A stretch of 54,985 bases of DNA from a virus. Location: positions 1 through 54,985 of IMG/VR virus record IMGVR_UViG_3300031801_000852; one strand, 5' to 3'. Numbering within the stretch: position 1 is the stretch's first letter; every line of letters begins with the position of its first letter. The position numbers and the translations under genes are program-made. Of this stretch, positions 1-54,985 are shown in pieces. The notes under the pieces were generated by a model. It worked only from the letters and a program-made list of their open reading frames with translations. It was not told where the DNA came from and searched no databases.

Positions 1-185
1 GATCTATTAGTTTTAGATGTATCCCCTATTATACCATAGTTTTTATCATTGTCAACATATAAACTTCCATTGAGAGCATGATGGTTAATCTTCCCCCAAT
101 GGACTTTTGCGAATGGATTAATCTGGACTTCTCCATCATAATCTATGAATAACTGTGAAATATTTCGTGCTTCTTCTTTGTCCAT
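1..185 (-). CDS. Unidentified protein, C-terminus cut off by window edge
   Basis: An ATG at 183-185 opens a minus-strand frame that stays open to base 1, giving the first 61 residues of a protein whose end lies outside the window. It begins MDKEEARNISQLF and contains the stretch VHWGKINHHALNGSLYVD. I recognise no family. It sits 12 bp after the methyltransferase stop in the same direction, so it probably belongs to the same transcript. Confidence 0.6.
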   Translation of the reverse strand, partial: MDKEEARNISQLFIDYDGEVQINPFAKVHWGKINHHALNGSLYVDNDKNYGIIGDTSKTNR

Positions 186-197
186 GAAATATTTATG

Positions 198-1127
198 CTA
201 TGGTAATTCCAACCATTGTTGAATTAATAGATTATATTTTGTTTCCTCATATGCACGTATCAAATTTGATTTTCCACCAATATTTTCAGCTCCCATATTA
301 TGGGTATACTTTTTCCATTCTATATTTTCAAATATTTTTCTAACAAAAGGTTGATATGCTTTAATAAGAAAGTGGGTAGTAGTATTTTCTTCAATTTCAT
401 TTAGTTCACATACTCCAATTTTTCCCCAATACTTAAGGCCGAAGTCCCAATATTCATTCTTTTTAATTTGTTTTCTTACCGATACTCTTTTCTTTACATT
501 ATCACAAGTGAGAAATAAATCAAAATCTTCATGGACAGTTTTTGGTCTTTCTAGTATTCTAAGGTTAGGTTCATGATTTCCTCTTTTCCAGAGTTGTTGA
601 CAACATTTAACATGATGTGGTTTTCCATTAAGTAAAAAACTATCTTTAGGTAAGTGTTCACTATAAACACATGAAAAATTTACATCCAATTGTCTATGAA
701 GTTTCCAACTAGAAGTCCATTTTAATGGTACGATAAAAGCAATATACTCACTAAACTTTGCTGCATGATTAAAAAACTTTACAGCCAAAGGATTTAAATA
801 TCCTCTACCAAAAGGTGGATTTCCAATCGTTAATATTTTCTTATAGTTTTTGTGAAATAAATTCTCTTCATCGTATGGTTCAAGACCAACAGGAAAATAA
901 TCAAAAAAATCCTGTTTAATAATACCATCACCTTCTGGAACCAAATCTATAGATACAGCATCCTCCGGTAAGCACTTTGATATATTACCACATCCAGCAG
1001 AAGGTTCAAGTATAATATCCATGTCATCAAATGATACATGTGATTTAATATTTTCAACAAACCTTTTAGAAATTTCTGGATGTGTATAAAATTTATCTAA
1101 ATCCCTACTAATATTTTCTTCCTTCAT
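198..1127 (-). CDS. N6-adenine-type DNA methyltransferase
   Basis: This 309-residue protein looks like an amino-methyltransferase acting on adenine in DNA. The SAM-binding motif I appears as EPSAGCGNI near residue 42, and the catalytic motif IV as NPPFG near residue 103; the NPPF form is typical of N6-adenine enzymes with the motif I then IV order. The 4-residue region after motif IV is followed by FIVPLKW, a common strand in this fold. The start ATG overlaps the stop of the upstream GIY-YIG gene by 4 bp (ATGA), so the two are translationally coupled. Together they look like a nuclease/methylase pair. The target site cannot be read from the sequence. Confidence 0.85.
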   Translation of the reverse strand: MKEENISRDLDKFYTHPEISKRFVENIKSHVSFDDMDIILEPSAGCGNISKCLPEDAVSIDLVPEGDGIIKQDFFDYFPVGLEPYDEENLFHKNYKKILTIGNPPFGRGYLNPLAVKFFNHAAKFSEYIAFIVPLKWTSSWKLHRQLDVNFSCVYSEHLPKDSFLLNGKPHHVKCCQQLWKRGNHEPNLRILERPKTVHEDFDLFLTCDNVKKRVSVRKQIKKNEYWDFGLKYWGKIGVCELNEIEENTTTHFLIKAYQPFVRKIFENIEWKKYTHNMGAENIGGKSNLIRAYEETKYNLLIQQWLELP

Positions 1128-1765
1128 TTAGTTGAATTTCCTTTTTGAACACACAAGATGGGGATATGTCCAGTAGTTTCAACGAATATGTCAGTAACCC
1201 ACTCTTCATATCCTCTTCCTCTGTTATATTCGATTGTCCGTGTTCTCCCCCCGAATCCTTCTTCAGTCACATATTTTTTCTCAATACGAATACCATATAT
1301 TTCTACCTTCATACCTTCTGTAATACCATGATAATTAGATTCTGTAATAACATAGTTAGTAGTAGAACAAGAACCTTTCTTCATAGCCTTTCTAGTTCCA
1401 CACGAATATGAAGCAAATCGCTTTTTAAGACTTGAAAGAGACATACCAATTTTGACAATGTGGCCATCATATGCAATACAATATACCCATTCCGCGCCCT
1501 CATCTTCCCAATAAGGAGAATCTTTTAAATAATCAACCAGTTTACCTTCAAACTCTTCTCCATTAATAAACTCTCTATTTGAGTTAGGGAAAGATTCTTT
1601 TTCATTAAAAACACAATGTGCTACCAAATGCATTTTTTCAGTAAGAGCCTCTTCAAACTCTTCAGTAGTTATTTCTTCTTTATGATCAAACGTAAACCCG
1701 TTTGAATCAATGTATTTGGACATTTCAGGATAGATGTGTCCTGTATCTGCTGTTGGATAATTCAT
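1124..1765 (-). CDS. GIY-YIG-superfamily nuclease
   Basis: The 213-residue protein has a GIY-YIG core in its middle: WVYCIAYDGHIVKIGMS supplies the GIY-like and YIG-like strands (VYC and KIG), followed by SLKKRFASY, where the Arg matches the conserved catalytic-side Arg of the family. The spacing resembles T5orf172-type members and some GIY-YIG restriction enzymes. The N-terminal 90 residues are acidic and unrecognised. It overlaps the adenine methyltransferase gene by 4 bp, an arrangement suggestive of a type II restriction-modification pair. A free-standing homing or repair nuclease is the main alternative. Confidence 0.6.
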   Translation of the reverse strand: MNYPTADTGHIYPEMSKYIDSNGFTFDHKEEITTEEFEEALTEKMHLVAHCVFNEKESFPNSNREFINGEEFEGKLVDYLKDSPYWEDEGAEWVYCIAYDGHIVKIGMSLSSLKKRFASYSCGTRKAMKKGSCSTTNYVITESNYHGITEGMKVEIYGIRIEKKYVTEEGFGGRTRTIEYNRGRGYEEWVTDIFVETTGHIPILCVQKGNSTK

Positions 1766-1766
1766 A

Positions 1767-2075
1767 TTAAAACCCCCTTTTCCAAATTTTCCTTACTGAT
1801 TTACCATTTACATAGATAGACATGGTTTCATACACATCAAAGATGGCACCCATGACTTTTTCCAATTCATCAACTGCACGAAGATGACCGGTTTTCACAT
1901 CAATATTTTCCCATAGGGAATTCTCGTTGCGAATTTTAATCATTTTACGCATCAATTTGTTAGCTTCTTCTACAGTTTCAACGGATTTAACGACACGTTT
2001 TCGACCTGCTCTAAACTCAAACACGGTTCGTTTTCGGCTCATCGCTCCGGCCTTGTACGCTGTGTGAATACTCAT
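1767..2075 (-). CDS. Small basic phage protein of unknown function
   Basis: 102 residues with many Lys and Arg and no cysteines. The first 12 residues may not be translated: a second Met (MSRKRTVFEF) is a plausible start. I recognise no domain. It is the first gene behind the early promoter at 2131-2159, and GAGAG lies just upstream of the ATG, which supports the annotated start. It ends 1 bp before the GIY-YIG gene, so it leads that small operon. Confidence 0.65.
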   Translation of the reverse strand: MSIHTAYKAGAMSRKRTVFEFRAGRKRVVKSVETVEEANKLMRKMIKIRNENSLWENIDVKTGHLRAVDELEKVMGAIFDVYETMSIYVNGKSVRKIWKRGF

Positions 2076-2130
2076 AATGTTCTCTCATTTAAGTTATGGG
2101 ATTATTCCCCTTCTTTATTGTTACAGGACC

Positions 2131-2159
2131 ATTATAACACTACTGGGTCAGGAAGTCAA
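2131..2159 (-). promoter_or_regulatory. Sigma70-type early promoter
   Basis: On the minus strand: TTGACT at 2159-2154, a 17-bp spacer, then TATAAT at 2136-2131. It is preceded by AAACAC and followed by the gene starting at 2075. It shares about 24 identical bases around the -35 box with the promoters at 14900 and 17319. Confidence 0.9.
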
Positions 2160-2182
2160 GTGTTTATACAAACTTTTTGCAT

Positions 2183-2314
2183 TTATTTTTGTTCTCTCAA
2201 GAGTTTTCCGAAACGAACAAGCAGAACAATGTGGAGGAGCCACACCTTCCATAGTGGTGCTCCTTCCAAATCAATTTCTATTGTCTCTTCACCTATTGTA
2301 ATTTCTTTAATCAT
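2183..2314 (-). CDS. Possible 43-residue protein
   Basis: A short frame starts MIKEITIGEETIEID and overlaps the stop of the upstream 94-residue gene by 4 bp (ATGA), the coupling used throughout this genome. The second half (KVWLLHIVLL) is less convincing. A different frame starting at an internal ATG after GGAAGGAG would encode a short peptide with HCSAC, so either a frameshift lies here or only one of the two is real. No function is recognised. Confidence 0.4.
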   Translation of the reverse strand: MIKEITIGEETIEIDLEGAPLWKVWLLHIVLLVRFGKLLREQK

Positions 2315-2595
2315 TGATATCCATCTTTATCGAACTTCACGTAACTGATGTTTTCACCTCTCAGGAGTCTCTGTTCCTTTCCGAAATACTCCTTGATGGA
2401 CATATCCTTTGGGATGAGTTCACTAAGGGGTATTGAGTTCTTTTCATAGTAAACATCTAAATCAATATGTCTAGTATCAGATTCATATTCTTCATAGGAA
2501 TTATGATAATTTTTTCGTAGATGTTCTTTGAAATTATCAGAGGTTACGGATTCGTTTATCTCTATCTGCACTTTTTCATAATCATTCATAATCAT
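2311..2595 (-). CDS. Acidic small phage protein of unknown function
   Basis: 94 residues, acidic and Tyr-rich (for example YEEYESD), with no cysteines, no membrane segment and no recognised domain. It is the first gene after the early promoter at 2662-2690, with GAGAAATG as a possible ribosome binding site just before the ATG. Being immediately early and small, it could be a host-takeover factor, but that is only inference from position. Confidence 0.65.
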   Translation of the reverse strand: MIMNDYEKVQIEINESVTSDNFKEHLRKNYHNSYEEYESDTRHIDLDVYYEKNSIPLSELIPKDMSIKEYFGKEQRLLRGENISYVKFDKDGYQ

Positions 2596-2661
2596 TTCTC
2601 GTTTGGGAAAAGTCTAATAGAAAATTGGGTACATCCCCATCTCTTTTTAAACTACACTTAT

Positions 2662-2690
2662 ATTTTAAGCTATTCCGGGCTGAAAGTCAA
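2662..2690 (-). promoter_or_regulatory. Sigma70-type early promoter
   Basis: Minus strand TTGACT (2690-2685), 17-bp spacer, TAAAAT (2667-2662), with the same upstream AAACAC as the other early promoters. It reads into the 94-residue gene starting at 2595. Confidence 0.85.
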
Positions 2691-2849
2691 GTGTTTATAG
2701 AATTATTATTTTAAAATAATATCAGTATGTTATAGGTCAAAAACAGGAAATTTACAAAAATAAAAAATATTTACAAGTACGTTTTTAATTATGTAACAAT
2801 AACAATAAGATACCAAGTTAACATAATATTAAAAATGTAACTTAAAAAG
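2691..2849. other. AT-rich intergenic stretch
   Basis: Between the early promoter at 2662 and the terminator at 2850 there is about 160 bp of A/T-rich sequence with no frame, repeat or hairpin that I can support. Together with its flanks it is the longest protein-free stretch outside the tRNA region. Confidence 0.5.
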
Positions 2850-2900
2850 TAAAAAGGTAGAGGTCTAAGGGCCAGAACCCCTATCTGGGACCCCCACCTT
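2850..2900 (-). terminator. Strong rho-independent terminator after the clamp/modification operon
   Basis: On the minus strand a 12-bp stem (2900-2889 with 2865-2854, two G-U pairs) encloses a second small hairpin CCAGA/TCTGG and is followed by a T-rich run. The stem starts inside the last codon and stop of the asparagine synthetase gene, so it closes the operon that begins at gp45. Confidence 0.8.
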
Positions 2901-4335
2901 ATTGTGCTAAAAAACTCTCTAAAGGATTTCTTTGTTCATAATGTGACAAATACGATTCTTTAATTCGTTCTTTGTGATTCTTGAGGTAGATGGTATGACA
3001 ACCATCTTGGAAGGTTTTTTTGGGTCTAAACAAAAGTTCATTTGAAATCTTTCCGGCAAATGCTTTTCTCAACATCGGTTTCCACATCGGGCCGTCTTCT
3101 TTATATTTTGGTGGAATCCTCAAACAAAACTCGACCAAATCTTTGTGAAGAAATGGTGTCCTTAACTCAACAGTTCCACCATACATCATTGCTTTATTGG
3201 TACGTATTAAATTGTTTTTGTGGAGATTTACTACCAGCTTATAACGTTCTTTGATGTAGTCTTTGTCCTTATAGTTCCATGCAAATACATGACCATAAGA
3301 TGCAAACAATTCATCGCTCCCCTCTCCACCAAAAACAACTTTGAATCCTTCATCACGAATTCGTTTGGAAAGTGCTAATTGGGCAACCGCCGGAGAAACT
3401 TGTGTCCACGTATAATCTTCGACTGCATAGACCGCCTCACTCATATTGTCATTGACCCATTCCTCATCAATAATTACTTCATGAAGTGGAACACCTATTT
3501 CTTTACTTGCCATTCGGGCATAATACAAATCATCTTTCTTACCAGTATCACCGACACTCACTACAAAAGCCTGTAGGTCTGGAATTTGTTGTTTAAGTAG
3601 ATAAGTAACGATAGTTGAATCTACACCGCCAGACAAAATTGTACACACCGGCACATCTGAAATTAATTCATTGTGTACACCCTCAGTCAACAAATCTCTA
3701 ATACCATCGATTACTTCTTCTTCTTTCATGTCTTCAATATCTGTCATAGCAGGAAACTCGTAAAATTTTGTTTTCACTAGTTCCCCTGTCACATAATCAA
3801 ATTCATAGTAACAGCCAGGATCTACTAATACAACATCGGAGGCATTGATATTCAAGGATTTTGTAATTGTTTTTAATTCACTTGCAACTACAATTTGTTT
3901 TCCCTTCTTAAAAAAATATAAAGGAATTCTCCCTATGAAATCTCTAGCAAAAGTTAGTTTCTTTTTTTCTTCATCCAAGACTGCAAATCCAAACATACCA
4001 TCAAGATTTTTGATACAATCTTCTTGGTCTAAATGAAACATGTTCAATAACAATTCTGTATCACTTCCTGTATGTAAATCAAATTTAGATTTATGACTAT
4101 CCATACTTCGCCACAGTTCACCATTATAGACTAAAATATATGGCCATTTGAACATAGGTTGCTGTGATTCTTCAGTCAAACCCTGAATAGAAAGTCTGTT
4201 GTGTCCTAACCAAGTATCAGTTTCAATACTGTAGTTAATTCCTTTACTATCTGTACCACGATGATCTATAAGCTTTAAGGCATCGGTAAATTGTTTTTCA
4301 GATGTAAAAATATTCCCTATTACAAATCCACACAT
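2899..4335 (-). CDS. asnB: Asparagine synthetase (glutamine-hydrolysing), AsnB-like
   Basis: 478 residues. Cys2 is the N-terminal nucleophile of a class II glutamine amidotransferase domain, with HNRLSI, VYNGEL and GSDTE as glutamine-binding motifs. The C-terminal half has the ATP-pyrophosphatase loop LSGGVDS near residue 235 and GGEGSDELFASY. The family amidates aspartate using glutamine and ATP; related enzymes amidate other carboxylates. It is somewhat shorter than bacterial AsnB (about 550). Its start overlaps the stop of the upstream methyltransferase by 1 bp, making it the last gene of the gp45-gp44 operon. The C-terminus ends NPLESFLAQ, loosely like the L-x-x-F-F tails of three neighbours, so it may serve DNA modification instead of amino-acid supply. 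Confidence 0.88.
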   Translation of the reverse strand: MCGFVIGNIFTSEKQFTDALKLIDHRGTDSKGINYSIETDTWLGHNRLSIQGLTEESQQPMFKWPYILVYNGELWRSMDSHKSKFDLHTGSDTELLLNMFHLDQEDCIKNLDGMFGFAVLDEEKKKLTFARDFIGRIPLYFFKKGKQIVVASELKTITKSLNINASDVVLVDPGCYYEFDYVTGELVKTKFYEFPAMTDIEDMKEEEVIDGIRDLLTEGVHNELISDVPVCTILSGGVDSTIVTYLLKQQIPDLQAFVVSVGDTGKKDDLYYARMASKEIGVPLHEVIIDEEWVNDNMSEAVYAVEDYTWTQVSPAVAQLALSKRIRDEGFKVVFGGEGSDELFASYGHVFAWNYKDKDYIKERYKLVVNLHKNNLIRTNKAMMYGGTVELRTPFLHKDLVEFCLRIPPKYKEDGPMWKPMLRKAFAGKISNELLFRPKKTFQDGCHTIYLKNHKERIKESYLSHYEQRNPLESFLAQ

Positions 4336-5279
4336 TATTTTTTCCTAAAAAGAAACACGGGCTCATATTTAAAACTATCGGATTTTATATTCTTGCCAGG
4401 CATTTTTGATAAGGTAAGTTGAAACGTTTCCATATATTCAAATTCTTCAGATAGAACTATATTTGCACATTCACCTTCTAAATTATCAAATGAACTAACA
4501 TTAGCTATATTGATTGCCAAATAGCGTCTTGGTTTTAAGCCATATGCGCAGTTTTGTACTGTCTTACGTAAAAATCCCTCTAACCAATCTGCTTTATTAG
4601 GAAACTTTTTATAACTCTGGGTATCCTCATCAGAATATTTTTCTGTATCAAAGTATGGTGGTGAAGTGAAACATAAATCTAAAGATTCTTTTTCGGGGAC
4701 ATAATCTTCACTTCCACTTTGAACTATTTCTAAACGTTGAGTAGTTCCAAAAAGATTTGATTGATTGCCCCAATCCTTTGCAATTTGATTCAATCCATTA
4801 AATGTTTCTTTTGATGGTTCAGTAGCAATATAATTTATATGTGTTTTTATTGCACCTAACAATCTTCCACCATAACCTCCGGACATATCCCATGTAGTAC
4901 CACCATCAGGTAAAAACTTTTCATATATTGCTTGTGCGGCAGTTGGTCTAAAATTACTAACTCCTTGAGAGCCAGACATAACTTTCAAAACTTTTCTTAA
5001 ACCAGAGGGCGAGTCTACATGGCCAAGTTGTTTCATTTTCGTTTCGATTCTCCCCTTATCATTGAAAAAAGTTTGTAGAGGAGTATTCATGTTACCACAT
5101 TTAACATCAAAAGCATGAGGCATATAAGACCACAACAAAGCAAGACCGTGCATTGTTTGTTTTATTGTTTTACCATCCCACAAATTTCCTTGATACTGAA
5201 TAAATTTTTTGAATTCTTCTCTTCTCCAAACATTATCAGTAGGATAATATGGGAACTCTTCAGTCTCCAAACAACGCAT
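4335..5279 (-). CDS. SPPY-type amino-methyltransferase, paralogue 1
   Basis: 314 residues. Motif I is WDMSGGYGGRLLGA near residue 135 and motif IV is TSPPYFDTEKYS near residue 210, the TSPPY form found in N4-cytosine and some N6-adenine methyltransferases. Just before motif I is NFRPTAAQAIYEKF, also recognisable in the paralogues at 7431 and 18166, so the three are one family. Unlike them it has a shorter N-terminal region and no L-x-x-F-F tail. It overlaps the dehydrogenase gene by 20 bp. The substrate is probably an exocyclic amine in DNA; whether it transfers methyl or a larger group is unknown. Confidence 0.75.
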   Translation of the reverse strand: MRCLETEEFPYYPTDNVWRREEFKKFIQYQGNLWDGKTIKQTMHGLALLWSYMPHAFDVKCGNMNTPLQTFFNDKGRIETKMKQLGHVDSPSGLRKVLKVMSGSQGVSNFRPTAAQAIYEKFLPDGGTTWDMSGGYGGRLLGAIKTHINYIATEPSKETFNGLNQIAKDWGNQSNLFGTTQRLEIVQSGSEDYVPEKESLDLCFTSPPYFDTEKYSDEDTQSYKKFPNKADWLEGFLRKTVQNCAYGLKPRRYLAINIANVSSFDNLEGECANIVLSEEFEYMETFQLTLSKMPGKNIKSDSFKYEPVFLFRKK

Positions 5280-6135
5280 TTGATTTTCTTTCCAAAACTA
5301 CTCTACTATTTCTAACAGGTGGCTCATACTTAGGATCATTCCTCAACAACCAATGAATTTCACCAAACACCATACTAAAGTATCGTTCATCATATTGTGT
5401 AATACCATATGCTTCCCACGCCTTATGTCCATGATACGTTACTTTTTTCGTTGCTACTAGCTCATCTCTTCCTTTAGGATCTAACATATCCATTTGAGCA
5501 TTTGTTATTCTACCATCATTCACAGCTTCAAGTAACGCCTCATTATCTATACAAGCAGGTCTTGATATAGAAATAATATTTCCACTAAATTTTTCTAACA
5601 ATGCTTTATCCAAAATTGGTGTATCTGTAGGTGATGAAGCAACAATTATTGTATCAAAACTCTCCATATATGGATAAATTGTATTGTAATCGGTTATGGA
5701 ATTCACTTCTGTTACATTATAATCAAAGGTATTAATAGCTTTACCAATTTTACCTGCTCCTAATAATAAAACGTTTGTACCTTTTTTCCATCGATCAATC
5801 CATTTTGCTACATTGAATGTATCTGGGTCTAGACAAACAACCCCTACTCTACGTTTCTCTGCTAATTCTAAATTGATATTATCCGATCCATGTGCTCTAC
5901 ATTGAATCCATTTTAGATTTGGATATGCATCAAATGTTTTTTGTCCTATCTTGGAAAACTTTACACTCAGTACTTCTGTTTCAAGATCACGTTCAATTTC
6001 ATCTTGAGAACCCATGATTTTATAATCTTCCCATTCAAGTTTATTATCTCTTATTTCATCCCACTCTTTAAAGTATGGTTCATAATGAAATAAATCATTC
6101 ATGTCTTTCTTGTCTTTTAATACAACCTTGCTCAC
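5260..6135 (-). CDS. D-2-hydroxyacid dehydrogenase-like NAD-binding protein
   Basis: 291 residues starting at a GTG, supported by a strong AGGAGGT ribosome binding site at 6147-6141 inside the preceding gene. The N-terminal part has PNLKWIQCRAHGSDNINL, the usual substrate-side motif; the Rossmann loop is LLGAGKIGKAI near residue 125; ISISRPACIDNEALLEAV is the usual Arg-containing strand, and HGHKAWEAYG carries the expected C-terminal His. The NAD domain is shorter than in PGDH or D-lactate dehydrogenase. It could oxidise a 2-hydroxyacid or reduce a 2-oxoacid. Its location between a PLP enzyme and a methyltransferase suggests it supplies a precursor for that cluster. Confidence 0.72.
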   Translation of the reverse strand: MSKVVLKDKKDMNDLFHYEPYFKEWDEIRDNKLEWEDYKIMGSQDEIERDLETEVLSVKFSKIGQKTFDAYPNLKWIQCRAHGSDNINLELAEKRRVGVVCLDPDTFNVAKWIDRWKKGTNVLLLGAGKIGKAINTFDYNVTEVNSITDYNTIYPYMESFDTIIVASSPTDTPILDKALLEKFSGNIISISRPACIDNEALLEAVNDGRITNAQMDMLDPKGRDELVATKKVTYHGHKAWEAYGITQYDERYFSMVFGEIHWLLRNDPKYEPPVRNSRVVLERKSNALFGD

Positions 6136-6938
6136 CAGTTACCTCCTAGATTCCAAAATAAAATTTCACCTTCAAATTTTTGTATATTTTTTTCTAACCA
6201 ATACCACGCCTTCTTATCCCAAAATTCATTACAAGGAAATGGTGTTTCATACGATTCCATCATATCATCGAACTCAAATTCACTCTTGACTATTTCAATT
6301 TGTTCTGATGGTTGTATTTGATGCTTGAGAAATTTCTTTTTAATTGTGTCTTCACCAGATACATTTACTGTATGAAATGTTCTTGTGTTTCTTGGATCAA
6401 GCAAGGACGCCCATGGCTCATGTTCTAACATCAAACCTAAACAAGTAACACCAGAACCAGAAGAAACGACTAAATGATCAAAGTCTAATTCCTTCTTAAC
6501 TTCTCTTAATCTTTGTCTTTGCGTTGCTATATAGGCATCGTGATCAAACGCATACGGAAGTCTAATGTAATTCTTTTCCCTTGCTATCTGACCAACTTTG
6601 TTGTACATTACATTCATCATATTAGGTTTAATAGGAAGAACGTTTTCAGATTTTTCTAGGATATGTTGTGGGAATTTTTTGGAATCAGGATAGGCCATAA
6701 TAAATTCATAATCTAATTCTTTTGACACTTCAGCGAGTGCCCATCCAGACCACGAACCATAAACAGAAAGATGTATTAAAGGCTTTGATGGTTTTATAGT
6801 AGTCAGTACATTCTTGAGAGCAGTCAATTTACCCCACGGCGGATGTACTGTACCATCGCCCATTAAGTCATCACGTTTTACATGAACTTGTTTACCTTCT
6901 ACAGTATAAGTTTCAATTGGTGTAATTTCATTAATCAA
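6132..6938 (-). CDS. PLP-dependent enzyme, fold type II (ACC deaminase / D-cysteine desulfhydrase-like)
   Basis: 268 residues. VKRDDLMGDGTVHPPWGKL resembles the conserved RDDL...GNK segment in which the Lys holds PLP; LSVYGSWSGWALA occupies the place of the substrate-binding GG-QSNH loop; VVSSGSGVTCLGLML is the phosphate-binding glycine loop; and the protein ends ILFWNLGGNW like the terminal TGG of the family. It is 60-70 residues shorter than cellular ACC deaminases. The only plausible start is TTG at 6938, overlapping the HNH gene by 8 bp. The reaction cannot be predicted, but a role in making or using a small amino-acid donor fits the operon. Confidence 0.68.
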   Translation of the reverse strand: MINEITPIETYTVEGKQVHVKRDDLMGDGTVHPPWGKLTALKNVLTTIKPSKPLIHLSVYGSWSGWALAEVSKELDYEFIMAYPDSKKFPQHILEKSENVLPIKPNMMNVMYNKVGQIAREKNYIRLPYAFDHDAYIATQRQRLREVKKELDFDHLVVSSGSGVTCLGLMLEHEPWASLLDPRNTRTFHTVNVSGEDTIKKKFLKHQIQPSEQIEIVKSEFEFDDMMESYETPFPCNEFWDKKAWYWLEKNIQKFEGEILFWNLGGNW

Positions 6939-7434
6939 AGAACCCCGCTAATGACGCGTTACTAGTAGTAGTAGCTTGTTGTAACTGTCGTGTTCCGTTT
7001 TTCATGAAAAATCCATCTCTTGTACGTAGTCTTTCTTGCATTTCTTCGTATACTTCAGGATTATTTCTGAGTCGGAAAATTTCCAAACCTCTTTCTGATT
7101 GACCAGATTCAATAGTTTCTATAGTATGGCAATTCATACACAAAATCTTACACTTTCTAATCTCTTGAAATAATTCTCTTATGTATTGTCTATTTTTTTC
7201 TTTTTTAACATGAGCAATTCTTTTAACCAATCCATTCATTCCTGATCCACCCTTTCCCTGACCTACGCAATAATGATTCTTTTCTAAAGGATTTATATGA
7301 TCAAAAACTAATGCATAACCATTCTCATTATATCCACATATTTCACAACCTTTCGCACACTTGTATTTGTGAAGCCAATGAATTCTTCTGTCTTTTGTTC
7401 TTTTTCTTCTTGCGTTATTCTGAGGAGTACTCAT
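6931..7434 (-). CDS. HNH endonuclease-like protein with clamp-binding-like tail
   Basis: 167 residues. A first zinc knuckle CEICGYNENG is followed by VFDHINPLEKNHY (the first His of the HNH motif in DHINP) and then CKILCMNCHTIE, giving the CxxC...CxxC framework of zinc-bound HNH nucleases. The last residues are SNASLAGFFD, strikingly like the C-terminal sliding-clamp peptide of RB69-type DNA polymerases and like the tails at 7431 and 18166. It overlaps both neighbours by 4-8 bp inside the gp45 operon, which argues for a function with the replisome or with modified DNA and against a random homing insertion. Confidence 0.78.
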   Translation of the reverse strand: MSTPQNNARRKRTKDRRIHWLHKYKCAKGCEICGYNENGYALVFDHINPLEKNHYCVGQGKGGSGMNGLVKRIAHVKKEKNRQYIRELFQEIRKCKILCMNCHTIETIESGQSERGLEIFRLRNNPEVYEEMQERLRTRDGFFMKNGTRQLQQATTTSNASLAGFFD

Positions 7435-8873
7435 TCGAAAAACCCATCTAATGTAGTTTTTTCTTTAGATGTTTCTGAGAACTTTTTCTTTTTGATTGGT
7501 TCTTGAACCACGGCCGGTCCCATACCCCCCAAAGTAGAATCTTTAAAAGGAGCAAATAAATCAACATCTTCTCCGCCAGGTTTTTGAAAACACCAAACAG
7601 ATTCGACAAACCACTTTGCTTGCCATTCATCGTATTTTGCTTTTCTTTCTTCATGTGTATCTCCCTCAAAAGATTTTATGCTTTTCGGGCGAGCCATAAT
7701 TCTCATTCCAATTTGCCCTTTGAAATATTCTTTAAGATCATTTACTAAATCATCACAAGACTTATGGCGTTTACCTTTGACTTTCGGGTCCATAATATTA
7801 ACCATTAACCATCCGCCTGGACTTAATTTATCAAATGCTTTTTTCATTACAGGAAGATAGAATCCATCTCTCCACTCTTCATAAGAATTATATCTACTCC
7901 ATGATTGATCACCTTCAAACTTACTACCCTCTGCATATCGTTCAGTAGCAAAGTATGGTGGAGAACTAAACATGATATCAATGTCATTAGGAATTTCATC
8001 CCACGGCAAGTCTTCAGCAGGCGATCTATAAATTTTTACTTTCTTTTTTCCTTCAACTGAAAACCAATTCTCACCAAATTCTGATTTAGGTTTTTCTTCT
8101 CCTAACCAATTTTCATACTGAACTGCCATCTTGTGATAATTTTCATGGAGATCACCATTCGGGTCCATTCCATAATATTCATCGGCATTAGAAGCAAAAA
8201 ATCCTGTCATACGATCACCCCAACCTGAACTTGTATCGAGTACTTTTTTAGATTTAGTAAAATCATAAAAAGCTTTAGCTACTGATGGTTTGAATTGTGT
8301 CGCAAAATATGCTCCAACTCGAACACCTTCAATGTACAAATTATTCTTGAGAGGCATTCCACAATCTGGATGAAGTCTCCATATCGGTGAAAGTATTTGT
8401 TTTAAATCTGTTTGATCATTCCACATTGTAATTGGACTTGGTGAACGATCATAACTACATTTCATTCGTTCACGATTCATGAACGCATCAGAAATGGTAT
8501 TAAAAATTGCACTAAAATTTAAAATTCCTATTCCCCATTCTGGAAAATTGCCAACATAGTCATCATATTTTTCATGGACTGTTTTACACTTTTCTTTTGG
8601 GAAAATATTATCTTTTAGATTGAGATTGCACAATTTATAAAAGCTTTGTCTAACTTCGTGCATATCAAATTCCCTGAATGGAAATTTGGGGTGGTGTTTT
8701 TCAAAGAAATGAATCAAAGTATCGATCATGACTTTCGCCCGTTTGGACATGGGCAAAGAAGTATCTGTATCGACATACTTCGTATTTAAGTTTTGCCAAG
8801 TAAATAAATCGAATACTGGCAACCCATATTCATTTACATTATCTTCATAAATTTTTAATAATTCTTCGTTCAT
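7431..8873 (-). CDS. SPPY-type amino-methyltransferase, paralogue 2, with clamp-binding-like tail
   Basis: About 480 residues; ATG at 8873 overlaps the gp44 stop (ATGA), so it is chosen over the upstream TTG. A 200-residue N-terminal region precedes motif I VLDTSSGWGDRMTGFFAS and motif IV FSSPPYFATERYAEG. Segments YDRSPSPITMW and QFKPSVAKAFYDF match paralogue 3 (YRSWTI..., QYPPAVAKSLYNL). A basic linker leads to the C-terminus TTLDGFFE, an L-x-x-F-F motif resembling PIP-like clamp peptides. It follows the clamp and clamp loader genes directly. Likely a DNA base amino-alkylating enzyme tethered to gp45; methyl transfer is the default reading. Confidence 0.78.
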   Translation of the reverse strand: MNEELLKIYEDNVNEYGLPVFDLFTWQNLNTKYVDTDTSLPMSKRAKVMIDTLIHFFEKHHPKFPFREFDMHEVRQSFYKLCNLNLKDNIFPKEKCKTVHEKYDDYVGNFPEWGIGILNFSAIFNTISDAFMNRERMKCSYDRSPSPITMWNDQTDLKQILSPIWRLHPDCGMPLKNNLYIEGVRVGAYFATQFKPSVAKAFYDFTKSKKVLDTSSGWGDRMTGFFASNADEYYGMDPNGDLHENYHKMAVQYENWLGEEKPKSEFGENWFSVEGKKKVKIYRSPAEDLPWDEIPNDIDIMFSSPPYFATERYAEGSKFEGDQSWSRYNSYEEWRDGFYLPVMKKAFDKLSPGGWLMVNIMDPKVKGKRHKSCDDLVNDLKEYFKGQIGMRIMARPKSIKSFEGDTHEERKAKYDEWQAKWFVESVWCFQKPGGEDVDLFAPFKDSTLGGMGPAVVQEPIKKKKFSETSKEKTTLDGFFE

Positions 8874-9808
8874 TTGAATTCGCAATCTACCATCATCTCT
8901 GTGAGACAGGCGACTAGGTTAATTTCTTGGTCTGCGACAAACGCAGACTTGTATTGATATTCCGCAATAATAAGAACAGCTTGGGGGATTGAAGTATCCT
9001 TGAGATGTTCATGTATTCCATCATAAATCTTTCGAAAAATCCTTACCGGATCATTATCGACATTTTGAGTAACCCATTTACGTACTTCAGAAAAATGTTT
9101 TTCTTTTAATGCCCTCATCAATTCAAGAAGATTGATTTCACCAATCTGTGCCAAGATACCGGCATCGATAATTCCACCTGCTGCATATCTTTGAAGTTCG
9201 TTTATTACTCTCCTCATATCTGGAAAGTGTTTCAAAACTAATTCAACAAGAACCTTTTCATCAAACTTGATTCCCTTCTCTGTCAAAATTTCTTTGACTC
9301 TTACTAAACATTCTTGACCAAGTTTCGGTTTCTCTGCTCTTGGAATTACAAATTCTATTACAGAGCAACGTGAATGGATAGGATCAATGATCCGATTACG
9401 AAAATTACAAGTAAAGATAAAACTAACATTACTGCTAAATTTTTCAATGAACCCCCTTAGTGCTGGTTGAACCGATTCAGCATTCATGTAATCTGCCTCA
9501 TCGACTATGACAACTTTTCTTCCACCAGTCATTGAGACTGAACTACAATATTGCTGTAGAAGTGTTCTAACTGTATCTATATTTCTTCCCTCATTTGAAC
9601 CATTTATCATTAAATAATCCAAACCTATTTCATCACACATAGCACGAGCTATTGTGGTCTTACCTACACCGGCTCCACCAGACAAAAGTAAATTAGGAAT
9701 TTTACCATCATTAACAAAACCTTGAAAGACTTCTTTGGTTGGTTCTAATAGAACGCAGTCCGCCACTCTTTTAGGGCGAAACTCTTCTACCCATAAAAAG
9801 TTTTCCAT
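8870..9808 (-). CDS. gp44: Clamp loader large subunit (T4 gp44 type)
   Basis: 312 residues, the usual length. AAA+ Walker A is GGAGVGKTTIARAMC near residue 45, Walker B IVDEADYMN, and the clade-specific SRC motif appears in IHSRCSVIEF. N-terminal LWVEEFRPK is typical of clamp loader ATPases. It loads the gp45 clamp at primer-template junctions. It sits 2 bp after gp45. In T4-like phages gp62 normally follows; here a methyltransferase follows with a 4-bp overlap and no gp62 is recognisable in the window. Confidence 0.93.
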   Translation of the reverse strand: MENFLWVEEFRPKRVADCVLLEPTKEVFQGFVNDGKIPNLLLSGGAGVGKTTIARAMCDEIGLDYLMINGSNEGRNIDTVRTLLQQYCSSVSMTGGRKVVIVDEADYMNAESVQPALRGFIEKFSSNVSFIFTCNFRNRIIDPIHSRCSVIEFVIPRAEKPKLGQECLVRVKEILTEKGIKFDEKVLVELVLKHFPDMRRVINELQRYAAGGIIDAGILAQIGEINLLELMRALKEKHFSEVRKWVTQNVDNDPVRIFRKIYDGIHEHLKDTSIPQAVLIIAEYQYKSAFVADQEINLVACLTEMMVDCEFK

Positions 9809-9810
9809 GA

Positions 9811-10479
9811 TTATCCGTTATAGTTTGAATTTTGTTCTGTTGCGATCCAATATTGTAATTTGGAATGTTCGTGTGCGAAATGTGCAATCCCTTTGGATGA
9901 AATTCCAACTTGGTATCCACCACTCAAAAGTTTCATGTTCTCAATTTTGAAAACCATTTGAAAATCTAATGTAGTAGTTCCAACTTCTCTTCGAAATTCA
10001 TCAGAAGAATTATTATTGGTATCAGTAGCTACCAAAAATATTTTACTTTCATCACCATGTACAACTAATTCTGGTAACGATAAAACTTGTGCCGCCTTCA
10101 GACAAGAATCGTATGCGTCTTTCGACATTTTGAAATTGATTTCCGGTTCAGGAAAATCAAGTTTTTTCTCTGGAGGTAAGACTAACATGGCTGGATCTCC
10201 ATAAACATAATCTAGTTCATATTCGTTACTACGAATATTCAATTTATTTTCACCAACATTTAATTCAGGAGACTTTTCAAAAAGACTAAGTGCACCTAAC
10301 AATTTGTTAAGATCATAGATAGCAAATGTGCTAGGAATGTCTTCACTAATTTCTGCACTTGTTAGAATATTTTTTTGAGGTGAAATTGTTGATAGTGATT
10401 TACCCTGTTTGAATTGTATGTTTTGATTTATTGTTGCGTAGTTTTTGAGTATCGCGAGTGTTTCTGCTGTTAACTTCAT
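9811..10479 (-). CDS. gp45: Sliding clamp (T4 gp45 type)
   Basis: 222 residues, the size of T4 gp45, starting MKLTAETLAILKNYA, a typical clamp N-terminus. It contains the short motifs expected of the trimeric clamp, such as IYDLNKLLGALSLF and the YVYGDPAML segment. The clamp holds polymerase on DNA and, in T4, also activates late transcription with gp33 and gp55. It is the first gene of the operon ending with asparagine synthetase at 2899 and has its own sigma70-type promoter at 10517-10544. Confidence 0.93.
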   Translation of the reverse strand: MKLTAETLAILKNYATINQNIQFKQGKSLSTISPQKNILTSAEISEDIPSTFAIYDLNKLLGALSLFEKSPELNVGENKLNIRSNEYELDYVYGDPAMLVLPPEKKLDFPEPEINFKMSKDAYDSCLKAAQVLSLPELVVHGDESKIFLVATDTNNNSSDEFRREVGTTTLDFQMVFKIENMKLLSGGYQVGISSKGIAHFAHEHSKLQYWIATEQNSNYNG

Positions 10480-10516
10480 CGTATTCCTTGTATGATTTGT
10501 ATTAATTGTATATCTT

Positions 10517-10544
10517 ATTATATCATGTATTGTTGATTTGTCAA
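10517..10544 (-). promoter_or_regulatory. Sigma70-type early promoter of gp45
   Basis: Minus strand TTGACA (10544-10539), 16-bp spacer, TATAAT (10522-10517), about 38 bp before the gp45 start. It begins immediately after the glycosyltransferase stop codon. Confidence 0.88.
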
Positions 10545-10545
10545 G

Positions 10546-11502
10546 TTATTTTGTGGGTGTAGTAAGTTTCACCTTCCCCTTCTTTTTGTCAGCTCGTTCT
10601 GCTGCTCTCCGTTCTTGTCGATTTTGTTTTCGTTCTTCTTTCAATGGTCTTTCTTGTATATCTACTCCATGTGATGCATATTCCAATTTACCCAAATCTT
10701 TTAATGTACCATTGAAAACATAAGTACCAACATGATTCACTTCCATCCAGGGGCACAACCAAGTTGTAAATCCTATCTTTCTTGCGAATTGACAAAACAT
10801 ATAATCTTCAGACAAATAACGATCTGAACCACTTGCGCCTTTTCCTGCATATAATTCATTATCAATTACTGTATCAAAGAAGGCATGAATGTATCGTTTG
10901 CCATCAAAATGTTCTGAACGATTATGATCTGGTTTGTAGGAAAATTGGGGATACTCTTCTCTAAATGCTTCAAAGACTTCACGGGCGATTATAACAAAAC
11001 CTGTACCCACTTCTAATACTTCAGTTGGTTCATCAATTTTAATTTGAGTTGTACCTGCTGTTGGATTAAATACAAAATCTCCTGTAAATTTTTCTAATAT
11101 TGTAGGGTCTTCATCTGCTAATCCCGCATCAACAGCATTACGAACTTTTTCCCAAGCAATACATTTTTTGGGATAAGGTCCGCCAATAATTGGTTTATCT
11201 TTTCCAACAAGGGAAGCGAGTGCTAATACATCTTGAGGATTAAAATTGATGTCCGAATCAATGAACATCAGGTGGGTATAAGGGGAACGTAGAAATTCAT
11301 CTACCAAATAATTTCTTGCTCTTGTAATTAAACTTTCATTAAAAAGATAAAAGAACTTTATATCCATTCCATATTTTGTGGCGGTAGTTGCTAAATCACA
11401 ACATGCTTTAGTGTACATTCCATGACATTGCCCGCCATACATTGGAGTACCGATAAATATTTTCTTTTCTCTTAGTTCTTTAATATCAATTGAAATTTTC
11501 AT
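10546..11502 (-). CDS. Glycosyltransferase-like protein
   Basis: 318 residues. KIFIGTPMYGG at the start, LITRARNYLVDEFL and HLMFIDSDINF form a GT-A-like nucleotide-sugar fold, with DSD as the metal-binding DxD motif near residue 81. EVGTGFVIIAREVF and SEDYMFCQFARKIGF match the acceptor-side region seen in marine T4-like phage glycosyltransferases. The C-terminal 40 residues are a Lys/Arg/Glu-rich tail. It may glycosylate DNA, virion proteins or host surface sugars; this cannot be decided. Its 180-nt leader carries a tandem structured element, so expression may be regulated in cis. Confidence 0.72.
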   Translation of the reverse strand: MKISIDIKELREKKIFIGTPMYGGQCHGMYTKACCDLATTATKYGMDIKFFYLFNESLITRARNYLVDEFLRSPYTHLMFIDSDINFNPQDVLALASLVGKDKPIIGGPYPKKCIAWEKVRNAVDAGLADEDPTILEKFTGDFVFNPTAGTTQIKIDEPTEVLEVGTGFVIIAREVFEAFREEYPQFSYKPDHNRSEHFDGKRYIHAFFDTVIDNELYAGKGASGSDRYLSEDYMFCQFARKIGFTTWLCPWMEVNHVGTYVFNGTLKDLGKLEYASHGVDIQERPLKEERKQNRQERRAAERADKKKGKVKLTTPTK

Positions 11503-11546
11503 TTCACTTTCCTATTATAAAATTATTATAAAAATGTTAATGTTAG

Positions 11547-11676
11547 GTAGAGCTTAAACTATCCTATCCTCACCCGTGGCACGTACCTCTGGGCTTATTG
11601 TATAGGCATCTTAACTTCATTTAAGTAGAGCTCTTACTCGCACTCAAGTGCAGAGTCCGTCCCTCTGACCTGGCTT
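11547..11676 (-). promoter_or_regulatory. Tandem structured RNA element in the leader of the glycosyltransferase gene
   Basis: Two related units of about 50 nt lie head to tail at 11547-11596 and 11625-11676. Read on the minus strand each starts AAGCC, contains CAGAGG(G/T)ACG (11591-11582 and 11667-11658) and ends AGCTCTAC. The second unit has hairpins CAGAG/CTCTG (11651-11667) and GCACT/AGTGC (11640-11651); a hairpin CTTAA/TTAAG (11610-11625) lies between units. No frame runs through it. A riboswitch-like or other cis-acting RNA is plausible, but I cannot name the class. Confidence 0.55.
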
Positions 11677-11681
11677 TAGAG

Positions 11682-12023
11682 TCATTTACCTAACAAATCT
11701 ATTTTAGATTCATCTATTCCACCATGCTTCTCAATCACTTCATCAATAATTGAACACGGCACATATCCATAAACCGTACCACAAAGATTTTCTTCATCTT
11801 CTGCGTAGGATGTAAGCAATGTTTCTTCTGTAGACGGAAAACCGACTTCAGCTCGTTCATAACTATCTGCCACATCTCGTGGCTCACTATACAAAGATTG
11901 TCCTGCTTGAACAGACATTTTAAATCCATCATTACAAACTACTTTAGGAGTGCGAGAACTTGTCATGCCTGGCACAAGTTTTGTGACTGTTCTATACTTC
12001 TGTATAAATTCATTAATTTTCAT
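11682..12023 (-). CDS. Conserved phage protein of unknown function
   Basis: 113 residues from the ATG at 12023 (MKINEF); the frame is open further upstream but that part is AT-rich noise. Segments KVVCNDGFKMSVQAG, VGFPSTEE and TVYGYVP...EKHGGI resemble a small conserved protein of many tailed phages for which I know no function. No membrane segment or cysteine pair is obvious. It is the last gene of a run of ATGA-overlapping small genes and lies directly before the tandem RNA element. Confidence 0.7.
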   Translation of the reverse strand: MKINEFIQKYRTVTKLVPGMTSSRTPKVVCNDGFKMSVQAGQSLYSEPRDVADSYERAEVGFPSTEETLLTSYAEDEENLCGTVYGYVPCSIIDEVIEKHGGIDESKIDLLGK

Positions 12024-12042
12024 ATCATTAATATATATAAGT

Positions 12043-12219
12043 TTAAGATTTATCTTTTTTATATTCCCTGGCGTGCTGCAATGCTTCTTTCTTTGTCTTG
12101 AAAAAACCACCACCCATTTCTACTTCATCTTCGAATCTTCGTACCATGTATTTGCCCACAGTAGGGGAACCAAAAATAAATTCACCTTCTTCAAGGATTT
12201 CAATCGTTGTTTTTTTCAT
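12043..12219 (-). CDS. Small protein, unknown function
   Basis: 58 residues starting at the ATG (MKKTTIEIL) that overlaps the upstream stop by 4 bp; an upstream TTG is less likely. The sequence has a compact beta-like pattern (GEFIFGS, GKYMVRRF) and ends with a Lys-rich helix. GGAG lies 9 bp before the ATG. No family recognised. Confidence 0.65.
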   Translation of the reverse strand: MKKTTIEILEEGEFIFGSPTVGKYMVRRFEDEVEMGGGFFKTKKEALQHAREYKKDKS

Positions 12220-12422
12220 CTTAATCCACTCCAATTTAAATAGGGATCATCGAACATTTCCATTTGGGCTTGTTCTTTTCTCCATTGTCTAATTGCATCT
12301 CCACGTTCCTCATCAATCACATGTTGAGGGAGATCATCTACATTTTCCATAGGTTCTTCTGCAACCTTTTTGGCTATACTATCTACCATTCCATCACTCC
12401 AAAGATAGGTTAAATTATTCAT
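12216..12422 (-). CDS. Small acidic protein, unknown function
   Basis: 68 residues, acidic, mostly predicted helical (EERGDAIRQWRKEQAQMEMF). The ATG overlaps the stop of the 2OG-oxygenase-like gene and its own stop overlaps the next ATG, so it sits in a tightly coupled operon. No domain recognised. Confidence 0.65.
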   Translation of the reverse strand: MNNLTYLWSDGMVDSIAKKVAEEPMENVDDLPQHVIDEERGDAIRQWRKEQAQMEMFDDPYLNWSGLR

Positions 12423-13078
12423 TTGATTTCAATGTTTGTTGATATTGTTATTCTTGGTTCTTTTGTCGGTCCTTGTTCCACAACTTCATGATTTAATGTT
12501 GAAGGAAAAATAATCATATCATCTTCTTGACATGGCATTATAAAATCCTCTAACAAATAAGAATTGTCCGGAGCCCCTAAATCCAAAAAATTAATTGTAC
12601 TCACTTGCAAGTGTTTTGTAAATGGTGCAAAGTTTGCTGGATTATTAAACCGTGTAAAAACATGTTCTTTTTTAAAATTCACATAATGACAAGTAGAAAA
12701 ACTCTCCTTTGTTAAATGATTATGAGAGCCTATCCGTTGACCTTCAAGAATTGCTGAATAACTTCTAATGTCAAGTTCCCATCTAAAAGGTTTTTCTGTA
12801 AATACTTTTTCATCAAAAAATTTATTAAATACTTTTGTATATTCACGGTTAAGTTTGTCAAAATTTACAAATCGAAAAGTTATATCATCATAATCTTTTT
12901 CAAAACTATTTTTTTTATAATCATTTCCAAATATACTAACGTATGTACAAGCATTCTTTTTTAAATTTTTATTATACTTTATATCCTCAACTATTTTTTC
13001 TTTATCATAAGAAGTAGGATCAATTCTAATTTTGTAAATTGGAAAAGAAAATAAATTTAATTGTGAAAACTCACTCAT
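12419..13078 (-). CDS. Putative 2OG-Fe(II) oxygenase (phage type)
   Basis: 219 residues. IGSHNHLTKESFSTCHYVNF contains the iron-binding His cluster, and DDMIIFPSTLNHEV has the distal His, followed by EPRITISTNI with the Arg that binds 2-oxoglutarate. This layout matches the short 2OG-Fe(II) oxygenases common in marine T4-like phages. The usual HxD Asp is not clear: HNHL is in that place, so metal binding may be atypical. It is coupled by 4-bp overlaps to both neighbours. The substrate is unknown. Confidence 0.65.
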   Translation of the reverse strand: MSEFSQLNLFSFPIYKIRIDPTSYDKEKIVEDIKYNKNLKKNACTYVSIFGNDYKKNSFEKDYDDITFRFVNFDKLNREYTKVFNKFFDEKVFTEKPFRWELDIRSYSAILEGQRIGSHNHLTKESFSTCHYVNFKKEHVFTRFNNPANFAPFTKHLQVSTINFLDLGAPDNSYLLEDFIMPCQEDDMIIFPSTLNHEVVEQGPTKEPRITISTNIEIK

Positions 13079-13245
13079 CTTATCTTTGTATTTTCAATAG
13101 TGGTTTTAGCTCGTTCAATTTTTTTCTTTAATCGTTTTTTCTCGGTATCATCTTCACAAGATTTTAGCTTCTCTTCATATACAAGAATAGATGCTTTTGT
13201 GCGTTCGATTGCGCCTTCTTGGCGTCTTCGTTTTTGTTGGTTCAT
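13075..13245 (-). CDS. Small basic coiled-coil protein
   Basis: 56 residues from the ATG at 13245 (MNQQKRRRQEG), ending with a TGA that overlaps the next ATG. Almost every residue is charged and arranged in heptad-like spacing, so a single long helix or coiled coil is likely. No family recognised; real because of the tight coupling on its 3' side. Confidence 0.65.
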   Translation of the reverse strand: MNQQKRRRQEGAIERTKASILVYEEKLKSCEDDTEKKRLKKKIERAKTTIENTKIR

Positions 13246-13250
13246 AGTTT

Positions 13251-13331
13251 TTATAGACTAAACATTACTACTGCTGTAAGGTATAACATACCCATCATCA
13301 ATACGAATGTTGCGATCTCTTCAAGCCACAT
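13251..13331 (-). CDS. Possible 26-residue membrane peptide
   Basis: A frame beginning MWLEEIATFVL and consisting nearly entirely of one hydrophobic segment starts inside the end of the 90-residue gene and stops just before the next gene. Single-span peptides of this size are common in phages, but at this length the call is tentative. Confidence 0.4.
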   Translation of the reverse strand: MWLEEIATFVLMMGMLYLTAVVMFSL

Positions 13332-13593
13332 TTTCATTGTTTATCTCTATTAAAGAATCTCTCCAGTCACCCAATTCAGAATCAATTCCTGTATGGGTAA
13401 TTCCTTCTGCTGAAAGAAAAACTGGGTTTGTAATCTGTAAAAATTTACCTTCTTTAACATCCCAATTATCACAAGCAATATCGGTTGCGACACTTGGTTC
13501 GTTTTCAAAGGCATAAAGTTTACCATCCATATCCCTAGCCAAAAACTTGAACGTATCTGGTACTAGGGTTTCAACATTTATTTTTTTCATCAT
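13321..13593 (-). CDS. Small phage protein, unknown function
   Basis: About 90 residues, acidic, with a likely beta-rich fold (FKFLARDMDGKLYAFENEP). It lies 14 bp after the CobS-like gene in the same direction. The start may be either of two adjacent Met codons. No known motif is visible and I do not assign a function. Confidence 0.65.
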   Translation of the reverse strand: MMKKINVETLVPDTFKFLARDMDGKLYAFENEPSVATDIACDNWDVKEGKFLQITNPVFLSAEGITHTGIDSELGDWRDSLIEINNENVA

Positions 13594-13607
13594 TTATCCT
13601 ATTAAGA

Positions 13608-14837
13608 TTAATCTTCATAATCGGAATTTTCTTCATCCAAAAGTCTGTGAGCTTCTTCAGCTTCAGTTTCATCGAGATCAACTCCGGCATCAATCTTGGA
13701 ATACAAATCCAAGAAAGAAGTTTTCGTATCTTCATCAAAACGATTCACACACATTTCGATTGATTTCATTCTATCACCGAAAATTGCGAATGCGTTTGAA
13801 ATATGAACCAATCGGCGAGTTGCGATTACTTCATCGATTCCACCATCGTAAAAAGTCTTACGAATGGCGTTTGCCCAATTCACCAACTTCTCTGCGAAAT
13901 CAGAATCAGGAACTCCAAGAGAATCAAGAACTTTGTTCACGATTTTCTTTTCGGTTTGGGCTGAAGGATAATTAACTTCCATTGTGATAGGAAATCTTTC
14001 AAGGAAAGCTTCGTTCAAGATATTGGTAAAAACAAATCTACCATCTTCAGAACCTTTTCCTTTAGTATTGGCGGTTGCGACAACCGAAAATCCCTCGGCT
14101 GGTGTAACCATTCTGTTTATCTTTTTCAAATAAACACCTTTACCCTCAAGTATAGGTTGTAGACACATCACTTTGTTGGATGCCAAGTCAATCTCATCAA
14201 GGAGAAGAACTGCACCACGTTCCATTGCGATGACCACAGGACCATCCTGCCAAACTGTATTACCATCAACCAATGCGTAGTGACCCAAAAGATCATCTTC
14301 ATCAGTTTCAACAGTAATGTTAACCCTGATAAATTCTCTCTTGAGTTTTGCACAGGCTTGTTCGGTCATATAAGTTTTACCAGTTCCAGATTCACCAGTT
14401 TCAAATACTGGATAAAATTTTCTAGAACTCAAAACCTTAATCAAATCACTAAAATGTCCGTGAGCCACGAACAAAGGATCTTTTTTAGGAATCAATTCTG
14501 CTGGATTAAAATATGTACTCATATCTAAAGTATCACTCTCTACTTTTTTTGTTTTCACAGGAGCCGGATCTACCGGACGATCTGGTTGTACTACCGGAGC
14601 AGGAACCACATCTGCGACTGATGCACCTTCTCCACCATTTAATGCAGGAAGACGATAAGTATCTTTACTAACCTTAGTAAAGGCACCCATTCGCCGTGCG
14701 TCAGTCAACCAAAATGGGAATTTCAACCCATTCTCTTCTGCTATTTCAGTAATAGTTTTCTTTGCTAATACTGCGCCTTCGCCATATTTGACGATTGCCG
14801 CTGAAAGAAACTTTAACTGTTTTTCAGTATATGTCAT
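13608..14837 (-). CDS. cobS: MoxR/CobS-like AAA+ ATPase
   Basis: About 409 residues from the ATG at 14837 (MTYTEKQLKFL). An upstream in-frame ATG at 14888 would fall at the predicted transcript start, so it is not preferred. Walker A is ETGESGTGKTYMTEQ and Walker B LLLDEIDLAS; VVATANTKGKGSEDG is the sensor region. The N-terminal 100 residues are a small helical domain plus a Pro-rich linker. CobS-like proteins are frequent in T4-like marine phages; in cobalt chelation CobS works with a VWA partner, CobT. Here the upstream gene encodes a VWA protein, giving the same pair. The phage role is unknown; a chaperone-like remodelling function is as likely as cobalamin synthesis. Confidence 0.83.
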   Translation of the reverse strand: MTYTEKQLKFLSAAIVKYGEGAVLAKKTITEIAEENGLKFPFWLTDARRMGAFTKVSKDTYRLPALNGGEGASVADVVPAPVVQPDRPVDPAPVKTKKVESDTLDMSTYFNPAELIPKKDPLFVAHGHFSDLIKVLSSRKFYPVFETGESGTGKTYMTEQACAKLKREFIRVNITVETDEDDLLGHYALVDGNTVWQDGPVVIAMERGAVLLLDEIDLASNKVMCLQPILEGKGVYLKKINRMVTPAEGFSVVATANTKGKGSEDGRFVFTNILNEAFLERFPITMEVNYPSAQTEKKIVNKVLDSLGVPDSDFAEKLVNWANAIRKTFYDGGIDEVIATRRLVHISNAFAIFGDRMKSIEMCVNRFDEDTKTSFLDLYSKIDAGVDLDETEAEEAHRLLDEENSDYED

Positions 14838-14899
14838 TTTCACATCTCTCATAATGTATGTTTTATTTGATGAAGAACGTTTCTTCATCTTCAGGTACC

Positions 14900-14928
14900 A
14901 TTATACAGTAAATTGGTCAGGAAGTCAA
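14900..14928 (-). promoter_or_regulatory. Sigma70-type early promoter of the CobS-like gene
   Basis: Minus strand TTGACT (14928-14923), 17-bp spacer, TATAAT (14905-14900), with the shared upstream AAACAC. It lies in the gap between the VWA gene and the ATPase gene. Confidence 0.88.
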
Positions 14929-14957
14929 GTGTTTATACAAACTTTTTTCACTTTTTT

Positions 14958-17276
14958 TCATGCCGCTACCATATTAATGAATCTTGACAAAAGTTTTCTC
15001 TTCTCAAGTTTTCCGGAAGAAAACTTCTTAAAGGCTTTCGCCATTTGTGCTACAGTTGCATCTTCTGCAACTTCTAAAGTAGTCTCTTCAACTTCCAAAC
15101 TTTTTCCACCTTGAACCAAATATTGTTCATTAAATCCCATCATTTCAGGGGCGATCATATATTTGTTTTTACGCCATTCTTTCATTGCATTGTGTACTTC
15201 TTCCCATTCTGGAATAGTATCTGTTTCACCTCTAGACTTTCTTTGCTTATCAAGATGATGTTGCATTTCATACTTTTTCATTCTATCAATCAAGAAAAAG
15301 TTAACAATATTAATATTAAAAACATCTCTTTGAAATCTAACCAAAGCTTCTGTGAAAGATGACGCTTGCCGAAAATCATGTTTTGAGTCAACTAACATTG
15401 TTTTTTTAGAAACTGGATCTCGTAAAATCACATTTTGCTTTCTTACATCAAAATGTTCAACGTTTGTACCATTCTCAGTCCAATAGTTATTTGAGGAATG
15501 AGAATCACCATCAGTAAGAAAAATACTATTAATAACATCAACTTGATTCTTCTTTTGAAATTCTCTCATTATTGAAAATGATACCAACAGAGTTGAATTC
15601 AAAGGCGTTCCACCAAGATTCATTCTATCTGGAATATTGAAATATACTCCTTCTCCATAATAACGATAGGCGTTAGAATAATAACTTGCTGTTGCTGTCA
15701 TAAAAATATATGCCTCATGAAGTTCTTTTGCTCTCATCCTTGAAGAAAACAAGTTCAAAAGATTGAAACGATTAATAACCACATCTCCGTAATCTGGAGT
15801 TTTAGTTGACAATATATGTCCATTACTGTCAGTCCAATCTATATCATCTTTGTATCTTGTATAGGAATCACTAAAGGCATAGACTTCAAAAGGAATGTTC
15901 ACTCTCTTACAGAACATAACCAAAATCATCAACTGGTCAATAGTCCCTTTCATATTTTTTGACATTGAACCAGACCAATCGACAAACATCACTAATCCAT
16001 GATTTTTTCCATCAGGAGTAATAGACAATTTCTTAAAAATATGTTCATTATATTTGTATGTATAGAGCCTTTCAGAATCAAGAATTCCAGAATTGGCGGT
16101 TGCTGTTCTTGCATGTTCTTTTGCCGCTTTCTTCATTTCAAATTCTTTTGCGAGGTATTCAACAATTTTTTTATTCTTGTTACGAAAATCTTTGAACAAT
16201 TTTGTTGCTGCATCCAACATCTCTACACCGGTTATCTCATTACTATATCTTGGTTCAGTACTACTTGAATACATTTCACGATATTCCTCATATACATCTG
16301 AAAAATTAACAACAACATTTTTCATATCGATCTTGGTAGGAAGATTCAAATATACATAATCTTTTGCTTCTTCTGATACTAATTCAATTTCATTATTTCG
16401 AAAGTTGCTATCAGTTTTTGATTCAGGCTCAAACCTTCCATCCATACCGCCTTCTTCTCCAGACCCACCGGCTTTTCCTTCTTCAGTTTCATCTTCATCT
16501 TCTTCAGAAGATTCTTCACTCCCTGCACGTTTTTCCTTTGAATCATCTTCGCCATCTTCGCCATCTTCACCGGCACCATCTCCAGATTCACCTTCTTCGC
16601 TATCTTCATTAGAATTTTCAAAATCACTAGGATCATAATTTTCATTCCAATCTTCATCTTCATCCACCATTACATCTTCCCATTCATGGTCACTCATATC
16701 GGTTTCAGATTCATTTTCTTTTGCATACTCATAAAGATCTTCACAAATCTTGACAACTTCTTTCCAAGTTTGGGCTTTATCAATTCTATCAATAAAGACT
16801 GATTCTTCTCCAGAAAATGAAATATTCAAATGACTACCTACTTTATAGTGAAGATTAATTCTATCAATCAATCCCAAACCGGCCACTTCTTCCTTTTTAA
16901 TACCGAAAAAATCACGCTTCATCAAATCGTTATAACCATTGACAAATGACCTTCGACCACCAGGATATTTAATTTTAATTTTTCTCTCAATTCGTGCATC
17001 TTCAACTACATTAAGAAAGGATTTGAATCCTTTTCCATGATCTTTTGCATCATGTAATCCCTCTTCAGGAGTGAATAATGCGTGTCCAACTTCGTGTAGT
17101 ACCAGTAAATCATAAAGACTCCCGTTCATCTCTTTCCAAATTGGAAGACGGAGAACGCGATTCTTTGTGTCAAATGATGCTGTATTAAATTTACCATGTT
17201 CAACAGTCAAGTTTTCTGAAGCGAGAAGTTTCGCTAGAATTGACTTTGATTCTTTATTGGCTAATTTCATTTCCAT
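14958..17276 (-). CDS. VWA-domain protein with HEVGH metallopeptidase-like motif (CobT-like)
   Basis: 772 residues. An N-terminal region has LVLHEVGHALFTPE (zinc-type HExxH) followed by LNVVEDARIERKI, which supplies a third ligand Glu as in related proteins. The middle (residues about 200-290) is extremely acidic and low-complexity. The C-terminal half has a VWA domain with the metal-ion site VDWSGSMSK near residue 430 and later FLTDGDSHSS. It is transcribed from its own early promoter and precedes the CobS-like ATPase, forming a MoxR-VWA pair. Such pairs act in chelatase or complex-remodelling reactions; the HExxH makes a peptidase role possible. Confidence 0.8.
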   Translation of the reverse strand: MEMKLANKESKSILAKLLASENLTVEHGKFNTASFDTKNRVLRLPIWKEMNGSLYDLLVLHEVGHALFTPEEGLHDAKDHGKGFKSFLNVVEDARIERKIKIKYPGGRRSFVNGYNDLMKRDFFGIKKEEVAGLGLIDRINLHYKVGSHLNISFSGEESVFIDRIDKAQTWKEVVKICEDLYEYAKENESETDMSDHEWEDVMVDEDEDWNENYDPSDFENSNEDSEEGESGDGAGEDGEDGEDDSKEKRAGSEESSEEDEDETEEGKAGGSGEEGGMDGRFEPESKTDSNFRNNEIELVSEEAKDYVYLNLPTKIDMKNVVVNFSDVYEEYREMYSSSTEPRYSNEITGVEMLDAATKLFKDFRNKNKKIVEYLAKEFEMKKAAKEHARTATANSGILDSERLYTYKYNEHIFKKLSITPDGKNHGLVMFVDWSGSMSKNMKGTIDQLMILVMFCKRVNIPFEVYAFSDSYTRYKDDIDWTDSNGHILSTKTPDYGDVVINRFNLLNLFSSRMRAKELHEAYIFMTATASYYSNAYRYYGEGVYFNIPDRMNLGGTPLNSTLLVSFSIMREFQKKNQVDVINSIFLTDGDSHSSNNYWTENGTNVEHFDVRKQNVILRDPVSKKTMLVDSKHDFRQASSFTEALVRFQRDVFNINIVNFFLIDRMKKYEMQHHLDKQRKSRGETDTIPEWEEVHNAMKEWRKNKYMIAPEMMGFNEQYLVQGGKSLEVEETTLEVAEDATVAQMAKAFKKFSSGKLEKRKLLSRFINMVAA

Positions 17277-17318
17277 TTTTATTCTCTAAAAAAGTTTCTT
17301 TCTCATTGTTACAGGACC

Positions 17319-17347
17319 ATTTTATCATACCTGGGTCAGGAAGTCAA
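17319..17347 (-). promoter_or_regulatory. Sigma70-type early promoter of the VWA gene
   Basis: Minus strand TTGACT (17347-17342), 17-bp spacer, TAAAAT (17324-17319), with the same flanking block as the promoters at 2131 and 14900. Confidence 0.88.
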
Positions 17348-17366
17348 GTGTTTATACAAACTTTTT

Positions 17367-17603
17367 TCATTTTATTCCGTATGCCTTGGCTAATGTTGGA
17401 ATGTCCTTATATCCACAGGCATTCCAAATTTCCATACTTTCTGAACCTATTTCCCAGCGAACACGTTTGTTTACCAGTAGTTCAATTCGATTGAATTCTT
17501 TCACATCCATTTCAGGCGTTCTATCTGTTACAGTTATCTCGCCACCATTTCGTTTGAGGTGGTTCAATCTCCACCAGAATTGTTTAGTTGATTTTATTTT
17601 CAT
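17367..17603 (-). CDS. Small basic protein, unknown function
   Basis: 78 residues, basic at the N-terminus (FWWRLNHLKRNGG) and with a central VNKRVRWEIG segment. It overlaps the upstream zinc-finger gene by 20 bp and ends about 20 bp before the early promoter of the next operon. No known domain. Confidence 0.6.
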   Translation of the reverse strand: MKIKSTKQFWWRLNHLKRNGGEITVTDRTPEMDVKEFNRIELLVNKRVRWEIGSESMEIWNACGYKDIPTLAKAYGIK

Positions 17604-17769
17604 AACATTTCATACCTATCCAATGTGATCCATCTTTTAAATTCTCTATCAGTTCCTTTTTACATTCATTAGAACATACGTGACCCGTACCTTTTGGACA
17701 ATTAAACATCTTGCTAACATCAATTCCAGAATCATTTCTATGTGTAGTTTTACAATTAGTACAAATCAT
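17584..17769 (-). CDS. Small cysteine-rich putative zinc-binding protein
   Basis: 61 residues starting MICTNCKTTH. Cys pairs CTNC and later CPKGTGHVCSNEC suggest a zinc ribbon or treble-clef. It lies just downstream of the tRNA-His gene and probably shares the tRNA transcript from the promoter at 18102. Function unknown. Confidence 0.65.
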   Translation of the reverse strand: MICTNCKTTHRNDSGIDVSKMFNCPKGTGHVCSNECKKELIENLKDGSHWIGMKCYENKIN

Positions 17770-17788
17770 ATTTTCCCTTTTTCATTTG

Positions 17789-17863
17789 GGTTGACGGATG
17801 AGAATCGAACTCACGACCTTTTGAATCACAATCAAATGCTCTACCAATTGAGCTACCGTCAAC
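17789..17863 (-). tRNA. tRNA-His (GUG)
   Basis: The minus strand folds as a cloverleaf: acceptor GTTGACG/CGTCAAC, D-arm GCTC/GAGC, anticodon loop TTGTGAT with GTG, and T-loop TTCGATT. The extra G at position -1 needed by HisRS is not encoded (the base is A) and no CCA is encoded. Confidence 0.93.
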
Positions 17864-17869
17864 ATCTGG

Positions 17870-17951
17870 TGGGGAGAGAAGGAGTCGAACCTTCACAGTC
17901 TCAGACGGCTGATTTACAGTCAGTTGGGCTCGCCACGTGCTCAGCCTCCCC
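17870..17951 (-). tRNA. tRNA-Tyr (GUA)
   Basis: Acceptor GGGGAGG pairs with TCTCCCC, the anticodon loop is CTGTAAA with GTA, a class II long variable arm follows as in bacterial tRNA-Tyr, and the T-loop is TTCGACT. The D-stem and the first anticodon-stem pair each seem to contain an A-C mismatch, so it may be slightly degenerate. Confidence 0.85.
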
Positions 17952-17955
17952 ATAT

Positions 17956-18074
17956 GTTGAGGGTGAGGAATCGAACCTCACACCGACAATTCACTCTCAA
18001 GTGAATTTAGTTCCCCATATATTCCACAAAGGACATATTCATGGGTTTGCTCTACCTTTGAGCTCTACCTCAAC
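17956..18074 (-). tRNA. Abnormal 119-nt tRNA-like gene, anticodon unclear
   Basis: The ends form a good acceptor (GTTGAGG/CCTCAAC) and a T-arm with TTCGATT, here a 6-bp stem, and the D-arm GCTC-AAAGGTA-GAGC is canonical but is preceded by 4 nt instead of 2. Between D- and T-arms are about 65 nt with two hairpins: a long one starting CCCAT and closing ATGGG, and ATTCAC/GTGAAT with loop TTGAGA. Neither gives a normal 7-nt anticodon loop. It could contain a small insertion, be a decayed tRNA, or be a tRNA-like regulator. Confidence 0.55.
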
Positions 18075-18101
18075 TTTAATCTTTTCTTATTCTCTAGTTA
18101 T

Positions 18102-18131
18102 ATTATACCACGATTTGGGGGTAAATGTCAA
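18102..18131 (-). promoter_or_regulatory. Sigma70-type promoter of the tRNA cluster
   Basis: Minus strand TTGACA (18131-18126), 18-bp spacer, TATAAT (18107-18102), preceded by AAACAC. Predicted start lies about 20 bp before the first tRNA-like gene. Confidence 0.85.
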
Positions 18132-18165
18132 GTGTTTAATGCAAATAAACGCAAATATTTGCATT

Positions 18166-19350
18166 TTATACAAAAAATTTATTGAGGGGGGAAGTGTCAT
18201 CTATTATTTGATCCAATGTTCTGCTATCTCCTTTTTTCCATACCCACATTGGTTCAATAATCTGTTTTCCTTTTGATTCTGGTTTATCATTATTACTGCC
18301 TGGTCTACGATTTAATTTTAATCCGATACATCCAGTATATTTAGATTGTGGAAGTGATTGTATAAAATCATTCATGGGATCACAAATCTTTACATAAGTT
18401 TTATTATTTCCTTTATCGTTTGCATACACATCAGCAATATTGATAATCATCGTTCCATCATCTTTTAAGGAACTCCAACATTTTTCTAAAGTTGGAAACA
18501 AGAAATTTCCTAACCAATCATCAATATCTTTTCCATATCGTTTCCAAGATTGGGTTTCATCATCTGCATATCTTTCTACATGAAAATATGGTGGAGAAGT
18601 ATACACCATATCAAATTTTCTCTTGCTAAGATCTACATCTTCTGCCGGAGCTTTTATAAATTCTGTTTTCTTGTAAGTCTCATAAAGCTCATTTTGTCTT
18701 GGATAATTATCAAACACCTCTTGGTTAGGATCAATGCCTGTATAACTTTCTGCATTAGAGGCGTGAAATCCAGCGAGTCTATCACCCCACCCCATAGAAA
18801 AATCTAAAACATCTTTTGCTTCAAATAAATTATAAAGTGATTTTGCTACTGCTGGTGGATATTGAGCTGCCATATACATTCTCATTTGAATGGCTAATCT
18901 CATTTGTTTATTATTTACCTCTGGCATATCTAATGTCCATAGAGGATTCAAAAATGTTTGATGGAATTTTTTAATCGTCCAAGAACGATAGGGGCTTGTA
19001 TGTCTGGCGTGCTGTACTTTCCATCTTGCGAATTGATGAAAGTAATTAGATGATTTTCTTCCTACATTACTATTTTTTATATACCAATGTGATAAATCAT
19101 ATTTGTAATCTGCTTTAGAATAAAGACTATCTTTGGTCAATAAAGTTCTTGCATCAAACTTCGCTAACTCATAAAAGTCTTGTTTAGCTTCTTCTTCAGT
19201 AATATCAACAAGAGGTAAATCTAACCCCTCAATAGCATCTGAGATTGCATCTTTTAATTCTTGTATAGTATAGATATTTTTTAATTGATGCCAATGAGGT
19301 TTGTCGATGATCAATTCACCATTCACTACAAACGATTTCAAATTTAACAT
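18166..19350 (-). CDS. SPPY-type amino-methyltransferase, paralogue 3, with clamp-binding-like tail
   Basis: 394 residues. Motif I is VLDFSMGWGDRLAGFHAS near residue 185, followed by YTGIDPNQE (acidic motif II), and motif IV is TSPPYFHVERYAD. It is clearly the closest relative of the protein at 7431, sharing the upstream QYPPAVAKSLY block and the region after SPPYF. Its C-terminus is TSPLNKFFV, again L-x-x-F-F. It lies 7 bp after the SelW-like gene, 9 kb away from the clamp operon, so this family is present in separate transcription units. Likely an N4-cytosine or N6-adenine modifying enzyme. Confidence 0.78.
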   Translation of the reverse strand: MLNLKSFVVNGELIIDKPHWHQLKNIYTIQELKDAISDAIEGLDLPLVDITEEEAKQDFYELAKFDARTLLTKDSLYSKADYKYDLSHWYIKNSNVGRKSSNYFHQFARWKVQHARHTSPYRSWTIKKFHQTFLNPLWTLDMPEVNNKQMRLAIQMRMYMAAQYPPAVAKSLYNLFEAKDVLDFSMGWGDRLAGFHASNAESYTGIDPNQEVFDNYPRQNELYETYKKTEFIKAPAEDVDLSKRKFDMVYTSPPYFHVERYADDETQSWKRYGKDIDDWLGNFLFPTLEKCWSSLKDDGTMIINIADVYANDKGNNKTYVKICDPMNDFIQSLPQSKYTGCIGLKLNRRPGSNNDKPESKGKQIIEPMWVWKKGDSRTLDQIIDDTSPLNKFFV

Positions 19351-19357
19351 TATAATC

Positions 19358-19591
19358 TTAGTATTCTCCTAGTCCACCCAATCTACGTTCTACATCTTCA
19401 AGAGTAAAAAATTTAGGTATACCATCGCGGACATCTTCTTTCATATACGAGGCATTGTCCTTAAACAATTCAAATTGGCCCGTGTCACCTTCTTCATAGG
19501 TAGTGGTAAGTCCTGCATTATTCATTTCAACAGAAAGACTTTCTGCTTGAGGTCTATAGTTTCAAGAACTACAATATTTGATTATCCACAT
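19358..19591 (-). CDS. SelW/Rdx-family selenoprotein with in-frame UGA
   Basis: A 77-residue frame reads through one TGA at 19564-19562 as selenocysteine. The N-terminus is MWIIKYCSS-U-NYRPQAESL, matching the thioredoxin-like Rdx family (SelW, SelT, SelH type) that starts with a beta strand and C-x-x-U/C, then N-Y/W and Arg. After the UGA the frame continues with TGQFELFKDN and DGIPKFFTLEDV, the usual G-x-F-E strand and G-x-P segment. AAGGAA precedes the ATG, which lies 1 bp after the stop of the previous gene; the end is 7 bp before the methyltransferase. A SECIS-like hairpin follows the UGA. The alternative is a Cys gene broken by a nonsense mutation. Confidence 0.75.
19531..19553 (-). promoter_or_regulatory. 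Putative bacterial SECIS element
   Basis: Twelve nt or so after the UGA, the minus strand forms CAGAAA-GTC-TTTCTG (19545-19531), a perfect 6-bp stem whose loop contains GU. The stem can be extended by CAA/TTG across a single bulged G. Bacterial SECIS elements are hairpins at this distance with GU in the apical loop and a bulge below, bound by SelB. Confidence 0.65.
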
Positions 19592-19592
19592 A

Positions 19593-19742
19593 TTATGTTC
19601 CTTTTTCTAATTCTTTTACACGATGTTGTAAAGTAGAAATAGTAGTATGAATATGTCCCATTTCAGTTGGCTCAAGTTTTGATTTCAAATGTGCTATTTC
19701 GGCCTTGAGTACCGCAATGTATGTTGTTATTGCTTTATCCAT
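19593..19742 (-). CDS. Small helical protein, unknown function
   Basis: 49 residues (MDKAITTYIAVLK...), mostly amphipathic helix with heptad-like Leu/Ile spacing. It overlaps the upstream zinc-ribbon gene by 8 bp and ends 1 bp before the SelW-like ATG, which ties the selenoprotein frame into the operon. No family recognised. Confidence 0.65.
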   Translation of the reverse strand: MDKAITTYIAVLKAEIAHLKSKLEPTEMGHIHTTISTLQHRVKELEKGT

Positions 19743-19908
19743 TTATTGTGTCCTTATGTAACTTCTTTGTTTGAGAACATTCGAAACATAATTGTCCTGC
19801 ACCTTCTATGTATCCAGAACGATATATAACATTATCTGTTTTCTCTACGGTTGTTAATTTTCCACATTTAATACAAGTTTCAAACTTTTCTTCGTTGTCA
19901 TCTTCCAT
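19735..19908 (-). CDS. Small zinc-ribbon protein
   Basis: 57 residues starting MEDDNEEKFETC. CIKCG and LCFEC form a four-cysteine zinc ribbon. Tightly packed between the membrane-anchored 66-residue gene and the helical 49-residue gene. Possibly a nucleic-acid or protein-binding accessory; unassigned. Confidence 0.68.
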   Translation of the reverse strand: MEDDNEEKFETCIKCGKLTTVEKTDNVIYRSGYIEGAGQLCFECSQTKKLHKDTING

Positions 19909-19914
19909 TTTACT

Positions 19915-20115
19915 TTACTCCGTGTATTCATCTTTTAATACGAATCTTCCACCGTAGTCTAATTTACAGTATCGATGGATATCTGCTAAAATTGCTAATT
20001 CACCTCCCGCGTCTTTCACAACCATGTATTTTCTAGGACAAGGTTCTGGATGTGTAAACGCAAAATATGAAAAAAGAGATACCCCGACAATCAATAAATT
20101 TATAGTTGTAATCAT
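19915..20115 (-). CDS. Small membrane-anchored or secreted protein
   Basis: 66 residues. The N-terminal MITTINLLIVGVSLFSYFAF is a hydrophobic anchor or uncleaved signal, followed by a short domain containing PCPRKYMVV and RYCKLDYGG with two Cys that could form a disulfide in the periplasm. It follows the glutaredoxin gene by 1 bp. No family recognised. Confidence 0.62.
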   Translation of the reverse strand: MITTINLLIVGVSLFSYFAFTHPEPCPRKYMVVKDAGGELAILADIHRYCKLDYGGRFVLKDEYTE

Positions 20116-20116
20116 T

Positions 20117-20350
20117 TTATAAGTGGTTTATAAATCGTTCTACCTCTGTATAACCACCGACAAATTTATCATCGATGACCACTTGAGGAACAGTATTTAC
20201 ATTTTTTCCTGCGTGGGCTTTCATTTGTTTAAAATTATCTTGGCTTTCTGTAATATCAATTTTGTCTACTTCTATTTTTGCATCCTTTAACATAGATGTT
20301 ACCCTATCACACCAAACACATTTTGTTGTACTAAATACGACTGCTTTCAT
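20117..20350 (-). CDS. Glutaredoxin
   Basis: 77 residues, the size of class I glutaredoxins. The active site is TKCVWCDRV near residue 12, followed by TVPQVVIDDKFVGGYTE with the cis-Pro and the GG-Y/T-E glutathione-binding loop. It would reduce disulfides or mixed thiols, for example serving ribonucleotide reductase. Having a second thioredoxin-fold gene (SelW-like) 0.5 kb downstream makes this a small redox group. A late-like box AATAAATA lies about 20 bp upstream. Confidence 0.9.
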   Translation of the reverse strand: MKAVVFSTTKCVWCDRVTSMLKDAKIEVDKIDITESQDNFKQMKAHAGKNVNTVPQVVIDDKFVGGYTEVERFINHL

Positions 20351-20370
20351 TTTACCTTTCTTTTTTCAAG

Positions 20371-20378
20371 TATTTATT
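20371..20378 (-). promoter_or_regulatory. Possible late promoter before glutaredoxin
   Basis: AATAAATA on the minus strand, 21 bp upstream of the glutaredoxin ATG, fits the NATAAATA late consensus of T4-like marine phages. In an AT-rich genome this alone is weak. Confidence 0.4.
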
Positions 20379-20381
20379 CAT

Positions 20382-20594
20382 TCATGATGGAAATGTAAGT
20401 CCTTTTTCTTCCATCTGAAAATTTAATTCATTTCGAACAAGTTGTAATACTTCTTCTCTGTCTTGTTCATATTTAATTTTGTTTCGAATAAACTGGTCTA
20501 TGTGCAAAACAAGAAGTGCCCAATCCATTGCTTTCGATGCAAGTTCAAACTCCTCCTTATCTTCCGGTAAATTAAATTCTAGTATTGCTTTCAT
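20382..20594 (-). CDS. Conserved small phage protein
   Basis: 70 residues beginning MKAILEFNLPEDKEEFELA. This opening and the DWALLVLHIDQFIRNKIKY segment resemble a small protein widespread in tailed phages with no assigned function. It overlaps the upstream 126-residue gene by 23 bp. Confidence 0.7.
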   Translation of the reverse strand: MKAILEFNLPEDKEEFELASKAMDWALLVLHIDQFIRNKIKYEQDREEVLQLVRNELNFQMEEKGLTFPS

Positions 20595-20952
20595 TTGGTC
20601 TCCTGTTGTAATGAATTTTTGCTTCTTCTTCTGTTAAGGGTATACCCTTAGAACGATCCCACTCCTCATCTTTTCCGGCATCATCTACTATTTTATCTAA
20701 TACATCACCCATAGTAACTTCTTCGGTTAAAAAACTATTTTTTTGCTGAACCATTGTTTCAAAAACCCTCCATAGTTTTTTCATTCTTGTTTCATGTAAT
20801 TCACTCAACCCAATCAGAACATTTGAAAGTTCATCAGCTGACATTGGACCATCTGGATCATCATAATGTCTTTCTGCTATAGCATTCAAATCATCTTTTG
20901 TCTGCCAAACATTTTGAATTTCTTCTTCTAAATTAAATCTATCGTATTTCAT
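20572..20952 (-). CDS. Conserved acidic phage protein
   Basis: 126 residues, acidic and helical, starting MKYDRFNLEEEIQNVW. The MKYDRFNLEEEI opening, the DDLNAIAERHYD segment and the central Leu-rich helix recall a protein family common next to the 70-residue gene in T4-like marine phages; function unknown. First protein gene downstream of tRNA-Asp. Confidence 0.68.
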   Translation of the reverse strand: MKYDRFNLEEEIQNVWQTKDDLNAIAERHYDDPDGPMSADELSNVLIGLSELHETRMKKLWRVFETMVQQKNSFLTEEVTMGDVLDKIVDDAGKDEEWDRSKGIPLTEEEAKIHYNRRPNESNTRI

Positions 20953-20974
20953 AATTTCCTATAATTATCTGTGG

Positions 20975-21049
20975 CGGCCTCAATGGGATTTGAACCCATG
21001 TTGCAGGATTGACAATCCTGAGTCCTAGACCTGACTGAACGATGAGGCC
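20975..21049 (-). tRNA. tRNA-Asp (GUC)
   Basis: Complete cloverleaf on the minus strand: acceptor GGCCTCA/TGAGGCC, anticodon stem CAGGA/TCCTG with loop TTGTCAA (GTC), T-loop TTCAAAT, discriminator G as expected for Asp. No encoded CCA. Confidence 0.94.
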
Positions 21050-21074
21050 GAGACTAATTTTTACTAATACTTAT

Positions 21075-21103
21075 ATTATAACACGACATTGTGGATTTGT
21101 CAA
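21075..21103 (-). promoter_or_regulatory. Sigma70-type promoter of tRNA-Asp and the small-gene operon
   Basis: Minus strand TTGACA (21103-21098), 17-bp spacer, TATAAT (21080-21075), preceded by AAACAC. It faces tRNA-Asp and then the genes down to the SelW-like protein and methyltransferase 3. Confidence 0.9.
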
Positions 21104-21115
21104 GTGTTTATTTTA

Positions 21116-21123
21116 TATAAATA
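21116..21123 (+). promoter_or_regulatory. Possible plus-strand late promoter
   Basis: TATAAATA on the plus strand, the exact T4 late consensus, 9 bp before the first possible start of the plus-strand zinc-finger gene. The leader would be nearly absent, so this is tentative. Confidence 0.4.
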
Positions 21124-21131
21124 AAAATAAA

Positions 21132-21281
21132 TTGGTAGACACAGAATTGGCTAGATATTATTGTAAAGATTTTTGGGAAGAAGAAGGATGGGTTTCCTGT
21201 TTCGAATGTGACATAATTTTTTATGATTTAGAAAAGCTTTATGAGCATCAACTAATTCACCTCCGTGAAGAGGTGAAATAA
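21132..21281 (+). CDS. Small plus-strand C2H2-like zinc finger protein
   Basis: About 49 residues. The frame has no ATG near its start; TTG at 21132 is the best choice because upstream sequence is promoter and tRNA-Asp. The peptide contains CFECDIIFYDLEKLYEHQLIH, a C-x2-C...H-x3-H layout like a single C2H2 finger, and is rich in Trp/Tyr/Glu. One of only two plus-strand protein genes in the window. No obvious ribosome binding site is present. Confidence 0.5.
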   Translation: MVDTELARYYCKDFWEEEGWVSCFECDIIFYDLEKLYEHQLIHLREEVK

Positions 21282-21283
21282 GT

Positions 21284-21445
21284 TTACTTCTTTTTCTTTT
21301 TGGGTTTCAAGCCTTTTACCTTTTTACCTACTGCTTTCACTTTTGCTTCTTTTGTCTCAGGTACTACTTTATGGGGCGGGGCAGGGGGATCATGTGGCCA
21401 AAACAGTTTCAAGTTCTGCTTCAATTTTTCAATAAGTTTTTTCAT
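21284..21445 (-). CDS. Small Lys-rich-tailed protein
   Basis: 53 residues starting MKKLIEKLKQNL, a Pro-rich middle (HDPPAPPHK) and a C-terminal tail VKGLKPKKKKK. The same tail occurs at the end of the 67-residue protein at 26440, also at the DNA level. It lies 2 bp after the 2OG oxygenase gene. The tail might bind nucleic acid or acidic membrane; unassigned. Confidence 0.6.
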   Translation of the reverse strand: MKKLIEKLKQNLKLFWPHDPPAPPHKVVPETKEAKVKAVGKKVKGLKPKKKKK

Positions 21446-21447
21446 TT

Positions 21448-22404
21448 TTATCCTTTGCTATATTTTTGTTGTTCTGGTAAATATTGTTTTCCATCTTTTT
21501 TTACTTCATCATCTTCTATATATTTATTATCTACGTAAGATTGTGCTAATCTCCACTTCAAATATTCATACGCCGAGATTGGTGGATATTTTGCTGGTGT
21601 ACTCATAAGATTTTCAATCATAACATCTCGGCCAGGATCTACAAAGTATGGCATTGAGTATCGTGGTCTATCCATTGCCACATTCACTACTCTATGTGGA
21701 GTAGATTTAAATAAATCATTTGTCCATCGTGCAAACATATCTGCAATATTTAGAACTATACTATTTTCAACTATTGGTACATCTGTCCATTCATCTTTAT
21801 TATCATCAAATAATTGTAAGCCTGGACAATCATCAAATCTCCAAAGTAATGTTTGAGTTCCATAATCAGTATGTTCATTTGCTCTCAATTGACCTTCTTT
21901 AATTTCTCCATCCCACACAGGATATTTAATCATTCTCATAGTTGCAGAACCATCTAAATGTTTCTCTACTAATTTTCCAGTAGGAATTCCTAAAACTTGC
22001 TCAAATCTGTAGAGAAATTGATAGGACAACATTCTTGAGATGCGTTCTATCTTTTGTGCGAGAGGTTTGAATTCTGGTATTTCGGTAGGCCAATATTGTT
22101 CCTGCATCCTTGCTGGTTCAACCCAATTATAAGATTCTTTGAGATCGCCGGGCTTGGATGGAGTCAGGGATTCTTCCTCCATCCAATTGTATCCAAGATT
22201 TTCTGTCACACCAGAGTAAGCATATTTCTTTTTCACCTCTAGTGGTAGTTGGAAAAACTCTTCCATAAGTTTCTCCCAGTCTTGGAATTCCGACAACCAA
22301 TTATCATAGACATGAGTAAATACAGCAAAACCACAAGTAGTATAGGCTTTATACATTTCTTCTGCACAGTCTTGCTCAAATCTAAAGTCTATAATAGGTA
22401 TCAT
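21448..22404 (-). CDS. 2OG-Fe(II) dioxygenase, isopenicillin N synthase-like
   Basis: 318 residues, full length for the family. N-terminal MIPIIDFRF is typical of the DIOX_N domain; the iron ligands are in NEHTDYGTQTLL (HxD) and STPHRVVN, with RPRYSMPYF as the R-x-S 2-oxoglutarate motif. These enzymes hydroxylate or desaturate small molecules. It is 3 bp from the purine-type binding protein gene and then a phosphoribosyltransferase. In alphaproteobacteria such oxygenases can sit beside nucleobase uptake genes (recalled, not checked), so a nucleobase substrate is a fair guess. Confidence 0.85.
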   Translation of the reverse strand: MIPIIDFRFEQDCAEEMYKAYTTCGFAVFTHVYDNWLSEFQDWEKLMEEFFQLPLEVKKKYAYSGVTENLGYNWMEEESLTPSKPGDLKESYNWVEPARMQEQYWPTEIPEFKPLAQKIERISRMLSYQFLYRFEQVLGIPTGKLVEKHLDGSATMRMIKYPVWDGEIKEGQLRANEHTDYGTQTLLWRFDDCPGLQLFDDNKDEWTDVPIVENSIVLNIADMFARWTNDLFKSTPHRVVNVAMDRPRYSMPYFVDPGRDVMIENLMSTPAKYPPISAYEYLKWRLAQSYVDNKYIEDDEVKKDGKQYLPEQQKYSKG

Positions 22405-22407
22405 TTT

Positions 22408-23493
22408 TTAATTTAATTTGCCGTTCACACCTTCAACATAAAAATTCATCGTGTCAAGAGCATGTCTTTTGATTTCACCAGCAGGAATTTTTGTTCCGTC
22501 CTGTTTGGTAACACCGGCGCTAAATGGAAACCATTTGTCCATTTTATCATTTACCCAATTCATCTTAATTGTCTCGACTTGATTGACAACTGAGCCAGGC
22601 ACATTAACACCCCATGGCGATAGACCTACACAATTTTCCTGTAGACCCCAATTCAACTTTTGATTTGGTTTCCACGTTCCATTTGCTACAGAGTCAAGTA
22701 TGTGTTTATACATAAGATTCCAGTTGAACATCATACCTGTTACATAACGATCTGGGCCGTTACTTCCCATAGGTGCATCGTTACCCATACTCCAAACTTC
22801 TCTACCATCAGTTTTCCATGCTTGTTGTGCAAGGGTAACTACACTAGGTGAATCAGTTGTTGTATACAGAATGTCATTTCCATCATCGAGAAGTGCTTTG
22901 GCTGCATCCATATCTTTAGGTGGATCAAACCAAGAGTTGATCCATACAACATTAACTACTGCATCTGGATTAACTGACCTTGCACCAAGTGCAATTGCAT
23001 TGATGTTACGAATGATTTCTGGAATTGTATGTGAACCGACCACACCAATTTTATTAGTCTTGGTCATCAATCCAGCGGCAATACCTGTGAGGTATCGTGC
23101 TTGATAACTCATACAACCATAATTATCAAAGTTAGTATCATTACCTTTGAATCCTGTAGCGTGCATGAAAATTGTATCTGGCGATTTCGCCGCCGCTTTT
23201 GCCATTCCATCCATATAACCGAATGAAGTTGCAAATACAATATCGTGTTTTCGTGCAAGTTTAAGGAATATTTTTGTTGACTCTGCTTCTGGCACCATTT
23301 CTACCATGCCAACTTTATAACCATGTTTTGTCAATGATTGAAATCCATCATGATGTCTCATTGACCATCCACCATCAGTATGTGGTCCCACTAGAACATA
23401 TCCAACTGAAGGTAATTTCCCTCCAGATACATTTACTATACTAAAGATTGCCAACCCGACAATCGTTGCCAATAAGGCAAATATTTTCTTCAT
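22408..23493 (-). CDS. BMP-family (PnrA-like) periplasmic binding protein
   Basis: 361 residues with a signal peptide (MKKIFALLATIVGLAIFSIV). PSVGYVLVGPHTDGGWSMRHHDG is the hallmark opening of BMP proteins (G-W-x-x-x-H-x-x-G), and SFGYMDGMAKAA, NYGCMSYQARYLTGIAAG and GVVGSHTIPEIIRNINA follow in order. The family captures purine nucleosides or similar ligands for ABC importers. The lipobox Cys is not evident, so it is probably soluble. No permease or ATPase is nearby, so it would have to use host transport components. Unusual cargo for a phage. Confidence 0.87.
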   Translation of the reverse strand: MKKIFALLATIVGLAIFSIVNVSGGKLPSVGYVLVGPHTDGGWSMRHHDGFQSLTKHGYKVGMVEMVPEAESTKIFLKLARKHDIVFATSFGYMDGMAKAAAKSPDTIFMHATGFKGNDTNFDNYGCMSYQARYLTGIAAGLMTKTNKIGVVGSHTIPEIIRNINAIALGARSVNPDAVVNVVWINSWFDPPKDMDAAKALLDDGNDILYTTTDSPSVVTLAQQAWKTDGREVWSMGNDAPMGSNGPDRYVTGMMFNWNLMYKHILDSVANGTWKPNQKLNWGLQENCVGLSPWGVNVPGSVVNQVETIKMNWVNDKMDKWFPFSAGVTKQDGTKIPAGEIKRHALDTMNFYVEGVNGKLN

Positions 23494-23517
23494 ATAAATC
23501 TCCTTCCGAGATTGGGG

Positions 23518-23991
23518 TTAAACAGGAGCATTCCACCAATGCTCCCAGGGAAAATGGATCCAGATATCTTCTGAATCCTTTGCACATTCCTGTGCATAAT
23601 AATAAGGCTCAAGATCACATTCGTTATTCCACCACAAAGTCGCAAATCGAACTTCAAGGTTTTCTTTGTCTATTTTATTTTGTCTTGAGGAAATATGTTT
23701 GTGGATTTTTTCGAAAGTTTTTCCAGAATCACAAATATCATCTACGATAAGAATTCGTTTATCTGTTTTTCTGGGTAAATAATTTTCCCATTCAGGAAAA
23801 TCTCTTAATGCGGCTATAATAGGTTTGAAAGGTTTTTGCATCCAATGGGACATCATAACACCAGGAAGTAGGCCTCCCCGAGCAATCCCTACAATCACAT
23901 TGGGATCATACTTATCTAACATCACTTCTCTACAAAGGGTATTAACATCCCTTCGCATTTCATGCCAATCATACCATAATTTTTTGCTCAT
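23518..23991 (-). CDS. Purine-type phosphoribosyltransferase
   Basis: 157 residues. NVIVGIARGGLLPGVMMSHW and the PRPP loop RILIVDDICDSGKTFE near residue 85 identify a type I phosphoribosyltransferase; the length and the W-rich C-terminus resemble xanthine-guanine PRTases (Gpt). It converts a purine base and PRPP to a nucleotide. Located immediately upstream of the purine-type binding protein, so the two plus the oxygenase may form a nucleobase-scavenging module. Confidence 0.85.
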   Translation of the reverse strand: MSKKLWYDWHEMRRDVNTLCREVMLDKYDPNVIVGIARGGLLPGVMMSHWMQKPFKPIIAALRDFPEWENYLPRKTDKRILIVDDICDSGKTFEKIHKHISSRQNKIDKENLEVRFATLWWNNECDLEPYYYAQECAKDSEDIWIHFPWEHWWNAPV

Positions 23992-24051
23992 AGTCCTTCC
24001 AGACTTAATTGTGAATAAGAACCTTCCGTTCCATACATTCTATTTAGTAAA

Positions 24052-25581
24052 TCAAAATCCTCTAAAATATTCAATAAATTCTTTGTATGTGGACTCATTT
24101 TGTAAGTCTTGATCCCATTGTTTATTCATCTCATAATAATCTAGTTGTGCATGTTCAGACAGGTTTCTCCCGTCCCATTCAACATCAAGTTCTGCACCTG
24201 CTACATCTTTATTGATTACATTAATGCCTTCCATTACATAACTCCACAAACCCCAATTTGCACTGCCTGGATTATCGTTGAAAACATTAACAGTAGGTAT
24301 ATTAGTTTTAGCCATTTCTAGTAAATCTTTAACAAATTCAGTTTTTGTTACACCAGTCTTTATATATTTCCAAAATTCACTATCTTCTCGGCCACCCATA
24401 TAGTGCATTACAAGAAAATCTTTTAAATCATCATACATTATTCTTGTACGCTTGTTATAAATTGCAATACTACCTTCATTTATTGTATTGTTGATGGTAG
24501 GTTTTACATATTCAAAGAATAGATTGTTTGCTTGGAAAATAGTTGAATGTATACTATTTGCTTCCAATGGTTCTAAGAAAGCACTACTAAGTCCTATTGT
24601 TACACAGTTTTTGATCCATGCAGATTCTTGCCGTCCAGAAGAAAATTTAATTGTTCTAATAGGATCAATCTCCTGTCCTAGTATAGTTTCTATTTCTTCT
24701 TGTGCTTTGTCTGGAGTAGTATATGCATCACAATACACATACCCACATCCTTTACTGTCCATTAATGGTATTTGCCACATCCATCCTGCTTTTTGAGCCC
24801 AAGCTGTTGTATATGGTTCAGGAATTTCATCTTGTTTATATTTTAAATGGAATGGCATACCGGCGTTTAATGGTAAGTTGTCTTTATAACTGACCCATTT
24901 GCTTGGTAGGTGTTTCATTATTACACGATTAAAGCCTGAACAGTCAACAAATAAGTCACCATCAACAGTCTGGCCATTAGATAGGCCTAAGTCTTTAACA
25001 AATCCCTGTTCATTAAGTGACACATCTAATACCTCTGAATCAATACATTTTGTGTTATGCCTTTGTAGAGAAATTTTCTTAAAATATTGACCAGTAAGGT
25101 GGGCATCTATGTGATATGCATGATCTTTCTCACTTCCATTTATAAATTGTTTAGTATGTTTGTTAAAATTACTACTACCATGATAAATCCGATGTCCGCA
25201 CCTTGATAATTTTAACATATCTTGTCGCGATAGCTTATCTAAACCATAATTAAACATAATGTCAGGTACAAACCAGTTAGTGGTAGTTCCATCTATAGGG
25301 CCTATGTAATAATCATCTATATTATTAGTCCAGCCTTTATGTTTGATAGCATATTTTAGTGTTGCACCTGTTTCTTTAATAAATTCATGTTGGTCACAAC
25401 CAAAGTTTGTTGCCCCGTTTGCAACTATAGCAGTAAAAAATCCTGTTGTACTTTCACCTACTCCTACAACTCCTATTTTGCTGCTTTCTATAACAGTAAT
25501 ATTGTGATTAGGGTGTCTTGCACTAGCAATTATTGCACTAATCCAACCAGCAGTGCCACCACCAACGATAACTATTTTCAT
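24052..25581 (-). CDS. Flavin-dependent halogenase (tryptophan-halogenase family), copy 1
   Basis: 509 residues. IVGGGTAGWISAI is the FAD-binding GxGxxG motif at the N-terminus, GVGESTTG the second flavin motif, and GWMWQIPL near residue 270 is the W-x-W-x-I-P signature that separates halogenases from monooxygenases. The catalytic Lys is present in ATLKYAIKHKGW, and FLEPLEANSIHS holds the conserved Glu. A halogenase of this family from a marine cyanophage has been shown to act on diverse aromatic compounds. Substrate here unknown. It lies in the cargo region between the PRTase and the Na/Pi transporter genes. Confidence 0.9.
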   Translation of the reverse strand: MKIVIVGGGTAGWISAIIASARHPNHNITVIESSKIGVVGVGESTTGFFTAIVANGATNFGCDQHEFIKETGATLKYAIKHKGWTNNIDDYYIGPIDGTTTNWFVPDIMFNYGLDKLSRQDMLKLSRCGHRIYHGSSNFNKHTKQFINGSEKDHAYHIDAHLTGQYFKKISLQRHNTKCIDSEVLDVSLNEQGFVKDLGLSNGQTVDGDLFVDCSGFNRVIMKHLPSKWVSYKDNLPLNAGMPFHLKYKQDEIPEPYTTAWAQKAGWMWQIPLMDSKGCGYVYCDAYTTPDKAQEEIETILGQEIDPIRTIKFSSGRQESAWIKNCVTIGLSSAFLEPLEANSIHSTIFQANNLFFEYVKPTINNTINEGSIAIYNKRTRIMYDDLKDFLVMHYMGGREDSEFWKYIKTGVTKTEFVKDLLEMAKTNIPTVNVFNDNPGSANWGLWSYVMEGINVINKDVAGAELDVEWDGRNLSEHAQLDYYEMNKQWDQDLQNESTYKEFIEYFRGF

Positions 25582-25602
25582 TTGGGTTTCTTTTTCATAG
25601 GA

Positions 25603-26097
25603 TCAAAATTTTGAGATAAATCTTGCAATGGGCTGAATAAATGGAAGTAGGGCAACTGCCATAACTGTATTCACTCCTGTATGAACAAGTGCTACTTGTT
25701 TTGTTATTCCTGTGGGCATACCATCACTTACTAATATTCCCGCTATCCATATCGTTCCTGTTGTTCCCACATTTGCTCCTAGTATTGCGGCGATTGCAGA
25801 TGGTAAAGGTAATGTTCCAGAAGCAACTAATCCTATTACAGCAGTTGTAGTAAGTGATGAAGATTGCCAAAGGAGTGTAAAAACAATTGCTCCTAAAAAC
25901 ATCCAATAAGGATTTCCCAAAAACCATTCAAGTTGTTCTAAATGGCCCAATGATTTCATTCCACCTGAAAACATCTTGAGTCCAATATAAAAAATTACCA
26001 AGCCTAAAAGAGCTTGGAAAACAGGATTATTAAATTCCATAAAATTTCTTGATTTATATTTCCACGAATCGTAGAGTTGTCTGTGTTTCTTTTTCAT
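25603..26097 (-). CDS. Half-length Na/Pi cotransporter-like protein
   Basis: 164 residues with four or so hydrophobic segments. TLLWQSSSLTTTAVIGLVASG contains the QSSS motif of NptA/YjbB Na-phosphate cotransporters, and AILGANVGTTGTIW is the adjacent GANxGTT motif. Cellular homologues carry two such inverted repeats; only one is present here, so the protein would need to dimerise or is a remnant. A phosphate-uptake function would suit a phage of a P-limited ocean, as pstS does in cyanophages. Start may be internal (MEFNNPV), omitting a basic leader. Confidence 0.75.
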   Translation of the reverse strand: MKKKHRQLYDSWKYKSRNFMEFNNPVFQALLGLVIFYIGLKMFSGGMKSLGHLEQLEWFLGNPYWMFLGAIVFTLLWQSSSLTTTAVIGLVASGTLPLPSAIAAILGANVGTTGTIWIAGILVSDGMPTGITKQVALVHTGVNTVMAVALLPFIQPIARFISKF

Positions 26098-26135
26098 AGG
26101 AACATAGTATAAGATGAGAGTGCTACAGCAATGAC

Positions 26136-26162
26136 TTAGAATTTGTTATATATCAATTCTAA
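26136..26162. repeat. Inverted repeat
   Basis: TTAGAATT and AATTCTAA separated by 11 bp, between the FmdB-like gene and the Na/Pi gene. No T-run follows on either strand, so it may be a weak processing or attenuation hairpin; low weight. Confidence 0.4.
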
Positions 26163-26177
26163 ACTGATGACGGATGA

Positions 26178-26438
26178 CTAAACCCGCCGATCTGGTTCAT
26201 GGTCAGTAGTCACCTGCGCCGCCCCAGAATCAACACCCTCATTTTTTTGTGGTGATTGATATCCATCTTTGTACCATCCATCACCCTTAAGAATAAAATT
26301 TAGTTGTCCAGGTATGAGTCTATGTACACCTCCTTCAGTCTCACACCCCTTACAATAGGTTAATGCAGGATCAGAAAATTTTTCGATTTCTTCCCACAAG
26401 CAATTACATAAGTCACACTTATATTCATATATAGGCAT
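26178..26438 (-). CDS. FmdB-type zinc ribbon protein
   Basis: 86 residues. MPIYEYKCDLCNCLWEE and later YCKGCETEGGVHRLIPG form the FmdB/CxxC-CxxC zinc ribbon, ending with the usual LKGDGWYKDGY. These small proteins are often called regulatory but without firm function. It is 1 bp downstream of the Lys-rich-tail gene. Confidence 0.82.
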   Translation of the reverse strand: MPIYEYKCDLCNCLWEEIEKFSDPALTYCKGCETEGGVHRLIPGQLNFILKGDGWYKDGYQSPQKNEGVDSGAAQVTTDHEPDRRV

Positions 26439-26439
26439 C

Positions 26440-26643
26440 TTATTTTTTAGACTTCTTTTTCTTTTTGGGTTTCAATCCTTTGGGTTTTTTTGCTCTAAAA
26501 TTTTCATTATTATTTTTTCTGATCATCTTTTCTTCTTCAGCAAACATCATATCTTCTTCATGATGGGATCTACCATGACTTGCATTCGCTGAAGATTCTG
26601 GCCAACCTGATAACCACGCACAAAACTTAGAATATAACGACAT
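26440..26643 (-). CDS. Small protein with Lys-rich tail
   Basis: 67 residues with a His/Glu-rich middle (HGRSHHEED) and a C-terminus KPKGLKPKKKKKSKK shared with the protein at 21284. It lies between the SbmA-like gene and the FmdB-like gene in one run. No function can be named. Confidence 0.6.
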   Translation of the reverse strand: MSLYSKFCAWLSGWPESSANASHGRSHHEEDMMFAEEEKMIRKNNNENFRAKKPKGLKPKKKKKSKK

Positions 26644-26654
26644 AGTTTTCTCCT

Positions 26655-27638
26655 TTAAGTAACTTTTTCTTCTTCTATTAACTTAGCCTCAAATTCTCTT
26701 AAACGCCTAAAAACACTTATTAATTCAATAATAGTAGGCCACGCTTTTAATAGATATTGCATCGATCCTTCTACTCTACCAAATGCTCTTATTATTTGTT
26801 GCATTACACCTAGAGTCATTACTCCAGCAACTATGGCTGGTGCTAGGAATACATAAGCTGATAATACGTTTGCTTGCAAGTAAGCCATTCGACCAATATT
26901 AAAATATAGATAACGTAAGTAACTTAAAAAATGAATTTTACGAACATCATCAAAGAATTCTTCGATTTTCTTTGGTCTAACAGTTCCATCATCTTCGGCA
27001 ATAACAAGTATTTTTCTATATGCCGCTTCTTTTGCTTGTATATCATATTCTATACCAACTAAACGCAATATATACCCTAATCCAATTAAAAAGGCAGTAC
27101 CTCCTAATGTCCAAAGTAACGCACCTGTAATCAATCCATATTCCCAATCACCAAAAAAGAATATCGGAATACCCATTGACAATCCAAACAGTATAGGAAT
27201 AAACTGAACTAAAACCATAACTGATTCAATTAAGGCTGTTCCTAAACCTTCCATTATACGAGTAAATTTAATTGTATCTTCTTGAACTCTTTGCGATGCA
27301 CCTTCTATTGTTCTGGCTTTCTCATACACACTATGATACCATTCAACCATGGCTGTACGCCATCTAAACAAATAGTGAGCCGTAAAATAACTTATTACAA
27401 CATAGAGCCCAACATATATTCCTGCTAGTGTAATAAATGATAATAGACTTTCAAAATATTCTTCTATTGTAATTGCATTTGGTGTAGCAAGTGCTTTTTG
27501 AATCATGTCATAAAATTGACCAAACCACTCGTTGATCTTAACATCTATCTTTACTTGAACCCAAAGTGATCCCAAAATAATTATTGAGCCTAACCAGGCC
27601 CATAGAAACCATTTTTTGTTTGTAAAAAATCTAAACAT
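26655..27638 (-). CDS. SbmA/BacA-like peptide transporter
   Basis: 327 residues with about six membrane segments. EGASQRVQEDTIKFTRIMEGLG is the highly conserved family block (E-G-A-x-Q-R-x-Q-E-D), and RWRTAMVEWYH precedes it; the second half has LYFNIGRMAYLQANVLSAY and LGVMQQIIRAFGRVEGS. SbmA/BacA imports peptides and peptide antibiotics into the cytoplasm by proton drive. The protein is shorter than the 400-residue cellular form, mostly at the termini. Phage carriage is unusual. It is followed by three lipoprotein genes upstream in the same direction. Confidence 0.85.
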   Translation of the reverse strand: MFRFFTNKKWFLWAWLGSIIILGSLWVQVKIDVKINEWFGQFYDMIQKALATPNAITIEEYFESLLSFITLAGIYVGLYVVISYFTAHYLFRWRTAMVEWYHSVYEKARTIEGASQRVQEDTIKFTRIMEGLGTALIESVMVLVQFIPILFGLSMGIPIFFFGDWEYGLITGALLWTLGGTAFLIGLGYILRLVGIEYDIQAKEAAYRKILVIAEDDGTVRPKKIEEFFDDVRKIHFLSYLRYLYFNIGRMAYLQANVLSAYVFLAPAIVAGVMTLGVMQQIIRAFGRVEGSMQYLLKAWPTIIELISVFRRLREFEAKLIEEEKVT

Positions 27639-27649
27639 AATATTCTCCT

Positions 27650-27874
27650 CTAATCATTTGTCAAAGTTGGTTCGCCTCTATCGTAAAATTTCCAGCCTGT
27701 TCTACACGGCTTATGTTTTCTTTTACCCCAGGCCTTATCTGTATATACACCATCTCCGTGTTGATCGTATTCACACTCTGCAAAAAATGGTGTCATTCCA
27801 TAAGGCCAATTATTTGTGTTGCTCGAACAACTACTCATCAATAACATTACAAAAACGAGTAATGCTATTCTCAT
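27650..27874 (-). CDS. Small lipoprotein
   Basis: 74 residues with an N-terminal MRIALLVFVMLLMSSC lipobox, so lipidation at Cys16 is likely. The mature part has a few Cys and is rich in Gly/Asp/Trp. Its ATG overlaps the upstream lipoprotein stop (4 bp). It is less similar to the next two, which are clear paralogues. Confidence 0.78.
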   Translation of the reverse strand: MRIALLVFVMLLMSSCSSNTNNWPYGMTPFFAECEYDQHGDGVYTDKAWGKRKHKPCRTGWKFYDRGEPTLTND

Positions 27875-28107
27875 CCGAATGGCCTCCGTTCTAAATCTAG
27901 ATGTGGTGCTTTTTCATCCACACATTGTCTATAAGGTTTAACATTATGTCGATTAGACCAAATAGTACCTTTCTTGTGTCCACTTCTGGCTCCATCGTTT
28001 GACTCCACCCAATGTCCAAAACAACCGGCCTTAACTTGTCTTACTGTTTCGCATCCCACAACCATCCATGTCGCCATCATTACGAAAATTAATAATAGCT
28101 TCTTCAC
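27871..28107 (-). CDS. Small lipoprotein, paralogue A
   Basis: 78 residues; MKKLLLIFVMMATWMVVGC is a signal with lipobox VVGC. The mature part contains CFGHWVESNDGARSGHKKGT and PYRQCVDE, matching the paralogue at 28104 (CYGHWVKG..., PYYQCVDE). The two Cys could form a disulfide in the periplasm. Coupled by ATGA overlaps on both sides. Outer-membrane or inner-membrane lipoprotein; possible exclusion factor. Confidence 0.8.
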   Translation of the reverse strand: MKKLLLIFVMMATWMVVGCETVRQVKAGCFGHWVESNDGARSGHKKGTIWSNRHNVKPYRQCVDEKAPHLDLERRPFG

Positions 28108-28316
28108 AAATATCTCCGTTCTTTTAAATTGTTACCTTTGTTATTTTCATCTACACATTGGTAATAAGGTAAACTGGCATCTTTAAGAAGTGTTCTAGTT
28201 CCTCTATGATGTCCGGGTCCCTTAACCCAATGTCCATAACAACTTCCTATACTTGTTCCACATCCAACAACTATCCATGTCGCCATCATTACAAAAAGTA
28301 ATAATAGCTTATTCAT
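28104..28316 (-). CDS. Small lipoprotein, paralogue B
   Basis: 70 residues; MNKLLLLFVMMATWIVVGC is almost the same signal and lipobox as the downstream gene, followed by CYGHWVKGPGHHRGT and PYYQCVDE. A tandem gene duplication is therefore evident. It is preceded by the hairpin and direct repeat at 28321-28420 and follows the membrane complex genes. Confidence 0.8.
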   Translation of the reverse strand: MNKLLLLFVMMATWIVVGCGTSIGSCYGHWVKGPGHHRGTRTLLKDASLPYYQCVDENNKGNNLKERRYL

Positions 28317-28324
28317 CTACTTTC

Positions 28325-28421
28325 CTCTGGGTTCTTTTGTTGACTGTCACAAAAACTATATACTTTTTGTGACAAAATAACTACTGTATTCATTCTCTTT
28401 CTGGGTTCTTTTGTTGACTGT
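28325..28421. repeat. Direct repeat duplicating the 3' end of the 28390 gene
   Basis: CTGGGTTCTTTTGTTGACTG plus the next TCA occurs twice, around 28327-28349 and 28401-28423, about 74 bp apart. The right copy encodes the last residues (SQQKNPE) of the gene ending at 28390; the left copy is non-coding, so the gene end appears duplicated. Confidence 0.75.
28346..28373 (-). terminator. Perfect 10-bp hairpin between membrane-complex and lipoprotein genes
   Basis: GTCACAAAAA (28346-28355) and TTTTTGTGAC (28364-28373) enclose an 8-nt loop. No clear T-run follows on the minus strand, so it may attenuate, process or be an operator instead of terminating fully. Confidence 0.5.
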
Positions 28422-28887
28422 CAGTTTTATAGTCCCATTCATAGAAACTAATATCTCCGCCAATTGTGATTCCACCTTCTTGGTTTTCTGCTCCATCTTC
28501 CTCTCCTTCTGCTCCTTCTTCTCTTGGTTCACGTAAAACCATAAATTTTCCTTCTTGCTCCGATTTCTCTTTCACACCCTCTAACGCTTTGTGTGTTTCT
28601 TTTGAATACACCAACTGGTAAGAAATAGGAATTTTTTCTTTATATACAACCCACAAATAAATCCAATTTGGTTCATCAATATAATGTTTAAGATACAATC
28701 CCTCTTTTGGGTTTTCAATTCTCGGATACCCCAATATTGAGGTATATGTTACATAAGTTGATGAAACCAAAACGAGAAAAAGTGGAATAAACCAAACTAA
28801 AAACTTTGGGCTTTTCCTTCCTTCAATCAACAGCCACAAACATATGACCGAAAGTAATACTAATCCAAAAATTAAACTTTCTATCAT
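28390..28887 (-). CDS. Membrane protein with acidic cytoplasmic or periplasmic tail
   Basis: 165 residues. Two N-terminal hydrophobic segments (about residues 3-22 and 30-52) are followed by a soluble domain and a low-complexity acidic stretch (EEGAEGEEDGAENQEGG). It overlaps the ExbD-like gene by 4 bp, so it probably belongs to that membrane complex. No family recognised. Confidence 0.65.
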   Translation of the reverse strand: MIESLIFGLVLLSVICLWLLIEGRKSPKFLVWFIPLFLVLVSSTYVTYTSILGYPRIENPKEGLYLKHYIDEPNWIYLWVVYKEKIPISYQLVYSKETHKALEGVKEKSEQEGKFMVLREPREEGAEGEEDGAENQEGGITIGGDISFYEWDYKTDSQQKNPERE

Positions 28888-29573
28888 CTTTCGTCCCTTA
28901 TTCCTTCATATGCGGCAGCACCTGTTGGTGGGGCTGTATAGTTTCCCAATTCCTGCATCGGAGTCACAAACTTTTTCTTTTCAAATGTAAATGGTGAAAG
29001 AATGTTTCCATCTTTGTCCAATCTAAATCTCAAAAAAGTTTCTTCTTGTCCTCTATGATTAAATAGTTTCTCTCCTACCCACATTATTGAATATGGATTT
29101 ACTTTGTGTAATTCAACTCTTACCGTTACAGCTGGTTTTTTAGGATTGATCTTATCATAACTTCTAATTGAATAATAATGACCATTGACAGTATATTCAC
29201 CCTTGATAATTCCACGAATAGTTACTACTTCTCTATTGATTGCAATAGTACTTATTGTTCCATCCGCATTAACTACAGTATCATTCATTGCACCTAAATC
29301 ATCTTTATCTAAGTGCATGAAGTTGTGATTATGATATCTAAAACTAACTTGTTTACCCGTAGGATCTTCTACATAGAGATCAATATCTCCACTAGCATCA
29401 TTGTCCCATTCCATGACAACAACAAATTCTGCTCTTCTGTTGAAATCTTCTTTTTTCGCTTCTGGTTTTATTAGCAAGAATGCTACAATAAAAAGAAAGG
29501 CAAACCCTAGTAGAATGTTGAACAACATATCGGTAAACCCGATAGTTGACTTATATTTATTTTTATCGAACAT
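28884..29573 (-). CDS. ExbD/MotB-like membrane protein with extracytoplasmic domain
   Basis: 229 residues. The N-terminus STIGFTDMLFNILLGFAFLF has the single membrane helix preceded by a conserved Asp (Asp15) that ExbD, TolR, MotB and ZorB use for proton passage. After the helix the protein has VVVMEWDNDASGDIDLYVEDPTGKQVSF, like the beta-rich DVDLxVxDP module of secreted bacterial proteins, instead of a peptidoglycan-binding OmpA domain. It lies 3 bp after the ExbB-like gene, completing a stator pair. The target of the motion is unknown. Confidence 0.72.
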   Translation of the reverse strand: MFDKNKYKSTIGFTDMLFNILLGFAFLFIVAFLLIKPEAKKEDFNRRAEFVVVMEWDNDASGDIDLYVEDPTGKQVSFRYHNHNFMHLDKDDLGAMNDTVVNADGTISTIAINREVVTIRGIIKGEYTVNGHYYSIRSYDKINPKKPAVTVRVELHKVNPYSIMWVGEKLFNHRGQEETFLRFRLDKDGNILSPFTFEKKKFVTPMQELGNYTAPPTGAAAYEGIRDER

Positions 29574-29576
29574 TGG

Positions 29577-30047
29577 CTAATCCACCAGTTTTTCATTAAC
29601 TTCATAATTCACCAATTGTATTTTAATAATCAAAGACGCGATTAGCCCGGTCAGGGTAGTGTATAATGCGGTAGACATTCCTCTTGCCATTGATGCGAGA
29701 GCATCTTGTAATGTTGTGGCATTAGTAATATCTATATTTTCAAATGCGGTTCCTAACATATACAAAAAGCCGGTTACTGTTCCAACCATTCCTAATGCTA
29801 AGCAAGATTCAGCAACAAACCATCCAACATCAATTGTGTCATCAACGACAGAAGTTGTTTCTAAATCAAAAGTTTTTCTTCCAATCCAAATCGAAGTAAA
29901 CATAAAAATAACAATAATAAGAAAACTGAGTTTAGTGACATCTGCATAATATAAGAGTGAATGCACGTTAAAGTAATATAATGTTCCGAACCCCAGTATG
30001 GTTAAGCAAAATATTAACCACCATTTTAGTAATTTTTTCCCTATCAT
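29577..30047 (-). CDS. MotA/TolQ/ExbB-like proton-channel subunit
   Basis: 156 residues with four hydrophobic segments (about 7-27, 34-52, 77-97, 125-147). The signature lies in ALGMVGTVTGFLYMLGTAF and MARGMSTALYTTLTGLIASL, where the small-residue helices and the Thr of the TolQ/ExbB family are found. It pairs with the ExbD-like gene downstream. A late-type box GATAAATA at 30077-30084, inside the end of the deformylase gene, could drive it. Similar stator pairs power nutrient uptake (ExbBD), envelope constriction (TolQR), flagella and Zorya defence. Confidence 0.78.
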   Translation of the reverse strand: MIGKKLLKWWLIFCLTILGFGTLYYFNVHSLLYYADVTKLSFLIIVIFMFTSIWIGRKTFDLETTSVVDDTIDVGWFVAESCLALGMVGTVTGFLYMLGTAFENIDITNATTLQDALASMARGMSTALYTTLTGLIASLIIKIQLVNYEVNEKLVD

Positions 30048-30072
30048 TTTTTCCCTTTAAACTGTTATTATT

Positions 30073-30597
30073 CTAATATTTATCTGTTTTACCTCCATTC
30101 CTTTTTCTCTTTCGCTCCCATAATACTTGTTTTTTTCTAGCATTTCTTATCATATAATCACTAGCATATTCAAGATATAGCTTTCCTAGCATGTGATCAT
30201 ACTCATGTTGAAATATTTTAGCTGATATATCAATAAATGAAGCATTCATTTCATCACCTTCTTTGCCTGAATATGTTGCATTTATTCCTTGAGCCCGTGT
30301 TACTGGAAAAAATAATCCAGGATAAGATAAACACCCCTCTTTCATATACGTTGTTTCTTCAGAATAGTGAATTATTCGGGGATTAAAACACGCAATTGCA
30401 TCGCCATTAAATCTCATTACAAACACTTTTAGATCTACTCCTATCTGACAAGCGGATAATCCCATACCCTCATATTTTATCATAGCATGAATTAATTCTT
30501 CTATCAATTTTTCAGGGTCTTCTTGTGGATTATTAAAATCAAATAATTGTCCACGTTTTCTTAAAATTGGGTCATCTTCTAATACTAAATTTTTCAT
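30073..30597 (-). CDS. def: Peptide deformylase
   Basis: 174 residues. All three metal motifs are present: GMGLSACQIGV (motif 1), EGCLSYPG with the metal Cys (motif 2) and QHEYDHMLGKLY (HExxH motif 3). It removes the N-formyl group from new proteins. Phage-encoded deformylases are known in marine T4-like phages and are thought to help turnover of host or phage proteins. The C-terminus is extended by about 20 basic residues. Coupled by a 4-bp overlap to the upstream small gene. Confidence 0.94.
   Translation of the reverse strand: MKNLVLEDDPILRKRGQLFDFNNPQEDPEKLIEELIHAMIKYEGMGLSACQIGVDLKVFVMRFNGDAIACFNPRIIHYSEETTYMKEGCLSYPGLFFPVTRAQGINATYSGKEGDEMNASFIDISAKIFQHEYDHMLGKLYLEYASDYMIRNARKKQVLWERKRKRNGGKTDKY
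30077..30084 (-). promoter_or_regulatory. Possible late promoter of the membrane-complex operon
   Basis: GATAAATA on the minus strand, 30 bp upstream of the ExbB-like ATG. It coincides with the last codons of the deformylase gene, so it could be coding coincidence. Confidence 0.45.
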
Positions 30598-30749
30598 TCT
30601 TCTAACCAGTTTTTTTCATCATCGAAAAATCGTTTATACATTTCTTTATATGCCTTTTCTTTTGGCATGCCTTCCTCCATACATTGGTAAAAAAGCTCTA
30701 TTAATTTTTTTGCGTGATCAGGCTTCAACTCTAATAAATCTGCTGTCAT
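30594..30749 (-). CDS. Small phage protein between gp46 and deformylase
   Basis: 51 residues (MTADLLELKPDHAKKL...), helical and acidic at its end. The ATG overlaps the gp46 stop and the TGA overlaps the deformylase ATG, so it is surely translated. No family recognised. Confidence 0.68.
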   Translation of the reverse strand: MTADLLELKPDHAKKLIELFYQCMEEGMPKEKAYKEMYKRFFDDEKNWLEE

Positions 30750-32413
30750 ACTATCCTTGAAAAGTTCTTGTATTTCTCAAACTTTATAATATCCTTAAAC
30801 TTGTCAAAGAGTATATCACCCTTATGACTAATAATGAATACGTTTTGGTTTCCTGTTAGGTGATTAAGTATCTTTAAGAATTCATCTGTACCATTTGCAT
30901 CTAATGAACTATCAAATACCTCATCCAAAATCAAGAGATTGGTATTCACACTATTCTTCATTTTAGCAATTGTTCGCCAAGTGAAAAGAAGTGCCAAGTC
31001 AATTCTCATCTTTTCACCCTCACTAAACGAATCATACGTAAATTCATCTCTATGTCGAGACTTAATATTCTCTTCAAATTTTTCATCTAAATTGAAAGAT
31101 ACAAAGAAGTCCATCGAGGCGAGATACTTGTTGATCAATTGATTCATTATAGGCAAGTACTGTTTAATGATACGTGTCTTGATTCCAGTATCTTTTAACA
31201 AAACATAAGCTGTTTCATATAACAATTTCTGTGCTGACAGTTTTTCTTGTTTTTCCATACAATTTTTCAAGTCACCTTTTAAATTTCTTAATTTGCGTAT
31301 CTTGTCCTCAATGTCATCTTCTCTGGCTTCTATTTCCTTAATCTGATCTTTCAATTTTGTAATGTAACTATTGATTGCCTGAATTTGGTTTTGATTGGTG
31401 GTGATAGCTGTCTGAACTTTTGATACATGATCTAAACGTGATTCTAAATTTTTAATTTTATTACCAAGTTGTAATAATGCAGTTCCATTCTTATGCATCG
31501 ATCCATGATGTTCTTCTATCATTTTAGATTTATGTTCTTCACCCAAATCTTGATTACAAGTAGAACAAATATCATTTTGTTCATAAAATTCTATTTCTTT
31601 TTCTGAGGATATTATTTTTCGTTCAATACCACCTTGATATCCTTCTAATTCTTTAAGGGTTTGTGCCGTCTTATCATCTGATATTGAGTCCATCAACTCT
31701 TTTATTGTTCTATTTAATCGGTCAACCTCACCTTCATTGTTACTAACATCAAGTTCATTTTGTTGAATTTGATTTGTCTTAGTCTTTTTTAACTCATTAA
31801 TTGCTTCTTCAGTATTACTAATATGTGCAACAGATAATTTCCTATTGACTTCAATGTTTTGACTGTCTTCTTTGTTCTCTGATATTTTAAATTTCAACAA
31901 ACCATTCATTACAGAGAAAATTTGAATATCAAGTAAATCTTCAATAATGGTTCTACGATCTGTTGATTTCAATTGCATGAATGGGATATAGTGATTTGCT
32001 CCCAATAAAACAATTTGAGTAAAAGATTTATAGTTTAATTTAAGGATGGTCTTTTCAAGATACTCTTGTTGATCTGCAGTCTTGGCATCTTGGTTCAATC
32101 TTTTACCATCGATAAAAATTTCAAAGATATTTTTCTTGATTCCTCGGCGAACCATATAGGATTTACTACCAATCTCAAACTCTATTTCTACCAACAGTCC
32201 ACCATCATTAATAGAATTTATTAATTGCGGCCTATTGATTCTTCGAAATGGTTTGCTGAATAATCCGAAACACAAGGCATCTAAGATGGTAGATTTACCT
32301 GATCCATTTTCTCCGACAATTAACGTGGTGGAAATTTTATCTAACTGAATTTCTGTAAATTGATTGCCGGTACTTAATAAATTTTTCCACCTGATACTTT
32401 TAAAATATAACAA
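30746..32413 (-). CDS. gp46: Recombination endonuclease subunit, SbcC/Rad50-like (T4 gp46)
   Basis: 555 residues starting at a TTG 1 bp after the upstream stop. Walker A GENGSGKSTILDALCFG, a coiled-coil with the zinc hook CSTC near the middle, the ABC signature FSEGEKMRIDLALLF and Walker B LLILDEVFDSSLD are all present. With gp47 it resects double-strand ends for recombination-dependent replication and host DNA breakdown. Length matches T4 gp46. Confidence 0.94.
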   Translation of the reverse strand: MLYFKSIRWKNLLSTGNQFTEIQLDKISTTLIVGENGSGKSTILDALCFGLFSKPFRRINRPQLINSINDGGLLVEIEFEIGSKSYMVRRGIKKNIFEIFIDGKRLNQDAKTADQQEYLEKTILKLNYKSFTQIVLLGANHYIPFMQLKSTDRRTIIEDLLDIQIFSVMNGLLKFKISENKEDSQNIEVNRKLSVAHISNTEEAINELKKTKTNQIQQNELDVSNNEGEVDRLNRTIKELMDSISDDKTAQTLKELEGYQGGIERKIISSEKEIEFYEQNDICSTCNQDLGEEHKSKMIEEHHGSMHKNGTALLQLGNKIKNLESRLDHVSKVQTAITTNQNQIQAINSYITKLKDQIKEIEAREDDIEDKIRKLRNLKGDLKNCMEKQEKLSAQKLLYETAYVLLKDTGIKTRIIKQYLPIMNQLINKYLASMDFFVSFNLDEKFEENIKSRHRDEFTYDSFSEGEKMRIDLALLFTWRTIAKMKNSVNTNLLILDEVFDSSLDANGTDEFLKILNHLTGNQNVFIISHKGDILFDKFKDIIKFEKYKNFSRIV

Positions 32414-32414
32414 T

Positions 32415-32726
32415 TTAATATTCTTTTAGTACTTGAGGTTTTGTTTGATGTTCGAATCTATAGTCAAGATCTTTAAGTGATTTTTTAAGAACTGAATTAC
32501 ATAATTGATTTAAAGTTATATCTCTATCGTGAGCTGCAAGTGTCAATACTAAAAGATCATCATTAGATAATTCTATTTCTACTTCTGTTGTAGCTTCTTT
32601 TGGTTCTCCTATTTTAACACTCGCAAAGGCATTCCGATCTCTTTCCCTTTCAAGCTCATCCAAATCATAATTGGTCATTTTTTCCTTTTTTCGTTTTTGC
32701 AGTCTTTCTGCATAAGTTTCCATCAT
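32415..32726 (-). CDS. Small phage protein between gp47 and gp46
   Basis: 103 residues with a Lys/Glu-rich N-terminal half and a C-terminal helix-turn-helix-like segment (LLVLTLAAHDRDITLNQLCNSVLKK), similar to ribbon-helix-helix or small DNA-binding folds. Overlaps the gp47 stop by 4 bp. A gene of this kind sits between 47 and 46 in several T4-like marine phages. Function unknown. Confidence 0.68.
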   Translation of the reverse strand: MMETYAERLQKRKKEKMTNYDLDELERERDRNAFASVKIGEPKEATTEVEIELSNDDLLVLTLAAHDRDITLNQLCNSVLKKSLKDLDYRFEHQTKPQVLKEY

Positions 32727-33796
32727 ACTGTCTCCACAGTCAATGCTTCATTATATAGATTTCTCATCAATATATTTAATTCTGTTTTATTTTCTATATT
32801 TAATGAATCAACATATTTACTTAAAATGGTTAATGTGTCTTGAGCCTCATCGATTATCTCATCATCTTCCATGAATTCCAAATCCGAAAAATTCTCAACT
32901 ACTACTAGATTTGCAACATTTACTGAATATAACTTATCTAGTACAGTATCAAACCAAAAAGGATTTGTTTTCTTTTGTACTACTACTTTTACATAGGTGT
33001 TTTCATATTCACTATAATCTCTTTCAGTTAATGTTTCAAAAGACTCATTACTGTCATCATAGTAAAATTTTCTAAACATTCTATAGGGGTTTTGTATGTG
33101 TTTTAACTCTCTTGTCTCTGTATCGAAGATGTGGAACCCCCTGGGGTCTTTATAATCACTCCATGTTATTTCATAGGGATTTCCTAAGTAGTAAATTGTA
33201 CCATCATCTGACTTGTGGTGAAAATGTCCACTCATAGCCATATCAAATTTATCAAAAATCTTCGCTTCTACACCTTCATGACTCCATGATCCAATATGCT
33301 GTTCAAATCCTCTAACTTCTAAATGTCCCATAAGAATCTGACATTGAGTATTTTTAATTGCTTTCATACATTCACCATAATTATCTTCATTTATCCACGG
33401 CATCATGAGAATTCCTAGTCCATCAAAGCCTACTTCCTTTGGAGAAGAATACATCCACGGCTCTACTTTTCCTTCATGAGTCGTAAAAATTTCTTGGAGA
33501 GAATTTAGTTCGTTAGTATTTTTGTGGAAGGTATCGTGATTACCGATAATTATGTGAGTATCTATCCCCATTTTCCATAGGCGTTCAACAAAATTTGTTC
33601 GTAGATCGTTCAGTATTTTGAAGTTAATGAATTTTCTACGATCCACCACATCACCTAAATGGATGAGGGTTTTGATATTGTGTTTTTCTAGGTAAGGGAA
33701 AAATACATTATCATAAAATTTTCGGAAATAGTTCATGAAGGTGAGACTATCGCCCCTTGCGCCCCAATGAGTGTCCGTTATAAGGGCTATCTTCAT
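32723..33796 (-). CDS. gp47: Recombination nuclease subunit, SbcD/Mre11-like (T4 gp47)
   Basis: 357 residues. Calcineurin-like phosphoesterase motifs ITDTHWGARGDS, HLGDVVDRRKF, IIGNHDTFH and SGHFHHKS are in order. Partner of gp46. It overlaps the gp55 stop by 4 bp. Confidence 0.94.
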   Translation of the reverse strand: MKIALITDTHWGARGDSLTFMNYFRKFYDNVFFPYLEKHNIKTLIHLGDVVDRRKFINFKILNDLRTNFVERLWKMGIDTHIIIGNHDTFHKNTNELNSLQEIFTTHEGKVEPWMYSSPKEVGFDGLGILMMPWINEDNYGECMKAIKNTQCQILMGHLEVRGFEQHIGSWSHEGVEAKIFDKFDMAMSGHFHHKSDDGTIYYLGNPYEITWSDYKDPRGFHIFDTETRELKHIQNPYRMFRKFYYDDSNESFETLTERDYSEYENTYVKVVVQKKTNPFWFDTVLDKLYSVNVANLVVVENFSDLEFMEDDEIIDEAQDTLTILSKYVDSLNIENKTELNILMRNLYNEALTVETV

Positions 33797-34371
33797 GCTG
33801 TGGAGCTCATAAATAATTCTAAATTAGATTCTTTTTTCTTAACTACTGCCTTTTTCTTCTTACTCTTTTCAAAAGTGTCTACAAATTCATCTACTACTAT
33901 TCTAAAATCTGAATTTTTATAATCTCCAATTGGATTAGGTACATCATTAGTTTTATCGATATCCATATACCCAGGTATCGTATCATAGTTTTGCATGCTT
34001 TTATATTTTATATATAATTGTTTTTTCTCTTTTTGTATTCTTCGAATAAAAGCATAATAAATTATTTGAGTAAAATATGCAAACGGATTGTTTGATTTTT
34101 CTGGATTAAAATTATGAATATAGTGTAGACAATTTTCTATACCATCAGATATCATGTCATTTTTAAATGCATAATTTATAAAGTTGGGCCTAAAAGATAA
34201 TCTTTGGGCTATTTTCAAAAATACAGATCCTAAATATTCTGAAATTTGTGGAAGTTCCTTTTCATTTTTCTTTGCGTCATCATATTCACTTTTATATTGG
34301 ATCATTGCTTCTAAAAATACGGAGTTATCCACATAATGGGCTTTATTACCCTTATTTTTTCTTCTGGCCAT
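33793..34371 (-). CDS. gp55: Late-promoter sigma factor (T4 gp55)
   Basis: About 192 residues from the ATG at 34371 (MARRKNKG), chosen because the promoter at 34407-34434 places the transcript start near 34400, downstream of the earlier possible ATG at 34404, and because AAGGGA precedes it. NNPFAYFTQIIYYAFIRRIQKEK is the sigma region 2-like core that recognises TATAAATA late promoters. The C-terminus SNLELFMSS is short and hydrophobic, where T4 gp55 contacts the sliding clamp. Consistent with the late boxes found before virion genes here. Confidence 0.9.
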   Translation of the reverse strand: MARRKNKGNKAHYVDNSVFLEAMIQYKSEYDDAKKNEKELPQISEYLGSVFLKIAQRLSFRPNFINYAFKNDMISDGIENCLHYIHNFNPEKSNNPFAYFTQIIYYAFIRRIQKEKKQLYIKYKSMQNYDTIPGYMDIDKTNDVPNPIGDYKNSDFRIVVDEFVDTFEKSKKKKAVVKKKESNLELFMSSTA

Positions 34372-34406
34372 AATATTATCCCTTTTAAAGTTAATGTCGT
34401 ACACTC

Positions 34407-34434
34407 ATTATATCATGGAATTTAAATATGTCAA
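34407..34434 (-). promoter_or_regulatory. Sigma70-type promoter of the gp55-gp47-gp46 operon
   Basis: Minus strand TTGACA (34434-34429), 16-bp spacer, TATAAT (34412-34407). It lies back to back with a plus-strand promoter at 34452. Confidence 0.88.
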
Positions 34435-34451
34435 GTGTAAAACAGGGGGTC

Positions 34452-34479
34452 TTGACTTTTCAGGAAAACGTGATATAAT
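34452..34479 (+). promoter_or_regulatory. Plus-strand sigma70-type promoter facing into antisense of 34505-36364
   Basis: TTGACT (34452-34457), 16-bp spacer, TATAAT (34474-34479) on the plus strand, with -35 boxes of the two divergent promoters only 17 bp apart. No plus-strand gene follows; a transcript would be antisense to the next two minus-strand genes. Confidence 0.7.
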
Positions 34480-34504
34480 AAAGTGTTAAACACAAAAGGT
34501 GAAT

Positions 34505-34882
34505 TTAATTCATATATCCACTTGGTTCAAAATCTTCTAAAAGTTTTGACATTTTATTTAGTTCTTGATCTCTCGTCTGTGTACTATCTTCATTTACAGA
34601 ATTTAAATAAAATCCTTTATATTCTTCTCCTAAATCTGAAACAGACATAATACTTCTTGTGGCTAAAGGTACTTGTGTAGTATCTGTAAAGGGCAACCAT
34701 TTAAGTAATGCTAATTGAGTAACTTTTTCTTCTTTATCAAATTTCATTAGAACTTTCATTGGCCAATGGAGTTCCAAATAACCACTACTTTTACTTTTAT
34801 CAGTTACTTGTACTTTTGCGAAAAGTATTTCTCCATTATCTAATCTAATAACTTTTAAGTTTTTGTTATCTAATTCTGCCAT
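34505..34882 (-). CDS. Conserved phage protein, possibly Sm-like fold
   Basis: 125 residues. VIRLDNGEILFAKVQVTDK at the start has the look of an LSm/Hfq-like beta-barrel (short strand, G, strand), and the rest is acidic. Proteins of this type sit between UvsW and gp55 in T4-like marine phages; function is not established to my knowledge. It ends just before the divergent promoter pair. Confidence 0.6.
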   Translation of the reverse strand: MAELDNKNLKVIRLDNGEILFAKVQVTDKSKSSGYLELHWPMKVLMKFDKEEKVTQLALLKWLPFTDTTQVPLATRSIMSVSDLGEEYKGFYLNSVNEDSTQTRDQELNKMSKLLEDFEPSGYMN

Positions 34883-36364
34883 TCATGCCTTAAGTGGAAT
34901 GTTATGAATTTTATATGGAAACTTTTCTTCATCATATATTTTCATTCGGTCTTCATGATGTCGATAAGCATAATTCTTTCTATTCTTCCATCTCAAATCA
35001 TCTGCAATATCGTATAGTACTGTTTCTTGATTATTATCTGACAGTCTTAATCCTCGACCTATTGACTGTAGATTTCTAATACGACTCTTAGAAGGAGAAG
35101 AGAAAATAATGTTATGAAGATTCCTAATGTTGATGCCGGTACTAAATACCCCATAACTAGCCACGATGATTGCGTCTCGTTCTGTTTCTGCGATTGCTCG
35201 TATTTGTTCTCTTGTATCGGTTTCTGTTCCCCCATATACAAAAAAAGTTTTCCTATTGTCATCTGCTTTCTCCTTTATCATTTCGTATAAAATACGTCCA
35301 TGTTTTTTCACTAATCTAAAGAGAAGTAAAGTATTACCATCAAGTGATAATACTAAGTTTCTTATATATTTATTTCTTTTCTCATGTCCTACTATAAATT
35401 CCAATTCATCCGCATACTTAATTTTTCTAAATTGCTCACATATTACATCAGGATATTTTAATACAATAATTTCTACACGAAATGAAGCTAATTGCTTACT
35501 GTCAATTAATTTTTTGGTTGTTGTAACTTTATAAACCTTACCAAATAATCCCTCTAAAACTAATTTGTGAGTTTGAGTTCCATCTAATGTTCCTGTAGTT
35601 CCTATTCGATATTCTGCGTTCACACATTTAGTCATGATAGATGTAAGGGATTTTGATTTGAATCCGTGAGCCTCATCACCAATTACTAATTTGTATGATT
35701 CGAAAAGTTTCTTATTGAGTTTATAAATGGATTGCCATGTGGAAATAACAACCTTCTTATCTGATACCTTATCTTGACCCGCATAGACTTGGTGACAAAA
35801 TTTTGCGGAATCCCATCCATATTCCTGAAAGTCTGCATACAATTGAGAAACTAAAGAAGTAGTAGGTACAATTATTAACGTTTTAACATTAAGTGCTCGT
35901 ACAATTAGATAGATGATTAGGGATTTTCCACTAGCAGTAGGAGATACTAACAAACATTTTTTGTATGATAAGGCATGATAAAATCCCTCAAGTTGATAAT
36001 CTCTTGGTTCAAATGGTAATTTTAAATCCGCAAAGAAAGCTTTATTTTTTGCTATTTTTTTAGGTTTCCAATCAAAACCTATCGGGGCTACTGAGTAGTT
36101 TCGTGGCTGTGCGAATATAAAAACATATTCAAGTAATCCACTATACAGTAACCTATTGTGAATATTGAACAATCTTATCTTACCATCCCAGATCTTCATC
36201 CGAAAGGCCGGCATGAAAGTATGGCCCGGAACAATAAATGTAAAATAATCACACAATTCTTGTGCTACGCCTGCTTCACAGCTTATTTTGAGATATACCT
36301 CATCCTTCTTAGTAATCTCAATAATCTCAATGACCTTCTGTGAATCGTTTCCAATCGATTGCAT
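34883..36364 (-). CDS. uvsW: Recombination DNA/RNA helicase (T4 UvsW)
   Basis: 493 residues, full length. Helicase motifs: SPTASGKSLIIYLI (Walker A), GDEAHGF (DEAH-type motif II), IGTTGTLDG (motif III) and SIGRGLRLSD (motif VI). UvsW unwinds D-loops and R-loops and switches replication from origin to recombination mode. It overlaps the UvsY gene by 38 bp at its start and stops 1 bp before the small Sm-like gene. Confidence 0.93.
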   Translation of the reverse strand: MQSIGNDSQKVIEIIEITKKDEVYLKISCEAGVAQELCDYFTFIVPGHTFMPAFRMKIWDGKIRLFNIHNRLLYSGLLEYVFIFAQPRNYSVAPIGFDWKPKKIAKNKAFFADLKLPFEPRDYQLEGFYHALSYKKCLLVSPTASGKSLIIYLIVRALNVKTLIIVPTTSLVSQLYADFQEYGWDSAKFCHQVYAGQDKVSDKKVVISTWQSIYKLNKKLFESYKLVIGDEAHGFKSKSLTSIMTKCVNAEYRIGTTGTLDGTQTHKLVLEGLFGKVYKVTTTKKLIDSKQLASFRVEIIVLKYPDVICEQFRKIKYADELEFIVGHEKRNKYIRNLVLSLDGNTLLLFRLVKKHGRILYEMIKEKADDNRKTFFVYGGTETDTREQIRAIAETERDAIIVASYGVFSTGINIRNLHNIIFSSPSKSRIRNLQSIGRGLRLSDNNQETVLYDIADDLRWKNRKNYAYRHHEDRMKIYDEEKFPYKIHNIPLKA

Positions 36365-36761
36365 TTTTTATTAAATATCCTCTAGTTGTTAAACTTTTCA
36401 CTATAGATTCAAGATAGTTAACTTTTTCTTCTTGTAATGCAAGTAATTTTTTAGATTCTATTACATTATCATCCGCATCTATATATTCTTGTACATCTGC
36501 TTTGAGTAATTTTAATTGAAATGGTTCCCAATCGGCCGCCTCTAATTCTTTCGCAGTCATTCTTCCACTATAATAATCTCTTTTTCTTTTAATAAGACCG
36601 GCAAATAGATATTTTATTTCCTTGAATTTTAATTTTTCGTTGGAATAGAATATTAAATATTTGTTATGTAATTGGGGGATCTTTATGGATTCTTGAGATA
36701 GTTCAGTTTCATCCATTACACAATCGAGTGTCCATTGATATTGTATTTCTTCAAATTTCAT
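36327..36761 (-). CDS. uvsY: Recombination mediator (T4 UvsY)
   Basis: 144 residues, the size of T4 UvsY. KRDYYSGRMTAKE and the ending TTRGYLIKNAIDWKRFTEGH match the conserved RDYYSGR and RGFxIKxxxDxxxFxxG segments. UvsY loads the UvsX recombinase on single-stranded DNA. Adjacent to UvsW as in other T4-like phages. Confidence 0.9.
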   Translation of the reverse strand: MKFEEIQYQWTLDCVMDETELSQESIKIPQLHNKYLIFYSNEKLKFKEIKYLFAGLIKRKRDYYSGRMTAKELEAADWEPFQLKLLKADVQEYIDADDNVIESKKLLALQEEKVNYLESIVKSLTTRGYLIKNAIDWKRFTEGH

Positions 36762-37332
36762 AATCTTTCAATTTTTTAAGGGCAACCATCGTGCCCGCTT
36801 GTTCAATTATTTCGGCGTAACCCTCTTCGATCCATTCATCTATAAATCTAGTTACTCCTTCACAAGTTGGATCAGTATAATCATGAGCTAAACAAGGACC
36901 ATTTAAATAATTCCAATGATGAATAAGGTCTTTCTTAACTCCTTCATATGAATGATCACCATCAACAAATAACATAGACAATGGTACATTTTCCATTGCG
37001 TGAGAATTCTCTGTCCTAATATCTATACGTTCTTTTTCTTCGTAATCATTCAACCAATCATCCACATCTGGATCATGACACCCCTCAACAACATCAACGG
37101 AAACTATTTCTACTTTGGTATCGTGTGTAGCAATGGCAAGTAATATGGTTGATCCTCCCCAATATCGACCAATCTCTAATATGATATTACCCTCTCTTGT
37201 CTTGGGCATTATTTTCCATTGCTGTGAAGCATACTTGTACAATAATCCTGCTTCATGCAAATCTAATCGAATTATATTTCTTGTTTCTCTTGGTGAATTA
37301 AATAACCATAATAATTGTGAAAAATCAGTCAT
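36751..37332 (-). CDS. Class I SAM methyltransferase (Methyltransf_24 type)
   Basis: 193 residues. NIILEIGRYWGGSTILLA is the SAM loop, MLFVDGDHSYEGVKKDL the typical DGDHS metal/active-site motif of the small-molecule O-methyltransferase family, and CLAHDYTDPTCEGV follows. It overlaps the halogenase gene by 8 bp and UvsY by 11 bp, so it belongs to the halogenase cluster. It may methylate a sugar or aromatic product. Confidence 0.75.
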   Translation of the reverse strand: MTDFSQLLWLFNSPRETRNIIRLDLHEAGLLYKYASQQWKIMPKTREGNIILEIGRYWGGSTILLAIATHDTKVEIVSVDVVEGCHDPDVDDWLNDYEEKERIDIRTENSHAMENVPLSMLFVDGDHSYEGVKKDLIHHWNYLNGPCLAHDYTDPTCEGVTRFIDEWIEEGYAEIIEQAGTMVALKKLKDYEI

Positions 37333-38911
37333 TGTGAATATTGTTTTTTAGATATTGATAAGGGCTTGGAAAATCTTTAATTTGTTCATCCCAATTCTTT
37401 TTTCTTTCTTCAATTTGCTGAATATTGAACTTAGTCATTTTTTTAATACTTTCCATATTGCCCCCACTATATTTTATTGAATGTATATCTGTAGGGTTCC
37501 AATTCATACCAGCCGCCATACAATGGGCAGGACTATATGTATTGAATTGCTTATTAAAATTTTTCTCCCTATAAGCCTGATGAAATTTTCCAGATAAACC
37601 ATCAGAAGTAGATGAAAAAAGATCTGGTGACCACTCTCTAGATATTATCTCTCGCCAGTATTCAGTATCATCTCTATGTGTGAGCCCATAACACATTACA
37701 ACCGGAGCGGCAAATCCATAAAAATCATCATGACATTTGGTAGTAAATTCTTTTCTATCCCATTCACTTATATGTCCTCGTTCTAATGTACAACATAAAT
37801 TAAATATAAATTGATGAGTACAATGTAATCCATTGGATTGTAATGGTTCAATAAAACCTGCTGCTAACCCAATTGCACAAGTATTTTTAACCCATAATTT
37901 TGATTGTATTCCACATCTCATTGGAATTAAATGATATTCTAAAGCTTCAACATTTTCATATCCTTTTCTTCTTAATCCCTGTTTAAATTCTCGTAATGCG
38001 GCTTGTGTAGAAATAAACTTATCCGAAAATACATAACCAGATCCCATTCTAGACCACAATGGAATTTCCCATATCCAGCCATTTTCAATCGCTGTACACT
38101 TTGTATAATTTACAATTTGTGTTTCTGGATCTTTATAAGGTATTTTAGTAGCCCAAGCATAATTATTGGGAATATAATCATTAATGTTTACAAATGATAC
38201 CCCAAAGGCTTCAGTCAATAATAAAGATTTGAATCCTGTACAGTCTATAAATAAATCTGCCTCAAGTCTACGCCCATCATCTAATACAAGATGTTTAATC
38301 CCATTATCATTCAAAGGGATTTCTTTTACTTCTGCTAGAATATGAGTGAAATTATTAGAATACTTAGACTTACAGTAATTATCTTTCAACCATATACCGA
38401 ATTTAGTAGCATCAAATTGATAAGAATATTTCGATTGTTGTTGAACTTCATTCTCTGAAGAATTATCAGTAAAAAGTGATTTGTTTTGATTTACAAGTGC
38501 CATCCCTGGGAAAAAACATTCCGCATAATCACTTACTGGTGTTTCGGGATAAAGTATTTTTTTAAAATGCCAGTCATCTAATCCAGTATTTGGTGGAAAT
38601 ATTGGCATACCAAATGGATAATGAAATGTTCCTGAATCTTCTCGATACCAGTTTTCAAATGCAATACTTAATTTATAAATGGCATCACAATGAGGCATAA
38701 AATCACGGTCATTAATGTCTACCAAACTTAACCAATTAGCAATACCTTGAAAACCACTTTGACCACCAGCAACAGTACTTTCTCCCACACCTATATTAGA
38801 AATATTAGGAGATTCTACAAGTGTAATTTTTTTATCAGGAAATTGATTTAATAATGTGGCTGCGGTCATCCACCCCGCCGTACCACCTCCTACTATTGCA
38901 ATATTAATCAT
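37325..38911 (-). CDS. Flavin-dependent halogenase (tryptophan-halogenase family), copy 2
   Basis: 528 residues. AIVGGGTAGWMTAATLL and GVGESTVAGGQ are the FAD motifs; NGWIWEIPLW is the W-x-W-x-I-P signature; the catalytic Lys appears in CDAIYKLSIAFENW, and GFIEPLQSNGLH has the conserved Glu. Only moderately similar to copy 1 at 24052, so the two were probably acquired separately or diverged long ago. It overlaps the radical SAM gene by 4 bp and is part of a run transcribed from the late box at 42444. Confidence 0.9.
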   Translation of the reverse strand: MINIAIVGGGTAGWMTAATLLNQFPDKKITLVESPNISNIGVGESTVAGGQSGFQGIANWLSLVDINDRDFMPHCDAIYKLSIAFENWYREDSGTFHYPFGMPIFPPNTGLDDWHFKKILYPETPVSDYAECFFPGMALVNQNKSLFTDNSSENEVQQQSKYSYQFDATKFGIWLKDNYCKSKYSNNFTHILAEVKEIPLNDNGIKHLVLDDGRRLEADLFIDCTGFKSLLLTEAFGVSFVNINDYIPNNYAWATKIPYKDPETQIVNYTKCTAIENGWIWEIPLWSRMGSGYVFSDKFISTQAALREFKQGLRRKGYENVEALEYHLIPMRCGIQSKLWVKNTCAIGLAAGFIEPLQSNGLHCTHQFIFNLCCTLERGHISEWDRKEFTTKCHDDFYGFAAPVVMCYGLTHRDDTEYWREIISREWSPDLFSSTSDGLSGKFHQAYREKNFNKQFNTYSPAHCMAAGMNWNPTDIHSIKYSGGNMESIKKMTKFNIQQIEERKKNWDEQIKDFPSPYQYLKNNIHND

Positions 38912-40164
38912 AAGCCTTCAAACATTTTCTTTAGTTTAGCTACATATTCTTCTATAACAATAAAAGGCTCATCAGGATTAAGTGGCCACCTATAATTAGG
39001 TATCAATCTTCTTTCAACCCGTTTCTTTGTGCTATCATCTTCATCATACTGTACAACTTCTGAAGAAAAAGTAAAATCTATGCCGTCTGGGGGATCTCCT
39101 ATAGTATTCTCTAACACATTATAAAAATCAGCTATTAGTTTTTTCACAGGCCAATCTTTTTTATCATAAGTACATAACCATTTAGGTGTATAACTATCTC
39201 CGTCTTCAACATATTCTAACTTATCTTCTATTCTAGAAAATGTATATTTATGATTTTTATAAGATCCAATTCCTAATACATTATAATTTGACGCTAATAA
39301 CATTTCGGGATTAGTCATCAAGCCATCAAGGTGTATATCTTGTTGAGACATTTCATCCCAATCTATTTCTTTTTTGTATATCTTATCTTCTTTTCTTGCC
39401 TTACGTCCTGTTGCATCAGCAAAATCACTATCAGAATCTTCTCGTTCAAATCCTTTATGATATTGAGTATTAAGATGTAAAAATTCATTTACTCTATTAG
39501 TAACTTGAACATCATACTTCCCCACTTCATCAAAAATCGTCTGCACACTTATTTCTGAAATATCATGATTGGCTAATTTTTGCATATCTGTTGAAAGTCT
39601 ATCCAAATCCCTATTCACATCACCTGTATCAAAAAAAATAATATCTGACATTGTAAATAATCCTAGTGTATTTGCATGGTCTAAAAAATTATAAATGACA
39701 TCATCATTTTTGGGTGCTCTTCGTTTTTGTTGTTTTACTACTTCTCTATCAAAACTCTGTACACAAGCTACTACTGTATTAAAGTTGTATTCACTCACCA
39801 CATTTAATTGTTCCTTAGTCCAATCGGCCATGTGGAATTCCATTAATTTTCTTGGGCATTCTTTGAAATTAGGAATAAGATCAAATATGTTTCGCATTAT
39901 TTTTGCGGACATCAATGTGGGAGTTCCACCACCCCAAAAATAGTTACGAATGAGGTCTGAACTTAATACAGGTTCATAAAATTTTATTTGATTTGGAAGA
40001 TATTCTGAATAATAACGATGGAAGGCGCTCTTCTCAAACATTGTACCCTTAAAAGTACAATAAGTACATTGTTCTTTACAGAAGGGGCTGTGGATATATA
40101 CCCCCGTTTTTAATTTGGTATTACTCCACGCTGTTAAAATTTCTTCTTTAGAAATTTCTTTCAT
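38908..40164 (-). CDS. Radical SAM protein, HemN-like
   Basis: About 418 residues from ATG at 40164 (MKEISKEEIL); a TTG two codons upstream is possible. YIHSPFCKEQCTYCTF is the CxxxCxxC cluster motif in the HemN-specific form, and YFWGGGTPTLM the SAM-binding GGGTP. CVQSFDREVVKQQKR corresponds to the HemN region that follows. The C-terminal third is divergent. Such proteins modify porphyrins, methylate or join carbon atoms. Clustered with a halogenase and a U32-like protein, so it probably acts on the same product. Confidence 0.82.
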   Translation of the reverse strand: MKEISKEEILTAWSNTKLKTGVYIHSPFCKEQCTYCTFKGTMFEKSAFHRYYSEYLPNQIKFYEPVLSSDLIRNYFWGGGTPTLMSAKIMRNIFDLIPNFKECPRKLMEFHMADWTKEQLNVVSEYNFNTVVACVQSFDREVVKQQKRRAPKNDDVIYNFLDHANTLGLFTMSDIIFFDTGDVNRDLDRLSTDMQKLANHDISEISVQTIFDEVGKYDVQVTNRVNEFLHLNTQYHKGFEREDSDSDFADATGRKARKEDKIYKKEIDWDEMSQQDIHLDGLMTNPEMLLASNYNVLGIGSYKNHKYTFSRIEDKLEYVEDGDSYTPKWLCTYDKKDWPVKKLIADFYNVLENTIGDPPDGIDFTFSSEVVQYDEDDSTKKRVERRLIPNYRWPLNPDEPFIVIEEYVAKLKKMFEGL

Positions 40165-40184
40165 AATCAAATAATCATTAGAAG

Positions 40185-41153
40185 TTAAAAATTTAACATT
40201 GGTGCGATGGTGTCTTGTTCAACCATCCAATCAGAAATATTATAGTTCACAAATCCCCAAGGCGCATCTCTCCCTTGTAATTTAAAATTTCTAAAACCCA
40301 AATCATAAAGTTGTTTAAATTCGGCTTTAGAAAGTACACATGACCTTAATTCTGATTTTGTCCACCTTTCACATATACTATTAGGATGTCCGGGATTATG
40401 AATAAAATCTACATTAGTAAAATTAAACATACCATGCCAACCATCAATTACTGCTGATGAAGTTTCATCATAGTGATCTTTTCTTATACTACAATTTATT
40501 GTACATTTTTCATTTACGAGAAGTTCATATTTATCAACTTTTCCAGACTCAGCTATTTTTTCACATAATCTGAGATTAAGATTATCATCAGGGTGTAAAT
40601 ATATTCTATCATACTTCTCAAACAAACTTTCGTAATATTCAAAGGTTCTTTTCTTTGGCATTTCTGATGTTAGTTTGACAATCGATGCTTTTTGTCTTAG
40701 ATTTGGATATTTGTCTCTTATGTAGTCTGACAAAATATCACAAGTAATAGCAACAGAATTACTATCAAAGTTTTGTCTTGCCAACAAATCCAACAAATAA
40801 TTACAACTTGGATCAGATAAATGTTCTTCTTTAAGTAAAGTATTTGAAAAAGTAAAAGTACAACCTATACCTCTATTATTATAGTCTTTGATTACCGCTT
40901 CTGGTGTCCATCCACTATAATTATGAACAGGAGAAGAACAAGAAGTTCTTCCTCCTTGCCACATTACATTGTAACAACCAAATACTGATGTAATGGGTAA
41001 TATACATGCATATCGATTTTGAATTTGATCTAAAAGCTGAAAAATGTTATCATCGTGAACAAATAGACCACCGATATCCCATTTTGCATCTGGCCAATCT
41101 GGATTTAATATATCCTGACCGTGCGGAACTTTGTTTGATTTTAATTTGGGCAT
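40185..41153 (-). CDS. U32-like TIM-barrel protein with Cys cluster
   Basis: 322 residues. YELLVNEKCTINCSIRKDHYD and later FKLQGRD resemble peptidase U32/UbiU-UbiV proteins, whose Cys residues bind a 4Fe-4S cluster; further Cys occur in NSICERW and LRSCVLS, so four ligands are available. U32 family members hydroxylate RNA bases or quinones without oxygen, or act as proteases. It lies 20 bp upstream of the radical SAM gene. The assignment is from motif only. Confidence 0.6.
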   Translation of the reverse strand: MPKLKSNKVPHGQDILNPDWPDAKWDIGGLFVHDDNIFQLLDQIQNRYACILPITSVFGCYNVMWQGGRTSCSSPVHNYSGWTPEAVIKDYNNRGIGCTFTFSNTLLKEEHLSDPSCNYLLDLLARQNFDSNSVAITCDILSDYIRDKYPNLRQKASIVKLTSEMPKKRTFEYYESLFEKYDRIYLHPDDNLNLRLCEKIAESGKVDKYELLVNEKCTINCSIRKDHYDETSSAVIDGWHGMFNFTNVDFIHNPGHPNSICERWTKSELRSCVLSKAEFKQLYDLGFRNFKLQGRDAPWGFVNYNISDWMVEQDTIAPMLNF

Positions 41154-41156
41154 TTT

Positions 41157-41630
41157 TTAATTGTTCAATAGATTTTTAATAATATATTCTGAATAGTTAA
41201 AACTAATGGATGCGGTTTGATATACTGGATCTGTTGTAGTACTATCAAATGATATTGCTGATAATGAGATGGGGAATATTTCTTTGAAATGAAATTCCAG
41301 CGTAGGATTCATAGAACTACTTAAAATAGTTAATACTGCGGAAGTGTATTTGGATTTGTTACCAGTCATCCACTCATATATTTCTTGCCAATTTTTTAAA
41401 TATTCATCAATCAAAAAAGTTATATCAAGATTCTCATAAGTTATAACACCAGTATAACGTGCAAAATTTGTAATTCGAGGAGCTCCAATTTGCTGTGCTT
41501 CTAATGTTACACCTGGTAAATTACAAGTTTGAACAAAAAAAGAAGTGGTTGGTAAGGCAGCAATGTCAAACTTAAATTGGACATCGGCTAAAGGGTTAAT
41601 ATTTTTAGGTTGTTCTGCTAAGCTTGCCAT
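41157..41630 (-). CDS. Tail tube-like virion protein (gp19 paralogue)
   Basis: 157 residues. FKFDIAALPTTSFFVQTCNLPG and TFLIDEYLKNWQEIYEWM followed by SSSMNPTLEFHFKEIFPISLSAISFD match the small tail-tube/tube-associated proteins that T4-like marine phages carry in addition to gp19. It separates the DUF115-like gene from the U32-like gene, showing that late structural and cargo genes are mixed in one operon. Confidence 0.78.
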   Translation of the reverse strand: MASLAEQPKNINPLADVQFKFDIAALPTTSFFVQTCNLPGVTLEAQQIGAPRITNFARYTGVITYENLDITFLIDEYLKNWQEIYEWMTGNKSKYTSAVLTILSSSMNPTLEFHFKEIFPISLSAISFDSTTTDPVYQTASISFNYSEYIIKNLLNN

Positions 41631-42418
41631 AGTTCCTTTTCATCTTTTGAAAATAAATTTGGGAGTTTTGGAAAATCATCTCCACGATAATTAATCCAAA
41701 TAAATTGTAGAGCCGGATGTTTTTCAATAACTTTATAGAGTTGATCTGTCCAACTTTTATGTACATCTATCCACCCTCTTGTATTTTCATTACCTTGTCT
41801 TACAGTTTTAGTTCCGTTTTCATGTATATAACCATCACTAATTTTACTATCTTTACTAAAATAGTGCTTGGTATCGGCATAAAGATTATCATATTCATCT
41901 TCTTTATGATCAAACCCTAGTAAATAAACTTTTTCATAATCATTACAAGTAAAATCTTGACATGCAATGTGTAATGCTGAAGTTCCTGTAGACCACCCTA
42001 AAACTTCTTCACCTATATTTTTTATCTTATCTTCCATTCCTTTAGGAACCCAGATAATGTAACTTTGAGTTTTTGTTACTCCACTATCAAGTCCGGAAAT
42101 ATACACAAAATATTCACAATCAAATCTTCGATATGTTACATGTTCTGTTCCATTTGCTAAACCATCATATGCACTTGCGGGTAACAGATTCCATGAATTA
42201 TGTGTAAAATAACATTGTCCTTCATATCCGGAGTCAATAATATCACTCATTATTCCTGCATCAATGGCACAAATTACATCAGGTGTAAAGTCTCTATAAC
42301 AAGCATTACATCCTATAACTGTTCCATCTAATTTTGATGGATCTATATTTTTTCTACTTGGACCGTTTCCTAGTACAAAAACAGAATCTATACCTTGAGC
42401 ATCATCTCCTTCAAACAT
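41618..42418 (-). CDS. Putative nucleotide-sugar/DUF115-like protein
   Basis: 266 residues. VFVLGNGPSRKNIDPSKLDGTVIGCNACYRDFTPDVICAIDAG is the pattern of the DUF115/MptE-like glycosyltransferase-related fold, and STGTSALHIACQ with YLLGFDHK follows. Function in phages not established; sugar transfer to a virion or host surface is a guess. First gene behind the late box at 42444-42450. Confidence 0.62.
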   Translation of the reverse strand: MFEGDDAQGIDSVFVLGNGPSRKNIDPSKLDGTVIGCNACYRDFTPDVICAIDAGIMSDIIDSGYEGQCYFTHNSWNLLPASAYDGLANGTEHVTYRRFDCEYFVYISGLDSGVTKTQSYIIWVPKGMEDKIKNIGEEVLGWSTGTSALHIACQDFTCNDYEKVYLLGFDHKEDEYDNLYADTKHYFSKDSKISDGYIHENGTKTVRQGNENTRGWIDVHKSWTDQLYKVIEKHPALQFIWINYRGDDFPKLPNLFSKDEKELWQA

Positions 42419-42443
42419 TTCACTACCTCCATTATTATACTAA

Positions 42444-42450
42444 TATTTAG
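42444..42450 (-). promoter_or_regulatory. Late promoter CTAAATA before the 41618-36327 operon
   Basis: CTAAATA on the minus strand, 26 bp upstream of the DUF115-like ATG and just after the gp23 terminator. CTAAATA is a known variant of late boxes in marine T4-like phages. Confidence 0.65.
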
Positions 42451-42457
42451 TAAGCAT

Positions 42458-42489
42458 AAAAAAAGGGTGGACATAAAGCCCACCCTTTT
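42458..42489 (-). terminator. Rho-independent terminator of the major capsid gene
   Basis: AAAAGGGTGG (42461-42470) and CCACCCTTTT (42480-42489) form a perfect 10-bp stem with a 9-nt loop; on the minus strand a run of seven T follows. It lies 22 bp after the gp23 stop. Confidence 0.9.
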
Positions 42490-42511
42490 AAAGTCATCTT
42501 CAGAAAGAAGA

Positions 42512-43798
42512 TTACATAAGGTTAGCCACGATAACGTGTCTGTAGTAACGGTTAGCGTTAGCTGTAAGTGAACCATCACCTGCTCCGTTATTTGCGGAAC
42601 CGGTTTCATTCGCGAAAGGATTAGAAACAAGACCATAACGAGTCTTAAAACCAATCTTTGGCTGGAATGAATTCTCACCAACTGCACGAACCATTTGCAA
42701 CGGAACGTAAGGACAGTAGAACAGTCCTGCGTCATATGCAGATGAGCCTTTGTAACCAACTGTGAAATAGTTAGTTGCGGCAGAAGGAGCGTATGGATCA
42801 ACGAAAACTTTGAAACGACCATTCAAAGTTCCAACCATTGTGGAACCAGAATCATCTGGATCAAAATTATTTCCGGAAGGTGCTCCGGACAGCTGACCTG
42901 CCATTGCTAATGCAGATGCTACATCTGAAGAAGTAATGAGAACATTACCTTTTCCTCTGCGAGTATCTTTAGCAATTGCGTTTGCTTCACGTTCAATCTG
43001 GAACATCAACCCTTTGAACTTCTCTACTGACCAACGGCCATTAGAATCGGTATCAAGATCAAAAGTTCCTGCGGCTGTAGTGTTATGAGCTGCACCAGTT
43101 TTTGCGTTGGTGTAGATAGTTCTCATAACTTCGCGGTTAATTTCAGCCAAAATTTCATTTGACAGAATGTTTGACAATTCTGTTTCAGCATCCAAACCAT
43201 GAACGGCTTTAAGATCCTGAGCCAATTCCATTGTGTACTCAGCTTTGAGTGCACGTGACTTGGCGGTAACAGTTACTTTGTCAATTGCGAATGCCATTTC
43301 GGATACTGCCACATCAGCTTCTTGTGTCGCTGTTGCGGTACCAGTACCAGTAGTCATACTAGCATGTGCAGGGTTACTGTTAGCAGAATGTGTTCCACTA
43401 CCAGAAAATGATGTGTCGGCTTCGACAGAATCAGCCGCTTCTACACCAGCCTGAGATGTGATGTGAGACTTCATACAGAAGATCAGTCCGGTAGGACCAG
43501 TCATCGGTTGAACTCCACAAACATCATAGGCGATGAGATTAGGCATGGCTCTACGAACCAACGAAATTAAAACAGGATCAACGGTGTCAACGTTACCGCC
43601 GGTCTTGTTAGCGTGAGCTGCTTCTTGGATATTTCCAAACATTCCACCATCTTGAGTGGCTTGTTCCCGCATAGCTTTCTCTTGGTTTTCCAAAAGAACT
43701 GCCGTTACGGCCTTCCGATAGTTATCTTTGATCGGAGGGAGATCTTCGTGTCCAAGAACCGGACCCCACTTTTTCTGAAGGTCTTCAGCTAGGTACAT
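42512..43798 (-). CDS. gp23: Major capsid protein (T4 gp23)
   Basis: 428 residues. Starts MYLAEDLQKKWGPVLGHEDLP with the conserved N-terminal region, then DPVLISLVRRAMPNLIAYDVCGVQPMTGPTG, the classic gp23 block, and IRAVGENSFQPKIGFKTRYG near the C-terminus. AGGAGA precedes the ATG. Preceded by gp22 and followed by a strong terminator. Confidence 0.96.
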   Translation of the reverse strand: MYLAEDLQKKWGPVLGHEDLPPIKDNYRKAVTAVLLENQEKAMREQATQDGGMFGNIQEAAHANKTGGNVDTVDPVLISLVRRAMPNLIAYDVCGVQPMTGPTGLIFCMKSHITSQAGVEAADSVEADTSFSGSGTHSANSNPAHASMTTGTGTATATQEADVAVSEMAFAIDKVTVTAKSRALKAEYTMELAQDLKAVHGLDAETELSNILSNEILAEINREVMRTIYTNAKTGAAHNTTAAGTFDLDTDSNGRWSVEKFKGLMFQIEREANAIAKDTRRGKGNVLITSSDVASALAMAGQLSGAPSGNNFDPDDSGSTMVGTLNGRFKVFVDPYAPSAATNYFTVGYKGSSAYDAGLFYCPYVPLQMVRAVGENSFQPKIGFKTRYGLVSNPFANETGSANNGAGDGSLTANANRYYRHVIVANLM

Positions 43799-43822
43799 AT
43801 TATTCTCCTATAAGGTTTAAAA

Positions 43823-45043
43823 TTAAGTATTGTAGCGTTTTATCGCTGATGTATAATGTTTCATAGATTCATCAATTTTTTCTGGAGATTTCTCTTCAGT
43901 CAATTCGATGGTGTCATCAGTTTCAGTAATTTCTGATGTAACTGAATCAGTCTTTGGGAAATAACTCTCCTTAAGGACATTCAATTTTTCAATGTATTGC
44001 TCCGTGTTCTCAAATTCAATACCTTCAGCCAACTTAGCGATTTTTTCCGAATCAGTATCGGCCAAATCTTTAGTTGATTGTTTAAGGGCATCATCTTTTT
44101 TGAACTGAGCCAATTCTTTTTGGAGTTCTACTCCACGATTAATCTCTTCATCCAAAGAGGTTTCAAGATCTTCAACTTTTGTGAATAAGTCGTCAACCAT
44201 GTCAACTTTCTCTTCAGGAATGTCGATGTAATGTTCTGTGAAGAGGGTTTTGATTCCAGACATGAAATCTTCAACCAATTCGGAACGAATTCCTCTTTCG
44301 ATTGCCAATTCATTTTCCTTCATCCACTCTTCTACAACATAAGTAAGATAACCGTCAACTTTTTCTGTAAGTTCTTTTTGGAACTCTTGAGATCCAGCTT
44401 CTTGTTCTTTTGCTTGTTGTTCCATCCGGGCATTGACTTCATCGACAACTTTTGCATGAACTGCAGCTTCGAAAATAGTCGTGGCCTTTGTTTTAAATTC
44501 TTCAGAAAGTCCTTCTTCACCTGCAGTTAAGGCTTCAATGTCGTCTTGAACATTAATCGGTCCAATATCTTCCTTTGTAACTACAGCTTTAGTACGGGTT
44601 TCTTTGACTTCTTTAACTTGTTTCAAAGAAGTTGAGGCCATGATTTGCTCATATTTACCAGCAAGATCACTTTTCAACATTTTGTTAACTTCATCATAGA
44701 TGTTTTTCAACATTTGATTTTTAGTTGAAGGAATTACAGATTCTTTTTTTGCTTTTTTAGATTCTGCGGGAACTTCTTCTTCCTCTTCATCCCCTTCTTC
44801 CTCTTCCTCTTCACCTTCTTCTTTTTTAACGGAAGATTTACCTTCTGCTACTTCAGGCTCTTCTTCATCTTCTTCTTCGTCATCTTCTTCTTTTTTAACT
44901 GAACGTTTACCTTCTTTTACTTCAGGCTCTTCTTCATCTTCTTCTTCGTCTGAAGAATCTTGTTCAGCAGCAGCTCTCCGCTTTTCAGCTAGTTCTTCTT
45001 CTGTCATTTCCTCAGACTCTTTGGTCAAAATTTCTTCAGACAT
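43823..45043 (-). CDS. gp22: Prohead scaffold protein (T4 gp22)
   Basis: 406 residues, acidic and almost entirely helical, as expected of gp22. The N-terminal 110 residues contain two near-identical acidic/basic repeats (EEDEEEPEV-EGK-SVKKEE) and a very long Glu-rich run, longer than in T4. The central and C-terminal parts carry the coiled-coil pattern. Located between gp21 and gp23 as in all T4-like phages. Confidence 0.88.
   Translation of the reverse strand: MSEEILTKESEEMTEEELAEKRRAAAEQDSSDEEEDEEEPEVKEGKRSVKKEEDDEEEDEEEPEVAEGKSSVKKEEGEEEEEEGDEEEEEVPAESKKAKKESVIPSTKNQMLKNIYDEVNKMLKSDLAGKYEQIMASTSLKQVKEVKETRTKAVVTKEDIGPINVQDDIEALTAGEEGLSEEFKTKATTIFEAAVHAKVVDEVNARMEQQAKEQEAGSQEFQKELTEKVDGYLTYVVEEWMKENELAIERGIRSELVEDFMSGIKTLFTEHYIDIPEEKVDMVDDLFTKVEDLETSLDEEINRGVELQKELAQFKKDDALKQSTKDLADTDSEKIAKLAEGIEFENTEQYIEKLNVLKESYFPKTDSVTSEITETDDTIELTEEKSPEKIDESMKHYTSAIKRYNT
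44780..44960 (-). repeat. Internal acidic repeat in gp22
   Basis: Two near-identical segments of about 25 codons, differing in a few residues (KEGKRS versus AEGKSS), plus a Glu-rich run, indicating recent slippage or duplication in the scaffold gene. Confidence 0.7.
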
Positions 45044-45090
45044 TTAAATCTCCTAATCTGTTCTAATTAAAGTATATTTACTTTGTGTAT

Positions 45091-45097
45091 TATTTAG
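45091..45097 (-). promoter_or_regulatory. Late promoter CTAAATA before gp22
   Basis: CTAAATA on the minus strand, about 48 bp before the gp22 start and just after the gp21 stop. Confidence 0.6.
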
Positions 45098-45102
45098 TAA
45101 TT

Positions 45103-45750
45103 TTATAAACTTGACATAAACTGGTTAAAGGCTTTTAGTTGATATTGATCTAATTGCTTTTGACTAGTTATTTTCATTTCTTTTTCGATTCGGGCAATAT
45201 GGCGTTCATCTAGAATACCATTATCCCATATCCACTCTTTTCCTTCCATAATACCATTGACAAATGCCGCTGGTGCAGAAGGATCGGCAACAATATCTGC
45301 AGCTGTTGCAAGATAAAAATCATCTTGTACGTGACTACAATTGCGACCCACAGGCTTTAAGGAGCCCATTCCTCTGGATGAGACACCCAAACGGGCACCC
45401 TCATCGATAAGGTTCTTTACAATTTTACCATAAGGAGTATCCATAATCTTGGCTCGACCTACGTAATTGTCTCCATCCTCTTTAAGTTCTTGTATCATGT
45501 GGGAGACTCTTTCCAAATTGACAGTCGGTCCTTCTGGATGTCCTAGTTCTCCAAACGCTCTGTTTTGTAGAATATAATTTTGGTGATATCTCTTAGCTTC
45601 TTTTTGTAATATTGCTTTTGGATATACTCGACCATTGCGATTCTTCACATTGGCCTGCATGAATACACCCTCAATGAAATAATTTTTTGATTTTCCGGCG
45701 CCTTCACATATAAATTCTACATCTTCTAATTGTTCGCATATAAGTCTCAT
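45103..45750 (-). CDS. gp21: Prohead protease (T4 gp21)
   Basis: 215 residues, Herpes/T4-type protease fold. GELGHPEGPTVNLERVSHMI gives the catalytic His; GVSSRGMGSLK the catalytic Ser. Position between the gp67-like region and gp22 matches T4. Confidence 0.93.
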   Translation of the reverse strand: MRLICEQLEDVEFICEGAGKSKNYFIEGVFMQANVKNRNGRVYPKAILQKEAKRYHQNYILQNRAFGELGHPEGPTVNLERVSHMIQELKEDGDNYVGRAKIMDTPYGKIVKNLIDEGARLGVSSRGMGSLKPVGRNCSHVQDDFYLATAADIVADPSAPAAFVNGIMEGKEWIWDNGILDERHIARIEKEMKITSQKQLDQYQLKAFNQFMSSL

Positions 45751-45763
45751 TAAATTTCTCCTA

Positions 45764-46483
45764 TCATGTGAAATTACCTTTTAAGTAGTCTACTTTATAG
45801 CCCAATGAAGTATTTTCTTCATATGCTGGGATGTCAAAGCCTGGTGCTTGTTTCTTCAATTCCATTATAATCGTATATGAATCACCAGATGCATGTCCGG
45901 TTGTGGAAAATTGAATATCACCCAAAACTTCAGAAGAATCTCCAGTTGCGTTTATTCCAATTCCCGGCCATTCATTTCCTGGCATAGACCAACTTCCATT
46001 ACCTGATAATTCTGCAATATATTTTTCTGCTGTAGATCCGTCCCATTCAATTGCAACTTGTAGGCCATTTGTAATCCACATTATTTTAGTAACTAATACA
46101 TTCCACTCTAGGCCCGTCAAGTTACCACTATTTGCAAGAGTTCTTGTATTAGCTCCTGATACTGCACCACTAATTGCATCTCCATTGGAACTGGTAGTTA
46201 GGATACTTGTTGCTTTTTTGTTCGTATTATCCCATCCAACAACTTCTACTGTGGATGCACCGGCTGTAAAACCTGTAACAAGAAAATGTTCAGTAGCAGC
46301 GGTTGTTATTACTTCGCCAATCTTAAAATTTGGACTTGCCGCTCCAGAAAGCGTCATAGTATGTTTCGCCCAAGCGAGTGTCGATAAATCTACTTTCTTA
46401 ACATCTGATTCTGATGCATCAGAAAAAAACTTCATAATCACTTTACGTTCTGAATCTAATAGCGTTTGTGTTTCAGCTGCCAT
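45764..46483 (-). CDS. Probable virion or head-associated protein
   Basis: 239 residues, Gly/Ser/Thr-rich and beta-like (TTAATEHFLVTGFTAGASTVEVVGWDN). It lies between a gp67-like gene and gp21, the place of small head genes in marine T4-like phages, overlapping the former by 11 bp. No family recognised. Likely an expressed late structural protein. Confidence 0.6.
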   Translation of the reverse strand: MAAETQTLLDSERKVIMKFFSDASESDVKKVDLSTLAWAKHTMTLSGAASPNFKIGEVITTAATEHFLVTGFTAGASTVEVVGWDNTNKKATSILTTSSNGDAISGAVSGANTRTLANSGNLTGLEWNVLVTKIMWITNGLQVAIEWDGSTAEKYIAELSGNGSWSMPGNEWPGIGINATGDSSEVLGDIQFSTTGHASGDSYTIIMELKKQAPGFDIPAYEENTSLGYKVDYLKGNFT

Positions 46484-46685
46484 CTGTTACTTCCTCTTGA
46501 CTTTCCGGCTCTTTCGAGTCTGTATTCGGTTTAGTTAAAAAAGTTTTAGCGAAATCCTTTTTCTTACTTTCTAATGATACCATCACTTTTTGTTGAAGTA
46601 CATCACCTATTGCGGTCTTTACTCCTGCAGCATCATCTGATCTAGAAAATGCTACGATATCACCAATTGTAGTTTCATTAGACAT
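46473..46685 (-). CDS. gp67: Prohead core protein (T4 gp67-like)
   Basis: 70 residues with GVKTAIGDVLQQKVMVSLESKKKDFAKTFL, matching small gp67-like core proteins (xxIxDVLxxKxxxxLxxKKxxxA). Located between gp20 and gp21 as expected. Two late boxes lie just upstream. Confidence 0.72.
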   Translation of the reverse strand: MSNETTIGDIVAFSRSDDAAGVKTAIGDVLQQKVMVSLESKKKDFAKTFLTKPNTDSKEPESQEEVTDGS

Positions 46686-46709
46686 AAATTTCCTCTATTA
46701 TTTCTGTTA

Positions 46710-46726
46710 TATTTATACTATTTATA
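46710..46726 (-). promoter_or_regulatory. Tandem late promoters before the gp67-gp21 genes
   Basis: Two TATAAATA boxes on the minus strand, at 46726-46719 and 46717-46710, both full T4 late consensus, 25-41 bp before the gp67-like ATG. Confidence 0.82.
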
Positions 46727-46730
46727 AATT

Positions 46731-48308
46731 TTAGTTACTAATCACCTTTAAGTCTGGCTTGTTTGCTGAAGGATCAAATTCCCATTGTTGATCTTCTGAT
46801 TCTCCTCCACCTTCAGCGGCCGCAGCTTCCGCTTTCTCTGCTGCAATCTGTTCTTTCATATTGTCAATTTCTTCTTGAGACAATTTAAGAACGTGCTTAT
46901 TGATATATTCTTGAGAGAAATATTTACCAACAACTTCATCTCTATATCCCATATCATTTACTAATGTACCTAACCGTTCTCTCATCATTGTTGCTTGTTG
47001 TAGTTCCGCAAAATGTGAATCCGATTCCCACTCGTATATTATATTATCCCTTACAATTCCCCAATCCACAGAAGAAACAATTCCCTTGAGTAATAACTGT
47101 TTCTCTATGAGATCATTGAACAAAATATTAAATCGGGCTCTCAATCTTTCAATAAAACGTGTAAATTTAACTTCATCTCTAGAAATTTCTTCAGCTCGTC
47201 CTAGTATAAAGCCTGAATCTTGTTCTAACCTTGAGGGGGGAACATTGAGTGCTTTGTATAGTTTTGTTTTGAAGTAATCAACATCAGCCAATTCACCAAG
47301 ATTCTCCCCTCCCGGCAACGTAGAAATCTCTGTACCTCTTCCACCTTCTCTTCGTGGAAGCCAATAATCCTCTAACATACTCATGTGCTTACGTTCATCT
47401 TTAATCTCACCAGTATTGGAATCATATACCAATTTGTTTTTATATTTGCTCATGATATCACGTAGATACTGTTCCGCTTTGATCTTAGGTAAGTTACCAA
47501 CATCAATGTAGAAAATTCTACGTTCAGGAGCACGTGAAATACGATAGATAACTACCGCATCTTCTAACATTCGTAATTGATTTAAGGGTTTGATTGCTTT
47601 ATGTAGATGACTTAAAACTAATTTTCTATCGGGATCTAATATACCAGAATGTGCATAAGAGATAGAATCAGCTGCAATTTGAACTGTCATACCTCCAGAT
47701 TGAGCGGTAGAAATTCCTCTTTCATTAAATAAGTAATACTCTTGAAATCCAGAAGTATCTATCACTGCTGTGCCGTGTGCATCTTGAGCAACTTTTGGTT
47801 CTCTAACCTTTTTTATTTTTAGGGGATCTATTGAGCGTAGTTCTAATATACCACGTTTGGGGTTTTTATTATCAATGATAATGTGAAAATACAATCTACC
47901 ATCAACATACCACTTTTTAAACATTTCATAACCAACTTTACGAAAATCGAGCAAACGAATCAGTTCTTTAAATTCGTACTTTACCTTTTCTTTAATATCA
48001 TCTGATAGATTTGATTTTTCTAGGCTAATGCTGACAGGAGAGTTTTCCCTATTTGTAACAACGGCCTCATTAACAACATCATCTATTGCTTGATCACATT
48101 CAGGAAATGTAGCCATCTCCCTATATTTTCTAATTAATTCTAATTCATTTTTGGCATGACCTTCCATGTCAACATACGTACCGTATGCTCCACCGGAGGG
48201 GCCAATTTCAACTGCTCCGTCTTCTGGATCAGGAAGTGCAAAAGATTCTTTATTCTTTGCGTCCTTGTCAACTCTTCCTATAGAAAATCCAAATAATTCA
48301 ACTGCCAT
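46731..48308 (-). CDS. gp20: Portal vertex protein (T4 gp20)
   Basis: 525 residues. LELIRKYREMATFPECDQAIDDVVNEA is the conserved gp20 N-terminal region; RISRAPERRIFYIDVGNLPKIKAEQYLRDIM and TLPGGENLGELADVDYF are hallmark blocks. Forms the dodecameric DNA entry of the head. Confidence 0.96.
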   Translation of the reverse strand: MAVELFGFSIGRVDKDAKNKESFALPDPEDGAVEIGPSGGAYGTYVDMEGHAKNELELIRKYREMATFPECDQAIDDVVNEAVVTNRENSPVSISLEKSNLSDDIKEKVKYEFKELIRLLDFRKVGYEMFKKWYVDGRLYFHIIIDNKNPKRGILELRSIDPLKIKKVREPKVAQDAHGTAVIDTSGFQEYYLFNERGISTAQSGGMTVQIAADSISYAHSGILDPDRKLVLSHLHKAIKPLNQLRMLEDAVVIYRISRAPERRIFYIDVGNLPKIKAEQYLRDIMSKYKNKLVYDSNTGEIKDERKHMSMLEDYWLPRREGGRGTEISTLPGGENLGELADVDYFKTKLYKALNVPPSRLEQDSGFILGRAEEISRDEVKFTRFIERLRARFNILFNDLIEKQLLLKGIVSSVDWGIVRDNIIYEWESDSHFAELQQATMMRERLGTLVNDMGYRDEVVGKYFSQEYINKHVLKLSQEEIDNMKEQIAAEKAEAAAAEGGGESEDQQWEFDPSANKPDLKVISN

Positions 48309-48329
48309 ACATTCTTCCTAATAGGTGAA

Positions 48330-48355
48330 ATGGGAGTGGATTGCACCACTCCCAT
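48330..48355 (-). terminator. Hairpin between gp19 and gp20
   Basis: Perfect 10-bp stem ATGGGAGTGG / CCACTCCCAT with a 6-nt loop, directly before gp20. The T-run is short, so it is a weak terminator or an RNA-processing hairpin. Confidence 0.6.
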
Positions 48356-48391
48356 ATAAAATTGTTTTCTTCATAATAAATCAAATAATTA

Positions 48392-48946
48392 TTAGTTACC
48401 AGCGACAGTTCCACCAGATTCGTTTAAACCTATCCAATAATTATATTCCCATGTTATAGCAAAGGTTTGAATTTCATTAGTTTCCCATGATAGAGGAACT
48501 TCTGCACAAGAGGAGGGCCAGGCATCAATAAATTCATAAGTTTTAACTGCTCCCTGATCTTCTTTTGAAAGCTGTTTAACCGTCAATTTACCAGTATACT
48601 TAGTGACAGCGGACATACCTGTTTGTCTACTATTCGTTCTATGAGAATTAATCTTCTCCATCCAGTTTTCAATATGATTTCTGATTTCCATCCCCTCATC
48701 ATTATAAACATCTGTATTTAATTGTTGTGCGGCTCTATTACCAGGAATTTGTAAAGCTCTTCCCATGTATGTAATAGTTCCCGCCTCTATGGTTGAAGCT
48801 GGGAGCACTGCACCTTTACACATAAATTTAAAGTCTGCAATAGTCATCCCTGTACCTTTAGCGGCATCAAGGCTACATTCAAATAAACTTCCTAATGCAC
48901 CACCTCTTTTGAAATTTGAGGTAAATGTGTCGATGTTAAATGACAT
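48392..48946 (-). CDS. gp19: Tail tube protein (T4 gp19)
   Basis: 184 residues. FTSNFKRGGALGSLFECSLD and RTNSRQTG, then YEFIDAWPSSCAEVPLSWETNEIQTFAITWEYNYW match gp19. Forms the inner tail tube through which DNA passes. Confidence 0.93.
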   Translation of the reverse strand: MSFNIDTFTSNFKRGGALGSLFECSLDAAKGTGMTIADFKFMCKGAVLPASTIEAGTITYMGRALQIPGNRAAQQLNTDVYNDEGMEIRNHIENWMEKINSHRTNSRQTGMSAVTKYTGKLTVKQLSKEDQGAVKTYEFIDAWPSSCAEVPLSWETNEIQTFAITWEYNYWIGLNESGGTVAGN

Positions 48947-49043
48947 TGTTTTTTTCTCCGATGACTAAAATTAAAGATGTGATGGGGAAGTCTTTTTTAC
49001 AAGTACTTCCTTCGAAAGTCATCGTCTTCCCCCATCTTTTAAA

Positions 49044-49051
49044 TATTTATA
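49044..49051 (-). promoter_or_regulatory. Late promoter TATAAATA before gp19
   Basis: Exact TATAAATA on the minus strand, about 100 bp before the gp19 ATG and just after the gp18 stop. Confidence 0.75.
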
Positions 49052-49067
49052 TACTATTATTTATCGG

Positions 49068-51257
49068 TTATCCACCGGTAATTTCTTCAAATTCAACACC
49101 GCTTCTAACTGCAACAAATTGTAGTTGTATGAAGTTAATTGAACGAGATGGTTTTATATAGATGTCTCCACGAAATTCGTTTCGATCTACTACATCTCCG
49201 GGATTATTACCCTCATCACAAACAACTGAAAAGTCTTGAACTCCACCTCTCCCTTGAATATCTCTCAAGAAAGGTTCAACAGTTGCAACGAACCTAGATC
49301 GTGTAAATGCATCGTTGAATTCAAACAAGAAGGAATTGGCCATAATCGCGATTGATTTTTCCAAAAGGATAAACAGTCGTCTTACGTTAATACGATCAAA
49401 TGCACTTGGTTTTGCTAATAATGTTTTATCCCCAAAAAGAAGTATTCCACTTCCCGGCATTGCTGTAACAGGATTAATACCATTTTTATAAAGATCATCC
49501 CTTTGTGTCTTATTTGGACTAAAAGGAAGTTTAATGGCATTACGAATATTACCACGATCTATTCCTGCTGGTGACCAGAAGGGATCACGTGCTTCATCTG
49601 TAAAGGCACAACATCCTGCAACATCCCCATTTAATGGAACATATCTGAACACATCATTGTACTTATCATACATGTATTTCCATCCAGAGTCAAGTACTGC
49701 GTATGAAGAACTTGGCATTGAATTACGGAAAGATATAACGTCATTAACTTCGCTTCCTGAGTTATTAACAACATTTGCTTGTGTAGGTGAAATAAATGCC
49801 ACACAATCCTTACGATATTCGGCAATATTATTAATTGCATAAATGGCTGTTGCTGCATCGGCATCACCAGTCATCAGTAGTGTTACATCTACTTCTTCAG
49901 TATTTTTGTATTCATCAAGAGCGGTTTGAATATTACCAGCAGTTGCTGCAGTTCCTGCAGTTCCACCAGTTAGACTTCCAGAAACGATAATTCCTTTAGC
50001 GTTAAATGTACCACTCGCGACTCCACCCCAATCGGTTGTTCCACCATCAAGAAGTGCATCTGCATCACCATCTGGGTGATGATCCATCCAACGGAGATAC
50101 TTTGAACCTCTATTAACTAAATCTTTGTAATAGATACTCTGTCCATCTTCACCTTTGGCTCCACCGGCAACTGATCCTGTATATGATTCCACTACAGTAT
50201 TGTTTGCTCCAGTAAATTCTCCATCTTCATCTACAACAGCAATATGAATCTCATCATAGTTTCCGCTATTTCGTTTGGCATGAGATGAGGTAACGGGCTC
50301 ACTATCGAATGCGTCTGCATATTCCCATCTTCGTGAATGAGTGTTTGCGACTGCTGCAGCAACAAAAGGTACTGTAACTGTCATGGAAGTTGAATTAGCA
50401 ATTGCCGAAATCTTACGTTCTTCATTGATTCCAACAAGTTTAACAAGATCACCTACAGTATATTGAGTATCAAGTGCTGTAGATGTTCCTGTTATTGTGC
50501 TTCCATTAGCTGAACAAGCAACTGTTCCAATCATTTGAGCTGCGGGTTCACCGAATGCTGATCTTTTCTTACGAGTAGCGGCAGCTCCGCTGGCCATACT
50601 TGCGGCACCGATTGCCTGACATTCTATATCGGATGTAACTGTAGTGATTACAGCATATTTACTATCAAACCAAATAACATCACCAACAGAAAGTTCAGCA
50701 CGAAAAGTTGTTCCTACTCCTGTAAGAGTAGTATTTCCAACTGCATATACAATAGAAGTTCCAACTGTAAGCGAAACATCTGTATTACTGTTAAGTGTTC
50801 CATCATTATTTGTATTTGCTCTTGTGGCACCACACATGGAAACTCTTAAACTGTTTCCAAGATCTCCTGGATATTTTGCAATGAATGCTCCAGCAGTGGT
50901 GACTAGTGATCCGCCCATGTCTGGGTCGTATGTATTCTCATAGTGTTCATCATTTTTTACTTGTAGTGCGGTGGTCATTGCTGCATTATTTGCATCTGTT
51001 CCACTTGCACGAACTACTTTAAGATTTCCCGAATATGCGAGATAACTTGCAGCAGTGAAAAATGTTTTATATGTGGCTGCGTTTGGTTTACCAAAGCGAC
51101 TTGTTAATTCTGATTCATTACTGACTGTAACGCGATCATACGTAGGTCCCCACTTAAAAGGACCGGCGATTGCGCCTTCTGTCATAGAAATTTCAGGTAC
51201 AATAGTTGTTAAGTCAATTTCTTTGGTTACAACGCCTGGACTAATTGTAAAAGGCAT
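49068..51257 (-). CDS. gp18: Tail sheath protein (T4 gp18)
   Basis: 729 residues. FTISPGVVTKEIDLT at the N-terminus, TRFGKPN...YKTFFTAASYLAYSGNLKVVRA, and the C-terminal GVQDFSVVCDEGNNPGDVVDRNEFRGDIYIKPSRSINFIQLQF are conserved sheath regions. The middle is the variable surface domain. Contracts to drive the tube into the host. Confidence 0.96.
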   Translation of the reverse strand: MPFTISPGVVTKEIDLTTIVPEISMTEGAIAGPFKWGPTYDRVTVSNESELTSRFGKPNAATYKTFFTAASYLAYSGNLKVVRASGTDANNAAMTTALQVKNDEHYENTYDPDMGGSLVTTAGAFIAKYPGDLGNSLRVSMCGATRANTNNDGTLNSNTDVSLTVGTSIVYAVGNTTLTGVGTTFRAELSVGDVIWFDSKYAVITTVTSDIECQAIGAASMASGAAATRKKRSAFGEPAAQMIGTVACSANGSTITGTSTALDTQYTVGDLVKLVGINEERKISAIANSTSMTVTVPFVAAAVANTHSRRWEYADAFDSEPVTSSHAKRNSGNYDEIHIAVVDEDGEFTGANNTVVESYTGSVAGGAKGEDGQSIYYKDLVNRGSKYLRWMDHHPDGDADALLDGGTTDWGGVASGTFNAKGIIVSGSLTGGTAGTAATAGNIQTALDEYKNTEEVDVTLLMTGDADAATAIYAINNIAEYRKDCVAFISPTQANVVNNSGSEVNDVISFRNSMPSSSYAVLDSGWKYMYDKYNDVFRYVPLNGDVAGCCAFTDEARDPFWSPAGIDRGNIRNAIKLPFSPNKTQRDDLYKNGINPVTAMPGSGILLFGDKTLLAKPSAFDRINVRRLFILLEKSIAIMANSFLFEFNDAFTRSRFVATVEPFLRDIQGRGGVQDFSVVCDEGNNPGDVVDRNEFRGDIYIKPSRSINFIQLQFVAVRSGVEFEEITGG

Positions 51258-51320
51258 CTTATCTCTCCTATAGATAAAGTTGAAAGATTATGGTTTATAA
51301 ATTTTCTACCATATTACTTT

Positions 51321-51328
51321 TATTTATC
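51321..51328 (-). promoter_or_regulatory. Late promoter GATAAATA before gp18
   Basis: GATAAATA on the minus strand, 64 bp upstream of the gp18 ATG. Confidence 0.65.
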
Positions 51329-51348
51329 TTTTTACAGTTCTCTAAAAT

Positions 51349-51356
51349 CATAAATA
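51349..51356 (+). promoter_or_regulatory. Possible plus-strand late promoter of the HNH gene
   Basis: CATAAATA on the plus strand, 31 bp before the HNH ATG, divergent from the gp18 late box. Confidence 0.55.
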
Positions 51357-51387
51357 TTAAGTGTTATCATAAATTTATAAAGGGCAT

Positions 51388-51888
51388 ATGAATTACAAAG
51401 AAACATATAAGCTAATAGACAATAAAAAAATAAAAGAACGATTTCTTAAAAAAGTTGATCGTTCCGAAAAAAATACAGAATGTCATATCTGGCTTGCTTC
51501 AAAAAATAAAACAGGTCATGGAATGTTTTCTGTAATGGGAAAAACTATTCCTGCTAGTAGATATGCATTTATGATGTATGGTAATTTCTCATCAATTTCT
51601 GGAATGAGAGGTGAACTGACACCCAGTGAAGTAGTAACTCAAACATGCTTTAATCCATCTTGTGTAAATCCCAAACACCTTGAAGTATCCGATAAAAGAA
51701 AGATAGGAAAAAGATTATCTATCCGTCCAGACCAATTAGTTACTGGTTCTCTAAGTTTTTTAAACAGATTAAAAAAGGAAAGACCTGATCTATCTAATAA
51801 AATTGAAGATTTAATAACAGAAATAAACAATCCACCTACTGAAGTTAATTTTGCGGATATAGATCCATTTAGTAATATAGCCTCCTAG
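51388..51888 (+). CDS. HNH homing-endonuclease-like protein
   Basis: 166 residues on the plus strand, with AAAGGGC before the ATG. CHIWLASKNKTGHGMFSVMGKTIPASRYAFMM followed by TQTCFNPSCVNPKHLEV is the HNH_3 pattern in which CxxxxCVNPxHL is conserved. The first catalytic His of the HNH signature (usually HxC) is replaced by Gln (QTC), so activity is doubtful. It runs against all neighbours, overlaps the gp17 end by 20 bp and lies between gp17 and gp18, as a free-standing homing gene would. Its codon use and AT content match the surroundings. Confidence 0.78.
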   Translation: MNYKETYKLIDNKKIKERFLKKVDRSEKNTECHIWLASKNKTGHGMFSVMGKTIPASRYAFMMYGNFSSISGMRGELTPSEVVTQTCFNPSCVNPKHLEVSDKRKIGKRLSIRPDQLVTGSLSFLNRLKKERPDLSNKIEDLITEINNPPTEVNFADIDPFSNIAS

Positions 51889-53500
51889 CGTCATCATCCA
51901 CCGTCCACACAGTACCTTCATTATCCTTAAAGGTTTCCTCTTCCTGTCCATCATCTATAATTCCAAACGGCAACATGTCTTGCTCTAGAGTTTCCATTTG
52001 TTCTTCCCACATTTTCTTTCGTATATCCATATTTGTTAACTCCTTAAAATATCTCTGTTGTACTAGCCACCCAAATATAACAAGAGTCATTGCTAGATCA
52101 TCATGTGAACCCTCTTCTGCTTGATATGTATTATTTGTTAAAGCAAAGGTTGTGAGTTCTCTAATTGTTTCAAAATCTGGTAAGAGTAATTGATCTTGTT
52201 CTATCAAATCTTTTAGAGTTGCACACCCTATCCTCTTGATCTGTTTACTAGTTCTTAATCCTAATTGAATGTTCTTTGCGAATCCACCACCAATCTGTTG
52301 TCCCGCTCTACCTCTCATTGTAATAATCATTATGTTTTCGTACTCTAAATCATAATGTAGAGTATCCGCGACTTGAGAACCAATATCATTTACCTCAACC
52401 AAAACATGAGCCTGATTATACTTATTCCCCACATTGAAAATTATATTTGGATATAACATAGGAGAAATAGTATTATCTCTAAATTTTGCTACTTGTTTGT
52501 ACGGCATTCCGGAAACATCGAATACATTAAATGCAGAATAATCTAACCCCTTTCCCTGAGCAGTATCGGCTACCAATGCATATGTATGATTTTTTATTGG
52601 TTCTTCATAAACATCTAAATTATTATTAGAATGAATTGGAGTCTTAAATACCAACGTTCTAAGCTTTGATGGAGCAATTAATGTATACGTTGATCCCACA
52701 AATTCACATTCAAACTCTTGAGTGAACTGTACTTCAGAAGTATTACGTATTGTTTCTATTTTCCATTTTTCATCACGTCCTGGCATTTCCGACCAATGTA
52801 CCTCTATCGGCACATAATCATTTCTATTCTCTATTGATTCGATCCACATTTTGTAAAACATATTCATACCAAGTGGAGTTGAAACGATTAGAACTTTGGT
52901 GGATTCACCAGAAGAAATTGTAGGATAAACAGAGGTGAAGAATTGTTCTGCTATGTTTTGTGGTACGTGTGCAAACTCATCAAGAAAAATAATATTGAAT
53001 GAACTACCACGAACAGCAGAACTAGAAGTTGCTGCAGCAATAACCTTAGATCCATTTTCTACTTCAATGTTTCCTTTGTTCCATACAACTGCGCCTTGCT
53101 GTAACCATTTGGGCAAATGTTCATATGCGAGTTGTAATCTAGAAAGAAGTTCTCTCGCCACCGCTCCTTTGTTAGCAAGGATAGCAACGTTAACACTTTC
53201 ATTGAACAGAATGTAATGGAGAAGAAAGGCGATGATTGTGGTAGACTTGCCGGTTTGTCTAGGCATTTTACAGATCACAAAACGATTATCATTGAACTTA
53301 TGTATCATATCTTTTTGATAATCATACATCTCAAATGGTACAAGTCCCTTATCTACATGAACAATTTTAACAAAATTGCGTATGAAGTGTTCAGGGGTTT
53401 CCTTACATTTCATATATTCTGTAAGAGTCTCTTCTGTCCACTTTATTTTTTGTCCAACATTTTTGAGGTTGGGATTTCCCAAATACGTTTCGCTAGCCAC
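51869..53500 (-). CDS. gp17: Terminase large subunit (T4 gp17)
   Basis: 543 residues. ATPase Walker A CKMPRQTGKSTTIIAF, Walker B SFNIIFLDEFAHVP, and the nuclease acidic residues in ALVADTAQGKGLDYSAFNVFD and SHDDLAMTLVIFGW are present. Packages DNA into proheads through gp20. Overlaps gp16 by 8 bp. Confidence 0.96.
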   Translation of the reverse strand: MASETYLGNPNLKNVGQKIKWTEETLTEYMKCKETPEHFIRNFVKIVHVDKGLVPFEMYDYQKDMIHKFNDNRFVICKMPRQTGKSTTIIAFLLHYILFNESVNVAILANKGAVARELLSRLQLAYEHLPKWLQQGAVVWNKGNIEVENGSKVIAAATSSSAVRGSSFNIIFLDEFAHVPQNIAEQFFTSVYPTISSGESTKVLIVSTPLGMNMFYKMWIESIENRNDYVPIEVHWSEMPGRDEKWKIETIRNTSEVQFTQEFECEFVGSTYTLIAPSKLRTLVFKTPIHSNNNLDVYEEPIKNHTYALVADTAQGKGLDYSAFNVFDVSGMPYKQVAKFRDNTISPMLYPNIIFNVGNKYNQAHVLVEVNDIGSQVADTLHYDLEYENIMIITMRGRAGQQIGGGFAKNIQLGLRTSKQIKRIGCATLKDLIEQDQLLLPDFETIRELTTFALTNNTYQAEEGSHDDLAMTLVIFGWLVQQRYFKELTNMDIRKKMWEEQMETLEQDMLPFGIIDDGQEEETFKDNEGTVWTVDDDARRLYY

Positions 53501-53897
53501 GTTTTGCCTTTAAGAGTTTTTGTAATTCAGCGGTAGATCCCACAAATACTGCGTTATTAACATTAACATCACCACCTTTTTCTATACTTAGTTCTTTTTT
53601 GGTTTTATGTAGAGACATTAATTCTTTATTTGCATCTAATCCAGATTTGATTAATTGTCCGACTACTTCAAAAGCACGAGGATGTTCAGATTGTTTAGCA
53701 ATCTCCAACATTTCTTCTACTGCGTCTTGATTTCTTTCGATTAGATTGTAGTAATTTTCACGGGCATAATTATAATCAATGTCATCATCTTTACCTGTCT
53801 TTGGTATAATCCTTGCAGGGGGCTCAGGTGCCATTTCTGGAGTAGGAACTAAACTTGTAATTTCTAATATTTCATCTATACGATCATCAACTGTCAT
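53493..53897 (-). CDS. gp16: Terminase small subunit (T4 gp16)
   Basis: 134 residues. YNYARENYYNLIERNQDAVEEMLEIAKQSEHPRAFEVVGQLIKS matches the helical core of gp16; the C-terminus KKELSIEKGGDVNVNNAVFVGSTAELQKLLK is also typical. Located directly before gp17. Confidence 0.92.
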   Translation of the reverse strand: MTVDDRIDEILEITSLVPTPEMAPEPPARIIPKTGKDDDIDYNYARENYYNLIERNQDAVEEMLEIAKQSEHPRAFEVVGQLIKSGLDANKELMSLHKTKKELSIEKGGDVNVNNAVFVGSTAELQKLLKAKRG

Positions 53898-54258
53898 CTT
53901 TCTTCTCCATATCAGGTTCTACATCATCATACCAAGACTGTCCAGTTTCTTTTAAACAATCATTAGCCAGAGGAGTAATAATATTATGTATTTCTAAAGG
54001 TGATTTTACTAAAAATTGTTTAGGGTTATGTTTTTTCCTAACCTTATCACATATACAAAAACATTGTTTAGATACATCTATTTCAGTTAATTTATGTTTT
54101 TTTCTTTTATATTTTGTAGTACCTAAAAAATGAATGGTTTCATAACAAGACTTAAACAACAATAAGATATCTTCAGTTTTATATACTTCTTTTTGGGCCG
54201 CGGAAACCGATGAAAAAGAAACCATCATTAAAATTACTAAAAGAATCCGAAAAAACAT
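53887..54258 (-). CDS. Secreted or periplasmic small protein, unknown function
   Basis: 123 residues with a signal peptide MFFRILLVILMMVSFSSVSAAQ (cleavage after SAA likely). The mature part is basic, with CFCICDKVRKK and several more Cys, possibly disulfide-bonded. An exported protein between gp15 and gp16 is unusual for a T4-like packaging block. No family recognised. Confidence 0.65.
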   Translation of the reverse strand: MFFRILLVILMMVSFSSVSAAQKEVYKTEDILLLFKSCYETIHFLGTTKYKRKKHKLTEIDVSKQCFCICDKVRKKHNPKQFLVKSPLEIHNIITPLANDCLKETGQSWYDDVEPDMEKKDDS

Positions 54259-54259
54259 T

Positions 54260-54985
54260 CTACAGATTCACATCTAATCCAGTTGTCAAATTAACATCTA
54301 TATTGTCATTAAAATATTCAAAAGTTTGTGTATAACCAAAATCATCATTCGCGGTGACATCTCCTGGACCAGGTGTAACAGTTAATCTTGATTTAATTCC
54401 TGCTGCTCCTGTACTTGTTGAACTAGTTTCTGTTATGAATTTCATTAATCCTGTTGCGTTTGGAGAACCCGCGTCTGCATCCAAGAGTACATAGTTAACA
54501 GAAAAATCTGTACTGTCTTCTAAAATAATATATTCTGGAACAGATGCTTCTTCTGAAGGCATTCTAAGGTTTACTATGACGCTTTTCGTAACTGACCCTG
54601 ACTTGATATCTGGATAGATATATCCTTTTATTTGAAAATTTAAAGTCCATATAATTTCTCTCCTTAAACTGAGTTCACCTTCGTATGAATCTTCAAGGGA
54701 AACACCATTTAATATTATAGTAATATCAGGCTTAATATTCATGGCGGGAACTAAATTCACACTAACTGTAAATTCTGGAGTAAAGAAAGGAACAATCTGT
54801 TCAAAAATCTGTGCACCATCTTCTGAATTATCTACCAGTGCCGACAATGTAAAATCAAAATTATAAGGAACAGGATTATACTGCTTCATAAGGGAACTGG
54901 TTCCCGCTGCAGTATTTGCGGCATAAGTTTGACCTAAAGTATTTAATTTCCTAGTTCCATCATAAGTAATTCCAGTTAAAGAAAA
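54260..54985 (-). CDS. gp15: Tail sheath stabiliser (T4 gp15), N-terminus beyond window
   Basis: The frame stays open to the right edge, so the internal ATG at 54889 is not necessarily the start. YNFDFTLSALVDNSEDGAQIFEQIVPFFTPEFTVSVN and LRREIIWTLNFQIKGYIYP are the conserved gp15 blocks (NTEDGxQIxEQIxPxFTPxF, RRxIIWTLxF). gp15 caps the tail at the head-tail junction. Followed by the exported protein and gp16. Confidence 0.88.
   Translation of the reverse strand, partial: FSLTGITYDGTRKLNTLGQTYAANTAAGTSSLMKQYNPVPYNFDFTLSALVDNSEDGAQIFEQIVPFFTPEFTVSVNLVPAMNIKPDITIILNGVSLEDSYEGELSLRREIIWTLNFQIKGYIYPDIKSGSVTKSVIVNLRMPSEEASVPEYIILEDSTDFSVNYVLLDADAGSPNATGLMKFITETSSTSTGAAGIKSRLTVTPGPGDVTANDDFGYTQTFEYFNDNIDVNLTTGLDVNL

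Follow-up and report, generated by a model that had tools for sequence, protein, structure and literature searches.

Selenoproteins have been described for cells and for a few poxviruses, and those of the SelW type combine a thioredoxin fold with a selenol group and are linked to glutathione. Earlier studies of selenoproteins in the sea reportedly treat SelW-like genes as cellular. The known viral selenoproteins are the glutathione peroxidases of poxviruses such as molluscum contagiosum and fowlpox (PMC8310308). On the side of bacteriophages, a tRNA-Sec gene was reported in Basilisk-like Bacillus phages, beyond which we found no other phage link to selenoprotein synthesis in the open-licence literature (PMC6145125). 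Neither did this literature contain a published bacteriophage selenoprotein, so an earlier mention elsewhere is possible. In this line, a 2026 review of the prokaryotic selenoproteome leaves phage and virus unmentioned (PMC13188914), and a marine trace-element survey found few or no viral sequences for families beyond RNR II, plastocyanin and Cu-Zn SOD (PMC9402790).

The stretch of DNA analysed here (the window) is a metagenomic IMG/VR record of 54,985 bp, which is a T4-like marine phage as judged from its terminase and major capsid, 59-66% identical to those of cyanophages, Pelagibacter phage HTVC008M and Methylophilales phages. Unlike the deposited marine T4-like phages, it carries a SelW gene. 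With high confidence, we regard this as a functional phage selenoprotein gene, encoding a SelW-like protein of the Rdx family whose UGA would be decoded by the host under the direction of a SECIS element; the actual insertion of selenocysteine (Sec) we infer strongly, the redox role and the host less firmly. Like the poxvirus peroxidases, it is a cellular selenoprotein gene borne by a virus and would rely on the Sec machinery of the host, but those belong to eukaryotic viruses, with eukaryotic SECIS decoding, and to an unrelated protein family. The Basilisk-like phages show the opposite situation, a predicted tRNA-Sec without a selenoprotein, whereas here there is a selenoprotein gene without a tRNA-Sec. 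A tblastn search of 50,697 deposited phage records (E <= 1) gave no member of the family, and two other phage members of it gave chance-level hits only against deposited phage records. Altogether, the bacteriophage selenoprotein family appears to be new, while the protein family and the decoding mechanism were already known.

A SelW-like frame with an internal TGA

The gene spans positions 19358-19591 on the minus strand, with an ATG start and a TAA stop, and its 77 codons read MWIIKYCSS-U-NYRPQAESLSVEMNNAGLTTTYEEGDTGQFELFKDNASYMKEDVRDGIPKFFTLEDVERRLGGLGEY before the stop. The in-frame TGA (19562-19564, minus strand), putatively read as Sec, falls in a CxxU motif formed by Cys7 and Sec10. A ribosome binding site, AAAGGAA with an AAGGA core, lies at 19598-19604 (minus strand), about 7 nt ahead of the ATG. 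The gene is tightly packed in a run of minus-strand genes, where an upstream 49-aa ORF with no assigned function (19593-19742, TAA at 19593-19595) ends 1 bp before it and a DNA methylase-like gene (N6_N4_Mtase; 18166-19350) follows after 7 bp. A glutaredoxin gene (20117-20350, minus strand) is found a few genes upstream in the same run. The methylase-like gene is one of three of the SPPY type in the window, together with 4335-5279 and 7431-8885 (all on the minus strand), which share 27-29% identity with each other. A preliminary description, made from the letters of the window, had already proposed the 77-residue frame with its single TGA, the ribosome binding site and the 1-bp and 7-bp spacing to the neighbours, all of which hold on the sequence, as does its prediction that standard gene callers would give just a 55-residue fragment: the standard ORF list has only the piece at 19358-19525.

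The same description took TGA to be an ordinary stop elsewhere in the window, and this is indeed so. Twenty-seven of the 66 genes taken as real stop at TGA and only selW contains an internal stop, which indicates a standard code and rules out a reassignment. As for other Sec genes in the window, long extensions of TGA-ended ORFs lead into recognised next genes (a tryptophan halogenase, the ORF at 34505-34882), the exception being a 40-codon tail at 7431.

The assignment to the SelW/Rdx family, also advanced in the preliminary description, is borne out by profiles and by fold. With the TGA read as Cys, the window protein matches the Pfam Rdx family (PF10262; SelW/SelT/SelH) with an E of 2.9e-4 and 21.4 bits, just under the cut-off of 22.6, and the NCBIfam SelT/SelW/SelH models with a best E of 2.6e-9, under the curated cut-offs of those models. 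Moreover, all 25 phage members, the window protein included, match Pfam Rdx, with several above its curated cut-off (L206, 44.7 bits; L021, 37.4; L018, 33.1; L036, 31.1; L044, 30.4), and hhalign of the phage family against bacterial Sec-SelW gave a probability of 99.2 and an E of 2.5e-19 over 68 columns. Residues Y6, C7, U10, N11, Y12, P14, A16 and E17 are invariant in the alignment of the 25 distinct phage proteins, so that the redox motif reads Y-C-x-x-U-N-Y throughout; in the AlphaFold2 model it follows a first strand at residues 2-6. This model (pLDDT 83), whose input alignment took in bacterial homologues, has SelW/Rdx structures as all of its best 21 PDB matches, with a TM score of up to 0.75 (2fa8), followed by mouse SelW (2npb); the solved Rdx homologues among these matches are Cys proteins. 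Against a library of viral structures it matched only generic thioredoxins and glutaredoxins. Sequence searches of the PDB were less telling: the family profile found SelW (2p0g) weakly, at E 0.21, and phmmer gave only a spurious antibody match.

The phage proteins share with the bacterial SelW-like selenoproteins (Rdx, PF10262) the CxxU motif in a UNYxPxAxSL context, the thioredoxin-like Rdx fold and a hairpin at an identical position, but they form their own clade (100/100), sit in phage genomes and carry the signature AE(S/R)LS..GQF(E/D)LF...FF, whereas the bacterial SK..GRFP motif is mostly absent from them. Their stem is also richer in A+U (GCAGAAA GUC UUUCUGC). A divergent phage Sec-SelW (L206:4772-4996, plus strand), whose contig also carries an RNR-like gene, keeps the SK..GRFP motif and is intermediate between the bacterial and phage forms.

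Conservation of the TGA and of a downstream hairpin

The same codon is TGA in 43 other marine IMG/VR contigs whose proteins are 41-99% identical to that of the window, which argues that the TGA is not a product of chance. A DNA pattern allowing any third base in the Sec codon, run on viral contigs, recovered 38 true relatives, all with TGA and none with TGC or TGT, and a profile-guided scan added five further viral relatives, again all with TGA. The Cys homologues that the preliminary description expected in related phages did not appear: the relatives comprise 43 Sec forms, no Cys form and two contigs in which the codon is deleted. It had also named a TGT or TGC variant as the sign of a sequencing error, and unrelated sequence or frame decay past the TGA as evidence against recoding. 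No such variant occurs across dozens of independent contigs, and both sequence and frame are conserved past the TGA.

These data bear on the two simplest ways of dismissing the codon. As the window is a metagenomic virus record, a Cys codon misread through sequencing or assembly could be suspected, but the other contigs with TGA come from many metagenomes and the hairpin described below is conserved and covarying; judging from these independent contigs the error is already refuted, and we give it a practically negligible probability. A real stop, on the other hand, would leave a 9-residue peptide and a separate 55-aa ORF from the ATG at 19525, or else a decaying pseudogene. ORF callers do list the 55-aa ORF and TGA does end many genes of the window, but in 16 of 30 distinct relatives an Ile stands in place of the candidate internal Met, so the internal start is not conserved, and the residues from the TGA to this Met (NYRPQAESLS) belong to the best-conserved of the protein. 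Moreover, the same TGA is kept within a clade whose members diverge down to 41% identity, and for the part after the hairpin, dN/dS of the window against its three closest relatives is 0.07-0.17, indicating that the protein after the TGA is under purifying selection. A genuine stop is in this way already contradicted by the comparative data, and we hold it to be very improbable.

A candidate SECIS hairpin of bacterial type, GCAGAAA-GUC-UUUCUGU, lies at 19530-19546 (minus strand; loop at 19537-19539). It begins 16-17 nt past the UGA, within the coding sequence, and consists of 7 bp joining nt 19-25 with 29-35 (the U of UGA being 1) and a 3-nt loop, GUC or GGC in the phages, opened by a conserved G as in bacterial SECIS. 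Across 25 distinct phage sequences 99.4% of the cells are paired, sliding the partner by 1-3 columns lowers pairing to 33-68%, and none of 500 shuffles reached the covariation score; the main covarying pair is 21-33 (A-U, G-C, G-U and C-G). Codons 17-19 inside the hairpin have no synonymous variation (GAA in 30/30, AGT in 21/21, CTT in 30/30) despite 2-6 synonymous choices, in contrast to other codons, which vary more freely; here it seems to be the RNA that is under selection. In 80 bacterial SelW genes that share the UGA motif a hairpin occupies the identical position, with another stem sequence that is nevertheless paired and with loops GUC, GUU, GUG, GGC and similar. The SECIS signal resides in the 28-nt hairpin, which stands out moderately on its own (z -2.3), and in the comparative data, since the 51 nt after the UGA have no unusual folding energy relative to shuffled sequences (z -0.53). 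Scanning the window with a covariance model built on the phage set, the window sequence among them, gave a single site (72.8 bits, E 4e-11) and no second one, and an Rfam scan of the hairpin region gave nothing relevant and no match to a SECIS family. In three other relatives (L185, L193 and L194) T replaces E17 and the SECIS hairpin forms anew, its register shifted (GCGACA-AGUU-UGUC-C-GC) and one base bulged.

A sub-lineage with a relative that is 83% identical (L003:5001-5228/L010:6001-6228 and L004:1484-1711) has lost the Sec codon through an in-frame deletion of 3 nt (CGR-KYRPQAE), and its protein has neither a CxxU nor a CxxC motif. It also carries a change that breaks the SECIS stem, the predicted energy of the hairpin going from -6.6 to -2.6 kcal/mol, and this joint loss of UGA and SECIS is what a Sec reading predicts. 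After the hairpin, dN/dS in the L003/L004 lineage is about 0.08-0.12, a sign of purifying selection. From these values, Sec is not indispensable everywhere, as this lineage keeps the protein under selection without it, and it offers a natural experiment on the worth of Sec to a phage.

Probable Sec decoding by the host and a possible link with SAR324

Fifteen related phage records, possibly fragments, contained no selB, no selD and no tRNA-Sec above threshold, one of them being 134.5 kb long with a capsid 94% identical to that of the window. Decoding of the UGA is therefore most likely supplied by the host. Hits of the tRNA-Sec model in the phage records were all under the cut-off; the five regions read by ARAGORN are ordinary tRNAs (Tyr, Gly, Arg, Asp and Asn), and the hit in the window itself is its tRNA-Tyr. 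During infection, SelA, SelB, SelC and SelD of the host would read the UGA as Sec, with the short hairpin directing SelB.

Among bacteria, selB was above the cut-off in 10 of 11 genomes with the Sec-SelW motif, SAR324 included, and the host of the window phage is probably a Sec-decoding bacterium. A search of SAR324 genomes with the phage profile gave, in one of them (G035), a phage-type Sec-SelW gene (L225:2047-2271, minus strand) with an E of 3.2e-26, versus about 1e-9 for ordinary SAR324 SelW. This copy, which has the UGA and the same SECIS (GCAGAAAGUCUUUCUGC), sits on a chromosomal contig between bacterial genes: on one side an AarF-like kinase that shares 82% identity with its counterpart in another SAR324 genome, on the other a class III cyclase gene that shares 81% with that of a third. 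The tree places it within the phage clade, whose split from bacterial SelW stands at 100/100. A SelW of the phage clade on a contig of bacterial genes makes it very probable that genes have passed between these phages and SAR324. Our best guess for the host lineage is accordingly SAR324, the best supported on the basis of this one contig, which falls short of proving that the window phage infects SAR324. A Gammaproteobacterial origin found no favour, with just 1 of 399 genomes of that phylum reaching E 1e-8 with the phage profile (7e-9). The window also encodes an SbmA/BacA-like peptide transporter (26655-27638, minus strand; E 3e-132) with relatives in L024 (92%), L044 and L046; an uninformative search for a host link through this gene gave nothing in eight candidate genomes. 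The phage selW gene very probably descends from a bacterial SelW and has diversified within marine phages.

Probable Sec insertion and possible roles of the protein

Sequence alone is silent on the residue inserted at the UGA, which could in principle be read by a near-cognate tRNA, such as that for Trp, or recoded for regulation. This is hardly credible in our opinion, as the UGA occupies the Sec/Cys position of the SelW CxxU, the hairpin resembles bacterial SECIS in its location and its apical G, matches that of bacterial Sec-SelW and is broken where the UGA is lost, and the bacteria with such SelW nearly all carry selB. Sec decoding, as claimed in the preliminary description, is thus supported by the conserved UGA, selection, the covarying SECIS, the SelW/Rdx fold, the Sec-SelW bacteria with selB and the SAR324 copy. 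Given a true selenoprotein, its role is a separate matter. The product would most likely act as a small thiol/selenol oxidoreductase in glutathione- or glutaredoxin-linked redox chemistry during infection, and we somewhat favour such a small redox helper, for which the glutaredoxin neighbourhood is suggestive only. A less probable but serious alternative is a role outside glutathione-linked redox, either the modulation of host proteins by selenol contact or a structural or inhibitory Rdx protein. It is favoured by the L003/L004 lineage, which keeps its protein without Sec or CxxC, and by the physiological substrate of SelW, which is unsettled even for cellular members. Against it, C7 and U10 are invariant in the Sec forms and selW has a glutaredoxin gene at a distance of up to about 2.2 kb, in the window as in five related contigs (L015, L028, L029, L030 and L046), although T4-like phages often carry glutaredoxin.

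Bacteriophages thus very probably encode selenoproteins that rely on UGA decoding by the host. Phage Sec-SelW genes are missed or truncated by standard gene callers, and viruses may account for part of the SelW-like selenoprotein signal of marine metagenomes. The family also connects the host range of phages with the Sec trait in concrete molecular terms. More speculatively, and only as a tentative picture that we find rather doubtful as a whole, a clade of ocean T4-like phages could be tied to Sec-decoding hosts (SAR324 and perhaps others) through a redox-boosting selenoprotein, its expression depending on host selB and selenium, with gene exchange between phage and host; a lineage that moved to a Sec-less host would have deleted the Sec codon and kept the protein while its SECIS decayed.

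Other genes of the window, all on the minus strand, may be of interest as well. Two could be auxiliary genes for nutrient uptake, a PnrA/BMP-type substrate-binding lipoprotein (22408-23493) and a Na+/Pi-cotransporter fragment (25603-26097). A tryptophan halogenase-like flavoprotein gene with a Pfam match is found at 24052-25581, and a second, distantly related copy at 37325-38911.
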